From Halopseudomonas xinjiangensis (GTDB lineage: Bacteria; Pseudomonadota; Gammaproteobacteria; Pseudomonadales; Pseudomonadaceae): a stretch of 64,000 nucleotides of DNA. Under the pieces are notes generated by a model. That model saw only the letters and a list, made by a program, of their open reading frames with translations, was not told where the DNA came from and made no database searches. Of the stretch, positions 1 through 64,000 are shown piece by piece. The stretch is from NCBI RefSeq assembly GCF_900104945.1, contig NZ_LT629736.1, positions 2,232,001-2,296,000 of the forward strand, read 5' to 3'. The translations under genes were made by a program, and so were the position numbers. Position 1 is the stretch's first letter, and the number at the start of each line of letters is the position of its first letter.

Positions 1-281
1 AACATGGAGCTACCGTTCACTTCGTCACCGAGGAGTTGGATGGCGGGCCATTGATTCTTCAGTCTGCCGTGCCGATCGCAGCCGATGACACGCCCGAGAC
101 CCTGGCCACCCGGGTCCAGCAACGCGAACATCTGTTGTATCCCCGGGTGATGAACTGGTTCGCAGCTGGCCGACTGGCATTGCAGAACGGTCGCGCCTGT
201 CTCGACGGGGACCTCATTGGTCCTGATGGTTTAAGGCTGGAAAACACGGATTTCGACATGCGAGAGATGCCCGATGCGTGA
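1..281 (+). CDS. purN: Phosphoribosylglycinamide formyltransferase, C-terminal part (5' end outside window)
   Basis: Transfers a formyl group from 10-formyltetrahydrofolate to GAR in purine synthesis, in the cytoplasm. The first complete codon is at position 3. The visible 93 residues include the stretch HGATVHFVTEELDGGP, the conserved end of the catalytic region, which carries the active-site Asp (in ELDGGP), followed by ILQSAVPI and the usual C-terminal helix. The stop codon overlaps the start of the next gene by 8 bases, so the two are probably co-transcribed. The N-terminal half lies upstream of the window. The family assignment is secure from the motif. Confidence 0.93.
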   Translation, partial: HGATVHFVTEELDGGPLILQSAVPIAADDTPETLATRVQQREHLLYPRVMNWFAAGRLALQNGRACLDGDLIGPDGLRLENTDFDMREMPDA

Positions 282-1035
282 GCGCCGCAATTACCGCTTT
301 GCTAGACGTCCGGTGCGCTGGACATTGTTGTTGCCACTTCTGCTCGGCAGCGCCCTTACCATGGCCCAGGAACTGGTGCCCTTCACAGCCAGCTACGCCG
401 CCGATATGCGCAAGATACCGGTGAACGGCGAAGCCACGCACAGCCTGGAACCCACGGAAAACGGTAATTGGCGACTGAGCTTCAATGCGGGCATGTTCGT
501 CGCTCGCCTCAGCGAAGAGAGCGTACTGCGTCTCGAAGATGACCGCATCGTTCCCCTGACCTATCACTATCAGCGCCGTGGGCTGGGTCGCGGACGGGAG
601 ACGGTACAATTCTTCGACTGGACCTCGGGCGTTGTCACCGGCGAACACAAGGGCGAGCCTTTCACGCTTCCCACCGAACCCGGGCTGCTCGATCAAACCA
701 CCTACCAGCTCGCCTTGCAGCGGGACTTGGCGGCCGGCAAGCAAGACATGACCTATCGGGTGGTCGATGGCGACAGCATTGATGAATACCGCTTTCGCGT
801 CGTCGGCGAGGACCGCGTAACCACCCGTGTCGGTCAGTTCGACGCGATTGAGGTCGAGCGCGTGCGCGAGCCGGAATCGAAGCGCCAGACCACGCTCTGG
901 TTCGCCAAGGACTGGCAGTACCTGCTGGTCCGCCTCAAGCAGATCGAAACTGACGGTCAGGAATACCAGATCGTGTTGAAAGACGCCGTGCTCGACGGCG
1001 ACCCGGTGGAAGGCATTCCGGTCGGTTCCGAGTAG
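274..1035 (+). CDS. DUF3108 family exported protein
   Basis: 253 residues. The N-terminus has a basic stretch followed by the hydrophobic segment WTLLLPLLLGSALTMAQ (about residues 16-32), which looks like a signal peptide with cleavage after the AQ region, so the product is probably periplasmic. The rest (SYAADMRKIPVNGEATHSL onward, with YHYQRRGLGRGRETVQF and later LWFAKDWQYLLVRLKQIE) matches the DUF3108 pattern of a beta-rich exported domain. The ATG overlaps the end of purN by 8 bases; purN-DUF3108 adjacency is common in Pseudomonas. Function unknown. A strong terminator follows 13 bases after the stop. Confidence 0.85.
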   Translation: MRERRNYRFARRPVRWTLLLPLLLGSALTMAQELVPFTASYAADMRKIPVNGEATHSLEPTENGNWRLSFNAGMFVARLSEESVLRLEDDRIVPLTYHYQRRGLGRGRETVQFFDWTSGVVTGEHKGEPFTLPTEPGLLDQTTYQLALQRDLAAGKQDMTYRVVDGDSIDEYRFRVVGEDRVTTRVGQFDAIEVERVREPESKRQTTLWFAKDWQYLLVRLKQIETDGQEYQIVLKDAVLDGDPVEGIPVGSE

Positions 1036-1048
1036 CGCTACTCGAGCA

Positions 1049-1080
1049 TAAAAAAACCGCGCCTGAGCGCGGTTTTTTTA
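1049..1080. terminator. Bidirectional intrinsic terminator
   Basis: A near-perfect inverted repeat: an A-run plus CCGCGC, loop CTGA (1063-1066), GCGCGG plus a T-run. It lies between the convergent DUF3108 gene and the 3-hydroxyacyl-CoA dehydrogenase gene, and has a T-tract in both directions, so it should serve both. Confidence 0.9.
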
Positions 1081-1090
1081 TGCCTTGGGT

Positions 1091-2314
1091 TCAGGCCTTG
1101 GTGAAGCGCTCACCCGCTTCTGCGCGCTTGACCAGCCCTGCAGCCGGCTTCCAGAAGTCACCCTGGTCCGATTCGAATTCGCGAATCTTCGCCAGCACCT
1201 TGTCCAGACCCAGGCTGTCAGCATAAGCCATCGGACCACCGCGCTCAGCGGGGAAGCCATAGCCGAAGCGATACACGCGGTCGATGTCTTCCGCGCTTTC
1301 GGCGAAGCCTTCATCCAGAATGCGTGCACCTTCGTTGACCAGAGCCAGGATGCAACGCTCGACGATTTCCTCGTCACCGATGTCACGCTGTGTGTAGCCA
1401 GCTTCCTCAGCCACTTCACGAGCCATCATGTCGGTTTCCGGATCATGGATCGCCTGGCGGCTGCCCGGCTCGTACTTGTAGAAACCGTGGCCGCTCTTCT
1501 GACCGAAGCGACCCATTTCACACAGCTTGTTGTCCAGCCAGACCACAGGCTCGCCACGACCGACGCCCGCCAGTTGACGAGAGCGCCATCCGAGATCGAC
1601 ACCGACCACGTCATACATGCGGTACGGACCCATGGCCATGCCGAAGCCCTGCAGAGCCGTGTCGATCTGCCAAGGCGTAGCGCCTTCCAGCATCAACAGG
1701 CGTGCCTGACGCGAGTACTTCTCGAGCATGCGGTTACCGATGAAGCCGTGGCAGTTGCCGGCCAGTACCGCTTCCTTGCCGATCTTCTTGCCGACGGCCA
1801 GACAGGTATCCATCACGTCCTGCGCAGTGGCCTTGCCACGCACCACTTCCAACAGCTTCATGATGTGCGCAGGGCTGAAGAAATGCAGGCCGAGCACCTG
1901 GGAGGGGCGCTGGGTAGCTGAGGCGATTTCGTCGATATCGAGGTAGGACGTGTTGGTGGCGAGGATGGCGTCCTGCTTGACCGCCTTGTCCAGATCACCA
2001 AAGATTTTCTTTTTCAGGTCCATGTTCTCGTACACCGCTTCGACCACCAGATCCATGTCGTTCAGATCGTTGTAGTCCTGCGTCGTGCTGACTCGATCGA
2101 CACGCGCCTTGGCCTCGGCCTCGTCAAAGCGCTGCTGGGCGACCGAACGCTTGTAGACGTTGCGAATCTCGTCGACGCCCTTGTCCAGCATTTCCCCGTT
2201 GACGTCCAGCCAGGTGACCGGATAGCCGGCGTTGATGAAGTTCATGACGATACCGCGGCCCATGGTACCGGCACCGATCACGCCAACATGCTTGATATTC
2301 TCGAACGAAGCCAT
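1091..2314 (-). CDS. 3-hydroxyacyl-CoA dehydrogenase (stand-alone, FadB C-half type)
   Basis: NAD-dependent oxidation of 3-hydroxyacyl-CoA to 3-ketoacyl-CoA in fatty acid beta-oxidation. 407 residues. The Rossmann motif VGVIGAGTMGRGI is near the N-terminus (residues 9-21). It is followed by LHFFSPAHIMKLLEVVRG and then two 3HCDH C-terminal domains (first with GNCHGFIGNRM, second ending near YRFGYGFPAERGGPM). There is no crotonase half, so this is a monofunctional enzyme rather than a full FadB. I chose the ATG at 2314 because AGGAGG lies 9 bases upstream and the residues before it in the open frame have no family match. It is monocistronic between a terminator and a divergent gene. Confidence 0.92.
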   Translation of the reverse strand: MASFENIKHVGVIGAGTMGRGIVMNFINAGYPVTWLDVNGEMLDKGVDEIRNVYKRSVAQQRFDEAEAKARVDRVSTTQDYNDLNDMDLVVEAVYENMDLKKKIFGDLDKAVKQDAILATNTSYLDIDEIASATQRPSQVLGLHFFSPAHIMKLLEVVRGKATAQDVMDTCLAVGKKIGKEAVLAGNCHGFIGNRMLEKYSRQARLLMLEGATPWQIDTALQGFGMAMGPYRMYDVVGVDLGWRSRQLAGVGRGEPVVWLDNKLCEMGRFGQKSGHGFYKYEPGSRQAIHDPETDMMAREVAEEAGYTQRDIGDEEIVERCILALVNEGARILDEGFAESAEDIDRVYRFGYGFPAERGGPMAYADSLGLDKVLAKIREFESDQGDFWKPAAGLVKRAEAGERFTKA

Positions 2315-2599
2315 GGTGCTTTGCCTCCTGAAAAGAGATGAACGTAACTGCCGGGGCAGTCGGAACGATGTGACCTCAGGTCGCATCGACAAGGACCGAT
2401 ACCTTACGCAAAAGCACCACCGCTTTGAAACTGCTCCTTGCTCATCGGGCGTATTCACGCTGTGAATGAACTCCTCCGCCCGTCTGGGAGCCGTTCACGG
2501 CAACCGACCGCTGGTACAGAGCGTAACGCCCGCCTCGTCAACCGATCGGATACAATCCGCGGCTCAGGGTTGCCGATAAACATTGCATCCAGTAGTTCA

Positions 2600-3538
2600 A
2601 TGTATAGACCAGGTAGAAGTACCCTTCTGGGCGCGCTCGCGAGTGCGCTCTTCGTGTTCAGTGTGCTCGTCAGCGCCGCGCCTGCTTCGTTCGAGGCGGC
2701 GAAAATACTCGCACGCCAGCAGGTTTATCACGACAGAAACCAACTGGGCAGCTTCTATTGCGGCTGCGACTGGGAATGGGCTGGTCGTTCCGGTGGACGA
2801 GTGGATCTGGACAGCTGCGGTTACCGCATCCGCGCCCAGCCCAACCGCGCAGTACGCATCGAATGGGAGCACATCGTACCGGCATCGCTGTTCGGGCAGC
2901 AGCGCCTGTGTTGGCAGCAAGGCGGCCGCGGTAACTGCAAGCGTACGGACCCACTATACAACCTGATGGAGGCCGACCTGCACAACCTGGCCCCGGCCAT
3001 CGGCGAGGCGAACGCCGACCGCAGCAACTTCCGCTTCGGCGTGCTGCCTGCCACGCCTTTTCAGCACGGCCAGTGTCCGATTCGCGTCGCTTTCCATGAG
3101 CGCACGGTCGAGCCCAGGGATGAGGTGAAAGGGTTGATTGCCCGAGTCTACTTCTACATGCATGATCGATACGACCTGCGCCTCTCCCGCCAGCAGGAAC
3201 AATTGCTGATGGCCTGGAATCTGCAACATCCGCCGGACGCCTGGGAGCTTGAGCGAGACCGCCGGGTCGCACGCATCATGGGCCACGGCAACCCTTTCGT
3301 CCGCGGGGAGCGCGGCTGGCTGCCGGGGCATCGAAACCAGGCCGAGGGATTGCGCGCGCTGGCCAAGCCCGAAACCCGGCCGCAAACATCGGTTCGGGGT
3401 AACAGTCGCAGCCGCGTCTACCACCTTCCAACCGGCTGTCCCAGCTACTCGCGTGTGAGCGGCGCTAACCGCGTCGACTTCGATAACGAAGTGCAGGCGA
3501 TCCGGGCTGGCTATCGCAAGGCTGGCAACTGCAGGTAG
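2600..3538 (+). CDS. Secreted endonuclease I family nuclease with extra C-terminal module
   Basis: 312 residues. The N-terminus (RPGRSTLLGALASALFVFSV, then SAAPAS) is a signal peptide, so the nuclease acts in the periplasm or outside. The body is endonuclease I (EndA/Vvn, beta-beta-alpha metal type): IEWEHIVPASLFG carries the catalytic His, and LMEADLHNLAPAIGEANADR carries the metal-binding Asn region. Periplasmic homologues degrade incoming or environmental DNA without sequence preference. After the nuclease fold (ending near GERGWLPG) there are about 60 further residues ending in VYHLPTGCPSYSRVS and then GYRKAGNC, which resemble small Ada-like metal-binding modules found on nucleases. The start at 2600 is chosen for the signal peptide; no clear Shine-Dalgarno is seen. 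Confidence 0.88.
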   Translation: MYRPGRSTLLGALASALFVFSVLVSAAPASFEAAKILARQQVYHDRNQLGSFYCGCDWEWAGRSGGRVDLDSCGYRIRAQPNRAVRIEWEHIVPASLFGQQRLCWQQGGRGNCKRTDPLYNLMEADLHNLAPAIGEANADRSNFRFGVLPATPFQHGQCPIRVAFHERTVEPRDEVKGLIARVYFYMHDRYDLRLSRQQEQLLMAWNLQHPPDAWELERDRRVARIMGHGNPFVRGERGWLPGHRNQAEGLRALAKPETRPQTSVRGNSRSRVYHLPTGCPSYSRVSGANRVDFDNEVQAIRAGYRKAGNCR

Positions 3539-3541
3539 CCA

Positions 3542-3886
3542 TCAATCCGAAGCCTCTGACCCAGCGGCGCTAGACGCATACGGCGGCAGAACCTCCCACT
3601 CGGGTTCTTCGAACTCGCCTACCAGGCGAAACTCGCAGAAGCGGGCATGCTTCTCCATGATTGCCTTGACCATTTCGTCACGGTTGTCGTCCTTGGCGTC
3701 GCGGGCAGCCTTGGACTCCCAGCTGGCAATTGCCAACAAGGTGTCCGGCTCGCCAATCTTGCGGTGCAGGCGAGTACCGAGCGCACCCGGCGTCTGCTGA
3801 ATCACCTCACTGGCCCGGACCCAGGCCTCGGCGTATTCCTCTACGCTATAGCCAGGCTTGACGCGAACCTCGAAGATAAACTTCAT
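3542..3886 (-). CDS. Antibiotic biosynthesis monooxygenase (ABM) domain protein
   Basis: 114 residues, a single dimeric alpha/beta barrel ABM domain (KFIFEVRVKPGYSVEEYAEAW, then PGALGTRLHRKIGEPDTLLAIASWES). Such proteins act as small monooxygenases, haem-degrading enzymes or simple dimeric binding folds; the sequence does not decide between these. GGGAG lies upstream of the ATG. Its start is 15 bases after the stop of the MHYT kinase, so the two are probably one transcript. It converges with the nuclease gene, 3 bases away. Confidence 0.8.
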   Translation of the reverse strand: MKFIFEVRVKPGYSVEEYAEAWVRASEVIQQTPGALGTRLHRKIGEPDTLLAIASWESKAARDAKDDNRDEMVKAIMEKHARFCEFRLVGEFEEPEWEVLPPYASSAAGSEASD

Positions 3887-3901
3887 TACCCGCTCCCGTT
3901 T

Positions 3902-6169
3902 CTATTGTGTCGGTAGCGAGTTTGACTTGCTTCTCACGGTATTGTTTACCGCCACGGAGAGTTCGGACTGCGTGAAAGGCTTGGCCAGGCGTGGAAGGTT
4001 GTCGGGCAGCCCGCCATCGAATTCCGCATAGCCGCTGACCAGCAGGACCGCAAGCGACGGTCGTTCGTTTTCCAGAATCGCCGCCAGCCGGCTCCCGCTC
4101 ATGGACGGCATCGCCTCGTCGGTGATGACCAGGTCCGGGGCACGACCCGCTCGAATCAGCGCCAGCGCCGTTATCGCCGACGAAGCCAGCTGCACCGAAT
4201 GTCCGAGGTCCTCCAGCATCGCCCCGGTGTTGGCGAGGACCAGCGGATCGTCGTCGACCACGAGAATACCCAAAGGCGCCGGCGGGCCGAGCGGGTGCTC
4301 CGACACCTCGGTCACCGTTGGCTCGGACGCAGCGGTCTGCTGGGCACTGGCTACCGGGAGCCAGAGCTCCACCGTGGTCCCCTGGCCTGGCTCGCTTAGC
4401 AGGACCAGCCGCCCCCCGGATTGCTCGGCCAGCCCCTGAGCCATCGACAAACCCAGACCTGTCCCCTTGCCGATGCCCTTGGTGGTGAAGAACGGCTCGG
4501 TCGCCCTCGCCAGTTGGTCAGCATCCATGCCTGTCCCGGTGTCGCGGACTGTCAGGCAGATGAATTCGTGGGCAACTGCACCGATCGGATTGGCGTCCTG
4601 AGTGATGAGGCTCGCACTGACGCGCACATTGCCACCCTCAGGCATGGCGTCGCGAGCGTTGACCAGAAGGTTGATCAGCACCAGCTCCAACTGGTTGGCA
4701 TCGACGAATGCGGGCGGCAGATCGGATGGCAACGACATCTCGATATTAATCGTAGGCCCTACCGAGCGTTGCAGCAGTTCATTCATGCCTCGCAGCAGAT
4801 CGGCCAGTGACACCGGTACCGGCCGCAGCTCCTGCTTGCGGGCGAAAGCCAGCATGCGCTGGGTCAGCGTTACGCCGCGTGTGGCGCCTTGCAAGGCATT
4901 GTCGATCAGCGACCGGGCGCGCGCGTCGTCGCCGACCCGCTTGTGCAACAGCTCCAGATTCCCAACCACGACAGCCAGCAGGTTGTTGAAATCATGCGCC
5001 ACCCCGCCGGTGAGCTTGCCGATCGCCTCCAACTTCTGCGCCTGACGCAAGGCCTGTTCGGCCAGCCGCCTTTCGGTGACATTGTTCAATCCACCGAGCA
5101 CTAGAAAATCGCTGTGATCACGCTCCACCCGCCCCGACGCGAGTACGTCGATCAGCTTTCCCTGCGCGGTCACCATTTGATACTCGGCGTCCTGTATCAG
5201 CCCCGCTTCGAGCAGGCGGGGCCAGTCTTCATGAGTCGCCTGACGAGCCGAGGCGTCGGTCATGAAATGGGACAGCGGTCGGCCGATCGCGTCGGCGCGA
5301 TCGCAGCCCAGCAACTCCAGCCAGGACTCGCTGACGTAACGCAGGCGGCCTGAGCAATCCAGCTGATACAAGGGCAAGGGGGTACGACTGTACAACGAAC
5401 GAAAGCGCTCCTCGCTCTGGCGCAACGCACGCGTTTCACGTTCGGACATGATGGCCAGGCGGCGGTCGTACATCGCCGCGACAAGAGCCAGAAACAAAAT
5501 AAGGAAAGTGGAGGCGGCAACCGCCAGCGCCAGGGCGAACAGATCGAGACTGCGCGCGTCGGGCACCGGCAATGTGCCTGCGACCGGTTCGAAGACGGCC
5601 CCCTGCATCGCCGTGTAATGCATACCGGAGATAGCGAATCCCATAGCCGTGGCAGCAACGAGTCTGACCACCAGTCCGGAAGCGCGCGCCGACAGCCAGA
5701 GCGACACGGTAGAAGCACCGACGGCAATCAGCAGCGAAAGCAGGACCCATCCGCTGTGGTAGCTCAGGTGCGCGTGCATGGTCATCGCCCCCATGCCCAG
5801 GTAGTGCATCGCTCCGATGCCGAGCCCCATGAACAACCCGCCCGGGAGCAGCGTCGTCAGTCCTGACCCGTTTCGCGACACCGCTGCGAAACCTATGCCG
5901 GTGACGCACACTGCCACCACGAGCGAGGCCAGGGTGAGACGGAAATCGTAATGCACCTCGAGTCCGGCGATATGGAACGCCAGCATCCCCACGAAGTGCA
6001 TCGCCCAGATACCGCCGCCCATGGCCAGTGCAGCCGTTGCCAGCCAGGCGTAACGCACCGAACCCAGCGAGACGCGAACACGCGTCGCCAGATCAAGCGC
6101 AGTAAAGGAAGCGGTGATAGCGATCAGGATCGACAGACAGACCAGAGCGCCGTGATGGGTTCCAGACAT
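3902..6169 (-). CDS. MHYT-domain hybrid sensor histidine kinase/response regulator
   Basis: 755 residues from the chosen ATG; a GTG 10 codons upstream is also possible and neither has a strong RBS. The N-terminal half (about 1-235) is a seven-helix MHYT sensor with three repeats of the signature (MHFVGMLAFH, MHYLGMGAMTMH, MHYTAMQGA), a membrane domain proposed to bind copper and sense O2, CO or NO. Then come a PAS domain (FRSLYSRTPLPLYQLDCSG), a HisKA domain with phospho-acceptor His392 in GGVAHDFNNLLAVV, a HATPase domain (GTGMDADQ, GKGTGLGLSMAQG), and a C-terminal receiver with Asp684 in VITDEAMPSMSG. The GGVAHDFNN form is typical of PAS-linked hybrid kinases. Its partner regulator is not evident. 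An ABM gene follows 15 bases downstream. Confidence 0.92.
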   Translation of the reverse strand: MSGTHHGALVCLSILIAITASFTALDLATRVRVSLGSVRYAWLATAALAMGGGIWAMHFVGMLAFHIAGLEVHYDFRLTLASLVVAVCVTGIGFAAVSRNGSGLTTLLPGGLFMGLGIGAMHYLGMGAMTMHAHLSYHSGWVLLSLLIAVGASTVSLWLSARASGLVVRLVAATAMGFAISGMHYTAMQGAVFEPVAGTLPVPDARSLDLFALALAVAASTFLILFLALVAAMYDRRLAIMSERETRALRQSEERFRSLYSRTPLPLYQLDCSGRLRYVSESWLELLGCDRADAIGRPLSHFMTDASARQATHEDWPRLLEAGLIQDAEYQMVTAQGKLIDVLASGRVERDHSDFLVLGGLNNVTERRLAEQALRQAQKLEAIGKLTGGVAHDFNNLLAVVVGNLELLHKRVGDDARARSLIDNALQGATRGVTLTQRMLAFARKQELRPVPVSLADLLRGMNELLQRSVGPTINIEMSLPSDLPPAFVDANQLELVLINLLVNARDAMPEGGNVRVSASLITQDANPIGAVAHEFICLTVRDTGTGMDADQLARATEPFFTTKGIGKGTGLGLSMAQGLAEQSGGRLVLLSEPGQGTTVELWLPVASAQQTAASEPTVTEVSEHPLGPPAPLGILVVDDDPLVLANTGAMLEDLGHSVQLASSAITALALIRAGRAPDLVITDEAMPSMSGSRLAAILENERPSLAVLLVSGYAEFDGGLPDNLPRLAKPFTQSELSVAVNNTVRSKSNSLPTQ

Positions 6170-6293
6170 GATTTGCTCGGAAAGGGGACTACGAGCCACG
6201 CTTGGCGGCGGCTCCCGGAGCGCTAGCCTACGACAATTATCCAGATAGATGAAATCCGATCGTCGGCGGCGTGAACTGGTTCATTCAATCCAT

Positions 6294-8018
6294 TCAGCGC
6301 GCCAGCAGATAAGCCACCGTGGCCGCGAGCACCGCCGAGATGGCCTGCCAGAACGCTACCGGTTTTCGCTCGATAAGCGGTGGCCGGCTACGATGCAGCA
6401 GGCTCTGATTGGGATGCCTCAGGTCGTAGACGAACTCGGACAGTTCAGCGTAGCGCTTGGCCGGATTCGGATGCACGGCGCGCCGCAGCACGTCATCGAC
6501 CCAGGCTGGTATGTCGCGCTTGTCATGCAACACCGAGCGGTATACCAGGCGGTTCTGTGCTGCCCGCGTCTGAGACCGGGCAACCTGGGCGCCGTAGGGA
6601 AGCTGTCCGCTGAGCATCTGATAGGTTATGACGCCGAGCGAGTAGATGTCCGATCTTGGCGAGCCACCCTCGCCCAGAAAATACTCAGGCGCCGCGTATT
6701 GAGCGGTGCCGAGCCGTGCAGTGTCCGCCGGCTGGGAGCTGTCCTCTATCCCAGCCACCCGAGCCGAGCCGAAATCGATGATCTTCACCGTACCGCTGTG
6801 ATCGACCATTACGTTGGCCGGTCGCAAATCCTGATGCAGCATCTCCAGCCGGTGAAAAGCACGCAATCCCTTGGCAATCTGCTCGACGATCCCGCGTACC
6901 GTTTCAAGGTTGGGTTGTGGGTGGTCGATCATCCATTGAGCCAGGGTCTGGCCCGGAATGTATTCAGTCACCGTATACAGGGCGGTTCTACGCCGGCTCG
7001 GCGGAAAGGTCCGCAGCACATGGAGGTTGTCGATGCGCCGGGCAATCCATTCCTCGGTCAGAAAGCGCTCCAGGTGCGGCACATCGTGTTGCAGATCGAC
7101 CGACGGCGCCTTGAGAATGACTTCCGCACCGCTTTCCGGATCAATAGCCAGATAGACATGACTGCGGCTGCTGGCGTGCAGATGCCGCACGATGCGGTAG
7201 CCATCGATCGTCGCCCTCGGCTCCAGAACCGGAGGCAACGGCAGGTCCGACAACTGCTGCTGAAATTCCCCTGCGCCGCTGGCCGGCAGGCTGTCGATGC
7301 GCACCAGCTGGGCAGTAAGGTTGTCGTCGCTTCCCTGCTGCAGCGCCTCTGATACGAGGCGACGAGCCGCCTGGTCCAGGTCACCGTCATCACGTTGTAG
7401 CGTATCGACGATGAACGCCTCGCTGAGAAACTCGTAGACGCCATCGGTTGCCAGGAGAAACAGATCGCCCGGTTCGAGCTGGACGCTGTGGTAGTCGATC
7501 TCCAGATGCGGGTTTATCCCCAACGCGCGGGCCAGATAGCTCTTCTCGCGGGATACCCAGAACCGATGATCATTGGTGAGTTGTTCCAGACGGGCATCGC
7601 GCAGCCGATAGATACGCGCATCGCCAATGTGGAACAAGTGAGCGGTGGTTGATTTGATCACCAGTGCGCTAAAGGTGCACACATAACCCTTGTCACGATC
7701 GTAGCGGTACTGGCTCTGGCGTGTCTGTGCATAGAGCCACGAGTTGATCGCTACCAGTACACGCTGAGCGGACTTTTTTACCGACCAGGTCTCCGAGGTG
7801 CAGAAATAGTCTTCGAGAAAGCCTGTCACCGCAGCCTGGCTGGCGATGTGACTCACCTCGCTGCTGCTGATGCCATCGGCCAGGGCCACCGCGACCCCCT
7901 TTGCGGTCAGCTGCGGCTCGCGAGGAAGGTAGGCGCCATGAAAGTCCTGGTTGCCTGGCTTGCAGCCTTTGTCAGAGTACCGCCCTACGGTCACGCCAAG
8001 GTGGTTGGTCATTTTCAT
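6294..8018 (-). CDS. Fused PP2C phosphatase / Ser-Thr protein kinase of the nitrite operon
   Basis: 574 residues. Residues 1-240 form a PP2C-type phosphatase domain (DKGCKPGNQDFHGAY, ALADGISSSEVSH, FHIGDARIYRLRD, LATDGVYEFLS, GSDDNLTAQLV, carrying the metal-binding Asp residues). Residues about 270-530 form a Hanks-type kinase: VILKAPSVD holds the ATP-site Lys, MLHQDLRPANVMV the catalytic Asp397, and IIDFGSARV the DFG motif. A single membrane helix ends the protein (AFWQAISAVLAATVAYLLA). Similar PP2C-kinase fusions sit in nitrate/nitrite assimilation clusters of pseudomonads, but their substrates are unknown to me. Last gene of the nirB operon, 37 bases after the transporter. Confidence 0.92.
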   Translation of the reverse strand: MKMTNHLGVTVGRYSDKGCKPGNQDFHGAYLPREPQLTAKGVAVALADGISSSEVSHIASQAAVTGFLEDYFCTSETWSVKKSAQRVLVAINSWLYAQTRQSQYRYDRDKGYVCTFSALVIKSTTAHLFHIGDARIYRLRDARLEQLTNDHRFWVSREKSYLARALGINPHLEIDYHSVQLEPGDLFLLATDGVYEFLSEAFIVDTLQRDDGDLDQAARRLVSEALQQGSDDNLTAQLVRIDSLPASGAGEFQQQLSDLPLPPVLEPRATIDGYRIVRHLHASSRSHVYLAIDPESGAEVILKAPSVDLQHDVPHLERFLTEEWIARRIDNLHVLRTFPPSRRRTALYTVTEYIPGQTLAQWMIDHPQPNLETVRGIVEQIAKGLRAFHRLEMLHQDLRPANVMVDHSGTVKIIDFGSARVAGIEDSSQPADTARLGTAQYAAPEYFLGEGGSPRSDIYSLGVITYQMLSGQLPYGAQVARSQTRAAQNRLVYRSVLHDKRDIPAWVDDVLRRAVHPNPAKRYAELSEFVYDLRHPNQSLLHRSRPPLIERKPVAFWQAISAVLAATVAYLLAR

Positions 8019-8055
8019 GGGCCCCGCTGGTTGGAACGAGGCCCGATCCCCTGAC

Positions 8056-8868
8056 TTAGTTATATGCGCGCTTCGGTGCAGTTCGCACGTGCGTTGCGTA
8101 AAGCGTCAGCCCGGTGAAGGCCAGACCACCCACCAGGTTGCCCAGTGCGGTGGGTATCTCGTTCCAGAGCATGTAGTCCATGACCGAGAAGTTACCGCCC
8201 ATGATCATTGCAGACGGGAACAGGAACATGTTGACCACCGAATGCTCGAACCCCATGTAGAAGAACAGCATGATTGGCATCCACATGGCGATCGCCTTAC
8301 CGCTGACCGAGGTGGAAATCATCGCGCCGACGACGCCCATCGACACCATCCAGTTACACAGCATGCCGCGCAGGAGAATGGTCGCCCAACCGGCCGTGCC
8401 GAACTCGGCATAACCCAATGTCCGGTCTTCACCGATATGCGAAATGCGTTTGCCGATCTCACCCGGCTCGATCGAAAAGCCATACGTGAAGACGAATGCC
8501 ATCATGAACGCTACCGTCAGCGCGCCGGCGAAATTACCCAGAAATACCAGCCCCCAGTTGCGCAGAACTCCGCCGACAGTCACACCCGGTCGCTTGTCCA
8601 GCAATGCCAGTGGCGCCAGCACGAACACACCGGTCAGCAGGTCGAAGCCCATCAGGTACAGCATGATGAAACCGACCGGGAAGAACGACGCGCCAAGCAA
8701 CGGCGAGCCGGTCTGCACGGTAATGGAAACGGCAAACACCGCGGCCAGCGACAAAATGGCACCGGCCATGAACGCGCGAATCAGCGTGTCCCGGGTGGAC
8801 ATGAAGATTTTCGACTCGCCAGAGTCGACCATCTTGGTGACGAATTCCGAAGGCATCAAATAGGACAT
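8056..8868 (-). CDS. nirC: Formate/nitrite transporter family channel, probably nitrite
   Basis: 270 residues, six predicted membrane segments, FNT family. LGASFFPVGFIMLYLMGFDLLTG, NWGLVFLGNFAGA, CNWMVSMGVVGAMIS and GFEHSVVNMFLFPSAM are family signatures; the His in FEHSV corresponds to the conserved pore histidine. FNT pentamers pass small monovalent anions. The position between nirD and the kinase makes nitrite the likely substrate. I start at 8868 (MSYLMPSEF), the usual N-terminus for the family; the open frame extends 24 codons further into nirD but adds non-family sequence. The gap to nirD is 46 bases. Confidence 0.88.
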   Translation of the reverse strand: MSYLMPSEFVTKMVDSGESKIFMSTRDTLIRAFMAGAILSLAAVFAVSITVQTGSPLLGASFFPVGFIMLYLMGFDLLTGVFVLAPLALLDKRPGVTVGGVLRNWGLVFLGNFAGALTVAFMMAFVFTYGFSIEPGEIGKRISHIGEDRTLGYAEFGTAGWATILLRGMLCNWMVSMGVVGAMISTSVSGKAIAMWMPIMLFFYMGFEHSVVNMFLFPSAMIMGGNFSVMDYMLWNEIPTALGNLVGGLAFTGLTLYATHVRTAPKRAYN

Positions 8869-8914
8869 GTGAACGTTCTCGCGTATGAAATTGCTTTGGT
8901 GATCGGCGCTGGCA

Positions 8915-9316
8915 TCAAACCAGGCCGACCTCGACCACATCGCCCGTTATCCGAGCCGGCCAGACCTGCAGGCTCTGCTCGGGATATTCGACACAACTGC
9001 CGTCTTCCAGACGGAAGTGCTGCTTATAGAGTGGCGAGGCGACAACCAAATCGCCCTGCACTTGGCCGACCAGGCCCCGGCCAATCACATTCGCACCGGA
9101 TTTCGGATCACGGTTCTCGATAGCGAACACCTGCTCGCCGTCCTCGGTAGCGGGAAGGTAAAACAGCGCTACCTGCCGGCCCTCGAGCCAGGCGACCACG
9201 CCGGAGTTGGCGACCAGGTCGGCGCGCTTGCACAGAGCTTTCCACTCGGACGGAGCCTGGACAATGGCGGCATCGGTGCGGCCGGGTTCGATACGTGCGG
9301 CTTGGATCGAGCTCAT
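8915..9316 (-). CDS. nirD: Assimilatory nitrite reductase (NADH) small subunit
   Basis: 133 residues, Rieske-fold NirD. EWKALCKRADLVANSGVVAW, VALFYLPATEDGEQVFAIEN, RDPKSGANVIGRGLVG and SPLYKQHFRLEDGSCVEYPE follow the family pattern. The Rieske Cys/His cluster ligands are absent, as expected for NirD. It partners NirB in six-electron reduction of nitrite to ammonium in the cytoplasm. Its ATG shares one base with the nirB stop (TGATG), so translation is coupled. Confidence 0.95.
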   Translation of the reverse strand: MSSIQAARIEPGRTDAAIVQAPSEWKALCKRADLVANSGVVAWLEGRQVALFYLPATEDGEQVFAIENRDPKSGANVIGRGLVGQVQGDLVVASPLYKQHFRLEDGSCVEYPEQSLQVWPARITGDVVEVGLV

Positions 9317-11871
9317 CAGGCGATCTCCTCGGTTTTGATCAGATGAAGTTCGGAGGCATTAACCGGGCGACGCTGGCCGCGCTCCTTGACGAAATGGATG
9401 TCCGGATCGCCGCGCTCGTCGTTGACGAAGGTGCGGAAACGCTTGAGTTTCTCCGGGTCGTTCAACGCATTGGCCCATTCACATTCATAGCGATCGACTA
9501 CCAGCTGCATCTGGCTTTCCAGCTCTTCGCCCAGGCCGAGGCTGTCATTGATGATGACGTCCTTCAGATAGTCGAGACCGCCCTCCAGGCTTTCGCGCCA
9601 GACGGAGGTGCGCTGCAGCTTGTCTGCGGTGCGAACGTAGAACATCAGGAAGCGGTCGATGTAGCGCACCAGCGTCTCGTCATCGAGGTCGGTGGCAAAC
9701 AGCTCGGCGTGGCGCGGACGCATGCCACCGTTACCGGCGACGTAGAGGTTCCATCCGTTTTCAGTCGCGATCACCCCGATGTCCTTGCTCTGCGCTTCAG
9801 CACATTCGCGGGTGCATCCGGAGACGCCGAATTTGATCTTGTGCGGCGAGCGCAAACCCTTGTAGCGATCTTCCAACCGAAGAGCCATGCTCACGCTGTC
9901 CTGCACGCCGTAGCGGCACCAGGTGCTGCCGACACAGGATTTGACCGTGCGCAGCGACTTGCCATAGGCGTGGCCGGTTTCGAATCCGGCGGCGATCAGC
10001 TCGCCCCATATGTCCGGCAGCTCGTGCAGCTGGGCGCCGAACAGGTCGATGCGCTGGCCGCCGGTGATCTTGGTGTACAGGTCATACTTTTTCGCCACCT
10101 GACCCAGCACGATGAGCTTCTCGGGTGTGATCTCGCCACCTGCGATGCGCGGCACGATGGAATAGGTGCCGTTTTTCTGCATGTTGGCCATGAAGGTGTC
10201 GTTGGTGTCCTGCAGCGGAATCAACAGCGGATCGGTGATCGGCTGGTTCCAGCAAGATGCCAGGATCGAGCCCACAGCCGGCTTGCAGGTATAGCAACCA
10301 TGGTGACCGCGACCATGCTTGGCCAGTAGCTCGTCGAAGCTGTGAATGTTCTCGACCCGCACGATGCCGTACAGCTCCTGGCGGGTGTAGGCAAAGTGCT
10401 CGCAAAGGCTCTTGTCGACTTCCACGCCGCGAGCGGTCAGCTCGTGCTCGAAAACCTGCTTGAGTAGTGCGCTGCAGCCGCCACAGCCGGTAGCGGCCTT
10501 GGTTTGTCCCTTCAGCTCGCCGAGATCGGTGCAGCCGGCATCAACAGCGCAGCACACCGCGCCCTTGGTGACGTTGTGGCAGGAGCAGATGGTGGCGGTG
10601 TCTGGCAATGCATCAGCGCCCAGTGTCGGTGCACCGTCAGACATCGGCAGAATCAGGCTAGACGGATCCGCAGGTAGCTTGATGCCGTTCTGGGCGTATT
10701 GCAGCAGGGTGTCGTAATAGCTGTTGTCACCGACCAATACCGCGCCGATCACGTGTTTGCCATCAGCTGATACCACCAACCGGCGGTAGGTCGAGGTGGC
10801 TTCATCGATGAACCGGTAGCTCTTGGCGCCCGGCGTGGCGGCATGCGCATCGCCGATCGAACCGACGTCAACGCCGAGCAGTTTCAGCTTGGTCGACATG
10901 TCAGCACCGGTGAAGGGATCGTAATCGACGCCGGCGATCTGCTTGGCCAGGTTGCGGGCCATGGTGTAGCCCGGCGCGACCAGTCCGAAGATGCTGCCGT
11001 TCCAGGAGGCGCACTCACCGATGGCATGTATTGCCGGATCGCTGGTACGGCAATGATTGTCGATCATCACACCGCCGCGCTCGGCGACTTCCAGGCCACA
11101 GGCACGTGCCAGGGCATCCTGCGGCCGAATGCCGGCAGAAAAGACGATCAGATCGGTTTCGAGAAACTCGCCGTCATTGAAGTTCATGCGATAGGCATGC
11201 TCTTCCCCAGCCACGATTTCCTTGGTGGCTCGCGCCAGATGTACGGAAACACCCAGTGCCTCGATACGCGCCTTCAGTGCTGCGCCACCATCGGCATCCA
11301 GCTGTACCGGCATCAGGCGTGGAGCGAACTCGACGACATGTGCCTCGATGCCCAGCGACTTCAGAGCATTGGCTGCTTCCAGACCCAGCAGACCGCCGCC
11401 GACCACCACACCACGGCGCGCCGTGGCAGCGGCTGCGCGGATACCGTCGAGGTCTTCGAGCGTGCGGTACACCAGGCGCGAATTGCCTTCCGCACCGGGG
11501 ATCGGTGGCACGAAGGGATAGGAGCCGGTAGCCAGAATCAGCTGATCGTAGGCCTGGCGGCCTTCGCTGGTGATGACTTCCTTGCGCTCGCGGTCGATCT
11601 CAAGAACCTGCACGCCCAGATGCAGGCGCACCCCGTTGCAGTCGTAAAAATCGGAGTCGCACATCGCCAGCGAGTCGGCGTCGCGTCCGTCAAAGTATTC
11701 GGAGAGATGCACGCGGTCGTACGCACGCTGCTTTTCCTCACCAAAAACATGAATGTCATAGCGCGACAGAGCGCCCTGTTCGATCAATTGTTCGACGCAA
11801 TGGTGGCCGACCATGCCGTTGCCGATGACGACCAATGTCTCGCTCTTGATCGAAGTAACGATGGAGTTCAT
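9316..11871 (-). CDS. nirB: Assimilatory nitrite reductase (NADH) large subunit
   Basis: 851 residues. In order: FAD/NAD(P)H pyridine nucleotide-disulphide oxidoreductase domain (VVIGNGMVGHHCVEQL; second Rossmann motif GVVVGGGLLGLEAANALKSL), a BFD-like [2Fe-2S] segment (TICSCHNVTKGAVC, GCGGCSALL), a second Cys-rich segment (HHGCYTCKP), and the nitrite/sulfite reductase core. That core carries CVGSTWC (about 645) and GCTREC (about 685), the four Cys that bind 4Fe-4S and siroheme. Reduces nitrite to ammonium for assimilation. GAGGAAAG lies just upstream of the ATG at 11871. First gene of nirB-nirD-nirC-kinase; a leader terminator and sigma-54 promoter lie upstream. Confidence 0.96.
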   Translation of the reverse strand: MNSIVTSIKSETLVVIGNGMVGHHCVEQLIEQGALSRYDIHVFGEEKQRAYDRVHLSEYFDGRDADSLAMCDSDFYDCNGVRLHLGVQVLEIDRERKEVITSEGRQAYDQLILATGSYPFVPPIPGAEGNSRLVYRTLEDLDGIRAAAATARRGVVVGGGLLGLEAANALKSLGIEAHVVEFAPRLMPVQLDADGGAALKARIEALGVSVHLARATKEIVAGEEHAYRMNFNDGEFLETDLIVFSAGIRPQDALARACGLEVAERGGVMIDNHCRTSDPAIHAIGECASWNGSIFGLVAPGYTMARNLAKQIAGVDYDPFTGADMSTKLKLLGVDVGSIGDAHAATPGAKSYRFIDEATSTYRRLVVSADGKHVIGAVLVGDNSYYDTLLQYAQNGIKLPADPSSLILPMSDGAPTLGADALPDTATICSCHNVTKGAVCCAVDAGCTDLGELKGQTKAATGCGGCSALLKQVFEHELTARGVEVDKSLCEHFAYTRQELYGIVRVENIHSFDELLAKHGRGHHGCYTCKPAVGSILASCWNQPITDPLLIPLQDTNDTFMANMQKNGTYSIVPRIAGGEITPEKLIVLGQVAKKYDLYTKITGGQRIDLFGAQLHELPDIWGELIAAGFETGHAYGKSLRTVKSCVGSTWCRYGVQDSVSMALRLEDRYKGLRSPHKIKFGVSGCTRECAEAQSKDIGVIATENGWNLYVAGNGGMRPRHAELFATDLDDETLVRYIDRFLMFYVRTADKLQRTSVWRESLEGGLDYLKDVIINDSLGLGEELESQMQLVVDRYECEWANALNDPEKLKRFRTFVNDERGDPDIHFVKERGQRRPVNASELHLIKTEEIA

Positions 11872-11911
11872 AGCCTTTCCTCAGTCGAAGCGTTTGCCGG
11901 CACCGCCGGCC

Positions 11912-11956
11912 AAAACAAAAAGGCGCCTGGAATCTCTGCAGACTCCAGGCGCCTTT
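11912..11956 (-). terminator. Intrinsic terminator in the nirB leader (probable antitermination target)
   Basis: On the minus strand AAAGGCGCCTGGA (11956-11944) pairs perfectly with TCCAGGCGCCTTT (11931-11919) across a 12-base loop, followed directly by a T-rich tract (TTTTTGTTTTG). It lies about 40 bases before the nirB ATG and downstream of the sigma-54 promoter, so it would stop transcription before the operon unless relieved. Nitrate/nitrite assimilation operons of Proteobacteria are known to use ANTAR proteins (NasR, NasT) to antiterminate at such leaders. The regulator itself is not in this window. Confidence 0.88.
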
Positions 11957-12046
11957 GCCTGATATTCATTTGGTTTGTTCAGCACCATCAGGCAGCGTCG
12001 CCGATGTTGCTGGTCCCTTTATTGGTCGCCGTTGACCGAGGGACAC

Positions 12047-12064
12047 CTGCGAAGCATCACGCAG
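12047..12064 (-). other. Leader RNA hairpin upstream of the nirB terminator
   Basis: On the minus strand CTGCG and CGCAG pair around the loop TGATGCTT, a few bases after the predicted transcription start. It is placed where the first hairpin of an ANTAR recognition pair would be. The loop is eight bases unless the T-T closes it to six, so it does not clearly fit the known hexaloop rule. Confidence 0.45.
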
Positions 12065-12079
12065 ATCTTGCGTATGAAT

Positions 12080-12097
12080 AAGCAACGGCTGTGCCAA
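12080..12097 (-). promoter_or_regulatory. Sigma-54 (RpoN) promoter of the nirBD operon
   Basis: The minus strand reads TTGGCACAGCCGTTGCTT, matching the consensus TGGCAC-N5-TTGCW with the GG (12095-12094) and GC (12083-12082) exactly 10 bases apart. Transcription should start near 12070, giving a leader of about 200 bases. RpoN dependence implies activation by an enhancer-binding protein, most likely NtrC under nitrogen limitation. I could not find a convincing NtrC dyad by eye. Confidence 0.9.
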
Positions 12098-12406
12098 TAC
12101 GCCTCAAGTCGGCCGACTGTCGATTACCAGATCACCTTATGCGACTGAATATTAAGGTCTTTTATAAAATCCAGAGACAGCCAAAGAACCGCAGGAATGT
12201 GTATAAAGGTCGTTTCGGCGCGCTTGCCCAAACGAACCAGAACTGTGCGCCGGAGGAGCAGACTCCCGTTTTTGGTGCGCTTTTGAAAAGTTCCCTTCCC
12301 CCGATGCCGTTCGTCGCGAGACGTTGCAAAAGCCTGCGCGAAAACGAGAATGGTCAGCTCGACAGCGCCACCCGACCCTCCCTGCCGGTGGACAATGGAG
12401 CAAGAC
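12098..12406. other. Intergenic region between the nirB promoter and the phosphorylase-like gene
   Basis: No convincing gene on either strand. The part at 12140-12172 is markedly AT-rich and lies roughly 70-100 bases upstream of the predicted nirB start, where IHF often bends DNA at sigma-54 promoters; this is inference. Promoter elements for the rightward gene were not recognised. Confidence 0.4.
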
Positions 12407-14068
12407 ATGACGGATACCACCAACTGGCCCCTGCCCTATCGCGTCAACCCTGCGTATGCGCGCAAGGTTGCCTATTTTTCCATGGAATTTGCCATCGATC
12501 AGGCGCTGAAAATCTACTCAGGCGGCCTGGGCTTTCTGGCCGGATCGCACATGCGCAGTGCTTATCAGCTGCGTCAGAACGTGATCGGCGTCGGCATACT
12601 GTGGAAGTACGGCTATTACGATCAGGCGCGCAATGCGGACCAGACCCTGCGCGTGGATTTCACCAAGAAGTACTATCCGTTCCTGACCGACCCGGGCATC
12701 ACCGTCACGGTGCAGGTCAATGGTCACGATGTGAAAGTGAAGGCATTGTGTCTCCCGGCACAGACATTCGGCAGCGCGCCGCTCTATCTGCTCACCACCG
12801 ACATCCCGGAAAACGATCATCTGGCGCGCACCATCACCCACTGCCTGTATGACGTCGAACCTTCCGCACGCATAGCCCAGAGCATCGTACTGGGCCTGGG
12901 CGGAGCCAAGGTGGTCGAAGCAATGGGCGGCGCTGAGCTATACCATATGAATGAAGCGCATGCCCTGCCCCTGGCCTTTCATCTGATGGATCGCCTGGGT
13001 GAGGCAAGCGAAGTGCGCAAGCGCATCGTCTTCACCACGCATACACCCGAGAAAGCCGGTAACGAAGAGCATGAGACCTCGTTCCTGAAGCGCATGGGTT
13101 TCTTCGGTGCGCTCAACCATGAGCAGGAAGTGAACCTCACCGGCATTCACGAGCACCTGTTCAGTCATACGCTGGCAGCGCTGCGCGTTTCCCATGCATG
13201 TAACGGGGTATCCCGGTTACACGGGGCGGTGGCGAACCAGATGTGGGAAGGCAATGATGGCATCTGCTCCATCGAGGCGATCACCAATTCACAGAATGCC
13301 TTGTTCTGGCAGGACAAGAAGCTGCGTCAGGCTCTCGATCGCAACGACCCCAAGCGGCTGATTACGCGTAAGAAAGAAATGAAAGACGATCTGTTCCGCA
13401 TCGTCGCTGATCAGACCGGCAAACTGTTCAATCGGGACGTGCTGACCATCGTCTGGGCCCGCCGTTTTGCGCACTACAAGCGCGCCACCCTGTTGTTGCA
13501 TGATTTTCATCGCTTTCTGAACCTGATCGAGCGCACCGATCGCCCAGTGCAGATCATCTGGGCCGGCAAACCGTTCCCGTTCGATCACGATGCCATCAGC
13601 GTATTCAACGGGCTGGTACGACTGTCTCGCAAGAAGCGCAACATAGCCGTGTTGACCGGGTACGAAATCGAGCTATCGCGCCAGCTCAAGCAAGGCGCGG
13701 ATGTCTGGCTGAACACGCCCGTGCGGCCACGGGAAGCGTCGGGCACCAGCGGGATGACCGCTGCCATGAATGGTGCAGTGAACTTCTCGATCAATGATGG
13801 CTGGATTCCTGAGTTTGCCAAAGACGGTGAAAACAGCTTCATCATCCCGGTTACCGAGCCGAAGCTGAGCGAGCATGAGCAGAACGAGGCGGATTATCAG
13901 AATCTGATGTCGATCTTTGAAGACCGGATCATCCCGCTGTATTACGACGAGCCGCAGCGCTGGAACGAGATCGCCATGGCCAGCATGCGGGATGTGACGC
14001 CGGCTTTCGATTCCGATCGCATGGCTCGGGAGTATTACGAGAAGCTTTACTCTGCCAAGCTGGGCTGA
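12407..14068 (+). CDS. Alpha-glucan phosphorylase-like GT35 protein, PLP lysine replaced
   Basis: 553 residues, shorter than classical glycogen phosphorylases (about 800). Conserved GT35 features are present: VAYFSMEFAIDQALKIYSGG near the start, HMNEAHALPLAFHLM, FTTHTPEKAGNEEHE, IVWARRFAHYKRATLLLHD, QIIWAGKPFPFDHDA, and near the C-terminus RPREASGTSGMTAAMNGAVN. In true phosphorylases the residue after GTSGM (or GTGNM) is the Lys that binds pyridoxal phosphate; here the codon is ACC (Thr), so phosphorolysis by the usual mechanism is doubtful. GGAG lies 6 bases before the ATG, supporting this start. It is divergent from the nir operon; no other glycogen gene is nearby. It may use a glucan or sugar nucleotide differently, but I cannot assign a reaction. 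Confidence 0.82.
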   Translation: MTDTTNWPLPYRVNPAYARKVAYFSMEFAIDQALKIYSGGLGFLAGSHMRSAYQLRQNVIGVGILWKYGYYDQARNADQTLRVDFTKKYYPFLTDPGITVTVQVNGHDVKVKALCLPAQTFGSAPLYLLTTDIPENDHLARTITHCLYDVEPSARIAQSIVLGLGGAKVVEAMGGAELYHMNEAHALPLAFHLMDRLGEASEVRKRIVFTTHTPEKAGNEEHETSFLKRMGFFGALNHEQEVNLTGIHEHLFSHTLAALRVSHACNGVSRLHGAVANQMWEGNDGICSIEAITNSQNALFWQDKKLRQALDRNDPKRLITRKKEMKDDLFRIVADQTGKLFNRDVLTIVWARRFAHYKRATLLLHDFHRFLNLIERTDRPVQIIWAGKPFPFDHDAISVFNGLVRLSRKKRNIAVLTGYEIELSRQLKQGADVWLNTPVRPREASGTSGMTAAMNGAVNFSINDGWIPEFAKDGENSFIIPVTEPKLSEHEQNEADYQNLMSIFEDRIIPLYYDEPQRWNEIAMASMRDVTPAFDSDRMAREYYEKLYSAKLG

Positions 14069-14214
14069 GCGGGATGGTGCGCTCCTGCATCACCGCGTAG
14101 TTTGCGCAACTAACGGAGCCAATCGGGGCGCTTGCTCGGATCACGCAAGGATCGGGCGCGCCCCATGGCGCCCGGGCCCTTACTCGCGAGTGACGGCCAA
14201 ACCGGTCGGGGCAC

Positions 14215-14478
14215 CTAGCTCAGACCGTGTTCGCTCATGTACTTCTGCACGTAGGGGCACGAAGGCACCACCTTGTAGCCTTTTTCCTCTGCAAAACTGA
14301 GCGCTCGTTCGGTCAGCGCTGCGGCGATACCTTCGCCTTGCAGTGTTTCCGGCACCGAGGTGTGGTAGAGGTCCAGCGTATCCTCACCCATCTGCCTATA
14401 GGCAAGATGAGCTCTCCCTTCTTCGCTCTGAAGGTAGAACTCGCTGTTGTCTGAATCGTGCGATATATCGTAGGCCAT
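14215..14478 (-). CDS. Small GNAT-like N-acetyltransferase (YidJ/YjdJ type)
   Basis: 87 residues. EFYLQSEEGRAHLAYRQMGE, DLYHTSVPETLQGEGIAAAL (acetyl-CoA loop), TERALSFAEEKGYKVVPSCP and YVQKYMSEHG match the short GNAT family with a single acetyl-CoA binding core. The substrate is unknown; family members are single-domain cytoplasmic proteins. GGGAGG lies just upstream of the ATG at 14478, which excludes the long N-terminal extension of the open frame. About 146 bases separate it from the convergent phosphorylase-like gene. Confidence 0.88.
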   Translation of the reverse strand: MAYDISHDSDNSEFYLQSEEGRAHLAYRQMGEDTLDLYHTSVPETLQGEGIAAALTERALSFAEEKGYKVVPSCPYVQKYMSEHGLS

Positions 14479-14740
14479 GATGCCTCCCATGGTTGGCAGA
14501 GCTGATTCGGGATATCTCGTGACGCTGGCAGCGCTGCGCCATGCAGGACGCTGAAGGCTCGAAGCTGGGACAGCTTCAACCTGATCCTGTTCCGAGGCAC
14601 CGGGGTGAGACCAATCGCGTGAGGGTCCCGGACCGGGGCAGCACCACGCCAGGCAGCATGGAACAATCTGACCCGCTCGACGCCAAACGGAGACTTTCAT
14701 CCCGCTGAGGACATGCACCAAAATTCGCCGGGACTTTCAG

Positions 14741-15250
14741 ATGGTCGCCATTTTCAATGAAACGAAAAAACCGGTTCCGGAGCAGGACGCACTCGGCTCG
14801 CCGAGGGATTGTCTGGAGTTCTTTCGCAAGGAAGGCCAGCAAGCGCTGGACGTGTTGTTTCAGAAGGTCGCAGCATTCCTCGCTATCCAGTCATGCCTGA
14901 CGATCACCTACGGCCTTTCGATGCTGAACGAGAATCCGCGCTGGGCAGACACCTTCACTCTGATCACTCCTGCAGCGCTTGGTCTCTTCGCAATGGCCTG
15001 CTGCATGCACGCCTGGCCGAGCATCAGAGCAGCCAGTGAGACGGTCCTGCACTGGCAAGGCAAGCAACTGGCAATCATCGGCAAATTGTCTCCTCGGGAT
15101 TTGGCGCGCGACCGAAATCCGCTTCTTTCTAGGCGCGAAGAGCGAATCGAGGATCAGGAGCGGGCCATGCTATACGCCAAGCTCGCGCCGTCCGGCTGTG
15201 CAACGTTCTGGCTGGTGTTAACCGGCACGACCCTTTGGATACAGCTTTGA
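14741..15250 (+). CDS. Hypothetical membrane protein
   Basis: 169 residues, not confidently recognised. Predicted membrane segments are at about 38-58 (VLFQKVAAFLAIQSCLTITYG), 70-90 (FTLITPAALGLFAMACCMHA) and the C-terminus (CATFWLVLTGTTLWIQL). Between the second and third is a charged, probably cytoplasmic stretch (SPRDLARDRNPLLSRREERIEDQERAM). The layout recalls the RipA-type octameric membrane family, but this is a weak impression. No good Shine-Dalgarno is visible. No obvious operon partner: it lies between a GNAT gene on the other strand and the sensor kinase 293 bases downstream. Confidence 0.6.
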   Translation: MVAIFNETKKPVPEQDALGSPRDCLEFFRKEGQQALDVLFQKVAAFLAIQSCLTITYGLSMLNENPRWADTFTLITPAALGLFAMACCMHAWPSIRAASETVLHWQGKQLAIIGKLSPRDLARDRNPLLSRREERIEDQERAMLYAKLAPSGCATFWLVLTGTTLWIQL

Positions 15251-15543
15251 TTGGGCGCGACAACAGCTTCAGGGGCCCTGCCTGCAGCCCTCCGCGGCTC
15301 CAGCCCAGGCGGTACGCAGCCGGAGAATGACCGGGCCCCAGCCCTGCAGTCACCCCCGCTTCGATGTGCCCGATACATTTGGTGGTAAACTCCCGAGCGG
15401 CCGTCAAGCGAGGCGCTCGACCGCTGCTTTTCAAGCTCAGATTTCAGCCAACTAATTCACAGCGCATTGGGAGCACCAAATAGTCCATCTACGGTTGCCA
15501 TGGACTTTGCCCGGTGTCGCTGAATTCGATACGCGTGGGTTAA

Positions 15544-18500
15544 ATGCATAGAAAAAGCGCGAGCATCAGCAACAAGGGCAAGCTTGGCCTGGATCCCAAA
15601 GTCGCTGCGGGTCTGGCAATCGTCTTCCTGTTCTTCATCCTGAGCACGGTGGTCGCGGTCTACACCCTTCAGCACTTGAAAACGAGCAATGAACGGGTCG
15701 CCCGGACGCATAGCGTGATCGTGGCCATCGACCGTCTGTTGGTGGATGTCCAGGACGCCGAGACGGGCCAGCGCGGCTTCCTGCTTACCGGCGATGAGCG
15801 TTATCTCGAACCGTACAACCGAGCGGTTGCCCAGATACACAAGCGCATGCAGCGCGTCGAGGCGCTACTTGCTCGCAACGAGGTTCAAGACTGGCGTTTC
15901 GAAGAGCTTGAAGGCTACATCACCACACGATTCCAGGAGCTGGAATTAATCCTTGGCATCTACCTCAGGGAAGGCCAGGCCGCAGCCATCGCTAACGCCA
16001 ATCTGGAGCGCGGCAAGGCAGAGATGGACGCTATCCGCGACGCGATTGGTCAGCTTCGCGAACAGGAAAGCCAGCTCCGAGCGCAGCGCGTCGAGGCCAT
16101 GAAGAAAGCCTATACCGTCGCGTTCATCACCAGTGCGTTGTCCGGCACGCTTGGCATTGCCCTGACCATCCTTATCGCCGCGCTCATACGCAGGGCCACG
16201 TTGGCGCGGCGGCGGGAGCAATGGCTGCAAGCCGCACAAGTCGGCCTCGGTTCAGTGGTGATGGGCGAACAGTCCACACACGAGCTGGGCCAGAACATCC
16301 TCGGCTACCTCACCAATCATCTTGGCGCTGTCGCTGGCACCCTTTATATGAAGGAAAATGGGCGGTACGCGCTTCTAGCCAGCCGTGGAGTGCCCGCCGA
16401 CGTCACTATTCCGCGCGATTTCGACGGGAAAGACGGTCTTTTCGCCCACGTGCTGGAGGATCACCGGCCGGTCACCGTGGGAGAGCTGCCAGAGGGGTAT
16501 ATCGCCTTCGGTTCCAGTCTCGGCCAGCAGTCGCCGCGGTTCCTGGCACTTGCACCGGCGCTTCAGGATGGCGAGGTGAAAGCCGTGCTGGAGCTCGGCT
16601 TTCTGAACCCGGTGGGCGACCACATTCTTTCCCTGCTCGAACACTGCTCGAATACGATCGCCGCATCGATAAGGTCTGCCGAGTTCCGTACCCAGTTGCG
16701 GACGCTTCTTTCCGAGACGCAGCGCCAGGCGGAAGAGATGCAGGTTCAAAGCGAAGAATTGCGCGTGTCCAATGAGGAGCTGGAGGAACAGGGCCGCGCC
16801 CTCAAAGAATCCCAGTCACGTCTGGAGCAACAGCAGGTCGAGCTGGAACAGACCAATTCGCAGCTGGAGGAACAGGCGCAGGAGTTGGAGTGCCAGCGCG
16901 ATGAGCTGGAAAAGGCGAATACGGCGATCCAGTTGAAGGCGCGCGAGGTGGAGCAGGCAAGCCGGTACAAATCGGACTTCCTTGCAAATATGTCGCATGA
17001 GCTGCGCACCCCGCTCAACTCTTCGCTGATCCTCGCCAAATTGCTCGCGGACAATTTAGAGGACAACCTCACCCCCGAGCAGGTGAAGTACGCCCAGACC
17101 ATTCAATCGTCCGGCAATGACCTGCTGAATCTCATCAACGATATCCTCGATCTGTCGAAAATCGAGGCGGGTCACGTGGAAATCCGGCCCGAATCGGTGT
17201 CGCTTGAGCGCATGGTCAACTCGCTTCGTCATCTGTTCGACCCGGTTGCTCGCGACAAGGGTCTAGCGTTCTCGGTCCACGTCTCCTCTGATGTTCCGCC
17301 TGTCATCGAAACCGATCCGCAGCGTTTGGAGCAGGTGCTCAAAAATCTCATCGCCAACGCCATCAAGTTCACCGATGCGGGCAGCGTTACCTTGGGCCTG
17401 CGTGCACTGGGCGACAAGCAAATTTCCCTTTCGGTAACCGATACAGGCATCGGTATCGCCGAGGAGCAACAGGCGCGGATTTTCGAGGCCTTCCACCAGG
17501 CCGATAGCACCATCAGCCGCAAGTTCGGCGGCACGGGTCTCGGCCTGTCCATCTCACGTGAGGTGGTCCGGCTGCTGGGTGGCACCATTCATCTGAAAAG
17601 CCGCCCGGGATCCGGCAGCACCTTCACCGTGGTCATTCCAGAGCAGTACGACGGCGCAGCGGTGCGCTCAACCGTCCTTGAGGTCCAAACGGCACCCCCG
17701 CCTCCTTCCGTCTCGCCAAGACCTGCCCCTGCGCCGTCTCGGTCGCAAGAACCGACCGCCGTGGATGATGATCGCCTTCAGCCCGATGACACTGCGCGCC
17801 GATTGTTGATCGTCGAGGATGACCGGTCCTTCGCCATGATCCTGCGCGATCTCGCGCGAGAATCGAATTTCCAGGCACTGGTAGCGGAAACCGCGCAGGA
17901 AGCATTGGAGCTTGCCCGGCAATGCCTGCCCAGTGCCATCGTGCTGGACGTAGGCCTGCCTGATCAGTCCGGGCTGTCGGTCCTGGACCGGCTCAAGCGC
18001 GATGTCCGGACGCGCCACATCCCGATTCACATCATCTCCGCAGAGGACTATTCGGAACGTGCACTGTCCATGGGGGCCATCGGTTATGCGTTGAAGCCAG
18101 TGCAGCGCGACCAGCTGGTTGACGTGCTGAGGTCCCTCGAAGCGAAAGTCTCGCAGAACCTGCGGCGCGTCCTGATCGTGGAAGACAACGAGGTGCAGCG
18201 AGAGGCGGTCAGCAACCTGATCGGCTCTCATGACGTGGAGACTGTTGGCGCAGGGACGGCCGCCGAGTGCCTGGCGCTGCTCAAGGAGCAGACGTTCGAC
18301 TGTATGGTGCTCGACTTGTCTCTTCCGGACGCATCGGGCTTCGAGCTTCTGGAAAGAATAAGCGGGGACGCTGCGCACTCCTTCCCACCGGTGATCGTCT
18401 ACACCGGTCGCGTCCTCACGCGCGAAGAAGAGCAAATGCTGCGCGGCTATTCCAAGTCCATCATCATCAAGGGCGCCAAGTCGCCCGAGCGGCTTCTGGA

Positions 18501-18981
18501 TGAAGTAACTCTGTTTCTTCACCAGGTGGTATCCGAACTGCCAGACGAACAGCAGAAAATGATTCGCAAGGCGCGTAACCGCGACGCACTGCTAGAAGGA
18601 CGGCGCATTCTGATCGTGGAAGATGATGTGCGAAATATCTACGCGCTGACCAACATCCTCGAGCCCCGAGGGGCGATCATCGAGATCGCACGCAATGGGG
18701 AAGAGGCACTACAGAAACTGGAGCAGTCGCGCAGCGAACCTGACAGTCGCATCGATCTCGTGTTGATGGACGTGATGATGCCGGTCATGGACGGGCTGAC
18801 CGCAACCCGGCATATCCGCAAGGACCCGAACTGGAAGAAACTGCCGGTCATCGCGCTGACAGCGAAAGCCATGCCCGACGATCAACGGCGGTGCATTGAA
18901 GCAGGCGCCAATGACTACATGGCCAAGCCGCTTGATGTCGAGAAGCTGTTGTCGCTGGTCCGGGTGTGGATGCCACAATGA
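15544..18981 (+). CDS. CHASE3-GAF hybrid histidine kinase with three receiver domains
   Basis: 1145 residues. TM1 (about 22-42) and TM2 (about 190-213) flank a CHASE3 sensor with the signature ETGQRGFLLTGDERYLEPY. A GAF domain follows (about 235-365) and then a long coiled coil rich in Glu/Gln (about 370-475). The HisKA domain has phospho-acceptor His485 in NMSHELRTPLNSS; the HATPase shows DTGIGIAEEQQARIFEAF and GGTGLGLSISREV. Three receivers follow with acceptor Asp802, Asp924 and Asp1076; REC3 is the most canonical (VLMDVMMPVMDG). There is no HPt domain. The stop overlaps the cheR ATG by four bases (ATGA). This architecture accompanies CheR/CheB in non-chemotaxis clusters; the signal is unknown. 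Confidence 0.93.
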   Translation: MHRKSASISNKGKLGLDPKVAAGLAIVFLFFILSTVVAVYTLQHLKTSNERVARTHSVIVAIDRLLVDVQDAETGQRGFLLTGDERYLEPYNRAVAQIHKRMQRVEALLARNEVQDWRFEELEGYITTRFQELELILGIYLREGQAAAIANANLERGKAEMDAIRDAIGQLREQESQLRAQRVEAMKKAYTVAFITSALSGTLGIALTILIAALIRRATLARRREQWLQAAQVGLGSVVMGEQSTHELGQNILGYLTNHLGAVAGTLYMKENGRYALLASRGVPADVTIPRDFDGKDGLFAHVLEDHRPVTVGELPEGYIAFGSSLGQQSPRFLALAPALQDGEVKAVLELGFLNPVGDHILSLLEHCSNTIAASIRSAEFRTQLRTLLSETQRQAEEMQVQSEELRVSNEELEEQGRALKESQSRLEQQQVELEQTNSQLEEQAQELECQRDELEKANTAIQLKAREVEQASRYKSDFLANMSHELRTPLNSSLILAKLLADNLEDNLTPEQVKYAQTIQSSGNDLLNLINDILDLSKIEAGHVEIRPESVSLERMVNSLRHLFDPVARDKGLAFSVHVSSDVPPVIETDPQRLEQVLKNLIANAIKFTDAGSVTLGLRALGDKQISLSVTDTGIGIAEEQQARIFEAFHQADSTISRKFGGTGLGLSISREVVRLLGGTIHLKSRPGSGSTFTVVIPEQYDGAAVRSTVLEVQTAPPPPSVSPRPAPAPSRSQEPTAVDDDRLQPDDTARRLLIVEDDRSFAMILRDLARESNFQALVAETAQEALELARQCLPSAIVLDVGLPDQSGLSVLDRLKRDVRTRHIPIHIISAEDYSERALSMGAIGYALKPVQRDQLVDVLRSLEAKVSQNLRRVLIVEDNEVQREAVSNLIGSHDVETVGAGTAAECLALLKEQTFDCMVLDLSLPDASGFELLERISGDAAHSFPPVIVYTGRVLTREEEQMLRGYSKSIIIKGAKSPERLLDEVTLFLHQVVSELPDEQQKMIRKARNRDALLEGRRILIVEDDVRNIYALTNILEPRGAIIEIARNGEEALQKLEQSRSEPDSRIDLVLMDVMMPVMDGLTATRHIRKDPNWKKLPVIALTAKAMPDDQRRCIEAGANDYMAKPLDVEKLLSLVRVWMPQ

Positions 18982-19811
18982 CCGACACCTTTGAAAAGGT
19001 CGAGGACATCGAGATCCGTCTTCTGCTCGAGGCCTTGTACCATCGCTATCACTATGACTTCCGCAGCTACGCCATGTCATCGGTCAGGCGCAGGCTGCGC
19101 CAGGCCAGGGAAAATCTCGGGTTCGCGACCGTTTCTGCCATGCAGGAACGCGTCCTGCATGACCCCGACATGTTGCCGCAGATGCTGCGCTACCTGACAG
19201 TGCAGGTCAGCGAGATGTTTCGCGATCCGAGCTACTTCCTGGCCATTCGGGAGACGGTGGTACCGCATCTGCGTACCTACCCTTCCCTGAAAGTCTGGAT
19301 CGCAGGTTGCAGCACCGGCGAGGAACTGTACTCTCTGGTCATTCTCTTTCGTGAGGAAGGCCTGGAAGAGCGAACGCTGTTCTATGCCACCGATATCAAT
19401 CCGGAAGCGCTGGAACAGGCCACAGCAGGCATCTACGATGCGGAGCGGGTTCGTCTGTTTTCCGAAAACTACCGACAAGCCGGCGGCAAGACTTCGCTGT
19501 CCGACTATTACCACAGCAATTACAACCGCTGCATCCTGGACAAGAGTCTGCGTCGCAACGTTGTGTTTTCAGACCATAGTCTGGTTACCGATCAGGTATT
19601 CGGGGAAATGCATTTCGTGTCCTGCCGCAACGTCATGATCTATTTCGACCGCGCTCTGCAGGACCGTGCAGTAGGCTTGTTCAAGGATTCCCTGCTACGC
19701 CACGGCTTCCTGGGACTCGGTTCCAAGGAAAGCCTGAGGTTCTCCCGACACGCCGACGCCTTTCGCGATTTCGTGCGCAAAGAGAAAATCTACCAAAGGA
19801 CTGATTCATGA
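18978..19811 (+). CDS. cheR: CheR-type protein-glutamate O-methyltransferase
   Basis: 277 residues. An N-terminal helical CheR_N domain (RHYHYDFRSYAMSSVRRRL-like, as YHRYHYDFRSYAMSSVRRRL) is followed by the SAM-binding domain: VSEMFRDPSYF, VWIAGCSTGEELYSLVIL, FYATDINPEALEQA, FVSCRNVMIYFDRAL. It would methylate Glu side chains of a receptor using SAM. There is no chemoreceptor in this operon, so the target may be the upstream kinase or a distant protein. I start at the ATG at 18978, which overlaps the kinase stop (ATGA); a GTG 12 bases upstream is less likely. Its own stop overlaps cheB in the same way. Confidence 0.92.
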   Translation: MTDTFEKVEDIEIRLLLEALYHRYHYDFRSYAMSSVRRRLRQARENLGFATVSAMQERVLHDPDMLPQMLRYLTVQVSEMFRDPSYFLAIRETVVPHLRTYPSLKVWIAGCSTGEELYSLVILFREEGLEERTLFYATDINPEALEQATAGIYDAERVRLFSENYRQAGGKTSLSDYYHSNYNRCILDKSLRRNVVFSDHSLVTDQVFGEMHFVSCRNVMIYFDRALQDRAVGLFKDSLLRHGFLGLGSKESLRFSRHADAFRDFVRKEKIYQRTDS

Positions 19812-20380
19812 CCGTTCCGGCCAGGCGTGCTGTGGTTATCGGAGCCTCGGCGGGCGCACTCGAGGCGCTGTCGGTTCTATTGCCGGCACTTCCTGCCACG
19901 TTTCCGCTCCCGATATTCGTCGTCGTCCATGTACCGGCGGACAAGCCCAGCGTGCTGGCCGACATCTTTAGTGCAAAGTGCCGGCTGCGCGCGATAGAGG
20001 CGGAAGACAAGGAACCGGTCGAGCCTGGCGTCATATACTTCGCCCCGCCCGATTACCATATGCTGCTCGAAGACAAGCTGACCATCGCACTCTCCAACGA
20101 GGAAGCGGTGCTGTTTTCCAGACCCTCCATCGACGTAACGCTGGAAAGCGCTGCCGATGTCTGGGGCGACGGGCTGATCGGCATCATCCTGACCGGCGCC
20201 AATCAGGACGGAGCCCGGGGGCTTAAGGCCATTGCACAAGCCGGTGGCACCACCATCGTTCAGAATCCTGATACTGCCTATGCCAGGGCCATGCCCGAAG
20301 CCGCGACAGCGCTATGTCCAGGGGCTCAGGTGATGACGCTTGCCGACATGTCCGCTTACCTGTGGAGTATTTCGGAATGA
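19808..20380 (+). CDS. cheB: CheB-type methylesterase domain protein without receiver
   Basis: 190 residues, only the methylesterase domain. The catalytic triad of the family is visible: Ser in VVIGASAGALEAL, His in APPDYHMLLEDKL, and Asp in IILTGANQDGARGLKAI. It hydrolyses glutamyl methyl esters or deamidates Gln. The normal N-terminal receiver of CheB is missing, so control must come from partner proteins, plausibly the receivers of the flanking kinases. ATGA overlaps at both ends couple it to cheR and to the next gene. Confidence 0.92.
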   Translation: MTVPARRAVVIGASAGALEALSVLLPALPATFPLPIFVVVHVPADKPSVLADIFSAKCRLRAIEAEDKEPVEPGVIYFAPPDYHMLLEDKLTIALSNEEAVLFSRPSIDVTLESAADVWGDGLIGIILTGANQDGARGLKAIAQAGGTTIVQNPDTAYARAMPEAATALCPGAQVMTLADMSAYLWSISE

Positions 20381-21543
20381 CGACGCCGGTCAAATTTCTG
20401 CTGGTCGATGACCTGCCCGAAAACCTCCTGTCGCTGCAGGCGCTTCTTCGCCGCGACAATCTTGTGTTACTGATGGCTAAGTCCGGAGACGAAGCGCTGG
20501 AATTGCTCCTCGAGCACGATGTGGCGCTGGCGTTGATTGATGTGCAGATGCCCGGACTCAACGGCTTCGAACTTGCCGAACTGATGCGCGGCAACGAACG
20601 GACAAGGCGGATTCCGATCATCTTCGTTACCGCCGGAACCCATAGCGCCGAGCGCCGGTTCCAGGGTTACGAAGCCGGCGCAGTCGACTTCATTCAGAAG
20701 CCGATCGAACCCGATATCCTGCGCAGCAAGACCGAGGTCTTTTTCGAGATATACCGTCAACGACAAATGATCGCCGAGCAGCGTGATCTGCTTCAGGCCC
20801 AGGCAGAGGCCCTTCAGCTCGCCGACAAGCGCAAGGACGAATTTCTCGCGGTACTGGCGCACGAGCTTCGCAACCCCCTGGCTGCACTGCGTAGCGGACT
20901 GGAGCTGCTTCTGCGCAAGCCGGACGAACCCAAAGCTGCTCGCATCAGCGGCCTCATGCAGGAGCAGATGACTCATCTCTTGCGGCTGGTTGATGATCTC
21001 CTCGATGCATCACGCATCACTCAAGGCAAAATCGAACTACGCACGGCTGTGTTCGACTTGCGTGATGCCGCGCTGGCGGCAGTCGAGATGGCCAGGCCGG
21101 CGATCGACGAGCAAGACCACGCATTGGTCATCCATCTAACCGATCACCCCATCGAGCTAGTGGCCGACAAGCTGCGCATTACGCAATGCATCGGCAATCT
21201 GCTCAACAACTCGGCCAAATACACTCCGCGGGGCGGACGCATCGAGCTGACGATCGAAGATACTTTCGGTGCTGTTCGGGTGACCGTTGCTGACAACGGC
21301 CTGGGGCTGACGCAAGAGGCGTCAGCCGCGATATTTCGCATGTTCGAGCAAGTCGAGGATCATCTTGAGCATGCGCACGGTGGCCTCGGTATCGGCCTGG
21401 CCTTGGTCAAACAGTTGGTCGAGCTTCATGGAGGCAGCATAGCCGTCGCCAGTGACGGCCCTCATCAGGGTAGTGCGTTTACCCTGGAGATTCCCAAGGC
21501 CGGAATCCGGCCAAGCCACATGATCAGTCCCAGCCTCGCATAG
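20377..21543 (+). CDS. Receiver-histidine kinase (REC-HisKA-HATPase)
   Basis: 388 residues, soluble. The N-terminal receiver (FLLVDDLPENLLSLQALLRR; acceptor Asp55 in ALIDVQMPGLNG; conserved Lys in FIQKPIEPD) is joined by a helical linker (about 128-150) to a HisKA domain with His162 in VLAHELRNPLAALRSGLELL. A HATPase_c domain follows (NLLNNSAKYTPRGG, DNGLGLTQ, GGLGIGLALVKQLVELHGG). This is the reverse order of a typical hybrid kinase and fits a relay component receiving phosphate from the large upstream kinase. Last gene of the coupled cluster; the cheB stop overlaps its ATG by four bases. No DNA-binding output is encoded in the cluster. Confidence 0.92.
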   Translation: MTTPVKFLLVDDLPENLLSLQALLRRDNLVLLMAKSGDEALELLLEHDVALALIDVQMPGLNGFELAELMRGNERTRRIPIIFVTAGTHSAERRFQGYEAGAVDFIQKPIEPDILRSKTEVFFEIYRQRQMIAEQRDLLQAQAEALQLADKRKDEFLAVLAHELRNPLAALRSGLELLLRKPDEPKAARISGLMQEQMTHLLRLVDDLLDASRITQGKIELRTAVFDLRDAALAAVEMARPAIDEQDHALVIHLTDHPIELVADKLRITQCIGNLLNNSAKYTPRGGRIELTIEDTFGAVRVTVADNGLGLTQEASAAIFRMFEQVEDHLEHAHGGLGIGLALVKQLVELHGGSIAVASDGPHQGSAFTLEIPKAGIRPSHMISPSLA

Positions 21544-21656
21544 CTGAAAGAGACGTGGTGTTCTGTTGACCGCTTTGCCGACGTGCGCGCAGCACGGTGG
21601 CTATCCAGCGATGGGGCCACTTTAGTCTTTGATTTCACAGGCGTAGAACTGAATCG

Positions 21657-21692
21657 AAAAAAAGCTATCGAATAGCAGGTAAGCCTTTTTTT
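21657..21692 (+). terminator. Possible intrinsic terminator after the CheR/CheB cluster
   Basis: An A-run followed by GCTAT-CGA-ATAGC (21664-21676, perfect stem) and then AGCC plus seven T. The A-run and T-run can pair around the inner stem. It lies 113 bases after the kinase stop and before the next small gene. Confidence 0.4.
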
Positions 21693-21750
21693 CAGGTTGC
21701 TTCGCTTCGGCGACTTTTCGAAACCTGATCTGACTCAGGAAGGAGGACGC

Positions 21751-22029
21751 ATGTTGGTCACCTTAACTGTCATAGCGATGGTAGTCCTTGCTGGCTATCT
21801 ATGGCATTCGGCGGGAGAACTACGCCACCGATCCGTACGGCCGCATGGCGAAAACGACGTGACCTCTGCGGGAGCGGTACTCCTCATGCGCTCGACCTGC
21901 ATCGCCATGCTGACGCTCGCGATAGCGTTCCTCGCCACCTCGTGGCAACCTGCGCCAGGAACAAGTATCGATCCGACCGACCTTGACGCTCATAGCGCTG
22001 CTGTAGAGCCCTCGGTAACGCCCGAGTAA
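21751..22029 (+). CDS. Small membrane protein of unknown function
   Basis: 92 residues. AGGAGG stands about 5 bases before the ATG, one of the better ribosome sites in the window, which supports a real gene and this start. Two hydrophobic segments are seen: MLVTLTVIAMVVLAGYLW at the N-terminus and CIAMLTLAIAFLATSW (about 50-65). They are separated by a polar loop (HSAGELRHRSVRPHGENDVT), and the tail is acidic. I recognise no family. It lies alone between the signalling cluster and a gene on the opposite strand. Confidence 0.6.
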   Translation: MLVTLTVIAMVVLAGYLWHSAGELRHRSVRPHGENDVTSAGAVLLMRSTCIAMLTLAIAFLATSWQPAPGTSIDPTDLDAHSAAVEPSVTPE

Positions 22030-22136
22030 AGACCCTTCGGGCGGCTGCTACGAGACGGCAAGGATGCCCGCAGCGTCGAATATGCAATCAGAACGGCCCG
22101 CCCTTAATGCTCAGACTCGCTACGGGGCCGTCTAGC

Positions 22137-23195
22137 TCAGGGGATGATTTTCTCGGCTCGCAGGCGATCGAACAGGTCAAAAAAAGCGCCCCGCGTCTCG
22201 CGGAAATGGTCGAAACCAAAGTCGCGGGACTTGGTGATGTCGTTAACGCATTCCTGCTCACGACCCAGATCGGCGTCGGTATGCCACCAGGAAGCCAGTT
22301 TTTCGACGTCCGGCTCCGCCAAGTCATGCTTCTGAGCAATCTCACGCCACACAGACCCTGCATCCGCCATCCGCTGCTCCAGCGGCTGCGGCGTCTCGGG
22401 GCAGTCTGCGACCTGCAGACCGAAATATTCGCCAATCTCGCGCCACATGCGACGCCAGCGGAAAACGTCTCCGTTTACGGTGTTGAACGCCTGATTCTCT
22501 GCGCCCGGCGTGGTCGCGGCCCACTCCATCTGCCGCGCCAGCACCAGTGCATCGGTCATGTCAGTCAGCGCATGCCACTGCGTCTGTGAGCCTGGGAACA
22601 CGAACGGCTGCCCGGTCGCTTTGCAGATCGACGCATAAACCGCCAGTGTCGTGCCCATGTTCATGACATTGCCACGGGCGTATCCGATCACCGTATGCGG
22701 GCGGTGCACGTTCCAGGCAAAGTTGTAACGCTTGGCGGCATCGAACAGCACGTCTTCCTGCGCGTAGTAGAAGTTATCACCTGGTACGCGTGGCTCGGAC
22801 TCCCTGAACGGGGTCTCGATACGCCCGCTGCCGTAGGCTTCAAACGAACCGAGATATTGTTTAGTGCCTGTCACTAGCGAGGCATGCTTCAAGTTGTCGC
22901 TATCGATCGCCTCGAACAGGTTGCGCATCATTGTGCTGTTGGCTTCGACGTTGGCTTTCTCGTTCTCGCGCCGAACCCAGCTGCAATAGAAGACATGGGT
23001 GATGGGTAAACCCGCTAGCGCCTGCTCCGCGGCCTGCTTGTCGAGCAGGTCGACCGCGACGGGGATCACCCCGCTCTGCTCAGTGGCCCGGCGTGACAGA
23101 CCATAGACCGTCCACCCACTCGCAACCAGATGAGTAGCCAGGTTGCCACCGGTGATACCGGTGGCGCCGACGACGAGCGCTGTACCTTTACGCAT
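22137..23195 (-). CDS. PRISE-like SDR oxidoreductase (5beta-reductase/iridoid synthase type)
   Basis: 352 residues, extended short-chain dehydrogenase. The Rossmann motif is ALVVGATGITGGNLATHL, followed by YGLSRRATE. The family-specific NFYYAQEDVLFDAA (about residue 140) carries the catalytic Tyr in the NFYY form of progesterone 5beta-reductase/iridoid synthase relatives, and WNVHRPHTVIGYARGNVMNM follows. Plant members reduce activated C=C bonds of enones using NADPH; bacterial members are less studied and the substrate here is unknown. It is divergent from a LysR regulator 144 bases away, which probably controls it. Confidence 0.85.
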   Translation of the reverse strand: MRKGTALVVGATGITGGNLATHLVASGWTVYGLSRRATEQSGVIPVAVDLLDKQAAEQALAGLPITHVFYCSWVRRENEKANVEANSTMMRNLFEAIDSDNLKHASLVTGTKQYLGSFEAYGSGRIETPFRESEPRVPGDNFYYAQEDVLFDAAKRYNFAWNVHRPHTVIGYARGNVMNMGTTLAVYASICKATGQPFVFPGSQTQWHALTDMTDALVLARQMEWAATTPGAENQAFNTVNGDVFRWRRMWREIGEYFGLQVADCPETPQPLEQRMADAGSVWREIAQKHDLAEPDVEKLASWWHTDADLGREQECVNDITKSRDFGFDHFRETRGAFFDLFDRLRAEKIIP

Positions 23196-23292
23196 GATCG
23201 AGCCCTTTCTTGAAGATTCGGAAAACCCGGCGTCACGCCAGATCGATGAATGCAGTCTGGTAGACAGAACCTGTTGCTACAATCGAAAGCAT

Positions 23293-23319
23293 CGCAAATC
23301 TTTATTGCGCAAGACGCAA
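23293..23319. promoter_or_regulatory. Candidate LysR-type operator
   Basis: Three alternating half-sites CGCAA-N7-TTGCG-N5-CGCAA lie in the divergent promoter region. The right-hand pair, TTGCGCAAGACGCAA, contains the T-N11-A pattern of LysR-type binding sites. It ends 20 bases before the LysR ATG, a usual position for autoregulation and control of the divergent reductase. Confidence 0.55.
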
Positions 23320-23339
23320 CCATAACGAGACCCAACCCG

Positions 23340-24284
23340 ATGGACCTTAACGCCTTGCTGGTATTCGAGCGCGTCGCTGCCACCGGCAGCTTTACTGCCG
23401 CCGCGCGCCACTTCCGTCGTGCCGTGTCGTCAATCTCGCGTCAGATTCGAGCGTTGGAGGACTCGGTTGGGCAACCGCTCCTCTACCGGCATACGCGTGC
23501 GGTCACTTTGACGGAAGCGGGCAGACGGTACTACGAAGAAGTACGCGACATTCTCGAACGTCTCGACATGGCGACCGAGGCGCTAAGTCAGCCACACGCG
23601 GAGCCCAGCGGTGTGCTGCGCATCAATGCCCCGGCGGCCTTCGGTCAGCACCAAATCGTGCCTTTGCTCTATCACTTCCAGCAGCGCTACCCCGGCATCA
23701 AGGCTGAACTGTTTTTGAATGATCGAGTGGTCGATCCGGTGCGCGAAGGTCATGACATGACCTTCCGGGTCGGTAATTTATCCGACTCGTCGCTGGTGGC
23801 ACGTCGGCTTGCGCCGATGAATTATGTCGTGGCTGCGTCGCCCGACTACCTGGCAAGGCGGGGAACACCGGAGACGCCCGAGGCACTTTCGGAGCACGAC
23901 TGCTTGATTTATCAGGGCGAACTCGGCCGCCAGCGATGGTACTTCCAGCGGGGCAGCACGGCGGAAGTTGCTTACGAGGTAGACGGCAGTCTCGCCAGCA
24001 ACGACGCCGAAAGCTTGTTGAGAGCGGCGGTCCTCGGCCAGGGGCTGATCTTGTTTCCGACATGGCTGGTCGCCGCGGAACTGGCCAGGGGTGCTCTGGT
24101 GGAAGTGCTCCAGCCATGGCGATGCGAGGTCATGCCCGGCCGCCGCGAACTTTATGTGTTAACCCGAGAACGACGGCTCAGCACCCTCAAGGTACAGGCG
24201 TTTATGGAATACCTGTTCGAGACAGTCTCGCCCTCTCCTCCCTGGGATCGCTGGCGGGAGAAAATGGTCAAGCGACAGGCGTGA
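23340..24284 (+). CDS. LysR-family transcriptional regulator
   Basis: 314 residues. The N-terminal winged helix-turn-helix is clear: MDLNALLVFERVAATGSFT, AAARHFRRAVSSISRQIRAL, EDSVGQPLLYRHTRAVTLTE. The C-terminal periplasmic-binding-like effector domain follows (GVLRINAPAAFGQHQIVPLL onward, HDMTFRVGNLSDSSLVARRL), in the style of the large LysR subgroup acting beside oxidoreductases. The start at the ATG aligns with the family N-terminus; the open frame extends 30 codons upstream through the operator. Divergent from the PRISE-like reductase, its probable target; ligand unknown. Confidence 0.93.
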   Translation: MDLNALLVFERVAATGSFTAAARHFRRAVSSISRQIRALEDSVGQPLLYRHTRAVTLTEAGRRYYEEVRDILERLDMATEALSQPHAEPSGVLRINAPAAFGQHQIVPLLYHFQQRYPGIKAELFLNDRVVDPVREGHDMTFRVGNLSDSSLVARRLAPMNYVVAASPDYLARRGTPETPEALSEHDCLIYQGELGRQRWYFQRGSTAEVAYEVDGSLASNDAESLLRAAVLGQGLILFPTWLVAAELARGALVEVLQPWRCEVMPGRRELYVLTRERRLSTLKVQAFMEYLFETVSPSPPWDRWREKMVKRQA

Positions 24285-24746
24285 GAAGGTCGGCTGACTT
24301 CCTGCTAGAGCAGGTCTGTAGACTCTCTAGTCGAGTCGTGCAGAGAGAGAGAGCTAGCGAGCGGCTGCTTATGGCCGAAAGCGGACGGTGCCAGCCCGCG
24401 AGTGGTCTAAACGGACGCTGTACATTCAATGCACATTTCCGATCTTGGGAAGCAAGCTGCAGGCTTAGGTAATCGCTGTGGATCGGTTACTAACCGTAGG
24501 GGGCAATCGCGGCAGACACCGACCGGATGGCTAACACGCCGAAACGGAAGAAAAAAACGTCCCAATCACCATTTTCAGCACGCGGGGTATTTTGATTAAC
24601 AACGAAATATTTCGGAGAGAGGGGGATTATTCGGCGCTGCGCACCTCACCCCCTTCGGGGGCCGCCGTCGCTGCGCTCTGGCGTTCCTGCGCCAGCTTCG
24701 CTGGCTTCGGTCGAACCGTTAGGGTTCTCACTCAGATTTCCCCTAG
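24285..24746. other. Non-coding stretch with a degenerate tRNA-Ser 3' end and hairpins
   Basis: No convincing gene. At about 24615-24630 the sequence CGGAGAGAGGGGGATT repeats, with one mismatch, the 3' part of the tRNA-Ser gene (CGGAGAGAGAGGGATT at 24795-24810). Downstream are short stem-loops: CCCCC-TTC-GGGGG (24649-24661) and GCCAG-CTTCG-CTGGC. The rest shows nothing recognisable. It may be a decayed tRNA-derived duplication; no integrase is present. Confidence 0.45.
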
Positions 24747-24790
24747 ATAAAGAAAAAGGCCCTTGCTTGCGCAAGAGCCTTTTTCTTTAT
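24747..24790 (-). terminator. Terminator of tRNA-Ser (symmetrical)
   Basis: A long inverted repeat, ATAAAGAAAAAGGC...GCCTTTTTCTTTAT, with an inner CTTGC/GCAAG stem. It starts directly after the CCA end of the tRNA on the minus strand and carries T-rich tails in both directions. Confidence 0.88.
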
Positions 24791-24791
24791 C

Positions 24792-24882
24792 TGGCGGAGA
24801 GAGAGGGATTCGAACCCTCGATACGCTATTAACGTATACACACTTTCCAGGCGTGCTCCTTCAGCCACTCGGACATCTCTCC
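24792..24882 (-). tRNA. tRNA-Ser(GGA)
   Basis: The minus strand gives a full class II tRNA: acceptor GGAGAGA pairing with TCTCTCC, D-arm with GAGTGGCTGAAGG, anticodon loop CTGGAAA (anticodon GGA, reading TCC/TCT), a long variable arm typical of serine tRNAs, T-arm with GGTTCGAATCC, discriminator G and encoded CCA (24794-24792). It closely resembles the E. coli serX-type gene. Confidence 0.97.
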
Positions 24883-25076
24883 GGAACCTGGGTGGCAGGC
24901 ATGGCCTGCTCCAAGGCGCGCCAATGTACCGAAAATGGGCAGCTTTGGCAAACGCTTTTCAGGCGATTTATTGTTTGGCTACAGCTGCTTGGAGCGCAGC
25001 ACTCGCCGGTCATTTTTTAGTTGGTACACTCTTCTGATTGCAGCCTCCCGGCGCGATCATCAACAAGGAGTTTCCC

Positions 25077-25766
25077 ATGAGCGAACTGGTTTCCTATCGT
25101 CTGGCCGATGGCGTGGCCTATCTCGGGCTGGATAATGGCAAGGTCAACGCTGTATCTCCTGACGTAGTCGTCGCGCTGAACAAGGCGCTGGACCAGGCCG
25201 AACAGGACAAGGCTGTAGTCGTGCTGTCGGGCAAGCCCGGCATTCTATCCGGTGGCTACGATCTGAAAGTAATGACCGCCAGCGCTGATTCGGCCAAGAG
25301 CCTGGTTGCCGCCGGATCGACCCTCGCCCGTCGCATGCTCGCCCACCCCTACCCAGTTGTCGTCGCCTGCACCGGCCACGCCGTCGCCAAGGGCGCTTTC
25401 CTGTTGCTGTCCGCCGATTACCGCATCGGGGTCGAGGGGCCCTTCAAGATCGGCCTGAACGAAGTCGCCATCGGCATGACCATGCACCATGTCGGTATCG
25501 AGCTCGCCCGGGCGCGCCTGACGCCTTCTGCTTTCAATCGGTCGGTAATCAACGCTGAGATGTTCGATCCGGCTGATGCCGTGACGGCCGGCTTCCTCGA
25601 CAAGGTGGTTGCCCCGGAACAGTTCGAGCAGGAGGTCGCTGCGGCTGCTCAGGCGCTGACCAAGTTGAACATGGGCGCGCATCGCAATACCAAGCGCAAG
25701 AGCCGCACGGCCCTTCTGGAGCTGCTCGATCAGTCCATCGAGATCGACAAGCAGCACAGCCTCTGA
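25077..25766 (+). CDS. Crotonase/enoyl-CoA hydratase family protein
   Basis: 229 residues, a short crotonase. The oxyanion-hole region is visible (VLSGKPGILSGGYDLKVM) and so is HPYPVVVACTGHAVAKGAFL. The position of the first catalytic Glu of hydratases (in GGGCEL) is Phe here (KGAFLLLSADYRIG); a Glu is kept in LNEVAIGMTMHHVG, near the second Glu. It may thus be a non-hydratase member (isomerase, hydrolase or thioesterase-like); the exact reaction is unknown. AAGGAG lies six bases before the ATG. The gap to the next gene (94 bases) allows co-transcription. Confidence 0.88.
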   Translation: MSELVSYRLADGVAYLGLDNGKVNAVSPDVVVALNKALDQAEQDKAVVVLSGKPGILSGGYDLKVMTASADSAKSLVAAGSTLARRMLAHPYPVVVACTGHAVAKGAFLLLSADYRIGVEGPFKIGLNEVAIGMTMHHVGIELARARLTPSAFNRSVINAEMFDPADAVTAGFLDKVVAPEQFEQEVAAAAQALTKLNMGAHRNTKRKSRTALLELLDQSIEIDKQHSL

Positions 25767-25860
25767 GCCCAGCCCCCGTCGTCGAAACGAATCGTAGCGA
25801 AAACGGCGCCTCAACCTCCTGCCGCTTCGGTATGCTTTGGCATCCGACTTGGAGAGATAC

Positions 25861-26925
25861 ATGGATTCGTTAACGCAGGCGGTTCTGGGAGCTTCGGTTC
25901 AAGGCGCGGTGCTAGGCCGGTTCCAGGGGCGAAAGGCGCTGGTGTATGGCGCCCTGCTTGGCACTCTCCCGGACATGGACGTCCTCATCGATTTCGGCGA
26001 TGCCGTCGCCGACATGACCTACCATCGCGGCTTCAGCCATTCGGTCTTCGTGCTGAGCACGCTGGCGGTGTTGCTCACCTGGCTTACCCGGCGTCTGTTT
26101 CCGGATCCTCGATACAGTACCGGACGCCTGTTCGCCTGCATCGCGCTGGTACTACTGACACACGTGACGCTGGATGCTTTCACCACCTACGGCACTCAGC
26201 TGTTCTGGCCGTTACCGACGCCACCCGTGGCGATCTCAAGCATTTTCATTATCGATCCGCTGTATACCGTACCGCTGTTGATTGCCGTCATTGCCGGTCT
26301 GATCATCGGTCTCGGCCGGTTCGGCTTGCGCTGGCAATACGGTGCGTTGGCGGTGAGCACCCTTTACCTGCTGAGCACGCTTGCCGGAAAACACATGGCT
26401 GAACAGCGCCTCGATCAGGCCTTGGAACAGGCCGGTATCGAAGCCGACCAGACCTTCAGTTCGCCGACGCCTTTCAACACACTCCTATGGCGTGTGGTCG
26501 CAATCGATGACGATGACTATTACGAGGGACTGGTTAGCTGGCTGGATCAGACTCCACCGGATCTGGAGCGCTTCCCACGTAATGCTGCGACTGGGCAGGC
26601 GGCGCTTGAAGGTTCGCCGCAACACGACCGCCTGCGCTGGTTTACCCAGGAGGTTCTGCGGTACGACTTCGTCGACGGACATTGGGTGGTGACCGATCTG
26701 CGTCTGGGCATGACTGGCTATCACCCATTTCGCTTCGCACTGGCCACACAGACCGCACACGGTGGCACTGACCTCATCAGCCATACCGAGCACTGGCCGG
26801 TACCTGAAGCAGACTACTCGCGGCTCAACGATCTATGGCGCCGGGCGATCGATCCGGATTACCAGCTTTCGCTTGCCGATCTAGCGGCAGACATGAACCG
26901 CGAGGCTGGTCAAAAACCGCTGTGA
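25861..26925 (+). CDS. Membrane-bound metal-dependent hydrolase, DUF457/YdjM-like
   Basis: 354 residues. The N-terminus (MDSLTQAVLGASVQGAVLG, GALLGTLPDMDVL) and the His-rich motif TYHRGFSHSVFVL are signatures of the YdjM/YfhO-like putative metal-dependent hydrolases, with several membrane segments (about 80-110, 125-150, 165-190). The C-terminal 150 residues form a soluble domain (WRVVAIDDDDYYEGLVSWLD) typical of longer members. Substrate unknown. GGAGA precedes the ATG. No LexA box is seen upstream, unlike E. coli ydjM. Confidence 0.85.
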   Translation: MDSLTQAVLGASVQGAVLGRFQGRKALVYGALLGTLPDMDVLIDFGDAVADMTYHRGFSHSVFVLSTLAVLLTWLTRRLFPDPRYSTGRLFACIALVLLTHVTLDAFTTYGTQLFWPLPTPPVAISSIFIIDPLYTVPLLIAVIAGLIIGLGRFGLRWQYGALAVSTLYLLSTLAGKHMAEQRLDQALEQAGIEADQTFSSPTPFNTLLWRVVAIDDDDYYEGLVSWLDQTPPDLERFPRNAATGQAALEGSPQHDRLRWFTQEVLRYDFVDGHWVVTDLRLGMTGYHPFRFALATQTAHGGTDLISHTEHWPVPEADYSRLNDLWRRAIDPDYQLSLADLAADMNREAGQKPL

Positions 26926-26988
26926 CGGGGGCGCACTCAAGGCTGCGCTCTGCAATAATGGGCGCAACTTAAGCGAGGCGTACCGACA

Positions 26989-28215
26989 ATGCCCGGCGAC
27001 ACGGCCCAGCACACCGCAACCCCCTCTCGCGCCATGGCCATGTCGGCGGCGCTGATGGCGATATTCACGACCATCTTTGCCAGCAATCTACCCACTCCGC
27101 TTTATTCCGTATGGCAGGCTCGCTGGGGATTCTCCTCGGCGGCATTGACCGGCGTATTCTCGATATACGTGCTGGGCGTGGTTAGCACGCTGCTGACGCT
27201 CGGCGCGCTATCGGACAAGCTAGGCCGACGGCAGATGATGGTGCCAGGATTGCTGTTCATTCTTGCCGGCGGCGTGGCCTTCCTGCTCGCAGACGGCATT
27301 GTCGGCCTGGGTGTGGCGCGGGTGTTGACCGGCGTCGGTACCGGGATCGTCACTGGCGCGGCGTCTGCCGCCCTGGTGGAACTAGAACCGAATGGCAACT
27401 GGACCCGCGCGGCGACGCTGTCAGCACTTTTCTTCACGCTGGGTGCGTTTGCCGGGCCTACGGTCAGCTCATTAGCGCTGCGCTTCGGGCCGGGCGCCGA
27501 TATCTGGCCCTTCTTCGTGGTCATTCTGCTCAGTGCAGGCTCGATCATGCTCATGCTGACCGCGCCCTGGCCAGCCGGCGTTGGCCAGCGCATGGAGGGC
27601 TTCAGTCTGCGCGCCTGGCGACCGACAACGGTCAAGGTCCCACGCGAACTGCTCGGCGCGTTCATCTTCTGCGCCGCAGCGATCTGCCTGGCGTGGTCGA
27701 CTGGAAGTCTTTACGCCTCGCTCGGACCCTCGCTTGCGCGCTATCTGGTCGGTATCGACGATCGGGCGATCGCCGGTCTGTTCGCTGCAGCCTGGCAGTT
27801 GGCTGCCGGAATGACGCAATTCGCCTGCCAGCGCCAGCCGGTCAACCGGTTACTGATCGCCGGGCCCAGCATGCTGATTTTCGGCCTGATGGCGATGGCC
27901 GGTGCGGTACTGACCAGCTCGCCCTGGCTGTTCGCGCTCGCCACGCTGGGCACCGCGGTCGGCGCCGGATGCACAGGTGTCGTAGCGGTAGCGTCGATCA
28001 GCAATGTCGCGCCGCCCGGAGAACGTGGCAGCATCATCTCCGCGTTTTATCTGATGGCGTACCTGACCATGGCCACGGTTGTGCTGAGCGTAGGCTTCGT
28101 CAGCGATCAGTTGGGCTTCGGAACGACCGTGCTGGGTTTCACCGTGCTCATCTCGATTGCGGCCGCGAGCTTGATGGCGGTAGCCATCCACAGCAAGCGT
28201 GCCTGGATCTGGTAG
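26989..28215 (+). CDS. MFS transporter
   Basis: 408 residues with about 12 hydrophobic segments. The MFS signature between TM2 and TM3 is GALSDKLGRRQMMVPGLLFI, and TM4 shows ARVLTGVGTGIVTGA. The fold suggests a proton-coupled exporter of small molecules. The substrate cannot be told. It is 63 bases after the DUF457 gene and its stop is adjacent to the convergent azlD stop. Confidence 0.9.
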   Translation: MPGDTAQHTATPSRAMAMSAALMAIFTTIFASNLPTPLYSVWQARWGFSSAALTGVFSIYVLGVVSTLLTLGALSDKLGRRQMMVPGLLFILAGGVAFLLADGIVGLGVARVLTGVGTGIVTGAASAALVELEPNGNWTRAATLSALFFTLGAFAGPTVSSLALRFGPGADIWPFFVVILLSAGSIMLMLTAPWPAGVGQRMEGFSLRAWRPTTVKVPRELLGAFIFCAAAICLAWSTGSLYASLGPSLARYLVGIDDRAIAGLFAAAWQLAAGMTQFACQRQPVNRLLIAGPSMLIFGLMAMAGAVLTSSPWLFALATLGTAVGAGCTGVVAVASISNVAPPGERGSIISAFYLMAYLTMATVVLSVGFVSDQLGFGTTVLGFTVLISIAAASLMAVAIHSKRAWIW

Positions 28216-28542
28216 TCATCCGCGCAACCAGCGCCACAGGAAGAAAAACGCCATGCCGCCTGCGATGGTAGCCAGCAGATTTCGCCATTTGGCGGCAATC
28301 GCTATGGCTACCAGGCCGCCCATCAGGTACGCGTTGTCCAACGAGAGTTGCAGCGTGTGCCCGTCGGGCATGAACATCGCCGGGATGATGATCGCGGTCA
28401 ATACCGCCACCGGCACGTAGGTCAGTGCCTGGCTGAGCCAGGGATTGAAGCGTACCCGGTGGCCGACCGCGAACAACCCGTAGCGAATGGCGAAAGTAAT
28501 CAGCGCCATACCCGTTACAAGCACCCATTCATATCCGCTCAT
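28216..28542 (-). CDS. azlD: AzlD-family branched-chain amino acid export subunit
   Basis: 108 residues, four hydrophobic helices, as usual for the family ([60 protein letters not shown]). It partners AzlC in export of branched-chain amino acids or analogues across the inner membrane. I start at the ATG at 28542, preceded by AGGGGG; it overlaps the end of azlC by 14 bases, so the two are translationally linked. Confidence 0.9.
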
Positions 28543-29263
28543 CTGGCGCCCCCTGCGCATCAGTGGCGCTGCCCGCTAGCTTCGCAGCCAACATTCCCGC
28601 TACCACGCCCGACAACGCCGCCAACATCAGTCCGAGCTTGTACGGCAAACCGTGGCCGGCGAGCGCCACCGCGCCGGCGACAAGGGCGGCGACGAGCATC
28701 GGCCGGGTTCGCAGCGCTGGTACCACTATGCCGATAAAGGTGGCGACCATGGCGAAGTCCAGACCCCAGTCCGCCATGCCCGGCAGCGCATGCCCCAACA
28801 AAACTCCAATCAAGGTACAGGCGACCCAGTTGCTGTACATCGCCAGACAGGATCCGAGGAAGTACCAGTGCCGATGCTGCTCGGCTGCGGGATGAAGTAT
28901 GAATTGCCGGTGCACGACCGCGAAGGTCTCGTCAGTGAGCCAGAAGGCCAAGGGCACGCGCCAGCGCTGCGGTAGATGGCGCACATAAGGCAGCAGGCTT
29001 GCGCTGTAGAGCATGTGCCGCAGGTTGACGATCAGCGTAGTGAGAAAGATCACCACCAGGCCGGTGCCCGACGCGATCAGGCCGATGGCGATGAACTGCG
29101 CCGAGCCGGCGAAAACCAGCGCCGACATCGCCAGGGTGGCCGCGACCGACAGCCCGGACGAAGTCGCCAGCGTGCCGAAAATGATGCCGAACGGCAGCGC
29201 ACCGACCAGCATCGGCAAAGTATCGCGTGCGCCTGAAAGGCTCTGACTGAGGCGGGAAGACAT
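28529..29263 (-). CDS. azlC: AzlC-family branched-chain amino acid exporter, large subunit
   Basis: 244 residues with about 5-7 membrane helices. [51 protein letters not shown] and [15 protein letters not shown] are characteristic of AzlC. With AzlD it forms a two-component exporter of leucine/valine-type amino acids. It runs before azlD in a two-gene unit; no adjacent regulator is seen. Confidence 0.92.
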
Positions 29264-29343
29264 GACGTTCTGACCTGAAAAGGGCCGATCACGCTAACAG
29301 CCGTGGGTTTATCCGGGCAAGATACAGTTACCGCGTAACAGCG

Positions 29344-32300
29344 CTAATGAAGCGTGACGTAGCGGCTGATCAACGCGCGCAAAGCAGCCGGCTTGAGCGG
29401 TTTGGAAAGGTAGTCCAGCCCGGCCAGGCGAATCCGAGTGATCAGTTCGCTCCGGCCATCGGCGCTGATGACGACGCCCGGCAGGTCATGGCCCTGTTGC
29501 TCACGCAGCCATTGCATCAATTCAGTCCCCGTATCGCCACCATCGAGGTGATAGTCGACCAGCACCAACTGCGGACGGAAGCCCTGTTCCAGCAGCCTGG
29601 CTACATCGCTGCGATCACGTGCGGTCGCGACATGGCATTGCCAGCGGCCGAGCAGGCTGTTCATGCCGGTAAGGATGTTGGGTTCGTTGTCGATACAGAG
29701 AATCTGCGCGCCGGCCAGAGCGGGAACCGCCTGCGCGGCAGCCTTTGTCGCCGGTCGCTGCGCGTACTGCGCGACCGGCAGCGTGACGCTGAAAACCGAG
29801 CCGCGGCCAGGCCAGGACCGCACCTGCAATTCATGGCCCAACACGCGGCACAGTCCATCGGCGATCGCCAGCCCGAGACCCAGCCCCTTCTCCGCTTGGG
29901 TGCGATGACTGTCCAGACGCTGAAACTCCTCGAAAATGACCTGCAGCTTGTCCCGAGGAATTCCGGGGCCTTGGTCCCACACCTCGATACGCACCCGGTT
30001 GTCGACGCGCCGCACGCCCAGCAGCACTTTGGAGCGCCCGGCGTAGCGAAACGCGTTGGTGAGGAAGTTCTGCAGAATTCGTCGCAGCAGGCGCATATCG
30101 CTGCGTACCCGCATACGCGAGCCGTGAACGCGCAGATCGACTTTCTGCTCCCCGGCCAGCGCGCCGAACTCCACCCGCAGCGGCTCGAACAGTTCCTCGA
30201 GCGGGAAGTCACTCCATTCCGGCTTGATGCGGCCGGCTTCCAGGCGCGAGATATCCAGCAGGTCTGAAATCAGGTCTTCGGCTGATCGCAGCGAGGTGTC
30301 GAGATGCTGCACCAGCTCTTCGGCTTCCGGCGGCAGGTTCGGCTGATGTGACAGAGAAGCTGAAAACAGCCGCGCGGCGTTCAGCGGTTGCATCAGGTCA
30401 TGGCTGACCGCCGTGAGAAAGCGACTCTTGGACTGCGCCGTACGCTCGGTTTGCGCCTGTGCCCGCAACAGCGCCTGGTTCAGTTCAGACAGCTCGTGGG
30501 TACGCTCGGCAACGCGCTGCTCGAGACTCTCGTTGGATTCCTTGAGTGCCTGCTCGGCCTCACGGAATGCGGTGATGTCGGTGAAGCTCATGACGAAACC
30601 GCCGCCCGGCATCGGATTACCGATGATCTCGATGACGCGTCCGTTGGGGAACAACCGCTCGGAGCGATGGGCGGTGCCCTGCTTCATCCAGCCGATGCGC
30701 TTGTTGACGTGGGATTGCGGGTCGCCCGGTCCGCAGAGCCCGCGCTGAGCATTGCAAAGAATGATATCGGCCACCGGACGGCCGATAGCGATGAGACCAT
30801 CCGGATACTCGAACATGTCGAGGTAACGCCGGTTCCAGGCCACCAGACGCAGTTCCTTGTCGACCACACTGATGCCCTGGGTGATGTTTTCAATGGCACC
30901 CTGGAGCAGCCCGCGGTTGAACTGCAAAACCTCTGACGCCTCGTCGACGATACGCACGACATCGTCGAACTGCATATCGCGCCCTTCAATGGCTGCTTTC
31001 ACCACCACACGTGCCGAAGAGGCTCCCAGCACCCCCGCCAGCAGGCGCTCGGTGTGGCTGATCCAGCCGGTGTTGGCAACCTGGGTATTGGAGAACGTAG
31101 CGCCTTGGACCTCGGCGTAGCGGTGAAACGAGGATTGGGCGCGTTCCTCACCAACGAAACGTGAAGCCAGCGTCAGGAGGTCTTCGACCATCACTCGCAG
31201 GAGTGCCCGGCTCGGACCGTCTGTGGCATGTTGCCCGTCGTGGCTGACGAAGCGGCCCGCCTGCCAGTGTTCCAGTACCCGGGTGCGGCTCCCCTGCGAT
31301 ACCAGCACGAATACCCCCGCGTTACAGGCCAGCGCAATCAGACTGCCGAGGGTGATCGGGTCGACCGGCAATCCGAACGAAGTCGAATGCAGGGCCTGGA
31401 TGCCCGGCCACCCATACAGATTCCAGCCCATGCCGTTACCGATCAGCGGCAGAATCAACAGGTACACCCACAGGGTAATCCCGATGCCAAGCCCGGCGAA
31501 CACCCCGGTTCGATTCGCCTGCTTCCAGAACAAGGCGCCGAACATCGCCGGCGCCAACTGCGCAATCGCAGCGAACGCCAACTGACCGATATTGGCCAGG
31601 CTACCAGCCGAGCCGATAAGCCGATACACCACATAAGCCAGCAACAGAATGACCAGGATGCTGGTGCGGCGCACATTCAGCAGCCAACCGCGGAACTCTT
31701 CATAGGAACGCTCGGGGCGGTTCTTGCTGCGCAACAACAGAGGCAGCACAACATCGTTGGAGACCATGGTGCTAAGCGCGATGGCCGCGACGATGACCAT
31801 GCCCGTGGCTGCCGATGCGCCACCAATGAAGGCCAGCAGCGCCAGGATCGGATGGCCTTCAAGCAACGGAATGCTGATGACGTAGGAATCGGCGCTAGTG
31901 GCCGGACCCAGCGTCATCTGCCCGGCGAGACTGATAGGGATGACGAACAGGCCGGCCAGGATCAGGTAGGCAGGAAATACCCAGCGGGCCAGGCGCAGAT
32001 CTCCCGGCTCGTTGTTCTCGACCACCGTCACCTGGAACTGGCGCGGCAGGCAGAGGAACGCGAGCACGGCGATGAACGTCTGGAACAACAGGCTGGTCAG
32101 GTGCGTTTGCCGCTGCCAGTAGTCGGCCAGCTCCGAGCTGGTTCTGGCCCGCTCGATCAGATCAGCGAAGCCGCCGAACAGGCCGAAGGTAACGAAAGCG
32201 CCGACGGCCAGAAACGCCAGCAGTTTGACCAGCGACTCGAAGGCGATCGCCAGCATCATGCCGCGGTGGTGCTCGGTGGCATCCAGGCTGCGCGTGCCAA

Positions 32301-32856
32301 ACAGAATGGTAAACAGCGCCAGCACCAGCGTAACGATGAGCGCGGTGTCTTCCGCTCCGCTGGCCTGGTCGGCGGGGAACCCATGCGCGACGCTCGGCGC
32401 GCTGAGCAGGCTGTAGCCCAGAACGATGCCCTTGAGCTGCAAAGCGATGTAGGGCAGCACGCTGACCAGACACAACAGGGTGACGGCAACCGCGAGGGCT
32501 TGCGATTTGCCATAGCGCGAGGCGATGAAATCGGCGATCGAAGTGATGTTTTCCTGCTTGCTGATGGCGATCATGCGTGCGTACAGCCGCCAGCCGAACA
32601 GAAACAGGATTACCGGGCCCAGGTAGATCGGCAAAAAACCCCACAGCTGTCCCGAGGCCATTCCCACGGCGCCGAAGAACGTCCAGCTGGTACACCATAC
32701 GGCCAACGAGAGGCTGTAGATCCAGACCCGCAGACGCGGATTGAACTCAGTCGTTCGGCGATCGCCCCAGAAGGCGATGGCGAACAGGACTGCCATGTAA
32801 AGAATGAAGACACTGGCGACCAGGCCGCCGGAAAGGGTCATGTTCAGCCCGAGCAT
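29344..32856 (-). CDS. SSS-type hybrid sensor kinase (CrbS/MxtR type)
   Basis: 1170 residues. The N-terminal 500 residues are a sodium/solute symporter-like module with about 13 helices (YSLSLAVWCTSWTFFGAVGM, KQENITSIADFIASRYGKSQ). Then come a helical linker, a PAS domain (GAIENITQGISVVDKELRLV), a coiled coil, HisKA with His819 in TAVSHDLMQPLNAARLFS, HATPase (DQGPGIPRDKLQ, GLGLGLAIADGL) and a receiver with Asp1101 in VLVDYHLDGGDTG. This is the architecture of CrbS/MxtR, which controls acetate utilisation (acs) through CrbR/ErdR. A regulator of that type lies two genes upstream on the same strand. No strong RBS is seen at either possible ATG. Confidence 0.9.
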   Translation of the reverse strand: MLGLNMTLSGGLVASVFILYMAVLFAIAFWGDRRTTEFNPRLRVWIYSLSLAVWCTSWTFFGAVGMASGQLWGFLPIYLGPVILFLFGWRLYARMIAISKQENITSIADFIASRYGKSQALAVAVTLLCLVSVLPYIALQLKGIVLGYSLLSAPSVAHGFPADQASGAEDTALIVTLVLALFTILFGTRSLDATEHHRGMMLAIAFESLVKLLAFLAVGAFVTFGLFGGFADLIERARTSSELADYWQRQTHLTSLLFQTFIAVLAFLCLPRQFQVTVVENNEPGDLRLARWVFPAYLILAGLFVIPISLAGQMTLGPATSADSYVISIPLLEGHPILALLAFIGGASAATGMVIVAAIALSTMVSNDVVLPLLLRSKNRPERSYEEFRGWLLNVRRTSILVILLLAYVVYRLIGSAGSLANIGQLAFAAIAQLAPAMFGALFWKQANRTGVFAGLGIGITLWVYLLILPLIGNGMGWNLYGWPGIQALHSTSFGLPVDPITLGSLIALACNAGVFVLVSQGSRTRVLEHWQAGRFVSHDGQHATDGPSRALLRVMVEDLLTLASRFVGEERAQSSFHRYAEVQGATFSNTQVANTGWISHTERLLAGVLGASSARVVVKAAIEGRDMQFDDVVRIVDEASEVLQFNRGLLQGAIENITQGISVVDKELRLVAWNRRYLDMFEYPDGLIAIGRPVADIILCNAQRGLCGPGDPQSHVNKRIGWMKQGTAHRSERLFPNGRVIEIIGNPMPGGGFVMSFTDITAFREAEQALKESNESLEQRVAERTHELSELNQALLRAQAQTERTAQSKSRFLTAVSHDLMQPLNAARLFSASLSHQPNLPPEAEELVQHLDTSLRSAEDLISDLLDISRLEAGRIKPEWSDFPLEELFEPLRVEFGALAGEQKVDLRVHGSRMRVRSDMRLLRRILQNFLTNAFRYAGRSKVLLGVRRVDNRVRIEVWDQGPGIPRDKLQVIFEEFQRLDSHRTQAEKGLGLGLAIADGLCRVLGHELQVRSWPGRGSVFSVTLPVAQYAQRPATKAAAQAVPALAGAQILCIDNEPNILTGMNSLLGRWQCHVATARDRSDVARLLEQGFRPQLVLVDYHLDGGDTGTELMQWLREQQGHDLPGVVISADGRSELITRIRLAGLDYLSKPLKPAALRALISRYVTLH

Positions 32857-32930
32857 CCAGAATTAAAGCGCCAGTCTGGCAAACGCCGGCGCGCTTGCCC
32901 AGCCAGCTGCGCTAAGACCTAAGTCGAACA

Positions 32931-33332
32931 TCAGCCGACCAGCACCAGGCCCCAGACCACGGCGATGATGATCAGGCTGATCATTTGCGCAGCGCTTCCC
33001 ATGTCCTTGGACGCCTTGGACAGCGGGTGACGCTCGAGGGAGATTCGATCGATGGCCGCCTCGATGGCGGAATTGAGCAATTCGACAACCAGTGAAAACA
33101 ACACGCAAGCAACCAGCAGCGCCCTTTCCAACCGGGTGATCGGCATAACGAAGGTCAACGGAACCAATAGCATGGCAAGCCACACCAGCTGCCGGAAGGC
33201 TGCTTCACCACGGTAGGCCACCAACAGGCCATCGAAGGAATAACCCATGGCGCGCCAGATTCGGCGTACTCCGGTTACGCCCTTGTGAGGGTTTTCCATC
33301 GAATCGACTCGCTCGGCCGGTTGCTTGATCAA
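32931..33332 (-). CDS. dgkA: Diacylglycerol kinase, prokaryotic DgkA
   Basis: 133 residues with three membrane helices. EAAFRQLVWLAMLL and VVELLNSAIEAAIDRISLE contain the conserved Glu and Asn of the DgkA active site. It phosphorylates diacylglycerol released during membrane-derived glycan synthesis, at the inner membrane. The ATG overlaps the stop of the upstream regulator by four bases (ATGA), supporting this start; a second ATG at 33299 is possible. dgkA beside this regulator is also the order I recall in P. aeruginosa. Confidence 0.93.
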   Translation of the reverse strand: MIKQPAERVDSMENPHKGVTGVRRIWRAMGYSFDGLLVAYRGEAAFRQLVWLAMLLVPLTFVMPITRLERALLVACVLFSLVVELLNSAIEAAIDRISLERHPLSKASKDMGSAAQMISLIIIAVVWGLVLVG

Positions 33333-33985
33333 TGCACCGCCCTCGCCAGCTCCATATGCTGCAGGGCAAGCGCTGCTTGCGTACGCGTGCGCACCCCCAG
33401 CTTGCGGAAGATCGCGGTCACGTGAGCTTTGACAGTGGCCTCGGACACGCTCAGCTCATAGGCGATCTGCTTGTTCAGCAGACCATCGCAGACCATCGTC
33501 AGTACGCGGAACTGCTGCGGCGTGAGGCTGGCGAGTTGCGCGCTGATTTCCTGTTCGTCATCCGAGAGCGGGCCTGCTTCGTCGGCCTCGCTCGGCCAGC
33601 TGACGCCGCCTTCGAGCACCTCGCGCACCGCTTGCTGAATGCCTTCCAGCGATGAGGACTTGGGAATGAATCCGCTGGCGCCGAAATCGCGGGCCCGCTT
33701 GAAAACCGCGGCCTCTTCCAGGGCTGAAATCACTACCACCGGAATGTGTGGATACTGTCCGCGGATCAGTACCAGCCCCGAAAAGCCGTAAGCACCCGGC
33801 ATATTCAGATCCAGTAGCACGAGATCCCAATCGCTGCGCTGATCGAGCAGCCCTTGCAGCTCGCTGATGCTGCCGGCCTCGGTCAACACCATGGTGGCGT
33901 CCAGCCCGGCGCTCAGGGCCTGGCGCAGAGCGCTGCGAAACAACGGATGATCGTCCGCGATCAAAATGTCATAGGTCTGGCCCAT
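33329..33985 (-). CDS. LuxR/NarL-type response regulator (ErdR/CrbR type)
   Basis: 218 residues. Receiver domain: DILIADDHPLFRSALRQALS, acceptor Asp59 in LVLLDLNMPGAYGFSG, and Lys in SGFIPKSSSLEGI. C-terminal LuxR helix-turn-helix: LTPQQFRVLTMVCDGLLNKQ, IAYELSVSEATVKAHVTAIF. Together with the SSS kinase 0.5 kb away it probably forms a CrbS-CrbR (MxtR-ErdR) system activating acetyl-CoA synthetase and related genes; this is inference from architecture and gene order. I start at 33985, where the receiver begins properly; the upstream open frame is not conserved-looking. Confidence 0.92.
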   Translation of the reverse strand: MGQTYDILIADDHPLFRSALRQALSAGLDATMVLTEAGSISELQGLLDQRSDWDLVLLDLNMPGAYGFSGLVLIRGQYPHIPVVVISALEEAAVFKRARDFGASGFIPKSSSLEGIQQAVREVLEGGVSWPSEADEAGPLSDDEQEISAQLASLTPQQFRVLTMVCDGLLNKQIAYELSVSEATVKAHVTAIFRKLGVRTRTQAALALQHMELARAVH

Positions 33986-34191
33986 GCCTTGTTTCCCGAC
34001 TCGAATGTTATTGTTATGAGACAAACTGGTGTTTCGGGTAGAGCCTGAGAAGCGTGCCATCCACGGCCCGTTACGTCAATTTACTTCGCCGCCACGCGAA
34101 GCCTCGCCGCCACATTTCGTGCATCACTGTATCTGTTTCGCAGCGCCACCATTGCGCATAATGCGCGGCTGCCTTCCAAGCCGGACCAGTC

Positions 34192-35121
34192 ATGAACCTG
34201 CGAGCTTACCGCGCTGACGCGCTGATGATCCTCACCGCCCTGATCTGGGGTAGCACCTTCATCGCCCAGACACTGGGCATGGAGCACATCGGACCCTTTC
34301 TCTATACCGGGCTGCGCTTCACTCTGGGTGCTTTGACCGTACTGCCGCTGGTGCTGCTGGTTCGACCCAAGGACAAGGCAAGGCACTCGGGGTTCAGCTG
34401 GCCGATGCTTGGCGGAAGCCTCGTTCTGGGCCTGGTATTGACGCTGGGCATCAACCTGCAGCAGATCGGACTGATGTTCACCAGCGTGACCAATTCCGGT
34501 TTCATCACGGGCTTGTACGTGATTCTGGTCCCGGTAATGGGTTTGCTGATTGGCATGCGCACCGGCTCCGGTACCTGGCTCGGCGCTCTGCTGGCTCTGG
34601 TGGGGATGCTGCTGCTCAGCGTGAACGAGCATTACCGCGTGGCCTCCGGAGACTGGCTGCAGCTTCTGGGTGCCTGTTGCTGGGCCGTTCACGTGTTGCT
34701 GGTCGGAGCGCTGGCCAGTCGTTACGACGCCATTCGTGTGGCCTTTGTGCAGTTCGTGGTATGTGCGGCCATCAGCCTGATCCTGGCGTTGGCACTTGAG
34801 GAAGTGCGCTGGGAGGCAATTCACCTTGCGCTGCCTGCTGTACTGTATGGCGGGTTGCTCGCGGTCGGTGTCGGTTTCACGCTACAGGTCGTGGCGCAGA
34901 AAGATGCCATCACTTCCCACGCTGCGGTTATCCTGAGCCTGGAAGCCGTGTTCGCCGCGCTGTTTGCCTGGGCTATTCTCGACGAAACGGTCAGTCTGCG
35001 TGGTTTGCTCGGCTGTGCATTGATGCTGACGGGAATGCTGGTGGCCCAACTGGTACCGCTGTACGTTGAAAAGCGCCGCGGCATCGTCCCGGTTCAACAG
35101 GAACCGGCAGGACATCACTGA
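34192..35121 (+). CDS. EamA/DMT-family transporter
   Basis: 309 residues with ten predicted helices arranged as two EamA repeats. LILTALIWGSTFIAQTLGME-like start (LMILTALIWGSTFIAQTLGM), FTSVTNSGFITGLYVILVPV, and in the second half SHAAVILSLEAVFAALFAWA, followed by LDETVSLRGLLGCALMLTGM, are the classic DMT signatures. These move small metabolites or amino acids, usually outward; substrate unknown. Divergent from the ErdR-type regulator. Confidence 0.92.
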   Translation: MNLRAYRADALMILTALIWGSTFIAQTLGMEHIGPFLYTGLRFTLGALTVLPLVLLVRPKDKARHSGFSWPMLGGSLVLGLVLTLGINLQQIGLMFTSVTNSGFITGLYVILVPVMGLLIGMRTGSGTWLGALLALVGMLLLSVNEHYRVASGDWLQLLGACCWAVHVLLVGALASRYDAIRVAFVQFVVCAAISLILALALEEVRWEAIHLALPAVLYGGLLAVGVGFTLQVVAQKDAITSHAAVILSLEAVFAALFAWAILDETVSLRGLLGCALMLTGMLVAQLVPLYVEKRRGIVPVQQEPAGHH

Positions 35122-35210
35122 GCGAGTGAAGCCAATCTACCAGGCGAACCACGGGCCAGCGGCGTAGTCTGACGATCAGTACATCGAACACTGTCAACTT
35201 GGAGATTTTC

Positions 35211-35609
35211 ATGCGCTTTCCGGTCCTGGTCCTCGCCCTGCTGCTCGCCCTCCCCGCGTCGGCGGCTTCACTGCGCGATCTGCAACTCGAAGAGACCCTG
35301 CAAGAAGTCGCCGAGCAGAACAACCAGGACCGGCCTCGTCGCATGAACGAACACATCGTCGATGAAGGACTGACCGTAAGCGGTACCGAACTGATCAACT
35401 TCCTCTCGGTGCAGCCTGACTATGCCGAACAGATCCAGGGCGAACCGCTGGTAGTGCGCACCCAGCTACAGGCCAGCGTCTGTCGCGATCAACGCCTGCG
35501 TCGGCTGATGGATATGGGCGCTACGCTCACCTATCACTTCGTACTAAGCGGGAGCACGCAACCTGTGCTGACGCAAAGCTTCATAGCCGATCATTGCCAG
35601 CAGCTCTGA
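35211..35609 (+). CDS. Small exported protein, PA3611-like
   Basis: 132 residues with a clean signal peptide (MRFPVLVLALLLALPASAAS), so it is periplasmic or secreted. The mature part is about 113 residues (LQEVAEQNNQDRPRRMNEHI, FLSVQPDYAEQIQGEPLVVR) with two Cys (SVCRDQ and DHCQQL) that may form a disulphide. It resembles the small secreted protein PA3611, which lies in the same neighbourhood in P. aeruginosa as I recall. Function unknown. GGAG six bases before the ATG fixes the start; an upstream TTG is unlikely. Confidence 0.75.
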   Translation: MRFPVLVLALLLALPASAASLRDLQLEETLQEVAEQNNQDRPRRMNEHIVDEGLTVSGTELINFLSVQPDYAEQIQGEPLVVRTQLQASVCRDQRLRRLMDMGATLTYHFVLSGSTQPVLTQSFIADHCQQL

Positions 35610-35747
35610 ACGCATCGTTGACCCAGGCACCCGATGCGTTAAAGCCAGGCAGCACCGGCTGCCCATCACCCTGCAACCCCCCTCGAAAAAACTCCCATGG
35701 CGTGCCACATCAGCCTGACACCTCATGTTTGGCAATAGGAGCTACCG

Positions 35748-36836
35748 ATGTCCGATGACGTAGGAGACGTCGACTATCTGAATCGACACTGGAGCACTGG
35801 TTCGCCAGGCATTCAGCAACAGGTCGACGCGTTGATTCGGGCGAGTCATGGCAGCCAGGAACTGACCGAGCTGTATCAGGAGATGGTGCTGGCAATCGTT
35901 CGCATGGCTCAGGCCGAGCGAAACCGTTGGGACGCCAAGATCATGCTCCAGACGATACGTGAGCTTGAGGCGGCCTTCGCACGGCTGGAGCTGTTCAAGC
36001 GGCGGCGCAAGGTGACGGTGTTCGGCTCGGCGCGAACACCGGTCAGCCACGATCTGTATGTGCTCGCCAAGGAAACCGGTCGACTGCTGGCGCAGAACGA
36101 TTTCATGACCATCACCGGCGCTGGCGCGGGCATCATGGCGGCCGCCCACGAAGGCGCGGGATTGGACCATAGCCTGGGCTTCAACATCACCCTGCCCTTC
36201 GAGCAACGTTCGAACGATATCGTCCACGGTACCGAACATGACCTGTCGTTCAAGTTCTTCTTTTTGCGCAAGCTGTTTTTCGTCAAGGAAGCCGAGGCGC
36301 TGATTCTGTGCCCTGGCGGGTTCGGCACCCTGGACGAGACGCTGGAAGTGCTAACCCTGATTCAGACCGGGAAAAGCCCGCTGGTCCCCGTCGTGTTGCT
36401 GGATGTGCCCGGAGGGCGGTACTGGGCCAGCCTGCTCGAGTTTTTTCGCGAGCAGCTGTGCCACAACGGCTACGTCCTCGACACCGACCTGAATCTGATG
36501 ACGCTCGCTACCTCTCCAAGCGAGGCGATGCAGCACATCCTCGATTTCTACAGCAACTATCATTCGGCACGCTGGATAGATGGCAGATATGTGATTCGGC
36601 TACACCGGGCTTTGACAGATGCCGCGCTCGAGCGGATTCGCAGCGAATTTGCGGGGATCTGCAAAACGCCGGGCTTCGACCAGACGTCATCGGACCCGGC
36701 CGAAGCCGACGAGCCGGAACTGGCACACCTGGTCAGGCTGAGCTTTGTCTTCAACGGGCGCGACCATGGCCGACTGCGCGGCCTGATCGACCTGATCAAT
36801 CGTCCGGAAAACCAGCAAACCCACGGTACTGCATGA
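35748..36836 (+). CDS. LOG-family Rossmann-fold nucleotide-binding protein
   Basis: 362 residues. A helical N-terminal 80 residues precede a LOG/lysine decarboxylase-like domain: VTVFGSARTPVSHDLYVLAK, FMTITGAGAGIMAAAHEGAG, FFFLRKLFFVKEAEALILCP, and the hallmark PGGFGTLDETLEVLTLIQTG (PGGxGTxxE). Family members hydrolyse nucleoside 5'-monophosphates at the N-glycosidic bond (cytokinin-activating LOG, PpnN). The C-terminal 100 residues are extra to minimal LOG proteins. The end overlaps recX on the opposite strand by 41 bases. Confidence 0.88.
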   Translation: MSDDVGDVDYLNRHWSTGSPGIQQQVDALIRASHGSQELTELYQEMVLAIVRMAQAERNRWDAKIMLQTIRELEAAFARLELFKRRRKVTVFGSARTPVSHDLYVLAKETGRLLAQNDFMTITGAGAGIMAAAHEGAGLDHSLGFNITLPFEQRSNDIVHGTEHDLSFKFFFLRKLFFVKEAEALILCPGGFGTLDETLEVLTLIQTGKSPLVPVVLLDVPGGRYWASLLEFFREQLCHNGYVLDTDLNLMTLATSPSEAMQHILDFYSNYHSARWIDGRYVIRLHRALTDAALERIRSEFAGICKTPGFDQTSSDPAEADEPELAHLVRLSFVFNGRDHGRLRGLIDLINRPENQQTHGTA

Positions 36837-37239
36837 AGCGCAGCTGCTTTGACCGCTCTGCCAGATCATTGGCCCTGCCTTCGGGGAAACGCTTGTCGAA
36901 AGCGTGACGGGCCAAAGCTGCCCAATCGTATGCCGGGTCGCTGAGGATGGACTCGACCAGACGGTCGGTGACGCCACGCTGACGCAGTTCTTCTCGCAGT
37001 CGGACAGGCCCGTAGCCCCGCTGGCTGCGCGCATGGACATAGGCTTCGCAGAAACGCTCGTCGCTCAGCAAACCATCCTCTTCGAGCTTATCGAGTTCGA
37101 TATCGGCGAGATTGGGCGGAGCGCCGCGCTGACGAAGCTTGCGTGACAGTTCGGTTCGGCTGTGTTCGCGACGCGCAAGCAGATCCATTGCCGAGCGGCG
37201 AATGGCTTGAGGTGTCTCGAGCGTGGTTCGACGGAACAT
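36796..37239 (-). CDS. recX: Regulatory protein RecX
   Basis: 147 residues, helical repeats: AMDLLARREHSRTELSRKLR, IELDKLEEDGLLSDERFCEA, VHARSQRGYGPVRLREELRQ. RecX caps RecA filaments and limits recombinase activity. It is 90 bases downstream of recA in the same direction, the standard arrangement, so it is probably expressed with recA under LexA. Its 3' end overlaps the convergent LOG gene by 41 bases. Confidence 0.95.
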   Translation of the reverse strand: MFRRTTLETPQAIRRSAMDLLARREHSRTELSRKLRQRGAPPNLADIELDKLEEDGLLSDERFCEAYVHARSQRGYGPVRLREELRQRGVTDRLVESILSDPAYDWAALARHAFDKRFPEGRANDLAERSKQLRFMQYRGFAGFPDD

Positions 37240-37329
37240 GCGTTGCCTGCCGAAGCGAGTAAAAAATGACGGGCTTGAATGCGGACGGACCGGAGCGCCC
37301 CGCTTTACGCTGCGCGCCCCGGTTCAGGT

Positions 37330-38370
37330 TCAGGCGTCCAGTTCAGCGCTGTCTTCAACCACGGACGCGCCAGGCTTGGTCGGCTTGGGCAGCAACTGCT
37401 CGCGAATCGCCTTCTCGATCTCTTCGGCAATCGCTGAATTTTCTTCGAGGAACTTGGCCGCATTGGCCTTGCCCTGACCGATCTTGCTGCCCTTGTAGCT
37501 GTACCAGGCGCCTGCCTTCTCAACCAGACCTATCTGCACGCCCAGATCGATAATTTCGGCGTTGTGGTAGATGCCAGTGCCATAGAGAATCTGGAACTCG
37601 GCCTGGCGGAACGGCGGAGCCACCTTGTTCTTCACGACCTTGACTCGGGTTTCGCTGCCTACCACCTCGTCACCGTCCTTCACGGCCCCGGTGCGGCGGA
37701 TATCCAGGCGGACAGAAGAGTAGAACTTCAATGCATTACCGCCGGTAGTGGTTTCGGGGTTACCGAACATCACACCGATTTTCATGCGGATCTGGTTAAT
37801 GAAAATCACCAGGCAGTTGGCGTTCTTGATGTTGCCGGTGATCTTGCGCAGCGCTTGCGACATCAGACGAGCCTGCACGCCAACGTGGTGATCGCCCATC
37901 TCGCCTTCGATTTCTGCCTTCGGCACCAGTGCGGCGACCGAGTCGACAATGATCACGTCAACGGCATTGGAGCGCACCAGCATGTCGGTGATTTCCAGTG
38001 CCTGTTCGCCAGTGTCCGGCTGGGACACCAGCAAGTCATCGACATTCACGCCCAGCTTGCCGGCATATTCCGGATCCAGTGCATGTTCGGCATCAACGAA
38101 GGCACAGGTGGCGCCCTTCTTCTGAGCCTGGGCAATAACCGACAACGTAAGTGTGGTCTTGCCTGACGATTCCGGACCGTAAATTTCGACGATACGGCCT
38201 TTGGGCAGGCCGCCGAGACCCAGAGCAATATCCAGCCCGAGCGAACCGGTGGAAATCGACGGGATCGCCATGCGTTCCTGGTCGCCCATGCGCATCACCG
38301 CGCCCTTGCCAAACTGACGTTCAATCTGACTCAAAGCCGCAGTAAGCGCCTTCTTTTTGTTGTCGTCCAT
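37330..38370 (-). CDS. recA: Recombinase RecA
   Basis: 346 residues, full length. Walker [56 protein letters not shown], the L2 region ([20 protein letters not shown]) and the acidic C-terminal tail are all present. It catalyses strand exchange and triggers LexA autocleavage in the SOS response. AAGAGGA precedes the ATG. A consensus LexA box lies 44 bases upstream of the start, and recX follows. Confidence 0.99.
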
Positions 38371-38413
38371 TGTGCATCCTCTTGGAAGTGGCGGGAGCCT
38401 AGCGCCCGGGAAC

Positions 38414-38433
38414 TACTGTATATTTGGTCAGTA
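38414..38433 (-). promoter_or_regulatory. LexA (SOS) box of recA
   Basis: TACTG-N10-CAGTA, read on the plus strand as TACTGTATATTTGGTCAGTA, matches the gammaproteobacterial SOS box at every conserved position. It lies 44 bases upstream of the recA ATG and close to the start of cinA's 3' end, so recA is the target. Confidence 0.95.
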
Positions 38434-38476
38434 TTATTCCACAGAACGTTTTCTTCGCCTACCCCTTTTCCAAGCC

Positions 38477-38995
38477 TTACGACGAGCGTGCCGCGAGCGC
38501 CCGCTCGACCTCGATTACCAGGCCTTCGAGCGCTTTGAGTACCGTGTGAGCGCGCACTTCCTTGCGGCTGCCCTGCAACCTCTTGCACTGGGCAAACACG
38601 CCGCGCCCGCGAATCGCCCAGGCAAACCAGACAGTACCCACCGGCTTTTCCGGTGTACCACCTTCCGGTCCGGCCACGCCGCTAACGGCAACCGCGAGAT
38701 CCGCATCAGCAGCCTGCAGCGCGCCTTCAGCCATGGCACGGACGACTTGTTCACTGACCGCGCCATGGTTGGCCAGGTCTTCCTCGGTAACGCCCAGCAG
38801 GCGTACCTTGCTGCTGTTCGCATAGGTGACGAAACCGGTTTCGAACCAGCCGGAGCTGCCGCTCACGCGGGTGATGGCTTCGGAAATTCCGCCGCCGGTG
38901 CAGGATTCGGCCGTCGTGACCTTCAACCCCAGCCGGCGCAAGCCATTGCCCAGTCGCGCCGCGACAGAATCGATCAGGGGATCGTATTGGGACAT
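38477..38995 (-). CDS. pncC: Nicotinamide-nucleotide amidohydrolase, CinA C-terminal domain
   Basis: 172 residues, single-domain CinA/Pnc[21 protein letters not shown] holds the catalytic Ser of the family, and [40 protein letters not shown] follow the conserved pattern. It deamidates nicotinamide mononucleotide to NaMN in pyridine nucleotide recycling. I start at the ATG at 38995 with AGAGG upstream; the longer open frame runs into the mutS promoter. It lies upstream of recA, as in other pseudomonads, and divergent from mutS. Confidence 0.94.
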
Positions 38996-39092
38996 CGTTA
39001 GTGCACCTCTCATTTTGCGCTTAAAAGCGAACGCGGCTTTGCGTAGACTAGGCCGTCCTTCGCACACCGCATTCCATCGATCAGAGATTTTC

Positions 39093-41666
39093 ATGAGCCG
39101 CGCCGAGAAATCCGCCAGCCACACGCCAATGATGCAGCAATATTTCGGCATCAAACAGCATCATCCTGATCAGTTGCTGTTCTATCGCATGGGTGATTTC
39201 TACGAGCTGTTCTACGACGACGCGAAGAAGGCCGCGCGTCTGCTCGACATTACCCTGACCGCGCGCGGTCAATCCGGCGGACAACCGATCCCGATGGCCG
39301 GCATTCCCTTCCACGCCGCCGAGGGCTACCTGGCGCGCCTGGTCAAGCTGGGTGAATCGGTCGTCATCTGTGAACAGATTGGTGACCCCGCCACCAGCAA
39401 GGGACCGGTCGAGCGGCAGGTAGTTCGCATCCTGACTCCAGGCACAGTGAGCGACGAGGCCCTGCTCGACGAGCGTCGGGACAATCTGCTGGCAGCGCTG
39501 GTAGGCAGTGAGCGGCGATTCGGGCTGGCCACGCTGGATATCAATAGTGGTCGCTTCATCGCGACCGAATTCGCCGGCTGGGAAACACTCCTCGGCGAAC
39601 TGGAACGCCTGGCCCCCGCCGAACTGCTCATCCCCGATGACTGGGAAACCGATACGCCGATTGAGCGACGACGAGCGGTGCGACGCCGGGCACCGTGGGA
39701 ATTTGATCAGGGCAGTGCGTTCAAGAGCCTGACGCAGCAATTCGGAACCAAGGATCTGGTCGGATTCGGCTGTGCCGATCTGACGCTCGGCCTCGCTGCT
39801 GCCGGCGCTCTGCTCAGCTATGCCAAGGAAACCCAGCGCACTGCCCTTCCGCACCTGCGCGGACTGGTCCAGGAGCGCTTCGAAGACAGCGTCGTCATCG
39901 ACAGCGCCAGCCGGCGCAATCTGGAGATCGATTGCAACCTCGGTGGCGGTCGCGAGAATACCCTCCTCGACGTGCTGGATCATACCGCCACGGCTATGGG
40001 TGGACGTCTGCTCGCGCGCTGGCTGAACCGCCCGCTACGCGACATGGCAACCTTGCAGGCCCGACAGGAGAGTATCGCCGCCCTGTTGGACCAGCATTAT
40101 CACGAAGACATCCATCCCCTGCTCAAGGGTATCGGTGACATCGAGCGCATTCTCGCACGTGTTGCCCTGCGTTCGGCGCGGCCGCGCGATCTGGCTCGCC
40201 TGCGTGACGCCCTGGGTGCATTGCCTGGCCTTCAGGAAGCCTTGCGCGATCTCCAGTCACCGCATATCGGGCAACTGGCCGGGAGCATTTCTACCTACCC
40301 CGAACTTGCCGAGCTATTGCAACGAGCGGTAGTCGATAACCCGCCTGCGGTGATCCGCGACGGCGGCGTCATTGCGGCGGGTTATGACGCCGAGCTCGAC
40401 GACCTGCAGAACATCAGTGAGAACGCCGGGCAGTATCTTCTCGATCTGGAAGTCCGCGAACGCGAACGGACCGGCCTAAGCACGTTGAAAGTCGGGTACA
40501 ACAGGGTTCATGGCTACTTCATCGAGTTGTCCCGCGGGCAGGCCGAACAGGCTCCTGCCGACTACATCCGCAGGCAAACGCTCAAGGGGGCAGAGCGCTT
40601 CATCACTCCGGAGCTGAAGACCTTCGAAGACAAGGCACTGTCGGCTCGCAGCCGGGCGCTGGCACGCGAAAAGTCGTTGTATGACGAACTGCTCGACCGC
40701 CTGAATGCCGACTTAGCTCAATTGCAGGACACCGCCGCAAGCCTTGCCGAGCTGGACGTGCTGACCAACCTGGCCGAGCGAGCCGCGAACCTCGACTACT
40801 GCCGCCCGCAGTTCGTTGAAAACAGCCAGTTGATCATTCACCAGGGGCGCCATCCGGTGGTCGAACATGTACTCGACGGGCCCTTCGTGGCGAACGGAGT
40901 GTGCCTGGATGCCGACATCCGGATGTTGGTCATCACCGGTCCCAACATGGGCGGCAAGTCAACTTACATGCGCCAGACAGCGCTGATCGCTCTGCTCGCA
41001 CATATCGGCGCATACGTTCCTGCCGGGCAGGTCGAACTGTCCCTCATGGATCGCATCTTCACGCGGATCGGCTCGAGTGACGATCTGGCTGGTGGTCGTT
41101 CGACCTTCATGGTCGAAATGAGCGAGACGGCCAACATCCTGCACAACGCGACCGAGGCCAGCCTGGTGCTGATGGACGAAGTCGGCCGCGGTACCAGTAC
41201 CTTCGATGGCCTGTCGCTGGCCTGGTCTGCCGCAGAATACCTCGCGCGAGTACGCGCATTCACGCTATTCGCCACCCACTACTTCGAGTTGACCGGGTTG
41301 GCTGAGACCGACCCGGGCGTAGCCAACGTGCACCTCAACGCAACCGAGCATAACGACCGGATCGTCTTCCTGCATACGGTACTGGCCGGTCCTGCGAGTC
41401 AGAGCTATGGACTGCAGGTCGCACAGCTTGCCGGCGTTCCAAGGCCGGTGATCGAGCGAGCACGCGAACATCTGTCGAACCTGGAAAGGCAAAGTCTTTC
41501 TCAACAGGCGGCCAGCGTTGGCTCAGCCAACCAGCCGATGCAGGTGGATCTCTTCGCCAGCGCAACGCACCCGCTTGTGGACGAGCTGCAACGGCTGAAA
41601 CCGGACGACCTCAGTCCGCGTCAGGCATTGGACCTGCTATACAAATGGAAAGACCAAATGCTTTGA
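39093..41666 (+). CDS. mutS: DNA mismatch repair protein MutS
   Basis: 857 residues. The mismatch-recognition motif [20 protein letters not shown] contains the Phe/Glu of the F-x-E type reader near the N-terminus (in the [14 protein letters not shown] region and following). ATPase motifs: Walker [21 protein letters not shown], Walker [21 protein letters not shown], and [11 protein letters not shown]. It binds mismatches and recruits MutL. I reject the 89-codon N-terminal extension of the open frame, which reads through pncC antisense; the ATG at 39093 gives the family N-terminus. It is followed by fdxA in the same direction, the typical Pseudomonas order. Confidence 0.98.
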
Positions 41667-41679
41667 ACGGCGATCAAAT

Positions 41680-41698
41680 GATATTGATTTTCATTAAA
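41680..41698. promoter_or_regulatory. Candidate Fur box upstream of fdxA
   Basis: GATATTGATTTTCATTAAA agrees with the 19-base Fur consensus (GATAATGATAATCATTATC) at 14 of 19 positions by my count. It lies about 118 bases before the fdxA ATG, in an AT-rich patch unlike its surroundings. It may couple ferredoxin expression to iron, but this is untested. Confidence 0.4.
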
Positions 41699-41815
41699 CG
41701 CGCAGCATCTCAGCAGCGGTCTCAAAAGCCCCTGTCATGCACTGTACCGCCAAACAAAAGCTGATAGACTACGCGCCACATTTGCGTCACGCCTGATTCC
41801 GATGGAGCCCCCACC

Positions 41816-42139
41816 ATGACTTTTGTTGTTACCGACAACTGCATCAAGTGCAAGTACACCGATTGCGTTGAGGTCTGCCCTGTCGATTGCTTCTACGAAG
41901 GTCCGAACTTCCTGGTTATCCACCCGGATGAGTGCATCGACTGCGCCCTGTGCGAGCCGGAGTGCCCAGCCAACGCGATCTTCTCGGAGGATGAGGTGCC
42001 AGAAGACCAGCAGGAGTTCACCGCGCTTAACGCTGAACTCGCAGATGTGTGGCCGAACATCACCGAGAAGAAAGACGCTCTGCCTGATGCGGAAGAATGG
42101 GACGGCGTCCCGGACAAGCTGCAGTATCTCGAGCGCTGA
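41816..42139 (+). CDS. fdxA: Seven-iron ferredoxin FdxA
   Basis: 107 residues. [18 protein letters not shown] (start) and [17 protein letters not shown] carry the Cys ligands of the [3Fe-4S] and [4Fe-4S] clusters, with the C-terminal extension usual for Azotobacter-type FdI/FdxA. A low-potential electron carrier in the cytoplasm. It lies between mutS and the rsmZ RNA and is followed by its own terminator. Confidence 0.97.
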
Positions 42140-42150
42140 ACGCGCAACGC

Positions 42151-42177
42151 AAAAGGCCAGCTCGAGCTGGCCTTTTT
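42151..42177 (+). terminator. Intrinsic terminator of fdxA
   Basis: AAAAGGCCAGCT-CG-AGCTGGCCTTTTTT, a perfect 12-base stem with a T-run, 11 bases after the fdxA stop. Confidence 0.92.
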
Positions 42178-42200
42178 TATGTCCGGGGTAAAACGCAGGC

Positions 42201-42330
42201 AAAAAAAGGGGCGGTTTTACCCGCCCACTCTTCATTCCCTATGTGCCATCCGTGACCCGTCGTCCCGACGTTCCCATCCTGGTGTATCCCTGGCTCAGCG
42301 TCCTGCCGAGCTGCGCAATCCGTCGCGCAT
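42201..42330 (-). ncRNA. rsmZ: RsmZ small regulatory RNA
   Basis: The minus-strand transcript of about 125 bases carries eight GGA motifs (TCC on the plus strand at 42319, 42301, 42287, 42277, 42272, 42263, 42249 and 42236). The first lies in a hairpin loop (TGCGC-GACGGATT-GCGCA), the same shape as the 5' hairpin of known RsmZ. It ends in an intrinsic terminator (GGGCGG/CCGCCC plus seven T, 42226-42201). RsmZ sequesters RsmA/RsmE (CsrA) proteins and so relieves translational repression. Its place convergent to fdxA is the position of rsmZ in Pseudomonas. No Rsm protein gene is in the window. Confidence 0.92.
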
Positions 42331-42336
42331 GTGTGA

Positions 42337-42342
42337 ATAATA
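42337..42342 (-). promoter_or_regulatory. -10 element of rsmZ
   Basis: TATTAT on the minus strand, six bases before the predicted first base of the RNA (about 42330). No good -35 element is evident, as expected for a promoter needing an activator. Confidence 0.6.
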
Positions 42343-42494
42343 CGGTTACAAATCCCTTCTGGATAGCCCGACAATTATCCCTCCGAGGGGGCTTGGATGA
42401 CCATTATCACGCTACATATCAAGTACTTACCGTTTAGCGACACAGCCGTTTCCACTTACACGCACGCATCCTGAGTGCATCGGCTTACAGCACT

Positions 42495-42512
42495 TGTAGG
42501 CAATCGCTTACA
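42495..42512. promoter_or_regulatory. GacA upstream activating sequence of rsmZ
   Basis: TGTAGGCAATCGCTTACA matches the GacA box TGTAAG-N6-CTTACA with one mismatch. Its centre is about 173 bases upstream of the predicted rsmZ start, close to the distance known for rsmZ promoters in Pseudomonas. The GacS/GacA system is therefore the expected activator. Confidence 0.88.
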
Positions 42513-42531
42513 AAACTCACACGGCGGGCAA

Positions 42532-42563
42532 TAAAAAACCCGGCCCATTGCTGGACCGGGTTT
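42532..42563 (-). terminator. Intrinsic terminator of groESL
   Basis: On the minus strand AAACCCGG and CCGGGTTT pair around a short interior, followed by TTTTTTAT. It lies 25 bases after the groEL stop. Confidence 0.88.
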
Positions 42564-42587
42564 CTAGGCTTGGTAGCCGGGGAGCAA

Positions 42588-44255
<1,668 letters not shown>

Positions 44256-44287
44256 TTAAGGGACGTGTTGCGTCAACGATTCGATGA

Positions 44288-44581
44288 TCAGTTGTCGAGC
44301 ACACCGTAGATTTCGGACTCGCTCATGATCAGCAGCTCTTCGCCATCGATCTTGATGGTGCTGCTACCGGAATAGGGTCCGAAAACAACCTTTTCACCTT
44401 CCTTGACGGCCAGCGGACGAACATCACCATTGTCCAGCAGACGCCCGGTACCTACAGCGATTACCACGCCGGTGTTCGGCTTCTCTGCGGCCGAGCCAGG
44501 CAGAACGATACCGCCAGCGGTTTTGGTCTCTTCTTCGCTGCGACGAACGACGACGCGATCGTGTAACGGACGGATTTTCAT
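44288..44581 (-). CDS. groS: Co-chaperonin GroES (10 kDa)
   Basis: 97 residues. [20 protein letters not shown], the mobile loop region [20 protein letters not shown], and [20 protein letters not shown] fit GroES. It forms the heptameric lid of GroEL. GGGAG lies just before the ATG. First gene of the groESL operon. Confidence 0.99.
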
Positions 44582-44733
44582 CGTTTTGGATCTCCCATAT
44601 AAATGTCAAATACCGGTTTGCCGGCTGTTTCGAGTTAACGTCAGGTCTTGCGACCCGAAGGACGCGCCTCTCGGTCGCGTCACTGTCCTGCGCGGATCAC
44701 CAGACAGGTGCCCCGCGATAACTGGTGCAGGGT

Positions 44734-44761
44734 TAATGGGGCTGGCCAAAGGCTTTTCAAG
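44734..44761 (-). promoter_or_regulatory. Heat-shock (sigma-32) promoter of groESL
   Basis: On the minus strand CTTGAAA (44761-44755) is followed after 13 bases by CCCCATTA (44741-44734), matching the RpoH consensus at essentially every position. Transcription would start near 44726, about 145 bases before groES. No CIRCE element is seen. Confidence 0.92.
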
Positions 44762-44780
44762 GGCGCTTCGGCAAAATTTT

Positions 44781-45230
44781 TCAATGTTTGTCGATTCGCG
44801 AATCCGGGTCGTCACGGCGCTCGCTGCCTTGGGGACTCTCCCACTCGCCCTCGATAATATTGTTGTCTCCGCGCCGGTAGACACGCGGGCCGCCCGGCTC
44901 CCCCGGCTCGGGCTGGCCGCGGTGGCGCAACGCAACGATCAGCGCTGCGACAGCCAGAGCGTCGGTGATCACGCCTGGAAACATCAGCAGAAGCCCGGCG
45001 ACGACGCCCCACATACCCGACTTGAGTACGCTGAATGGGCTGCGGTTGTCCGCCAGGCGCTCCTGCAATCGCTGCAGCGTGCCCCAGCCCTGGCGCTGGA
45101 TGACCGCGACACCGAGCAAGCCGCTGACCAGCACCCAGAGCAGCGTATAACCCACGCCAACGCGCTGCCCCAGCATGATCAACCCGGCCAGTTCGATCAG
45201 CGGCACGGCAATGAGAAGAAGTCGAATCAT
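44781..45230 (-). CDS. fxsA: FxsA-family membrane protein
   Basis: 149 residues. IRLLLIAVPLIELAGLIMLG, GVGYTLLWVLVSGLLGVAVI and GLLLMFPGVITDALAVAALI form the conserved membrane core; the C-terminal tail is charged (GDNNIIEGEWESPQGSERRD). E. coli FxsA overproduction relieves F exclusion of phage T7; its normal role is unclear. GAGG lies five bases before the ATG at 45230. Upstream of groES as in other pseudomonads, but with the heat-shock promoter between. Confidence 0.93.
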   Translation of the reverse strand: MIRLLLIAVPLIELAGLIMLGQRVGVGYTLLWVLVSGLLGVAVIQRQGWGTLQRLQERLADNRSPFSVLKSGMWGVVAGLLLMFPGVITDALAVAALIVALRHRGQPEPGEPGGPRVYRRGDNNIIEGEWESPQGSERRDDPDSRIDKH

Positions 45231-45397
45231 CACAACCTCGCGAAAACTGTAAAGGTCAGGTATGGGGGCGCAAAAGTCGATTTCAAGCGCGCTCCGACAG
45301 CGGCCCTGTTGGCCTGACGATCCGAGGTATTCATTACCGCCGCAATCTGATGCATTCTTGCGTCCTTCATTAAGCATGGCGAACGGGAGTAGAAGCG

Positions 45398-46156
45398 ATG
45401 CAAATCAAAGATAGCGTGATCATTATTACTGGCGGCGGCCAGGGCCTGGGCCGGGCAATGGCCGAGTTTCTCGCAGCCAAGGGCGCCCGATTGGCGCTGG
45501 TTGATCTGGGGCAGGAACGGCTGGATGAAGCCGCAGCGGCGTGCAATGCAGCTGGGGGCGACGCAAAGGGATATGTCTGCAACGTGGCCAACGAAGAGCA
45601 GGTCACCGACCTGGTTGCGCGTGTGGCCAGTGACTTCGGCGCAATCAACGGCCTGATCAACAACGCCGGGATCCTGCGCGACGGCCTGTTGCTGAAAAAC
45701 AAGGATGGCGAAATCCAGAAGATGAGTCTGGCTCAGTGGCAGTCGGTGATCGATGTGAACCTGACCGGCGTATTTCTGTGTACCCGCGAGGTCGGCGCGA
45801 AGATGATCGAGCTGGGTAATCAGGGCCTGATCATCAACATCTCCTCGATTTCCCGGGCCGGCAACATGGGCCAGTCGAACTACTCCGCCGCCAAGGCCGG
45901 CGTAGCCGCCCTGACCGTGGTCTGGGCGAAGGAGCTCGCTCGCTACGGCATTCGAGTAGCCGGTATCGCACCGGGCTTCATCGAAACCGAAATGACTGGC
46001 GGCATGAAGCCCGAGGCTCTGGAAAAGATGACGTCGGGCATTCCGCTCAGACGCATGGGCAAGCCCGAAGAGATTGCTCACTCGGCTGCCTATCTGCTGG
46101 AAAACGACTATTACACCGGTCGCGTCCTCGAATTGGACGGCGGTTTGCGCCTGTAA
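45398..46156 (+). CDS. SDR-family oxidoreductase, FabG-like
   Basis: 252 residues, classical short-chain dehydrogenase. Cofactor motif [20 protein letters not shown] motif [10 protein letters not shown]; catalytic Ser-Tyr-Lys in [20 protein letters not shown] followed by [12 protein letters not shown]. Reduces 3-oxoacyl thioesters or similar keto groups with NAD(P)H; the exact substrate is unclear since it is not in a fab operon. The position beside fxsA-groESL is conserved in Pseudomonas, as I recall. Confidence 0.92.
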
Positions 46157-46179
46157 CGCCCAAGGGCCGGGGGGCGGCC

Positions 46180-47187
46180 CTACCAGCTGATCCCCAGTCC
46201 GAAACGATAGCGGATGTCATCGATATCGGCGTCCGTTGTGCTATCGGTATAGTCCCACTCGGTCAGCAGGTTGAGCGATGCCCAGCTGTTGAGCATGTAA
46301 CGCAAGCCCAGCTCGGTGTCGATGATGTACCGAACAGATGGGTCGCTGGGGATCAGCGTCTCGGCCCGGTGGAAGAGTTCGAACCGCTTGCCCAGCATGT
46401 ACCGCCTGAAGTCCCACTCCAGGCCCAATGCTTCGAACTCGCGCTCGGTACCGTCCCGTTCGACCATTTCGACGCGATCGATCCGCGCTGCCGTCTCGAA
46501 GCGGCTCAGCGTCGTGTTCCACCACTCGTAGCCCGGACCGATACCGAGCTGAGTGCGTCTGGATACCCAGCCGATCCGGTCGCGCTGGTAATTCCAGGCC
46601 GACTGCAAAAACCACTGCTCATCAAAGAACCAGCTCAGATCGTAGGAGGTTTGCCATAAATCGCGGTTTTTCACATCGTCGAGATAGTACCGTTCGAAAT
46701 TGCCCGCCAGCGAATGCCGCCAATCGCCGTGCCGCACCCGGGTTTTGCCACGCAGTGCCAGATCGCGTTCGTCAACCTGCCCTTCCTTGATGAACACCGC
46801 CACATCGGCGTTGCCTTCGAGCAACCAGTCCTTGATCAATGGCTGGGGGACCATCATCTGGTCAATCGAGCCCAGCGTGACTTCGTAGGCATCCGGCAGA
46901 CCATTGACCACCCGGATCTGACCGGGGACGGTAGATGGAAGAATGGAGAGGGCGCTTTCGGCCTGGTCTGCGCGCTTGACCAGCAGCGGCTGGTCACTTT
47001 CGAGGGTTCTGATGCGGTTCACATCGATGGTGACTTCGCCAGCGAATTCGGTGAAGACCACCAGTCGGCCCCTATCGAGTAATTCGATCCGTCCGGTTAT
47101 CCTGTCGCCGTTGTCCAGCCAGACGGTATCTGCGATGGCAAGCGGCGAAACGACCAGAGCCAGCGCGGCAAGTAGACGGTAAAACAT
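46180..47187 (-). CDS. DUF481 family outer-membrane protein
   Basis: 335 residues. A signal peptide (MFYRLLAALALVVSPLAIAD) is followed by a small domain of the salt-inducible type (VWLDNGDRITGRIELLDRGR, LVVFTEFAGEVTIDVNRIRT). The DUF481 beta-barrel region then runs to the C-terminus, which ends in an aromatic residue (YRFGLGISW) as outer-membrane barrels do. Function unknown. I start at 47187 with AAGG upstream; the longer open frame has no export signal. It converges with the SDR gene. Confidence 0.86.
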   Translation of the reverse strand: MFYRLLAALALVVSPLAIADTVWLDNGDRITGRIELLDRGRLVVFTEFAGEVTIDVNRIRTLESDQPLLVKRADQAESALSILPSTVPGQIRVVNGLPDAYEVTLGSIDQMMVPQPLIKDWLLEGNADVAVFIKEGQVDERDLALRGKTRVRHGDWRHSLAGNFERYYLDDVKNRDLWQTSYDLSWFFDEQWFLQSAWNYQRDRIGWVSRRTQLGIGPGYEWWNTTLSRFETAARIDRVEMVERDGTEREFEALGLEWDFRRYMLGKRFELFHRAETLIPSDPSVRYIIDTELGLRYMLNSWASLNLLTEWDYTDSTTDADIDDIRYRFGLGISW

Positions 47188-47230
47188 GGGACAACCTTGG
47201 GAGACCGATTCGAGAAGAGCGCCATTATCC

Positions 47231-47587
47231 ATGCCTGAGAGTCGATTACTACCCGCCTCACAGTCGGATTGCCGAACGGTATCCGACCCGGTCAAGGAGG
47301 CGTTCTGGGCAGCGCTCGCAAGCATTCCACACGGCCGAGTATGCAGCTACGGAACGCTTGCCCGATTGGCCGGACTTGGCCGCGGCGCGCGCCTCGCAGG
47401 CCGCTGGCTTGGCCAGCTACCGGAGGGCTCGTCGCTGCCCTGGCACAGGGTGGTCAACAGTCAGGGACGGCTTTCGTTACCCGCCGATTCGCCCGCCGGG
47501 CAGGAACAATTCGCACGGTTGACCGAGGAAGGCGTCAGCATTCGCAACCGCCGCATCGACATGAAACGCTACGGCTGGCCGGACTAA
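47231..47587 (+). CDS. Alkyltransferase-like protein (ATL, YbaZ type)
   Basis: 118 residues. DPVKEAFWAALASIPHGRVC, SYGTLARLAGLGRGARLAGR and LPWHRVVNSQGRLSLPA fit the MGMT C-terminal domain, but the active-site PCHRV is PWHRV here: the alkyl-accepting Cys is Trp. Such ATL proteins bind O6-alkylguanine and flag it for nucleotide excision repair instead of repairing it. The start is uncertain; an ATG at 47186 would overlap the DUF481 start on the opposite strand. It is 28 bases before ampG and may be co-transcribed. Confidence 0.88.
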   Translation: MPESRLLPASQSDCRTVSDPVKEAFWAALASIPHGRVCSYGTLARLAGLGRGARLAGRWLGQLPEGSSLPWHRVVNSQGRLSLPADSPAGQEQFARLTEEGVSIRNRRIDMKRYGWPD

Positions 47588-47615
47588 CCGGCTCGCCTCA
47601 CCTCACGGGATTTTT

Positions 47616-48986
47616 ATGACTGATAACCAGGCGGGTTCGGCGGACCTGCCAAGCGAAGGCTGGCAGGTCTACCTCAAGCCGCGCGTGATCGCCATGCTGT
47701 TCCTCGGCTTTTCCGCCGGCCTGCCATTACTGCTTGTGGGCGGCACTTTCAGCGCCTGGTTGCGGGATCTGGGCATTGAGCTATCGGCAATCGGGTTTCT
47801 CAGCTGGGTTGGCATGGCGTATTCGGTGAAGGTGCTGTGGGCGCCGATCATCGACCGAGCGCCCATTCCGCTGCTGTCGCGCCTGCTGGGTCGCCGCCGG
47901 GCCTGGATGCTACTGTCGCAGCTCATCATCATTCTCGCCCTCACCGGCATGGCTTTGAGCGATCCGCGGGAACACCTCGGCTTGGTTGCGCTGTTCGCGG
48001 TGATGACCGCCTTCGGCTCCGCCACTCAGGACATCGCCATCGATGCCTACCGGGTCGAGGCGGAAGCCAAGCACCGCCAGGCAGCAATGGCAGCTACTTA
48101 CGTGACCGGCTACCGCGTCGCGATTCTCGCTGCAGGGGCCGGGGCTTTGCACCTCGCGAGTCTCGATAGCTGGACGCTGGCCTACTTGACGATGGCCGTG
48201 CTGATGGGCGTCGGGGTAGCGACGACGCTGATCATAGCCGAACCGGCGGTGAGCATTTCGGAGTCAACCAACCGGATGGAAGCGCGGGTTCAACAGTACC
48301 TGGCACAGACGCGGCAGACCGGTTGGAAGCGCGACCTGACCGCCTGGTTCATCGGTGCGATGCTTTGCCCGTTTGCCGACTTCTTTCAACGCTACGGCAA
48401 GGCCGCGCTGCTCATTCTTGCCTTCATCGCCACGTTCCGTATCAGCGACATTTTCATGGGCGTCATGGCGAATCCGTTCTATCTGGACCTGGGGTTCACC
48501 AAGGCCGAGATCGCCAATATCGCAGCCGCCTTCGGTTTGGGCATGACTCTGGCGGGCGCAGCGCTCGGCGGCCTGCTCGTCGCGCGCTTCGGCATCGCAC
48601 CGATGCTGATCGCCACGGCCTTTATGGCGCCGGCGACTAACATTGCCTTCGCCTGGCTGGCCTATATTGGCCCCCAGAGCTACGGACTGGTACTGGCAAT
48701 CATCGCCGACAATATCACCGGCGGCCTGGCTATCTCGGTGTTCATCGCCTATCTCTCGAGTCTCACCAACACCGCCTACACCGCGACTCAGTACGCACTG
48801 TTCAGCTCATTGATGACTCTGCCCGGGCAGTTCGCTGCGGGCTTCACTGGCCTACTGGCCGCCAATGTCGGCTGGATCGGCTTCTTCACCATGACCGCCT
48901 TTACCGGCCTTCCGGCCATCGTACTGGCCTTCATGCTGTTGCGCTTCGCCCACCCCGACAAGGCGCGCCGGCCTGGGATCGACTGA
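47616..48986 (+). CDS. ampG: AmpG-type muropeptide permease (MFS)
   Basis: 456 residues with about 12-14 helices. VIAMLFLGFSAGLPLLLVGG, AWLRDLGIELSAIGFLSWVG, KVLWAPIIDRAPIPLLSRLL, TAFGSATQDIAIDAYRVEAE and FMGVMANPFYLDLGFTKAEI fit AmpG, which imports GlcNAc-anhydroMurNAc peptides for cell-wall recycling and so influences AmpR/AmpC induction. The same window holds ampD and ampE about 8 kb away. The neighbourhood matches the P. aeruginosa ampG locus as I recall it. A terminator follows. Confidence 0.9.
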   Translation: MTDNQAGSADLPSEGWQVYLKPRVIAMLFLGFSAGLPLLLVGGTFSAWLRDLGIELSAIGFLSWVGMAYSVKVLWAPIIDRAPIPLLSRLLGRRRAWMLLSQLIIILALTGMALSDPREHLGLVALFAVMTAFGSATQDIAIDAYRVEAEAKHRQAAMAATYVTGYRVAILAAGAGALHLASLDSWTLAYLTMAVLMGVGVATTLIIAEPAVSISESTNRMEARVQQYLAQTRQTGWKRDLTAWFIGAMLCPFADFFQRYGKAALLILAFIATFRISDIFMGVMANPFYLDLGFTKAEIANIAAAFGLGMTLAGAALGGLLVARFGIAPMLIATAFMAPATNIAFAWLAYIGPQSYGLVLAIIADNITGGLAISVFIAYLSSLTNTAYTATQYALFSSLMTLPGQFAAGFTGLLAANVGWIGFFTMTAFTGLPAIVLAFMLLRFAHPDKARRPGID

Positions 48987-48997
48987 TTCAGGCAAAA

Positions 48998-49023
48998 GAA
49001 AGGGCGCCCGAAGGCGCCCTTTC
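48998..49023. terminator. Bidirectional intrinsic terminator
   Basis: GAAAGGGCGCC-CGAA-GGCGCCCTTTC, a perfect 11-base stem between the convergent ampG and outer-membrane protein genes. Confidence 0.85.
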
Positions 49024-49039
49024 TCATTACGACGGTCGA

Positions 49040-49555
49040 TTAAAAGTTATAACCGATACCGACGCTGTAGAAGATCGCACCGTCATCGTAACGATCTTGT
49101 GCATCACTGGCGCTCTTGAAGAGGAACTGATATTCAGCCATCGCAGTGATGAAGGTGTTGTCCTGCACCCAGTATTTCACACCGAGCTCCGGACCACCCA
49201 TGAAGGTCTCATCGACCTGCTCACCGTAGATACCACCAATGCTGGCGCCGATGAACGGACGAGCCGGACCTGTGCCGAACATGTAGTCATAAAATACGCG
49301 GGTCGAGCCGTCGAAATTGACGTTATCGCCTTCGTTGTCGCGGGCATTGATGGTTTGACGAACACCCCAAAGCGAGCTCTCGCTCAGATATTGACCCCAG
49401 CTACCCTGGACGGACAGCACGGTGCTGTCGAAGTCCTTGTCGCTGCTGCCGGCACCGCTCAAGGTGATTTCCTGGCCACCGGTCATTGGTTCGGCCATTG
49501 CCATGGCGGGGACCATCGCGGCGACGAGCAAAGATGTTTTGAAAAGTTTTTTCAT
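49040..49555 (-). CDS. Small outer-membrane beta-barrel protein
   Basis: 171 residues. Signal peptide MKKLFKTSLLVAAMVPAMAM then AEP. The mature part alternates polar and aromatic residues (STVLSVQGSWGQYLSESSLW, RVFYDYMFGTGPARPFIGAS, GVKYWVQDNTFITAMAEYQF) and ends in YSVGIGYNF with the terminal Phe of barrel proteins. It looks like an eight-stranded OmpW/OmpX-sized barrel. Function unknown. I chose the ATG at 49555 for the signal peptide and the upstream AGAGGGG. Confidence 0.82.
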   Translation of the reverse strand: MKKLFKTSLLVAAMVPAMAMAEPMTGGQEITLSGAGSSDKDFDSTVLSVQGSWGQYLSESSLWGVRQTINARDNEGDNVNFDGSTRVFYDYMFGTGPARPFIGASIGGIYGEQVDETFMGGPELGVKYWVQDNTFITAMAEYQFLFKSASDAQDRYDDGAIFYSVGIGYNF

Positions 49556-49684
49556 GAGGTTGCCCCTCTCACTATTGATTGGTAGGCGCGATACCGATTG
49601 CATCGCTGTACCAAGTGACAAGCCTCATGCTGACCCGTTCAACGTTTTGTTGACGTTTTCTGACAAACGTACCAAATAACGCCA

Positions 49685-49710
49685 AAAAACCCAGCTAAGG
49701 CTGGGTTTTT
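49685..49710. terminator. Intrinsic terminator (symmetrical)
   Basis: A-run, CCCAGC-TAAG-GCTGGG, T-run, about 20 bases after the mscS stop on the minus strand; it would end the mscS transcript and isolates the barrel gene. Confidence 0.88.
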
Positions 49711-49729
49711 ATTGAAATTGTTTCTGAAT

Positions 49730-50575
49730 CTACCGCGTCTCCACGCTGCTTTCTGCGACAACATGCACAGTGCGTTGAGGGAATGGAATGGTTATCCCCT
49801 CCTCATCGAACCGTTCCTTGGCCAGTTCGATGACGCTCCAGTAAATGCTCCAGTAGTCATCGGTCTTCGCCCACATTCGCAGGGAAAGATTGACCGAGTT
49901 GTCACCTAGCGCCACCAGCCAGACCACCGGCTCAGGATCCTTCAACACGCGCTCGTCGGCATGAGCGAGGGCGAGCAGGATCTCGCGCGCCTGCTTGATG
50001 CTGTCACCGTAATCGATGCCGATATTCAGGTCCACACGGCGCGTCGGCTGGCGTGAATAGTTGATCACATTCCCATTGGACAGGCTGCCGTTGGGCACGA
50101 TGATGGTCTTGTTGTCCGGCGTTTTCAGTACGGTGTGGAAGATCTGGATGCTGTCCACCGTGCCGGCGACGCCCTGCGCCTCGATATATTCTCCCGCCCG
50201 GAACGGACGCAGCATCAGGATCAGCATTCCGCCGGCGAAGTTCGCCAGGCTGCCTTGCAGGGCGAGGCCCACCGCGAGACCGGCTGCGCCGATCAGGGCA
50301 ATGAACGACGTGGTCTCGACCCCGATCATGCCGGCGACACTGACAATGAGCAGGACCTTCAATCCCACGCCGATCAGCGCGCCAATGAAACCGTGCAGGG
50401 TCCTGTCGACGGTACGCCTCTCCAGCAGCATCTGCGCTGCCGAAGTGATCCTGCCAATGACCCACCAGCCTACCAACAGCGTGATCAGCGCCAGCAATGC
50501 CTGGCTTCCGTATTGCAGCACCAGAGGCAGCCAGGCCTCCTGCAGCTCCTCTAACTGGATGATTACATCATTCAT
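49730..50575 (-). CDS. mscS: Small-conductance mechanosensitive channel, MscS family
   Basis: 281 residues. Three N-terminal helices, with the pore helix TM3 seen as AAGLAVGLALQGSLANFAGG. The conserved MLRPFRAGEYIEAQGVAGTV and TPDNKTIIVPNGSLSNGNVI of the MscS beta domain follow, then a cytoplasmic alpha/beta cage. It opens under membrane tension to release solutes in hypo-osmotic shock. The C-terminus is short, like E. coli MscS. It lies upstream of the terminator and 38 bases after yajQ in the same direction, so it may share that transcript. Confidence 0.95.
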   Translation of the reverse strand: MNDVIIQLEELQEAWLPLVLQYGSQALLALITLLVGWWVIGRITSAAQMLLERRTVDRTLHGFIGALIGVGLKVLLIVSVAGMIGVETTSFIALIGAAGLAVGLALQGSLANFAGGMLILMLRPFRAGEYIEAQGVAGTVDSIQIFHTVLKTPDNKTIIVPNGSLSNGNVINYSRQPTRRVDLNIGIDYGDSIKQAREILLALAHADERVLKDPEPVVWLVALGDNSVNLSLRMWAKTDDYWSIYWSVIELAKERFDEEGITIPFPQRTVHVVAESSVETR

Positions 50576-50613
50576 CAGACTTCCCTTTTATTGCCTGGCT
50601 TCCTGAAGCGGCA

Positions 50614-51099
50614 CTAGTCGCGGAAATTGTTGAACTGCAGCGGCATGTCCAGCTCAGCGCCGCGCAACAGCGCCATCGCTTCCTGCAGATCGTCCCGCTT
50701 CTTGCCGGTGACTCGCACCTGCTCGCCTTGGATCGCCGCCTGAACCTTGATCTTGGATTCCTTGATGCGCGCGACGATTTTCTTCGCCAGCTCCTTGTCG
50801 ATGCCCTCGCGGAGCACGACATCCTGCTTGACCTGCTTGCCCGAGGCATAGGCGTCCTTGACCTCCATGCACTGGATGTCGATCTTGCGCTTGGCCAGGT
50901 TGAGCTTGAGTATCTCCAGCATCTGCTCGAGCTGGAAATCGGAGTCGGCGGTGATGGTGACGGTGAGCTCCTTTTCCTTGAATTCGAACTCGCCCTTGCC
51001 GCGCAGATCGTAGCGCCGCTCGAGCTCTTTCATCGCGTTATCAACGGCGTTGGTGACTTCGTGTTTGTCCAGTTCGGACACCACATCGAAAGAAGGCAT
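50614..51099 (-). CDS. YajQ-family nucleotide-binding protein
   Basis: 161 residues. [60 protein letters not shown] and the C-terminal [20 protein letters not shown] are the YajQ pattern. Homologues bind nucleotides, and in Xanthomonas and Pseudomonas bind cyclic di-GMP and affect virulence or motility genes. Divergent from the response-regulator gene, and probably transcribed with mscS. Confidence 0.94.
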
Positions 51100-51208
51100 A
51101 AGTTACCCCTGATTTAATGTTTTTTTATGACCCAACCAGCAAAAGAACGGATATGCTCGTGGCATTATAACGACATTTGCCAGAGACCAAGCTGCAGGGA
51201 GCAAAGCT

Positions 51209-52174
51209 ATGCCCAACCCACAACTCAGCATCATGGTGGTGGACGATACCAAGTTCAGTAGTGCGGTCATAGGTCACAACCTGACCCAGGCCGGCTACCA
51301 GGACATCCGTTTCGCCAGCTCAGCGATGGACGCGCTGGCGATGCATGAACAGCGTCCGGCAAGCGTGATGGTGGCCGACTGGCTGATGCCTGAGATGGAC
51401 GGGCTCGAGTTGACCACTCGAGTGCGGCAGGCCGATGAGCAGAGCGGGCATTACACCTATGTAGTGCTGCTGACCGCACGCGAAGGCGACAATGTTCTGG
51501 GCGAAGCCTTCGACCGCGGCGTTGACGATTTCATCAGCAAATCCTCCATGAGCGAGCAACTGCTGCCGCGCATTTTCGCTGCCGACCGCACGACCCAGCT
51601 GATCAACCGCCTGCTTGACGAAAATCGCCTGCTGGCCAGCAACAACGCTCAGCTCGAATCGCACAACATGGTCGACAGCCTCACCGCGCTGGGCAACCGG
51701 CGTTATCTGCTCCAGCGCCTGGAAGATGCCATTCGCAGCATCGATACGCGCGGCGGAGCCTGCTGCATTCTGGTGCTCGGAGTGCAGAATCTGGATGAAA
51801 TGGGAGGCCGCTTCGGCGAAGCCGTTCAAAGCGAACTGATGCGCGGGATTGCCCGTCGCCTCCAGCAATTGGTTCGCCCGACCGACGTGATTGCGCGGGT
51901 CGGCTCCAACTCCTTCGCCATCGTCACGCTTGCCGATGATCCCCATGACTGCAAACCGCAAAGCTTCCGCCGCCTGCACGACGGGTTGAACCTCAAGGCG
52001 TTCAAGACCAGCGAAGGATACCTCTCGGTGCGAGCCGGCATGGCCGTCGGCTCGGTCAATTCCCATCAGGACCTGCCGGAGGCAGAACAGTTGCTCAGCT
52101 CCGTCGAGCAACATCTCGAAGAAGCCTACGCGACCAACCTGATCACCGAAGTGCGTCGACCACTTACCGCCTGA
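51209..52174 (+). CDS. Response regulator with degenerate GGDEF domain
   Basis: 321 residues. Receiver: MVVDDTKFSSAVIGHNLTQA, acceptor Asp57 in VMVADWLMPEMDGLEL, Lys in DDFISKSSMSEQ. A GGDEF-fold domain follows (MVDSLTALGNRRYLLQRLED), but the signature GGDEF is GSNSF (ARVGSNSFAIVTL). The catalytic Asp/Glu pair is thus absent and the protein should not make cyclic di-GMP. It may bind nucleotide or act by protein contact. A homologue of this form lies beside yajQ in P. aeruginosa as I recall. The stop shares one base with the panE ATG (TGATG). Confidence 0.9.
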   Translation: MPNPQLSIMVVDDTKFSSAVIGHNLTQAGYQDIRFASSAMDALAMHEQRPASVMVADWLMPEMDGLELTTRVRQADEQSGHYTYVVLLTAREGDNVLGEAFDRGVDDFISKSSMSEQLLPRIFAADRTTQLINRLLDENRLLASNNAQLESHNMVDSLTALGNRRYLLQRLEDAIRSIDTRGGACCILVLGVQNLDEMGGRFGEAVQSELMRGIARRLQQLVRPTDVIARVGSNSFAIVTLADDPHDCKPQSFRRLHDGLNLKAFKTSEGYLSVRAGMAVGSVNSHQDLPEAEQLLSSVEQHLEEAYATNLITEVRRPLTA

Positions 52175-53088
52175 TGTTTCACGTTCTCGGCGCCGGCAGC
52201 CTGGGCCTGTTGTGGGCTGCCAGGCTCGCTTGCGCCGGCATTGAATGCCGCCTCATTCTTCGCGACCAGACTGCCCTCTCCGCCTGGGAGGCAGCAGGCT
52301 CGTGCCTGACGTTGCGTCAAGCCGAGGGCGATCAGCGCTTTACCGTACCCGCAGAACTGGCAGACCAGGGCGAACCCATCCACAGATTGGTGGTGGCGAC
52401 CAAGGCCTATGCCGTCACCGATGCGCTGGACAGCGTCGCCACCCGACTAGGTCCTGGCAGCGAGGTTCTGCTACTACAGAACGGGCTCGGCTCACAGCAG
52501 GCAGCCAACGACGCGTTGCCCTTACAGCGAGTCCTGTATGCCAGCGTGACCGACGGCGCCTGGCTAGCTGATCGATGTACTGTCGTCTGGGCTGGAAGAG
52601 GCCTGACCCGCATGGGTGATCCCCGGCACGGCACCCCGCCAGGCTGGGTGGAAGACCTGCAAGCTGCCGGCATCGCTTGCCAGTGGGAAGTCGACATTCT
52701 GCCGGTGCTCTGGGAGAAGCTTGCGGTCAATTGTGCGATCAACCCATTCACCGCGCTGCACGATTGCGCGAACGGCGAGGTGCTCGCCTTGGCTGGCGCG
52801 CGGCTGCCTGACCTGCTCCTCGAGCTGCAGACACTGCTTTCCAGCCAGCACATGGATCACGTCGCCGAGCCACTCCCCGCTACGGTCATGGATGTCATCG
52901 CGCGCACTGCCGGCAACAGCTCATCGATGCGCCAGGACCTGGCAGCCGGGCGCCGTACCGAAATCGACTACCTGCTAGGTTTCGCCTGTCGCAGCGCTCG
53001 ATCAGCCCAGTTGCAGCTACCACAGCTGGAACGGCTATATGCGGAGCTGCTTGCACTACTCGCCTCCCGCGACCTCCCGGTCAGCTGA
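52174..53088 (+). CDS. panE: 2-dehydropantoate 2-reductase
   Basis: 304 residues. FHVLGAGSLGLLWAARLACA is the NADP Rossmann motif. VVATKAYAVTDALDSV, LLLQNGLGSQQAANDALPL and the catalytic Lys in VLWEKLAVNCAINPFTALHD are family-specific. It reduces ketopantoate to pantoate in vitamin B5/CoA synthesis. The ATG overlaps the preceding stop by one base, so translation is coupled to the degenerate GGDEF regulator. Confidence 0.94.
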   Translation: MFHVLGAGSLGLLWAARLACAGIECRLILRDQTALSAWEAAGSCLTLRQAEGDQRFTVPAELADQGEPIHRLVVATKAYAVTDALDSVATRLGPGSEVLLLQNGLGSQQAANDALPLQRVLYASVTDGAWLADRCTVVWAGRGLTRMGDPRHGTPPGWVEDLQAAGIACQWEVDILPVLWEKLAVNCAINPFTALHDCANGEVLALAGARLPDLLLELQTLLSSQHMDHVAEPLPATVMDVIARTAGNSSSMRQDLAAGRRTEIDYLLGFACRSARSAQLQLPQLERLYAELLALLASRDLPVS

Positions 53089-53159
53089 AGAGCTAGGCGC
53101 GCCAGCGGTTTATCGCTAGTCTTGCGCTTTGCACCATCCAGGCACCGGAGAAAGCGAAC

Positions 53160-53735
53160 ATGGGGTATCGACTCAGCAAGGTATACACGCGTACCGGCGA
53201 CGCTGGTGAAACCGGCCTGGCCGATGGTCGGCGGCTGGGCAAGGATCATCCGCGGGTTGAAGCCATGGGCAGCGTGGATGAACTGAACAGTCAGATTGGC
53301 ATGATGCTCGCGATACTCCAGCAGCATCCTGAACTGGAACCGCTGTGCCACACGCTCGGCCCGGTGCAGCATCGGCTTTTCGATCTGGGCGGGGAGTTGG
53401 CCGTACCCGGCCAGCAAATCATCGATGCAACCGACGTAACCGCACTGGAAGCCGAGATCGACCATTACAACGCCGATCTGGAACCCTTGAAGAATTTCAT
53501 CCTGCCTGGCGGCTCGCACGGCATCGCCCTGGCGCATCTGGCGCGCAGCGTCTGCCGCCGCGCAGAGCGACGGTATTTGACGTTAGCGGCATTAGAGGAT
53601 GTGAATCAGCAGGCGAGGATCTATCTGAATCGGTTGTCTGATCTGCTGTTCGTCATGGCGCGTACCATTGCCCGACTGCAGGACACCCCGGAGGTACTCT
53701 GGCAACCCAAGCCTCGCCCCGGCGGGCAAGGCTGA
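53160..53735 (+). CDS. Cob(I)alamin adenosyltransferase, PduO type
   Basis: 191 residues. KVYTRTGDAGETGLADGRRL is the ATP-binding N-terminus of PduO-type enzymes; VDELNSQIGMMLAILQQH and CRRAERRYLTLAALEDVNQQ carry the conserved Arg/Asn. It adenosylates cobalamin to the coenzyme form. No B12 riboswitch fits in the 71 bases upstream. It lies with panE in one direction and is unlinked to other cobalamin genes in the window. Confidence 0.95.
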   Translation: MGYRLSKVYTRTGDAGETGLADGRRLGKDHPRVEAMGSVDELNSQIGMMLAILQQHPELEPLCHTLGPVQHRLFDLGGELAVPGQQIIDATDVTALEAEIDHYNADLEPLKNFILPGGSHGIALAHLARSVCRRAERRYLTLAALEDVNQQARIYLNRLSDLLFVMARTIARLQDTPEVLWQPKPRPGGQG

Positions 53736-53747
53736 GCTGCGAGTCGA

Positions 53748-55763
53748 TTACACGCGGAAGGCGCTGATGATCCGCTGCAGTTCGGTCACCAGCTGGCTCA
53801 TCCGGCCGCTGGATTGCTCGGCCTGCAGTGCCCCCGCTGCGGTGCGCTCCCCAGCGTGATTGATCTCGACGATGTTCTGGTCGATGTCATGGCTGACGGC
53901 GGTCTGCTCCTCGGCCGCTGCAGCGATCTGCTGGCTCTGATCGACGATGAGATTGACTGCGCGCAGAATATTGTCTAGCGCGACCTGCACCTTCTGGGAA
54001 GATTCGACAGTGGCACTGGTCATGCTATGGCTGCTGCCCATCGCCTTCACCGCAGCACCCACGCCATCCTGCAGTCGAACAATCATCTGTTCGATTTCTT
54101 CGGTGGACTGTTGCGTACGCCGCGCCAGCGTGCGCACCTCATCGGCAACCACAGCGAAGCCGCGTCCCTGCTCGCCTGCCCGCGCAGCCTCAATGGCAGC
54201 ATTGAGCGCCAGCAGATTGGTCTGCTCGGCAACGCCCTTGATCACGTCCAGCACCCGGCTGATTGACGCGCTGTCGTCGGCCAGCCTGTTGATCACCTGC
54301 ACAGAATTGTCGATCTCGCCGGCGAGCTTTTCGATACCGCTGACTGACGACTCCACCAGACGCCGACCATCGAGCGTCTCTGCGTTGACCCGCTCGGCAT
54401 TGGTAACCGCCAACGCTGCACTGCGCGCCACTTCCTGAGAAGTGGCCGCCATCTCATTCATCGCCGTGGCCACCTGTTCGATCTGGCTTCGCTGCGATGC
54501 CACTGCCTGGCTGCTCTCAGCAGCCACACGTTCGACCTGCTGCGACTGATCCTGAACATGACCGGAGGTTTCACTGACCTGCTGGATCAAGCCGCGGATC
54601 CGTCCTACCGTCTCGTTGAATTCTCGGGCAAGGGCACCCAGCTCGTCACGGCTGTCGACTTCAACGCGGACGGTCATGTCGCCACCAGCGACGCGACTCA
54701 TCAACGCCGAGAGGCGGCTCAGGGTACGGCGGGTGGCGACGTAGAAGCCCAGATACAAATACACGATCAGCGCAAGCACAACGACCAACGCCACGATCAA
54801 ACCGAGCATCGACTGCGTATTCTTGGCCAGTCGAGCATCGAGCACCTGCTCAAGCGTATTGAAGATTTCCTGATTGAAGGCGTAGGTCTTGTCGATTTCA
54901 GCGGTGATGCTCTGGAAATAGTCGGACCAGCTGCCCTCCAGGGTATTGGCAAGAACGATTTCTTCCTCGAAGACGACCTGGCTGGCCTCCAGGGTCGCCA
55001 GGCTGTCGCGGGCGACACTCTGCAACGACGTCAAAGCGGGATCGGCCAGCGCCAAGCCGAGCATTTGCTCGTAGTCGGTGGACAAACGCTGAAGCACTTC
55101 GATCAGCTCGTCCATGGCGCGGCTGGCATCGGAGTTAAGGTAACCCAGGCCGATCGAATAGGCGCCCACCGCGCGGCCTTGGCCAATGGCCTGGGTCACC
55201 TGGGGCGTCACGTTGATCAACAGATCATTGAGGTGGCGGACGTTACGATCGTAATCTTGCGGCAGCCCTGCATAGGCTGCTGCGAAACTGAGCAGTGAAG
55301 CCGTTTCGCCGAACGCCTGGGTCGATAGGGACCCACGATTGCGTACCGATTCGTTCGCGATACGGGTGTAGGAAGCAACCAGTTCGTCGCGCTTGGCAAT
55401 AAGATCCTGGGTGCCTTCTGCATTGGGATCGAGCGGCAAGCCCTTGAGCGCATCGACCACCTGATTACGCAGACCCTGGGTGCGACGCTCGAGCTCCGCT
55501 GCGTATTCTCCCTGACTCAACTGATCCAGCACCATGTCGAGGTCGCGAAGCGTCTCGGCATCACGTAGCAGGCGACTGGTTTGCCGCAACAGAGCCATGC
55601 TGTCGAGGGCGTGCTGAGTGATCTGTACCCGATCATATGCCTGCTGAACGACCATGCTGCTGATGATGATCAGGGGCACGAAACACAACACGCTGATCAG
55701 GCAGAATTTCATCCCGTAACCGAGTCGGTTCATCAGCGCAATCGCTGGCGCTAGGAAACTCAT
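53748..55763 (-). CDS. Methyl-accepting chemotaxis protein
   Basis: 671 residues. TM1 about 20-40 (KFCLISVLCFVPLIIISSMV), a helical periplasmic sensor of about 270 residues, TM2 about 320-345 (LGLIVALVVVLALIVYLYLG), HAMP (RRTLSRLSALMSRVAGGDMT) and the signalling domain with EQTNLLALNAAIEAARAGEQ. The sensor's size and helical content suggest the helical bimodular (HBM) class, which binds organic acids; this is inference. The GTG at the frame start is 1 base from the RBS, so I take the ATG at 55763 with GAGGAG 10 bases upstream. It lies convergent to the adenosyltransferase gene. Confidence 0.93.
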   Translation of the reverse strand: MSFLAPAIALMNRLGYGMKFCLISVLCFVPLIIISSMVVQQAYDRVQITQHALDSMALLRQTSRLLRDAETLRDLDMVLDQLSQGEYAAELERRTQGLRNQVVDALKGLPLDPNAEGTQDLIAKRDELVASYTRIANESVRNRGSLSTQAFGETASLLSFAAAYAGLPQDYDRNVRHLNDLLINVTPQVTQAIGQGRAVGAYSIGLGYLNSDASRAMDELIEVLQRLSTDYEQMLGLALADPALTSLQSVARDSLATLEASQVVFEEEIVLANTLEGSWSDYFQSITAEIDKTYAFNQEIFNTLEQVLDARLAKNTQSMLGLIVALVVVLALIVYLYLGFYVATRRTLSRLSALMSRVAGGDMTVRVEVDSRDELGALAREFNETVGRIRGLIQQVSETSGHVQDQSQQVERVAAESSQAVASQRSQIEQVATAMNEMAATSQEVARSAALAVTNAERVNAETLDGRRLVESSVSGIEKLAGEIDNSVQVINRLADDSASISRVLDVIKGVAEQTNLLALNAAIEAARAGEQGRGFAVVADEVRTLARRTQQSTEEIEQMIVRLQDGVGAAVKAMGSSHSMTSATVESSQKVQVALDNILRAVNLIVDQSQQIAAAAEEQTAVSHDIDQNIVEINHAGERTAAGALQAEQSSGRMSQLVTELQRIISAFRV

Positions 55764-55944
55764 CACATCCACTCTCCTCGTGAATCTGGCGCTCCGGCCT
55801 GGTTGGATGCCAGGGACGGGTCAGTTTGCCTGAGCGGGCGCTCGCCGCTCGGCAGGCCAATCGCTAGATGATAGCAATACAATGTCTGCAAGCCATCAGC
55901 TGGATTGTCTCATACTGATGCTATCGGCAGCGCCGGATGGTTCT

Positions 55945-56763
55945 TTAACCGACCAGCGAGAGGAAAGCGATGGTGAGCGCCCAGACCAGGAGGGAATGCT
56001 GTAGGAGTCTGCGCGTAATGCGTAGTCGAGGCTCGGCGGATAAGGGAATACGCACGCTCGCCTCGATTAGATGACCAGCCAATTGTAGGCTCGGAGTGTC
56101 CCAGTCAGCGAGGTGGCGACGAAGGACCTTCATGGTCTGGTCGAGCCTGCCACCCAGCGCGAGGCTCACACCCAGCAGGCGCAGTGGTATCCACTCCAGG
56201 GCCTGACAGGCCTCATCAGCGGCCGCGCCCGCGGCGCCTCTGCGCTCGGCGGCCAGCCAGCTGAGTCGATACCCCAGCGCGGCAACCGGCCCCAGCAACA
56301 CATACCAGAATGCAGGGACGAAGTAGCCACGCAGCGCTTCCAGGGCGACTGTGGCACGGACCGCCTGCCCCAGGCTTTCGGCGCTATCGGAGCGTATCGA
56401 CCAGTCGCGCTCAGCGATCAAGGCCGCCGCCTGCTGATCACCGCGCTGCCATGCCAGCTCGACGGAGGACGTCATCGCACCGAGCGGATCTCTGCGGCTC
56501 ACACACGCTAACAGCACCAGTACGTGCACCAGCAGGGTGAGCAAACCATGGGCGATTCCTTCGATCAGCCACAGCAGCCCTACGAGTGATACCAGCGGCA
56601 CTGCGATACCCAACCCCACCCACCAATGGGGCTTGCCGCTTCGCCGCTGCGCAAGACGCTGAACCTCATCCATCCAACGGTGTGCCGGATCGCGCGGGAG
56701 ACCGGTACGCCGAGGCGAAAGCCAGGTGATCAGCGCAACCAGGCACAAAACCAGAAAGTTCAT
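55945..56763 (-). CDS. ampE: AmpE family inner-membrane protein
   Basis: 272 residues. MNFLVLCLVALITWLSPRRT, then HWWVGLGIAVPLVSLVGLLW, and later ALRGYFVPAFWYVLLGPVAA and ALEWIPLRLLGVSLALGGRL, are the AmpE pattern, with about four helices. Proposed to act with AmpD in signalling beta-lactam stress; its own function is not settled. The ATG overlaps the ampD stop by four bases, so I use 56763 and not the longer open frame. Confidence 0.92.
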   Translation of the reverse strand: MNFLVLCLVALITWLSPRRTGLPRDPAHRWMDEVQRLAQRRSGKPHWWVGLGIAVPLVSLVGLLWLIEGIAHGLLTLLVHVLVLLACVSRRDPLGAMTSSVELAWQRGDQQAAALIAERDWSIRSDSAESLGQAVRATVALEALRGYFVPAFWYVLLGPVAALGYRLSWLAAERRGAAGAAADEACQALEWIPLRLLGVSLALGGRLDQTMKVLRRHLADWDTPSLQLAGHLIEASVRIPLSAEPRLRITRRLLQHSLLVWALTIAFLSLVG

Positions 56764-57335
56764 CGTCCGGGTGCCTCGTCGGTGGGCGAGGATAGCGCGC
56801 GCAGATAGCCTTGCCAGTCGAAGCAGCGTCCAGGATCGGTTTTGCGCCCGGGGGCTATGTGCTCGTGGCCGATGATGCGATAAGGGGTGATGTGCGGGTA
56901 GTGCCGCATCAGCGCCCGACTCAGGCTGGTCAACGTCTGGTACTGAGCGTCGGTGAAGGGCGTTTCGTCCGTCCCCTCGAGTTCGATGCCAATGGAGAAG
57001 TCGTTGCAGTCGGAACAACCGCCGTACGACGAAGCGCCGGCATGCCAGGCACGATCAAGACAGGAGACGAATTGCGTCAGACAGCCGGTACGCTCGATGA
57101 GAAAGTGGGCTGAAACCCGCAAGTGGCCAATCTCGGCGAAGTACGGATGAGCACTGCCATCAAGCTGGCCAGAGAAGAACGCCTGTACATGACCTCCGCC
57201 GAATTGGCCTGGCGGCAAGCTGATATTATGGATCACCAACAGGGATATCGGCAGGCCAGGTGGTCGGGCGTTGAAATGCTCTGACGGACATTTGTTCGCC
57301 TCCTTTACCCAGCCATCTCCCGATACGTGCACCAT
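56760..57335 (-). CDS. ampD: N-acetyl-anhydromuramyl-L-alanine amidase AmpD
   Basis: 191 residues, full length. LLVIHNISLPPGQFGGGHVQ holds the first zinc His, and IGHEHIAPGRKTDPGRCFDW holds the second His and the Asp that complete the zinc site. FSIGIELEGTDETPFTDAQY is conserved. It cleaves the stem peptide from anhydromuropeptides in the cytoplasm after AmpG import; its loss derepresses ampC in many species. The stop overlaps the ampE ATG. Confidence 0.97.
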   Translation of the reverse strand: MVHVSGDGWVKEANKCPSEHFNARPPGLPISLLVIHNISLPPGQFGGGHVQAFFSGQLDGSAHPYFAEIGHLRVSAHFLIERTGCLTQFVSCLDRAWHAGASSYGGCSDCNDFSIGIELEGTDETPFTDAQYQTLTSLSRALMRHYPHITPYRIIGHEHIAPGRKTDPGRCFDWQGYLRALSSPTDEAPGR

Positions 57336-57397
57336 GTCCGCCTGCCGCTGCCGAAAAGCCTATGCTAGCAGGCGAAAAAGGATGGTGCATCTGCCGG

Positions 57398-59719
57398 TCA
57401 GCTTCGCGTCGATTGAAGCTTGCGCAGGTTGCCGATAACCGACTCGAGGGCCCGGTCGAACAACTGATTGTCGTTGAGCAGGCGAACGAGGCCCGCGTCG
57501 TAATGGTGGTGCAGTGCAGACTGGCTGAATTCAGCCACTTTCATGCCGTTGCGATTAACGAAGATGTACTTCCCGCTGAAGCTGATGATCGCTGCCAGCT
57601 TGCAACGCTGTGCCGGCTGCCCTTCATTGATCACCAACTCGAACCATGAGCCCGGATGCAAATCAGCGACCCACGCCGACGCGGTGACGCTCGCCAGGTC
57701 ATCGACCGATTGCGGCGCCTCTTCGACCGTGGCGGCCTGAATGACCGGCTCGGCTACCAAAACTTGCTGGAAGTCTGCGGCCTCGGCCTCGATGACATCC
57801 GATTCGCGTTTCTTCGCGGGTTGGGGAGCTTCTTCCAGCGAAAGGGATGATTCGACGTAAACAGCTTTCGGTTCGGCAACGCCTGCCGCTTCGAACGACG
57901 AGTCGGACGTCGCAGGGGCCGGCTTCACCGTCACGAAGCTCTGTTGCAGCAACGCCAGGCGATCCAGCAACGGAACACTCTGCGTCTCGTCCTGGCCGAC
58001 AAGCTGCAAACCGTCACGCAACGCCTGAATCACTCGGGCATTCAAGGTTTCACGCTCAGCCAAGCCGGCGCTGCCAAGTGGCTCGACAGAGTCGAGCGTG
58101 CGTTGAGCCGTGGTGACGACATCGACCCAGGCAGAAGACTCGTCACCCTCGCGCAACCAGGTGATCTGCATGACCTGGCTCCAGGTATCGCGCAGCAGAT
58201 CGACTACGAAGACCGGTAGAGTTCGACCGACCAGCAAACGATTGAGGACAAGCCCCACTTCGCGACGCGCCGCTTCGACCTTGGCACGGCCTTCCTCGGC
58301 GTCACGGGTACGCTGTTCCAGCCTTTCCGAACGACGCTGCTCGACCCGGACGAAATCGGCCAGCTCGTCATGTAGACGCTCGAAGAGTTCAGGGGCAGGG
58401 GTAGGCTCATCGAGCAGTGTGCCGACGATACGTTCGAGCAGGTTATACAGCTGATCCTTGCGAAGGTCGTCTTGATCGCTCCAACCCATGGTCGCACGGG
58501 CAATCTCGTTGAGCAGGCGGCGAGCGGGATGACCGGAACGGTTGAAAAATGTCTTGTCGGCAATCGCCACCCGTAGCAAGGGTAATTGCAGACGGCTAAC
58601 CAGCGCCTTCAACGCGGCAGGCAAATGGGGATCGTCGAGAATAAAATCGAACAGCATGGAAACAAGGCTGATCACGTCATCATCGACGCGTGCGACGCTG
58701 CGCACCTGCCCGGTTTCGTAGCGCTGTCGATCGAGCGCCTGATGCAGTCCCTGCCGGAGGTTGCGAATGGACTGTGCACTGCCGTCGCTGACGGGCAGGC
58801 GTGACAGCATTCCGAGCAACTCCTGGGTCTGCATCGGCGTACCGCCACTGGTTCCAAGTCCCGACAGAGCCACATCACCGCTGGCGTGGCGCCAGCTACC
58901 GATGAGGTCACTGAACATGGACAGCACCTGCTCACCCTCAGCACTGCTGGCGCTCCCCGGTGCAGACGACGATGCGGCACGGCCGCCCTGTCCGCTCCGC
59001 GGTGCCTGTCCCGGCACGCCGGACAGCTTCAGGTCCGGCATGACCCCAGCACCGATCAACAGACCGTTGGCGTCCTCATAGAGATTATCGACACGATTGA
59101 GCACATAACGCTCAAAGAGCTTCAGAACGATCAGCTTGACCTTGATATGCAGGCCAAGCGGCGCATAGCTCTGCACGAAGATATCGGCCAGCGAACCGGG
59201 GCCTAGCGGGTTGTCGCGCTCATCGATACGCGCCTTGATCAGGCTGTTGATACGCGTCGCCAGATGGGCCAGCGCAGAACGGTTGCGCAGCGAAGCCCGG
59301 CCGACCATGCCATCCAGTGCTACGGTCTGCTCAAGGTCGTCCGGCTGCACCAGCGACAGGGTGTCCAGCTCGAACGTCGAGGCGACCGCGGGCTGTGCCG
59401 ACTCGCTCCGATTGAGCTCGTCAAGCTGGGTCATGAGGCTGTTCAGACAGGTTCGCTCAAGCCCATGACGCTGCAGGCGGAGTTGCCGCATCGCCTCGAA
59501 GTACATGGATTGCTCGTTATTGCTGCCTGCCTTGTCAGCCATCTCGAAGAGGCTGTCATCGGCATTGTCGAACAGCTCGCCCAGCGCAGACTTGAAGAAC
59601 ACCAGGGCATGTTCACGAACCGGAATCAACGGGGCAGGCAAGGCTGCCGCGCGTGCGTTCGTCGTTCCCGGGCGATTCGTGCCGGGCGCGATGGGAACGA
59701 CTTTCCGATCCTGTGTCAT
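57398..59719 (-). CDS. DUF1631 family protein
   Basis: 773 residues. ALVFFKSALGELFDNADDSL, EMADKAGSNNEQSMYFEAMR, YAPLGLHIKVKLIVLKLFER, RLQLPLLRVAIADKTFFNRS and HPARRLLNEIARATMGWSDQ follow the DUF1631 pattern. The last 120 residues (ADLHPGSWFELVINEGQPAQ) look like a PilZ-type or other small beta domain. Function unknown to me; such proteins are found in the ampD-nadC neighbourhood of Pseudomonas. GGAG lies seven bases before the ATG, and a small hairpin (GACAAG/CTTGTC) sits directly upstream of that RBS. Confidence 0.85.
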   Translation of the reverse strand: MTQDRKVVPIAPGTNRPGTTNARAAALPAPLIPVREHALVFFKSALGELFDNADDSLFEMADKAGSNNEQSMYFEAMRQLRLQRHGLERTCLNSLMTQLDELNRSESAQPAVASTFELDTLSLVQPDDLEQTVALDGMVGRASLRNRSALAHLATRINSLIKARIDERDNPLGPGSLADIFVQSYAPLGLHIKVKLIVLKLFERYVLNRVDNLYEDANGLLIGAGVMPDLKLSGVPGQAPRSGQGGRAASSSAPGSASSAEGEQVLSMFSDLIGSWRHASGDVALSGLGTSGGTPMQTQELLGMLSRLPVSDGSAQSIRNLRQGLHQALDRQRYETGQVRSVARVDDDVISLVSMLFDFILDDPHLPAALKALVSRLQLPLLRVAIADKTFFNRSGHPARRLLNEIARATMGWSDQDDLRKDQLYNLLERIVGTLLDEPTPAPELFERLHDELADFVRVEQRRSERLEQRTRDAEEGRAKVEAARREVGLVLNRLLVGRTLPVFVVDLLRDTWSQVMQITWLREGDESSAWVDVVTTAQRTLDSVEPLGSAGLAERETLNARVIQALRDGLQLVGQDETQSVPLLDRLALLQQSFVTVKPAPATSDSSFEAAGVAEPKAVYVESSLSLEEAPQPAKKRESDVIEAEAADFQQVLVAEPVIQAATVEEAPQSVDDLASVTASAWVADLHPGSWFELVINEGQPAQRCKLAAIISFSGKYIFVNRNGMKVAEFSQSALHHHYDAGLVRLLNDNQLFDRALESVIGNLRKLQSTRS

Positions 59720-60093
59720 GTCTGATCTCCGGACAAGCTTCGCTTGTCTTTGAGCGGCACCAGATTGCTCGACCCTGAGCGTCCATCCCTGTACGACGTT
59801 AATCTGGCGTCAATATTCGCAGTATACAGATATTTAAAATCGAGCCAGTCCTTTCGTTCGGATTGTCGACGTAGATCACATAATAGCCGCTGGCAAGCGG
59901 AAGGGCCTGGGTTTCGACGCATTCATGTAACAATTCGACGATCACAGACAGGCCGGCGACAGCCAAGCCGTCCATGCTGTTCTCAGCTTACGGACGCCAT
60001 GCAAAATTCCAGCATGGTCAGTCCCTTAGCCGCGTTTCGCTGCCGCAGGGCCAGCGACGCCAACGACTATAACAACCCTGGAGAGCTGCATTA
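59720..60093. other. Intergenic region between DUF1631 and AGCS genes
   Basis: No convincing gene. It holds the leader of the DUF1631 gene with the hairpin GACAAG-CTTCG-CTTGTC (59732-59748), an AT-rich block around 59810-59840 likely to contain promoter elements, and the RBS for the symporter (GGAG near 60080). I could not assign a regulator site. Confidence 0.4.
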
Positions 60094-61458
60094 ATGGAAT
60101 CACTCATTGGCGCTATCAACGCCATCAACGGTGTTGTATGGGGCCCAGCCATGCTCGCGCTGCTGGCCGGAACGGGACTCTACCTGACGCTAGGCCTCAA
60201 GATCCTCCCGCAACGCAAGCTGGTTTACGGCTTCAAAATGCTCTGGCGTGGCCGCAAGAGCACCGAAGACGGCGATATCAGCCCCTTCAACGCGTTGATG
60301 ACCGCCCTCTCGGCGACCGTGGGCACCGGCAACATTGCGGGCGTGGCAACCGCTCTGTTCTTCGGCGGTCCGGGTGCGCTGTTCTGGATGTGGCTGATTG
60401 CGCTTGTCGGCATGGCCACCAAGTTCTGTGAAGCCTCGCTCGCGGTCCACTTCCGTGAGAAGGACGCTCATGGTCGCCATGTGGGCGGGCCGATGTACTA
60501 CATCAAGAACGGCCTGGGCGCCAAATGGAAATGGCTGGGCATACTTTTCGCCATTTTCGGCATGCTCGCCGGCTTCGGTATCGGCAACACCATCCAGTCC
60601 AACTCGGTAGCCGATGCGCTGGAAAGCACCTTTGGCGTGCAGCCGCTGGTTACCGGCATCGTCATCGCAGTATTGGTCGCCCTGGTGTTGATCGGCGGCA
60701 TCAAGCGCATCGGTGATGTTGCCGGCAAACTGGTGCCGATCATGGCGCTGTTTTATGTCGGCGGCGGCCTGATCATCCTGATCATGCATGTCGATCGCAT
60801 TCCCGACGCATTCGGGCTCATCTTCTACCACGCCTTCAATCCGATCGCAGCAGCAGGCGGTTTTGCCGGAGCCAGCATCTGGGCAGCCATACGTTTTGGC
60901 GTCGCCCGTGGCGTCTTCTCCAACGAGGCCGGCCTTGGCAGCGCGCCGATCGCCCACGCGGCAGCCCAAACCAACAATCCGATTCGCCAGGGCACCGTGG
61001 CCATGCTCGGTACATTCATCGATACCATCGTGATCTGCTCGATCACTGGCCTGGTGATTCTGGTGACTGGCGCCTGGCAGAGCGGTGAGAACGGTGCGTC
61101 GCTGTCGGCCTATGCCTTCAATGAAGGTCTGCCGGGCGGCTGGGGTCAGTACATCGTCAGTATCGGGCTGGCCATTTTTGCGTTCACCACCATCATCGGC
61201 TGGAGCTTCTACGGCGAAAAATGCACCCAGTTCCTATTCGGCGAGAAATCCAACATCCCGTTTCGCGTGCTGTGGATCATCGCCATACCGCTCGGCACAT
61301 TGCCGGGCATCGATCTGGGTAGCCTATGGCTGGTGGCGGACACGCTGAACGCGATGATGGCCATTCCTAACCTGATTGCTCTATTGCTGCTGAGCCCGGT
61401 GGTGTTCAAGCTGGCCCGTGCGTACTTCGACGACCCGGCCAATTCCTTCAAGCGTTGA
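60094..61458 (+). CDS. Sodium:alanine symporter, AGCS family
   Basis: 454 residues with about 11 helices. FNALMTALSATVGTGNIAGV, ATALFFGGPGALFWMWLIAL, KFCEASLAVHFREKDAHGRH, HVGGPMYYIKNGLGAKWKWL and RGVFSNEAGLGSAPIAHAAA are AGCS hallmarks. Imports alanine or glycine with sodium. It sits between the DUF1631 gene and nadC, which I recall as neighbours elsewhere. It is followed by a strong terminator, so nadC has its own promoter. Confidence 0.95.
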   Translation: MESLIGAINAINGVVWGPAMLALLAGTGLYLTLGLKILPQRKLVYGFKMLWRGRKSTEDGDISPFNALMTALSATVGTGNIAGVATALFFGGPGALFWMWLIALVGMATKFCEASLAVHFREKDAHGRHVGGPMYYIKNGLGAKWKWLGILFAIFGMLAGFGIGNTIQSNSVADALESTFGVQPLVTGIVIAVLVALVLIGGIKRIGDVAGKLVPIMALFYVGGGLIILIMHVDRIPDAFGLIFYHAFNPIAAAGGFAGASIWAAIRFGVARGVFSNEAGLGSAPIAHAAAQTNNPIRQGTVAMLGTFIDTIVICSITGLVILVTGAWQSGENGASLSAYAFNEGLPGGWGQYIVSIGLAIFAFTTIIGWSFYGEKCTQFLFGEKSNIPFRVLWIIAIPLGTLPGIDLGSLWLVADTLNAMMAIPNLIALLLLSPVVFKLARAYFDDPANSFKR

Positions 61459-61464
61459 CCTTCC

Positions 61465-61493
61465 ACACCCGCCCGGCCCGGGCGGGTGTTTTC
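61465..61493 (+). terminator. Intrinsic terminator of the AGCS gene
   Basis: ACACCCGCCC pairs with GGGCGGGTGT over a five-base loop (GGCCC), followed by TTTT, seven bases after the stop. Confidence 0.85.
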
Positions 61494-61545
61494 ATGCCCA
61501 TCGGTTATACTCGCCGCCATCATCTGATCCGCGACGGGAGCCTCT

Positions 61546-62394
61546 ATGCCGAACCTCATCCTCGACAACCTGCAGGCGACGATACATGACGACGTTGCCC
61601 GCGCCCTCGCCGAGGATGTCGGTGAAGGCGACATCACCGCAGCATTGATCCCGGCCGAACGCCGGGCATCAGCCACGATCATCAGCCGTGAGCAGGCCAC
61701 GCTCAGCGGCACTGCCTGGGCCGATGAAGTCTTTCGTCAGGTCGATCCGGCAATCGAAGTCGAATGGCGCGCGGCAGACGGCGACCAGCTCGAGCCAAAT
61801 CAGCCGTTCTGCCTGTTGCGGGGGCCCGCGCGTGCATTGCTCACCGCCGAACGCAGTGCGTTGAACTTCCTGCAGATGTTGTCTGCAACGGCTACCCGCA
61901 GCCGGTATTTCGCCAACCTCGTCGAGGGCACCGGGGTGCGACTGCTAGACACGCGTAAAACCTTGCCGGGCCTGCGCATGGCGCAGAAGTACGCTGTCAC
62001 CTGTGGTGGCTGTCACAATCATCGCATCGGACTCTACGACGCCTTCCTGATCAAGGAAAATCACATCGCCGCGTGCGGCGGGATCGCCCAAGCCGTGCGC
62101 CAGGCACACACCATCGCCCCGGGCAAGCCGGTCGAAGTGGAAGTGGAAAGTCTTGAAGAGCTGCGCCAGGCGCTCGAAGCCGGCGCAGATATCATCATGC
62201 TTGATGAACTGAGTGATGCAGACATGCGCAGTGCAGTGACCATCACCGCCGGGCGGGCCAAGCTGGAAGCATCCGGCGGCATCACCGAAAGCAACCTGCG
62301 CAGCGTTGCCGAGACCGGCGTCGACTACATCTCGATCGGCAGCCTGACCAAGGACATCAAGGCTGTCGACCTGTCCATGCGACTGAGCATGTAG
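61546..62394 (+). CDS. nadC: Nicotinate-nucleotide diphosphorylase (carboxylating)
   Basis: 282 residues. [60 protein letters not shown] and [20 protein letters not shown] are the QPRTase signatures, with the substrate-binding Arg and Lys residues. It converts quinolinate and PRPP to NaMN in de novo NAD synthesis. GGGAGCC precedes the ATG. pncC in the same window recycles NMN to the same product. Confidence 0.97.
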
Positions 62395-62410
62395 CGCTCA
62401 GTGCGCGACT

Positions 62411-64000
62411 TCAGTCGCGCACGTTCTCGTAGAGCATGTAGTGCGAGGTTTCATACAGCCCGCGAGCCAGCGGGAGCAGACGCTGGTATTCCTCGGGATG
62501 CTGTTCGGCCACATTGTCCAGCGGCGTATCCGAGTCCAGGTCATGCAGGCTCGGCTCGGTCCCGTCGTAGTTCATCTGCAGCAGGAAGTCCTGCGTCACC
62601 GCACCGATCAGCGGGAAGCTACCCTCACGCAGCACCAGCGGCACTACCCGTTCGCCTTCGGGTGCCGGTTGCAGCAGGTCGCGCCCCATGGTCCGGTTTT
62701 CGTACTCGAAGCCCAGTAGCGAAGCGACCGTAGGCAGCAGGTCAGCCAGACCGACAGCCTCATCGAACTCGCGCGGCTGCAACAGCCCTGGCGCGTAAAT
62801 CAGCAGCGGCACGTTGTTGCTTTCCAGGCCCAGCTTTTCGAATGCAGGCTTCATGTAATCGATATTGGCGATCCTGGTGTTGTGGTCGCCGAACATGACG
62901 AAGATGGTGTTGTTCAGGTACCCGCCTTCTTCGGCCAACTCCATGAGTCGACCGATATTGAAGTCCAGCAGACGCACGGCGTTGTACTGGGCAACGCTCT
63001 GCGAACCAGCCGCCTGGACCTCTTCGAGCGGACGGTCGATGACTTCAAAACCGTCGTTCTCGGGCGGAATGGTATAGGGGCGGTGATGCCCGGCAGTCTG
63101 GATGTAGGCGAAGAATGGTTTGTCCTTGGGCAGCTCACGAAGGATCTCGTCGGTCTCCTTGAACAGGTCGAGGTCGGAGATGCCCCACACATCGACGTTT
63201 TCTGCTTTCCAGCCACCCTCTTCATACAGCTGAACGCCATCGATACTCTGGCGAATCAGCGCACTCATGTTCGCCCAGCCGGCATTCCCGCCGATGGTAT
63301 ATACCTTGTGATAACCCTCCAACGCGTTGACCAGCGAATGCTGGCGGGTGATCAGCGGGTTGCGGGTCGCTGTTTCCTGTCGCGAGACGTCCGGTATGCC
63401 GGTAATGCTCGCCCACACCGTTTTCGCCGTGCCGGTGACCGGAACGTAGAAATGCCGGAAGAACCAGCTCTCCTTCGCCAGCCGGTCCAGGTTGGGCGTG
63501 GGCTGGAGCGGGTTCCCGTAGGCGCCTACCGCTGTGGTACCCAGCGATTCGAGCATGACGAAGATCACGTTCGGGCGCTTATCGCCAGCAAGGCGGTGGG
63601 GCTGCTGTGGAACCTGGCGGGACAGTGTCAGCTTCTCGATATGTGGCTCGGCGACGCCCAGATATTCGCTCACCTGCGGGTAATGACGACGTACCTGTTC
63701 CAGGTCGTAACGCTGCTGCGGGACCGCCAGGGTGTCATAGAAAAAGATCACCGGATTCAGGCCCAGCGCACCGAGCTGCGTGTCGCCAGCGAAAAAGGCA
63801 TCGCTCCAGCGCAGCGGAACCGGGTTTTCCAGATTGATATTGGTGTAGCGGCCGAGAATCGCCAGAAACACCAGGACGACCATCAGCGCGCTGCCCCAGA
63901 CGCGGGACCACAATCCGATCCGTATTGCCGGCCGGTTGAAGGTCAACCGTTCGAGCCCGATCAGCGCACCGACCGTGATCAACAACAAGGCCAGCCAGGC
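62411..64000 (-). CDS. Sulfatase-fold membrane enzyme, LTA synthase/phosphoethanolamine transferase type (5' end cut)
   Basis: The last 529 codons are visible; the frame runs off the window edge with a TTG at 63988 that is not a start. Two helices at the N-side (LLITVGALIGLERLTF; ALMVVLVFLAILGRYT) precede the periplasmic alkaline-phosphatase-like domain. NVIFVMLESLGTTAVGAYGN carries the first metal ligand, VTGTAKTVWASITG holds the probable nucleophile Thr, and IFVMFGDHNTRI holds late metal ligands. Such enzymes move phosphoglycerol or phosphoethanolamine groups onto glycans or lipids, or act as sulfatases; which one is not decided. The stop lies inside a perfect inverted repeat (62401-62422). 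Confidence 0.85.
   Translation of the reverse strand, partial: AWLALLLITVGALIGLERLTFNRPAIRIGLWSRVWGSALMVVLVFLAILGRYTNINLENPVPLRWSDAFFAGDTQLGALGLNPVIFFYDTLAVPQQRYDLEQVRRHYPQVSEYLGVAEPHIEKLTLSRQVPQQPHRLAGDKRPNVIFVMLESLGTTAVGAYGNPLQPTPNLDRLAKESWFFRHFYVPVTGTAKTVWASITGIPDVSRQETATRNPLITRQHSLVNALEGYHKVYTIGGNAGWANMSALIRQSIDGVQLYEEGGWKAENVDVWGISDLDLFKETDEILRELPKDKPFFAYIQTAGHHRPYTIPPENDGFEVIDRPLEEVQAAGSQSVAQYNAVRLLDFNIGRLMELAEEGGYLNNTIFVMFGDHNTRIANIDYMKPAFEKLGLESNNVPLLIYAPGLLQPREFDEAVGLADLLPTVASLLGFEYENRTMGRDLLQPAPEGERVVPLVLREGSFPLIGAVTQDFLLQMNYDGTEPSLHDLDSDTPLDNVAEQHPEEYQRLLPLARGLYETSHYMLYENVRD

Follow-up and report, generated by a model that had tools for sequence, protein, structure and literature searches.

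A predicted two-input leader of nirB in Halopseudomonas xinjiangensis, with a sigma-54 promoter and an ANTAR-type antiterminator

Among the closest described systems is NalA, the leader of nirBD, which the parts of the published account drawn on here place under the control of NasT and of sigma-54/NtrC (PMC12830290). The ANTAR target, in the published accounts as far as excerpted, consists of two hairpins, with a linker of 2-25 nt between the hairpins of the two loops and a C-G loop-closing pair that derives from SELEX with NasR. Excerpts of the work on EutV describe dimers that contact the hexaloops one after another, and report that 20 additional nt between the loops abolished antitermination (PMC8934654); in the published model, as excerpted, it is P1 that the ANTAR dimer contacts first. 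In Paracoccus, according to the portions of the accounts used, NasT is set free from NasS in response to nitrate or nitrite (PMC5424462, PMC3795266).

The 64-kb stretch of DNA analysed here (hereafter the window) encodes on its minus strand the large subunit of a siroheme nitrite reductase, NirB (9316-11871; 851 aa; ATG at 11871-11869; Pfam NIR_SIR, Pyr_redox_2 and Fer2_BFD), followed by a nirD-like Rieske protein (8915-9316; Pfam Rieske_2) and a formate/nitrite transporter (8056-8940; Pfam Form_Nir_trans). A leader of about 200 nt lies between a sigma-54 site and nirB on the same strand, within 12096-11872, and the order of elements from 12100 to 11872 is sigma-54 element, 5' hairpin, three hairpins designated H1, H2 and H3, the last overlapping a terminator, a GCCGGC hairpin, ribosome site and ATG. 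The observation of the sequence-only reading, namely a sigma-54 site, a leader of this length and a terminator ahead of nirB, is confirmed.

The promoter element, TGGCACAGCCGTTGCT (12081-12096, minus strand), has the form GG-N10-GC and predicts a transcription start near 12070. It is the sole exact match to the sigma-54 consensus in the whole window, where 0.09 were expected from shuffles; with one mismatch permitted the scan returned 3 elements against 2.83 expected, a count close to chance, so that the exact match alone is informative. A sigma-54-like element also precedes nirB in 80/80 of the named relatives introduced below and in all 12 loci of the genus sample that lack the terminator. 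RpoN and NtrC (783.8 bits) are both encoded in the window's own genome, as expected for an NtrC-activated sigma-54 promoter. Possible NtrC half-sites lie in the region CGCACAGTTCTGGTTCG (approximately 12229-12250, minus strand), matching 8 of 12 letters; in an NtrC enhancer scan of the window alone, a best site of this quality had P 0.50 in shuffles and was not significant, which counts against a two-input leader.

The leader from 12070 to 11869 folds at -91.6 kcal/mol (z -5.6), and its minimum-energy fold opens with a 5' hairpin (12045-12066, minus strand, as are all elements that follow) corresponding to the early hairpin proposed from the sequence. H1 (12013-12044) has the core GGTC-AACGGC-GACC (12037-12024) within an outer stem GTCCC/GGGAC, and its hexaloop carries A at position 1 and G at position 4 (A1/G4). 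H2 (11980-12012), with the core GGC-GACGCT-GCC (12002-11991) within an outer stem CAGCA/TGCTG, has a hexaloop in which G1 replaces A1 and G4 is retained; the single-sequence fold of the window closes H2 further, down to a tetraloop. The outer stem of H2 adjoins that of H1, and 17 nt separate it from H3 (11945-11962; TCAGGC-AAAGGC-GCCTGG), a putative antiterminator hairpin with an A1/G4 hexaloop. The intrinsic terminator (11912-11956) comprises a stem-loop at 11956-11919, in which 17 pairs were counted, and a T-rich tract. Because H3 (11962-11945) shares sequence with the 5' arm of this stem-loop, the two are mutually exclusive; H3 alone folds at -8.5 kcal/mol, as against -32.1 kcal/mol for the terminator stretch 11968-11915 (z -6.5). 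A further hairpin, GCCGGC-GGT-GCCGGC (11896-11910), was found in sequence and fold between the terminator and the ribosome site, and GCCGGC repeats occupy the equivalent place in some relatives (e.g., L087 and L090). H1, H2 and H3 had not figured in the earlier description of the leader.

Several features that characterize ANTAR-responsive leaders can be recognized in this arrangement: two A1/G4 hexaloop hairpins (H1, AACGGC, and H3, AAAGGC), a C-G loop-closing pair in each of H1, H2 and H3, and a last hairpin that overlaps an intrinsic terminator. The position before nirB and under a sigma-54 promoter is that of P11/NalA. The stems of the two consensus loops, H1 and H3, lie 61 nt apart. A simple scan for terminator-like sites over 10000-14000 returned 2 against 3.1 expected, not above chance, and would by itself leave room for the view that the terminator and hairpins arose by chance and serve no regulatory function; with the simple count at chance level, relatives were compared instead.

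The comparison included the best 80 of 570 NirB relatives, taken with their upstream DNA (the named relatives, titled Pseudomonas, Stutzerimonas, Halopseudomonas, Serpens and Pseudomonadaceae bacterium), and a genus sample of 37 genomes, 25 of which contain a window-type nirB. Five of the named records duplicate genomes of the genus sample, and three of these carry the title Halopseudomonas. An H3 core with a T run after it was present in 77/80 named loci, and a sigma-54 element combined with a stricter H3 pattern in 89/110 upstream regions scanned by script, the remainder including terminator-less genes and paralogues; the script patterns overlooked L043, whose H3 is a variant form and which has both a leader and an ANTAR protein. 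Across 35 aligned relatives the terminator is conserved, with 97.4% of pair cells paired and two-sided changes numbering 44, where shuffles gave 14.0. This covariation refutes a chance origin in practice and, along with the loop conservation and the joint loss with the ANTAR protein reported below, leaves that view with next to no probability.

The sequence-only reading had suggested a search for nasT/nasS elsewhere in the genome, and had held that a genome without any ANTAR protein would speak against it. The window's genome (one contig, 3.54 Mb) yields one ANTAR match, a 190-aa protein with receiver-like and ANTAR domains (Pfam) and thus of NasT type (nasT, L001 2049-1477, minus strand), whose gene adjoins that of an NMT1-like protein of NasS type; a cognate ANTAR protein is therefore encoded, and the objection does not apply. 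After nasT/nasS come genes for a nitrate-type transporter, a PP2C-kinase, a second NirB and a nitrate reductase, and a cobA-like gene (names assigned by eye). A PP2C phosphatase-Ser/Thr kinase fusion follows the nitrite/nitrate genes in both operons, at L002 7416-9122 and, downstream in the nirB gene series, at window 6294-8018, with the Pfam assignment covering the window copy only. The gap that separates nasT from the nitrate transporter gene (L001 1477-1281, minus strand) holds another leader, in which a sigma-54-like site is accompanied by two A1/G4 hexaloops (GGCAGCC-AATGGC-GGTTGCC and CGAC-AACGAC-GTCG, by eye plus fold) and a stem followed by nine T. Tyr164 of EutV stacks on G4 in the excerpted account (PMC8934654); by eye, the window genome's NasT has His where this residue would lie, and Tyr is found in L125, L136 and L140.

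In some relatives NasT is replaced by a NasR-like NIT-ANTAR protein of roughly 430 aa, and those in which it is the only ANTAR protein keep H3 and the terminator, as might be expected if the leader answered a regulator of NasR (NIT-ANTAR) or AmiR type and not NasT. Yet NasT is the sole ANTAR match in the window genome, and the one NIT-domain protein (nitrate/nitrite sensing) encoded there, at L003 1267-2220 and about 11 kb from nasT, contains no ANTAR domain, making a regulator of that type highly improbable for this locus. By pattern, H1 was present in 61/64 loci of NasT genomes (60/63 distinct genomes once L088, from the same genome as L007, is set aside) and in 1/12 genomes with NIT-ANTAR only. 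This count ignores kinship and leaves out L049 (ambiguous) as well as L098 and L099 (the genomes of L052 and L030), and regulator class was assigned from match start and frame length, with a Pfam check on the window NasT and three NIT-ANTAR proteins only. It is suggestive of H1 going with the NasT-type regulator, an association confounded by kinship. On the same counts we gave up the view that the three-loop leader described below is shared by genomes with NIT-ANTAR proteins.

Leader and ANTAR protein co-occur without exception in the genomes compared. H3 and the terminator were found at 13/25 nirB loci of the genus sample, and all 13 of those genomes encode an ANTAR protein; at the other 12 loci the sigma-54 site is retained, H3 and the terminator are missing, and none of the genomes has an ANTAR match (Fisher 2e-7, kinship ignored). 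Among the 70 of 80 named genomes checked, 67 have the leader, all with an ANTAR protein, and three have neither; without the five duplicates, the named set adds 64 genomes with the leader and one without. Over 90 distinct genomes, which are not independent because of kinship and some of which are incomplete (e.g., G031, 79%), an ANTAR protein thus accompanies H3 plus terminator in 77/77 cases and is present in 0/13 genomes that lack them. The 12 genus loci without the terminator fall into two clades of the NirB tree, one with nine members and one with three, the smaller of which branches from within species that bear the leader. At least three separate losses of H3 and terminator are implied among the relatives. 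The clade of three (G017, G021 and G030) has kept a nitrate reductase 83-84% identical to that of the window genome. For the clade of nine, a nitrate reductase had no match at 1e-60 in seven genomes and a 48-49% homologue in two, so that leader loss there may simply follow the loss of nitrate assimilation. In G017 and G030, both without an ANTAR protein, the H3 pattern occurs elsewhere, away from nirB and with no T run. In G016 and G023, neither of which has a window-type nirB, an H3 plus terminator-like element lies in near-identical surroundings and lacks a sigma-54 site (L149 and L153).

These losses also bear on whether the terminated leader acts as a small RNA, with nirB controlled mainly at the promoter. 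Rfam does list the related P11 as a sRNA gene. Yet what is conserved across the overlap with the terminator is an ANTAR-type hairpin, and genomes that have lost the ANTAR protein have lost the terminator too. We consider a small RNA very unlikely as the main account of the leader; as a side role it is possible.

The folding and the search for conserved hexaloops that had been proposed revealed conserved hexaloops in H1 and H3. Between promoter and H3, 63/100 hexaloop hairpins (from 58 non-redundant leaders) are of the A1/G4 type, against a mean of 3.5 and a maximum of 10 in 200 shuffles. Upstream of H3, 89 leaders contain no further A1/G4 loop in 20 cases, one in 44, two in 24 and three in 1, all lower bounds, because the true-hexaloop filter drops loops with pairable ends. 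Thirty-five long leaders were aligned, selected on H3 and length, irrespective of their other loops (L074, with a long insertion, was removed from the 35 non-redundant long leaders, and L085, at 114 nt just below the limit, was added). The alignment displays three A1/G4 hexaloop hairpins: the H1 loop has A1 in 29/35, G1 in 5/35 and G4 in 33/35, the H2 loop A1 in 32/35, G1 in 3/35 and G4 in 34/35, and the H3 loop A1 and G4 in 35/35, in a set itself selected by H3. The remaining letters of the H1 and H2 loops are more variable than positions 1 and 4, and the loop closure is C-G in every relative with letters there (34 for H1, 35 for H2 and 35 for H3).

Covariation in this alignment is concentrated in the number of two-sided-change cells, 47 over the three stems against 18.8 in shuffles (0/500). 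Two-sided changes affect eight pairs, in H1 and H2, a number at most weakly above the 5.8 of shuffles (27/500), and there is no clear excess of further pair types in the aligned stems (20 against 18.8; 152/500). H3 shows no covariation because its sequence hardly varies. Pairing amounts to 88.7% in the true stem register and falls to 24-43% once the partner is slid. With a stricter filter, 19/25 leaders with two upstream A1/G4 loops have both loop gaps at 24-32 nt, and P. putida-type leaders contain H1 and H3 only, with 19-28 nt between them. A P11-type set was also compared, for which 30 loci were fetched, 28 of them with a T run, and 18 of these were aligned with L112 and L113, leaving out ten (L175, L180, L181, L182 and L185-L190), most of which lack H2. 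In the chosen 20, and for these only, three closely packed loops are seen, with H1 A1/G4 in 20/20 and H2 A1 in 18/20 and G4 in 19/20; covariation among these 20 is weak, at 3 two-sided cells where shuffles gave 0.9. Folds of L096, L099, L100 and L093 show no clear three-loop pattern, so that the array is not universal among leaders. Three putative gripping hairpins, rather than the textbook two, are often present in the leaders of this family. L074 (3158-3475, Pseudomonas resinovorans) offers a natural test of spacing, as an insertion of more than 100 nt separates its H1 from the H2 region.

Taken together, our preferred reading, to which we assign a probability of about 0.88, is that of a two-input nirBD leader, in which an NtrC/sigma-54 promoter would be combined with NasT antitermination at H3. 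It agrees with the two-key control by NtrC and an ANTAR antiterminator that the sequence-only reading had proposed, and is supported by comparison: RpoN, NtrC and NasT are encoded, and leader and ANTAR protein are concordant in 90/90 genomes. The elements, their conservation, the exclusion between H3 and terminator, and the joint loss with the ANTAR protein come from sequence and its comparison, and what we infer is where transcription starts, that NtrC and NasT bind, and that the response depends on nitrate. Under nitrogen limitation, phosphorylated NtrC would activate sigma-54 polymerase at 12096-12081, and the transcript would by default stop at the terminator (11956-11919). Once nitrate or nitrite has been detected, NasT would be set free by NasS, as in Paracoccus; NasT would bind the hexaloops, chiefly H3, tying up the 5' arm of the terminator, and polymerase would enter nirB. 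H1 may take up NasT ahead of H3, in the manner of P1 in the published model, and so may H2, provided that its G1 loop is still bound.

Against the two-input leader stand, besides the NtrC site at chance level, the lack of A1 in H2, which leaves the consensus loops 61 nt apart where the excerpted accounts give a linker of 2-25 nt, and a P11 (RF00625) score of 28.5 bits, below the curated gathering cut-off of 70. Other known RNAs in Rfam gave sub-threshold matches only, including narK at 15.8 bits, which was treated as chance. Alternatively, the leader in front of this nirB could be undergoing decay, with an altered H2 and weak NasT control, while the second nirB does the regulated work under a full P11-type leader. 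That gene does have such a leader (L112, C1:893214-893076 of the same genome), which scores 77.7 bits, over the curated cut-off, and has its own sigma-54-like site and three hexaloops; moreover, G1 is found in H2 of both the window and its nearest relative, L085. Decay is nonetheless improbable, for the promoter, H1, H3 and the terminator are all intact, and loops with G1 and retained G4 recur among the relatives at the frequencies given above for H1 and H2, which suggests that G1 is tolerated. If the G1 loop of H2 were dead, the distance between H1 and H3 would predict poor induction of the two-input leader; normal induction would mean that H2 works with G1, or that folding of the linker places H1 close to H3.

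As a more tentative proposal, which we regard as somewhat on the doubtful side, the NasT leaders of Pseudomonadaceae may form a three-hexaloop relay, in which NasT would land on nascent H1 and pass to H2 and H3, H1 being tied to NasT and mostly dispensable with NIT-ANTAR, and G1 being able to replace A1 in the middle loop. If true, such a relay would separate a model in which the dimer holds both loops from one in which it moves loop after loop. The three-loop array itself bears on this question of whether an ANTAR dimer needs to grip two loops simultaneously or moves from one to the next, for which leaders with and without H1 and H2, under NasT or NIT-ANTAR, are ready material.

Compared with described systems, the window leader is of a known kind, in a three-loop variant that is so far apparently undescribed; we recognized no description of a three-loop ANTAR leader in the literature searched, but Romeo 2012, Nie 2024 and Marogi 2024 lay outside the reach of that search, so that its novelty is not established. 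It resembles NalA/P11 of Pseudomonas (RF00625), as excerpted, in its place before nirB, its sigma-54 site, an AAAGGC hexaloop overlapping the terminator and NasT in the genome (PMC12830290), and differs from it in its low score, in the sequences of H1 and H2, in the G1 of H2 and in spacing, since the loops of its relatives lie about 25-30 nt apart where P11 loops are closely packed. Models of closely packed P11 score the window leader low, so that similar leaders may be missed. The two-key logic of nitrogen limitation plus nitrate is already known for nirBD in Pseudomonas; it is here extended to a divergent leader, and the joint loss of leader and ANTAR protein adds a natural test. As in the EutV dual-hexaloop target, in the parts of the accounts used (PMC3369931, PMC8934654), A1/G4 hexaloops are present and the last hairpin excludes the terminator, although that target has two loops and a short linker, whereas the window leader offers three loop positions, more widely spaced, under a sigma-54 promoter. 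The Klebsiella oxytoca nasF leader, as excerpted (PMC7496416), likewise has A1/G4 loops closed by C:G, and nitrate/nitrite control of nitrate assimilation genes is probably common to both, although nasF answers the one-component NIT-ANTAR sensor NasR and the window genome encodes NasS/NasT. NasS/NasT and a terminating leader are shared with the nasA leader of Paracoccus denitrificans, which, in the excerpted account (PMC5424462), serves nasABGHC and has two hairpins named HI and HII, whereas the window leader serves nirB.
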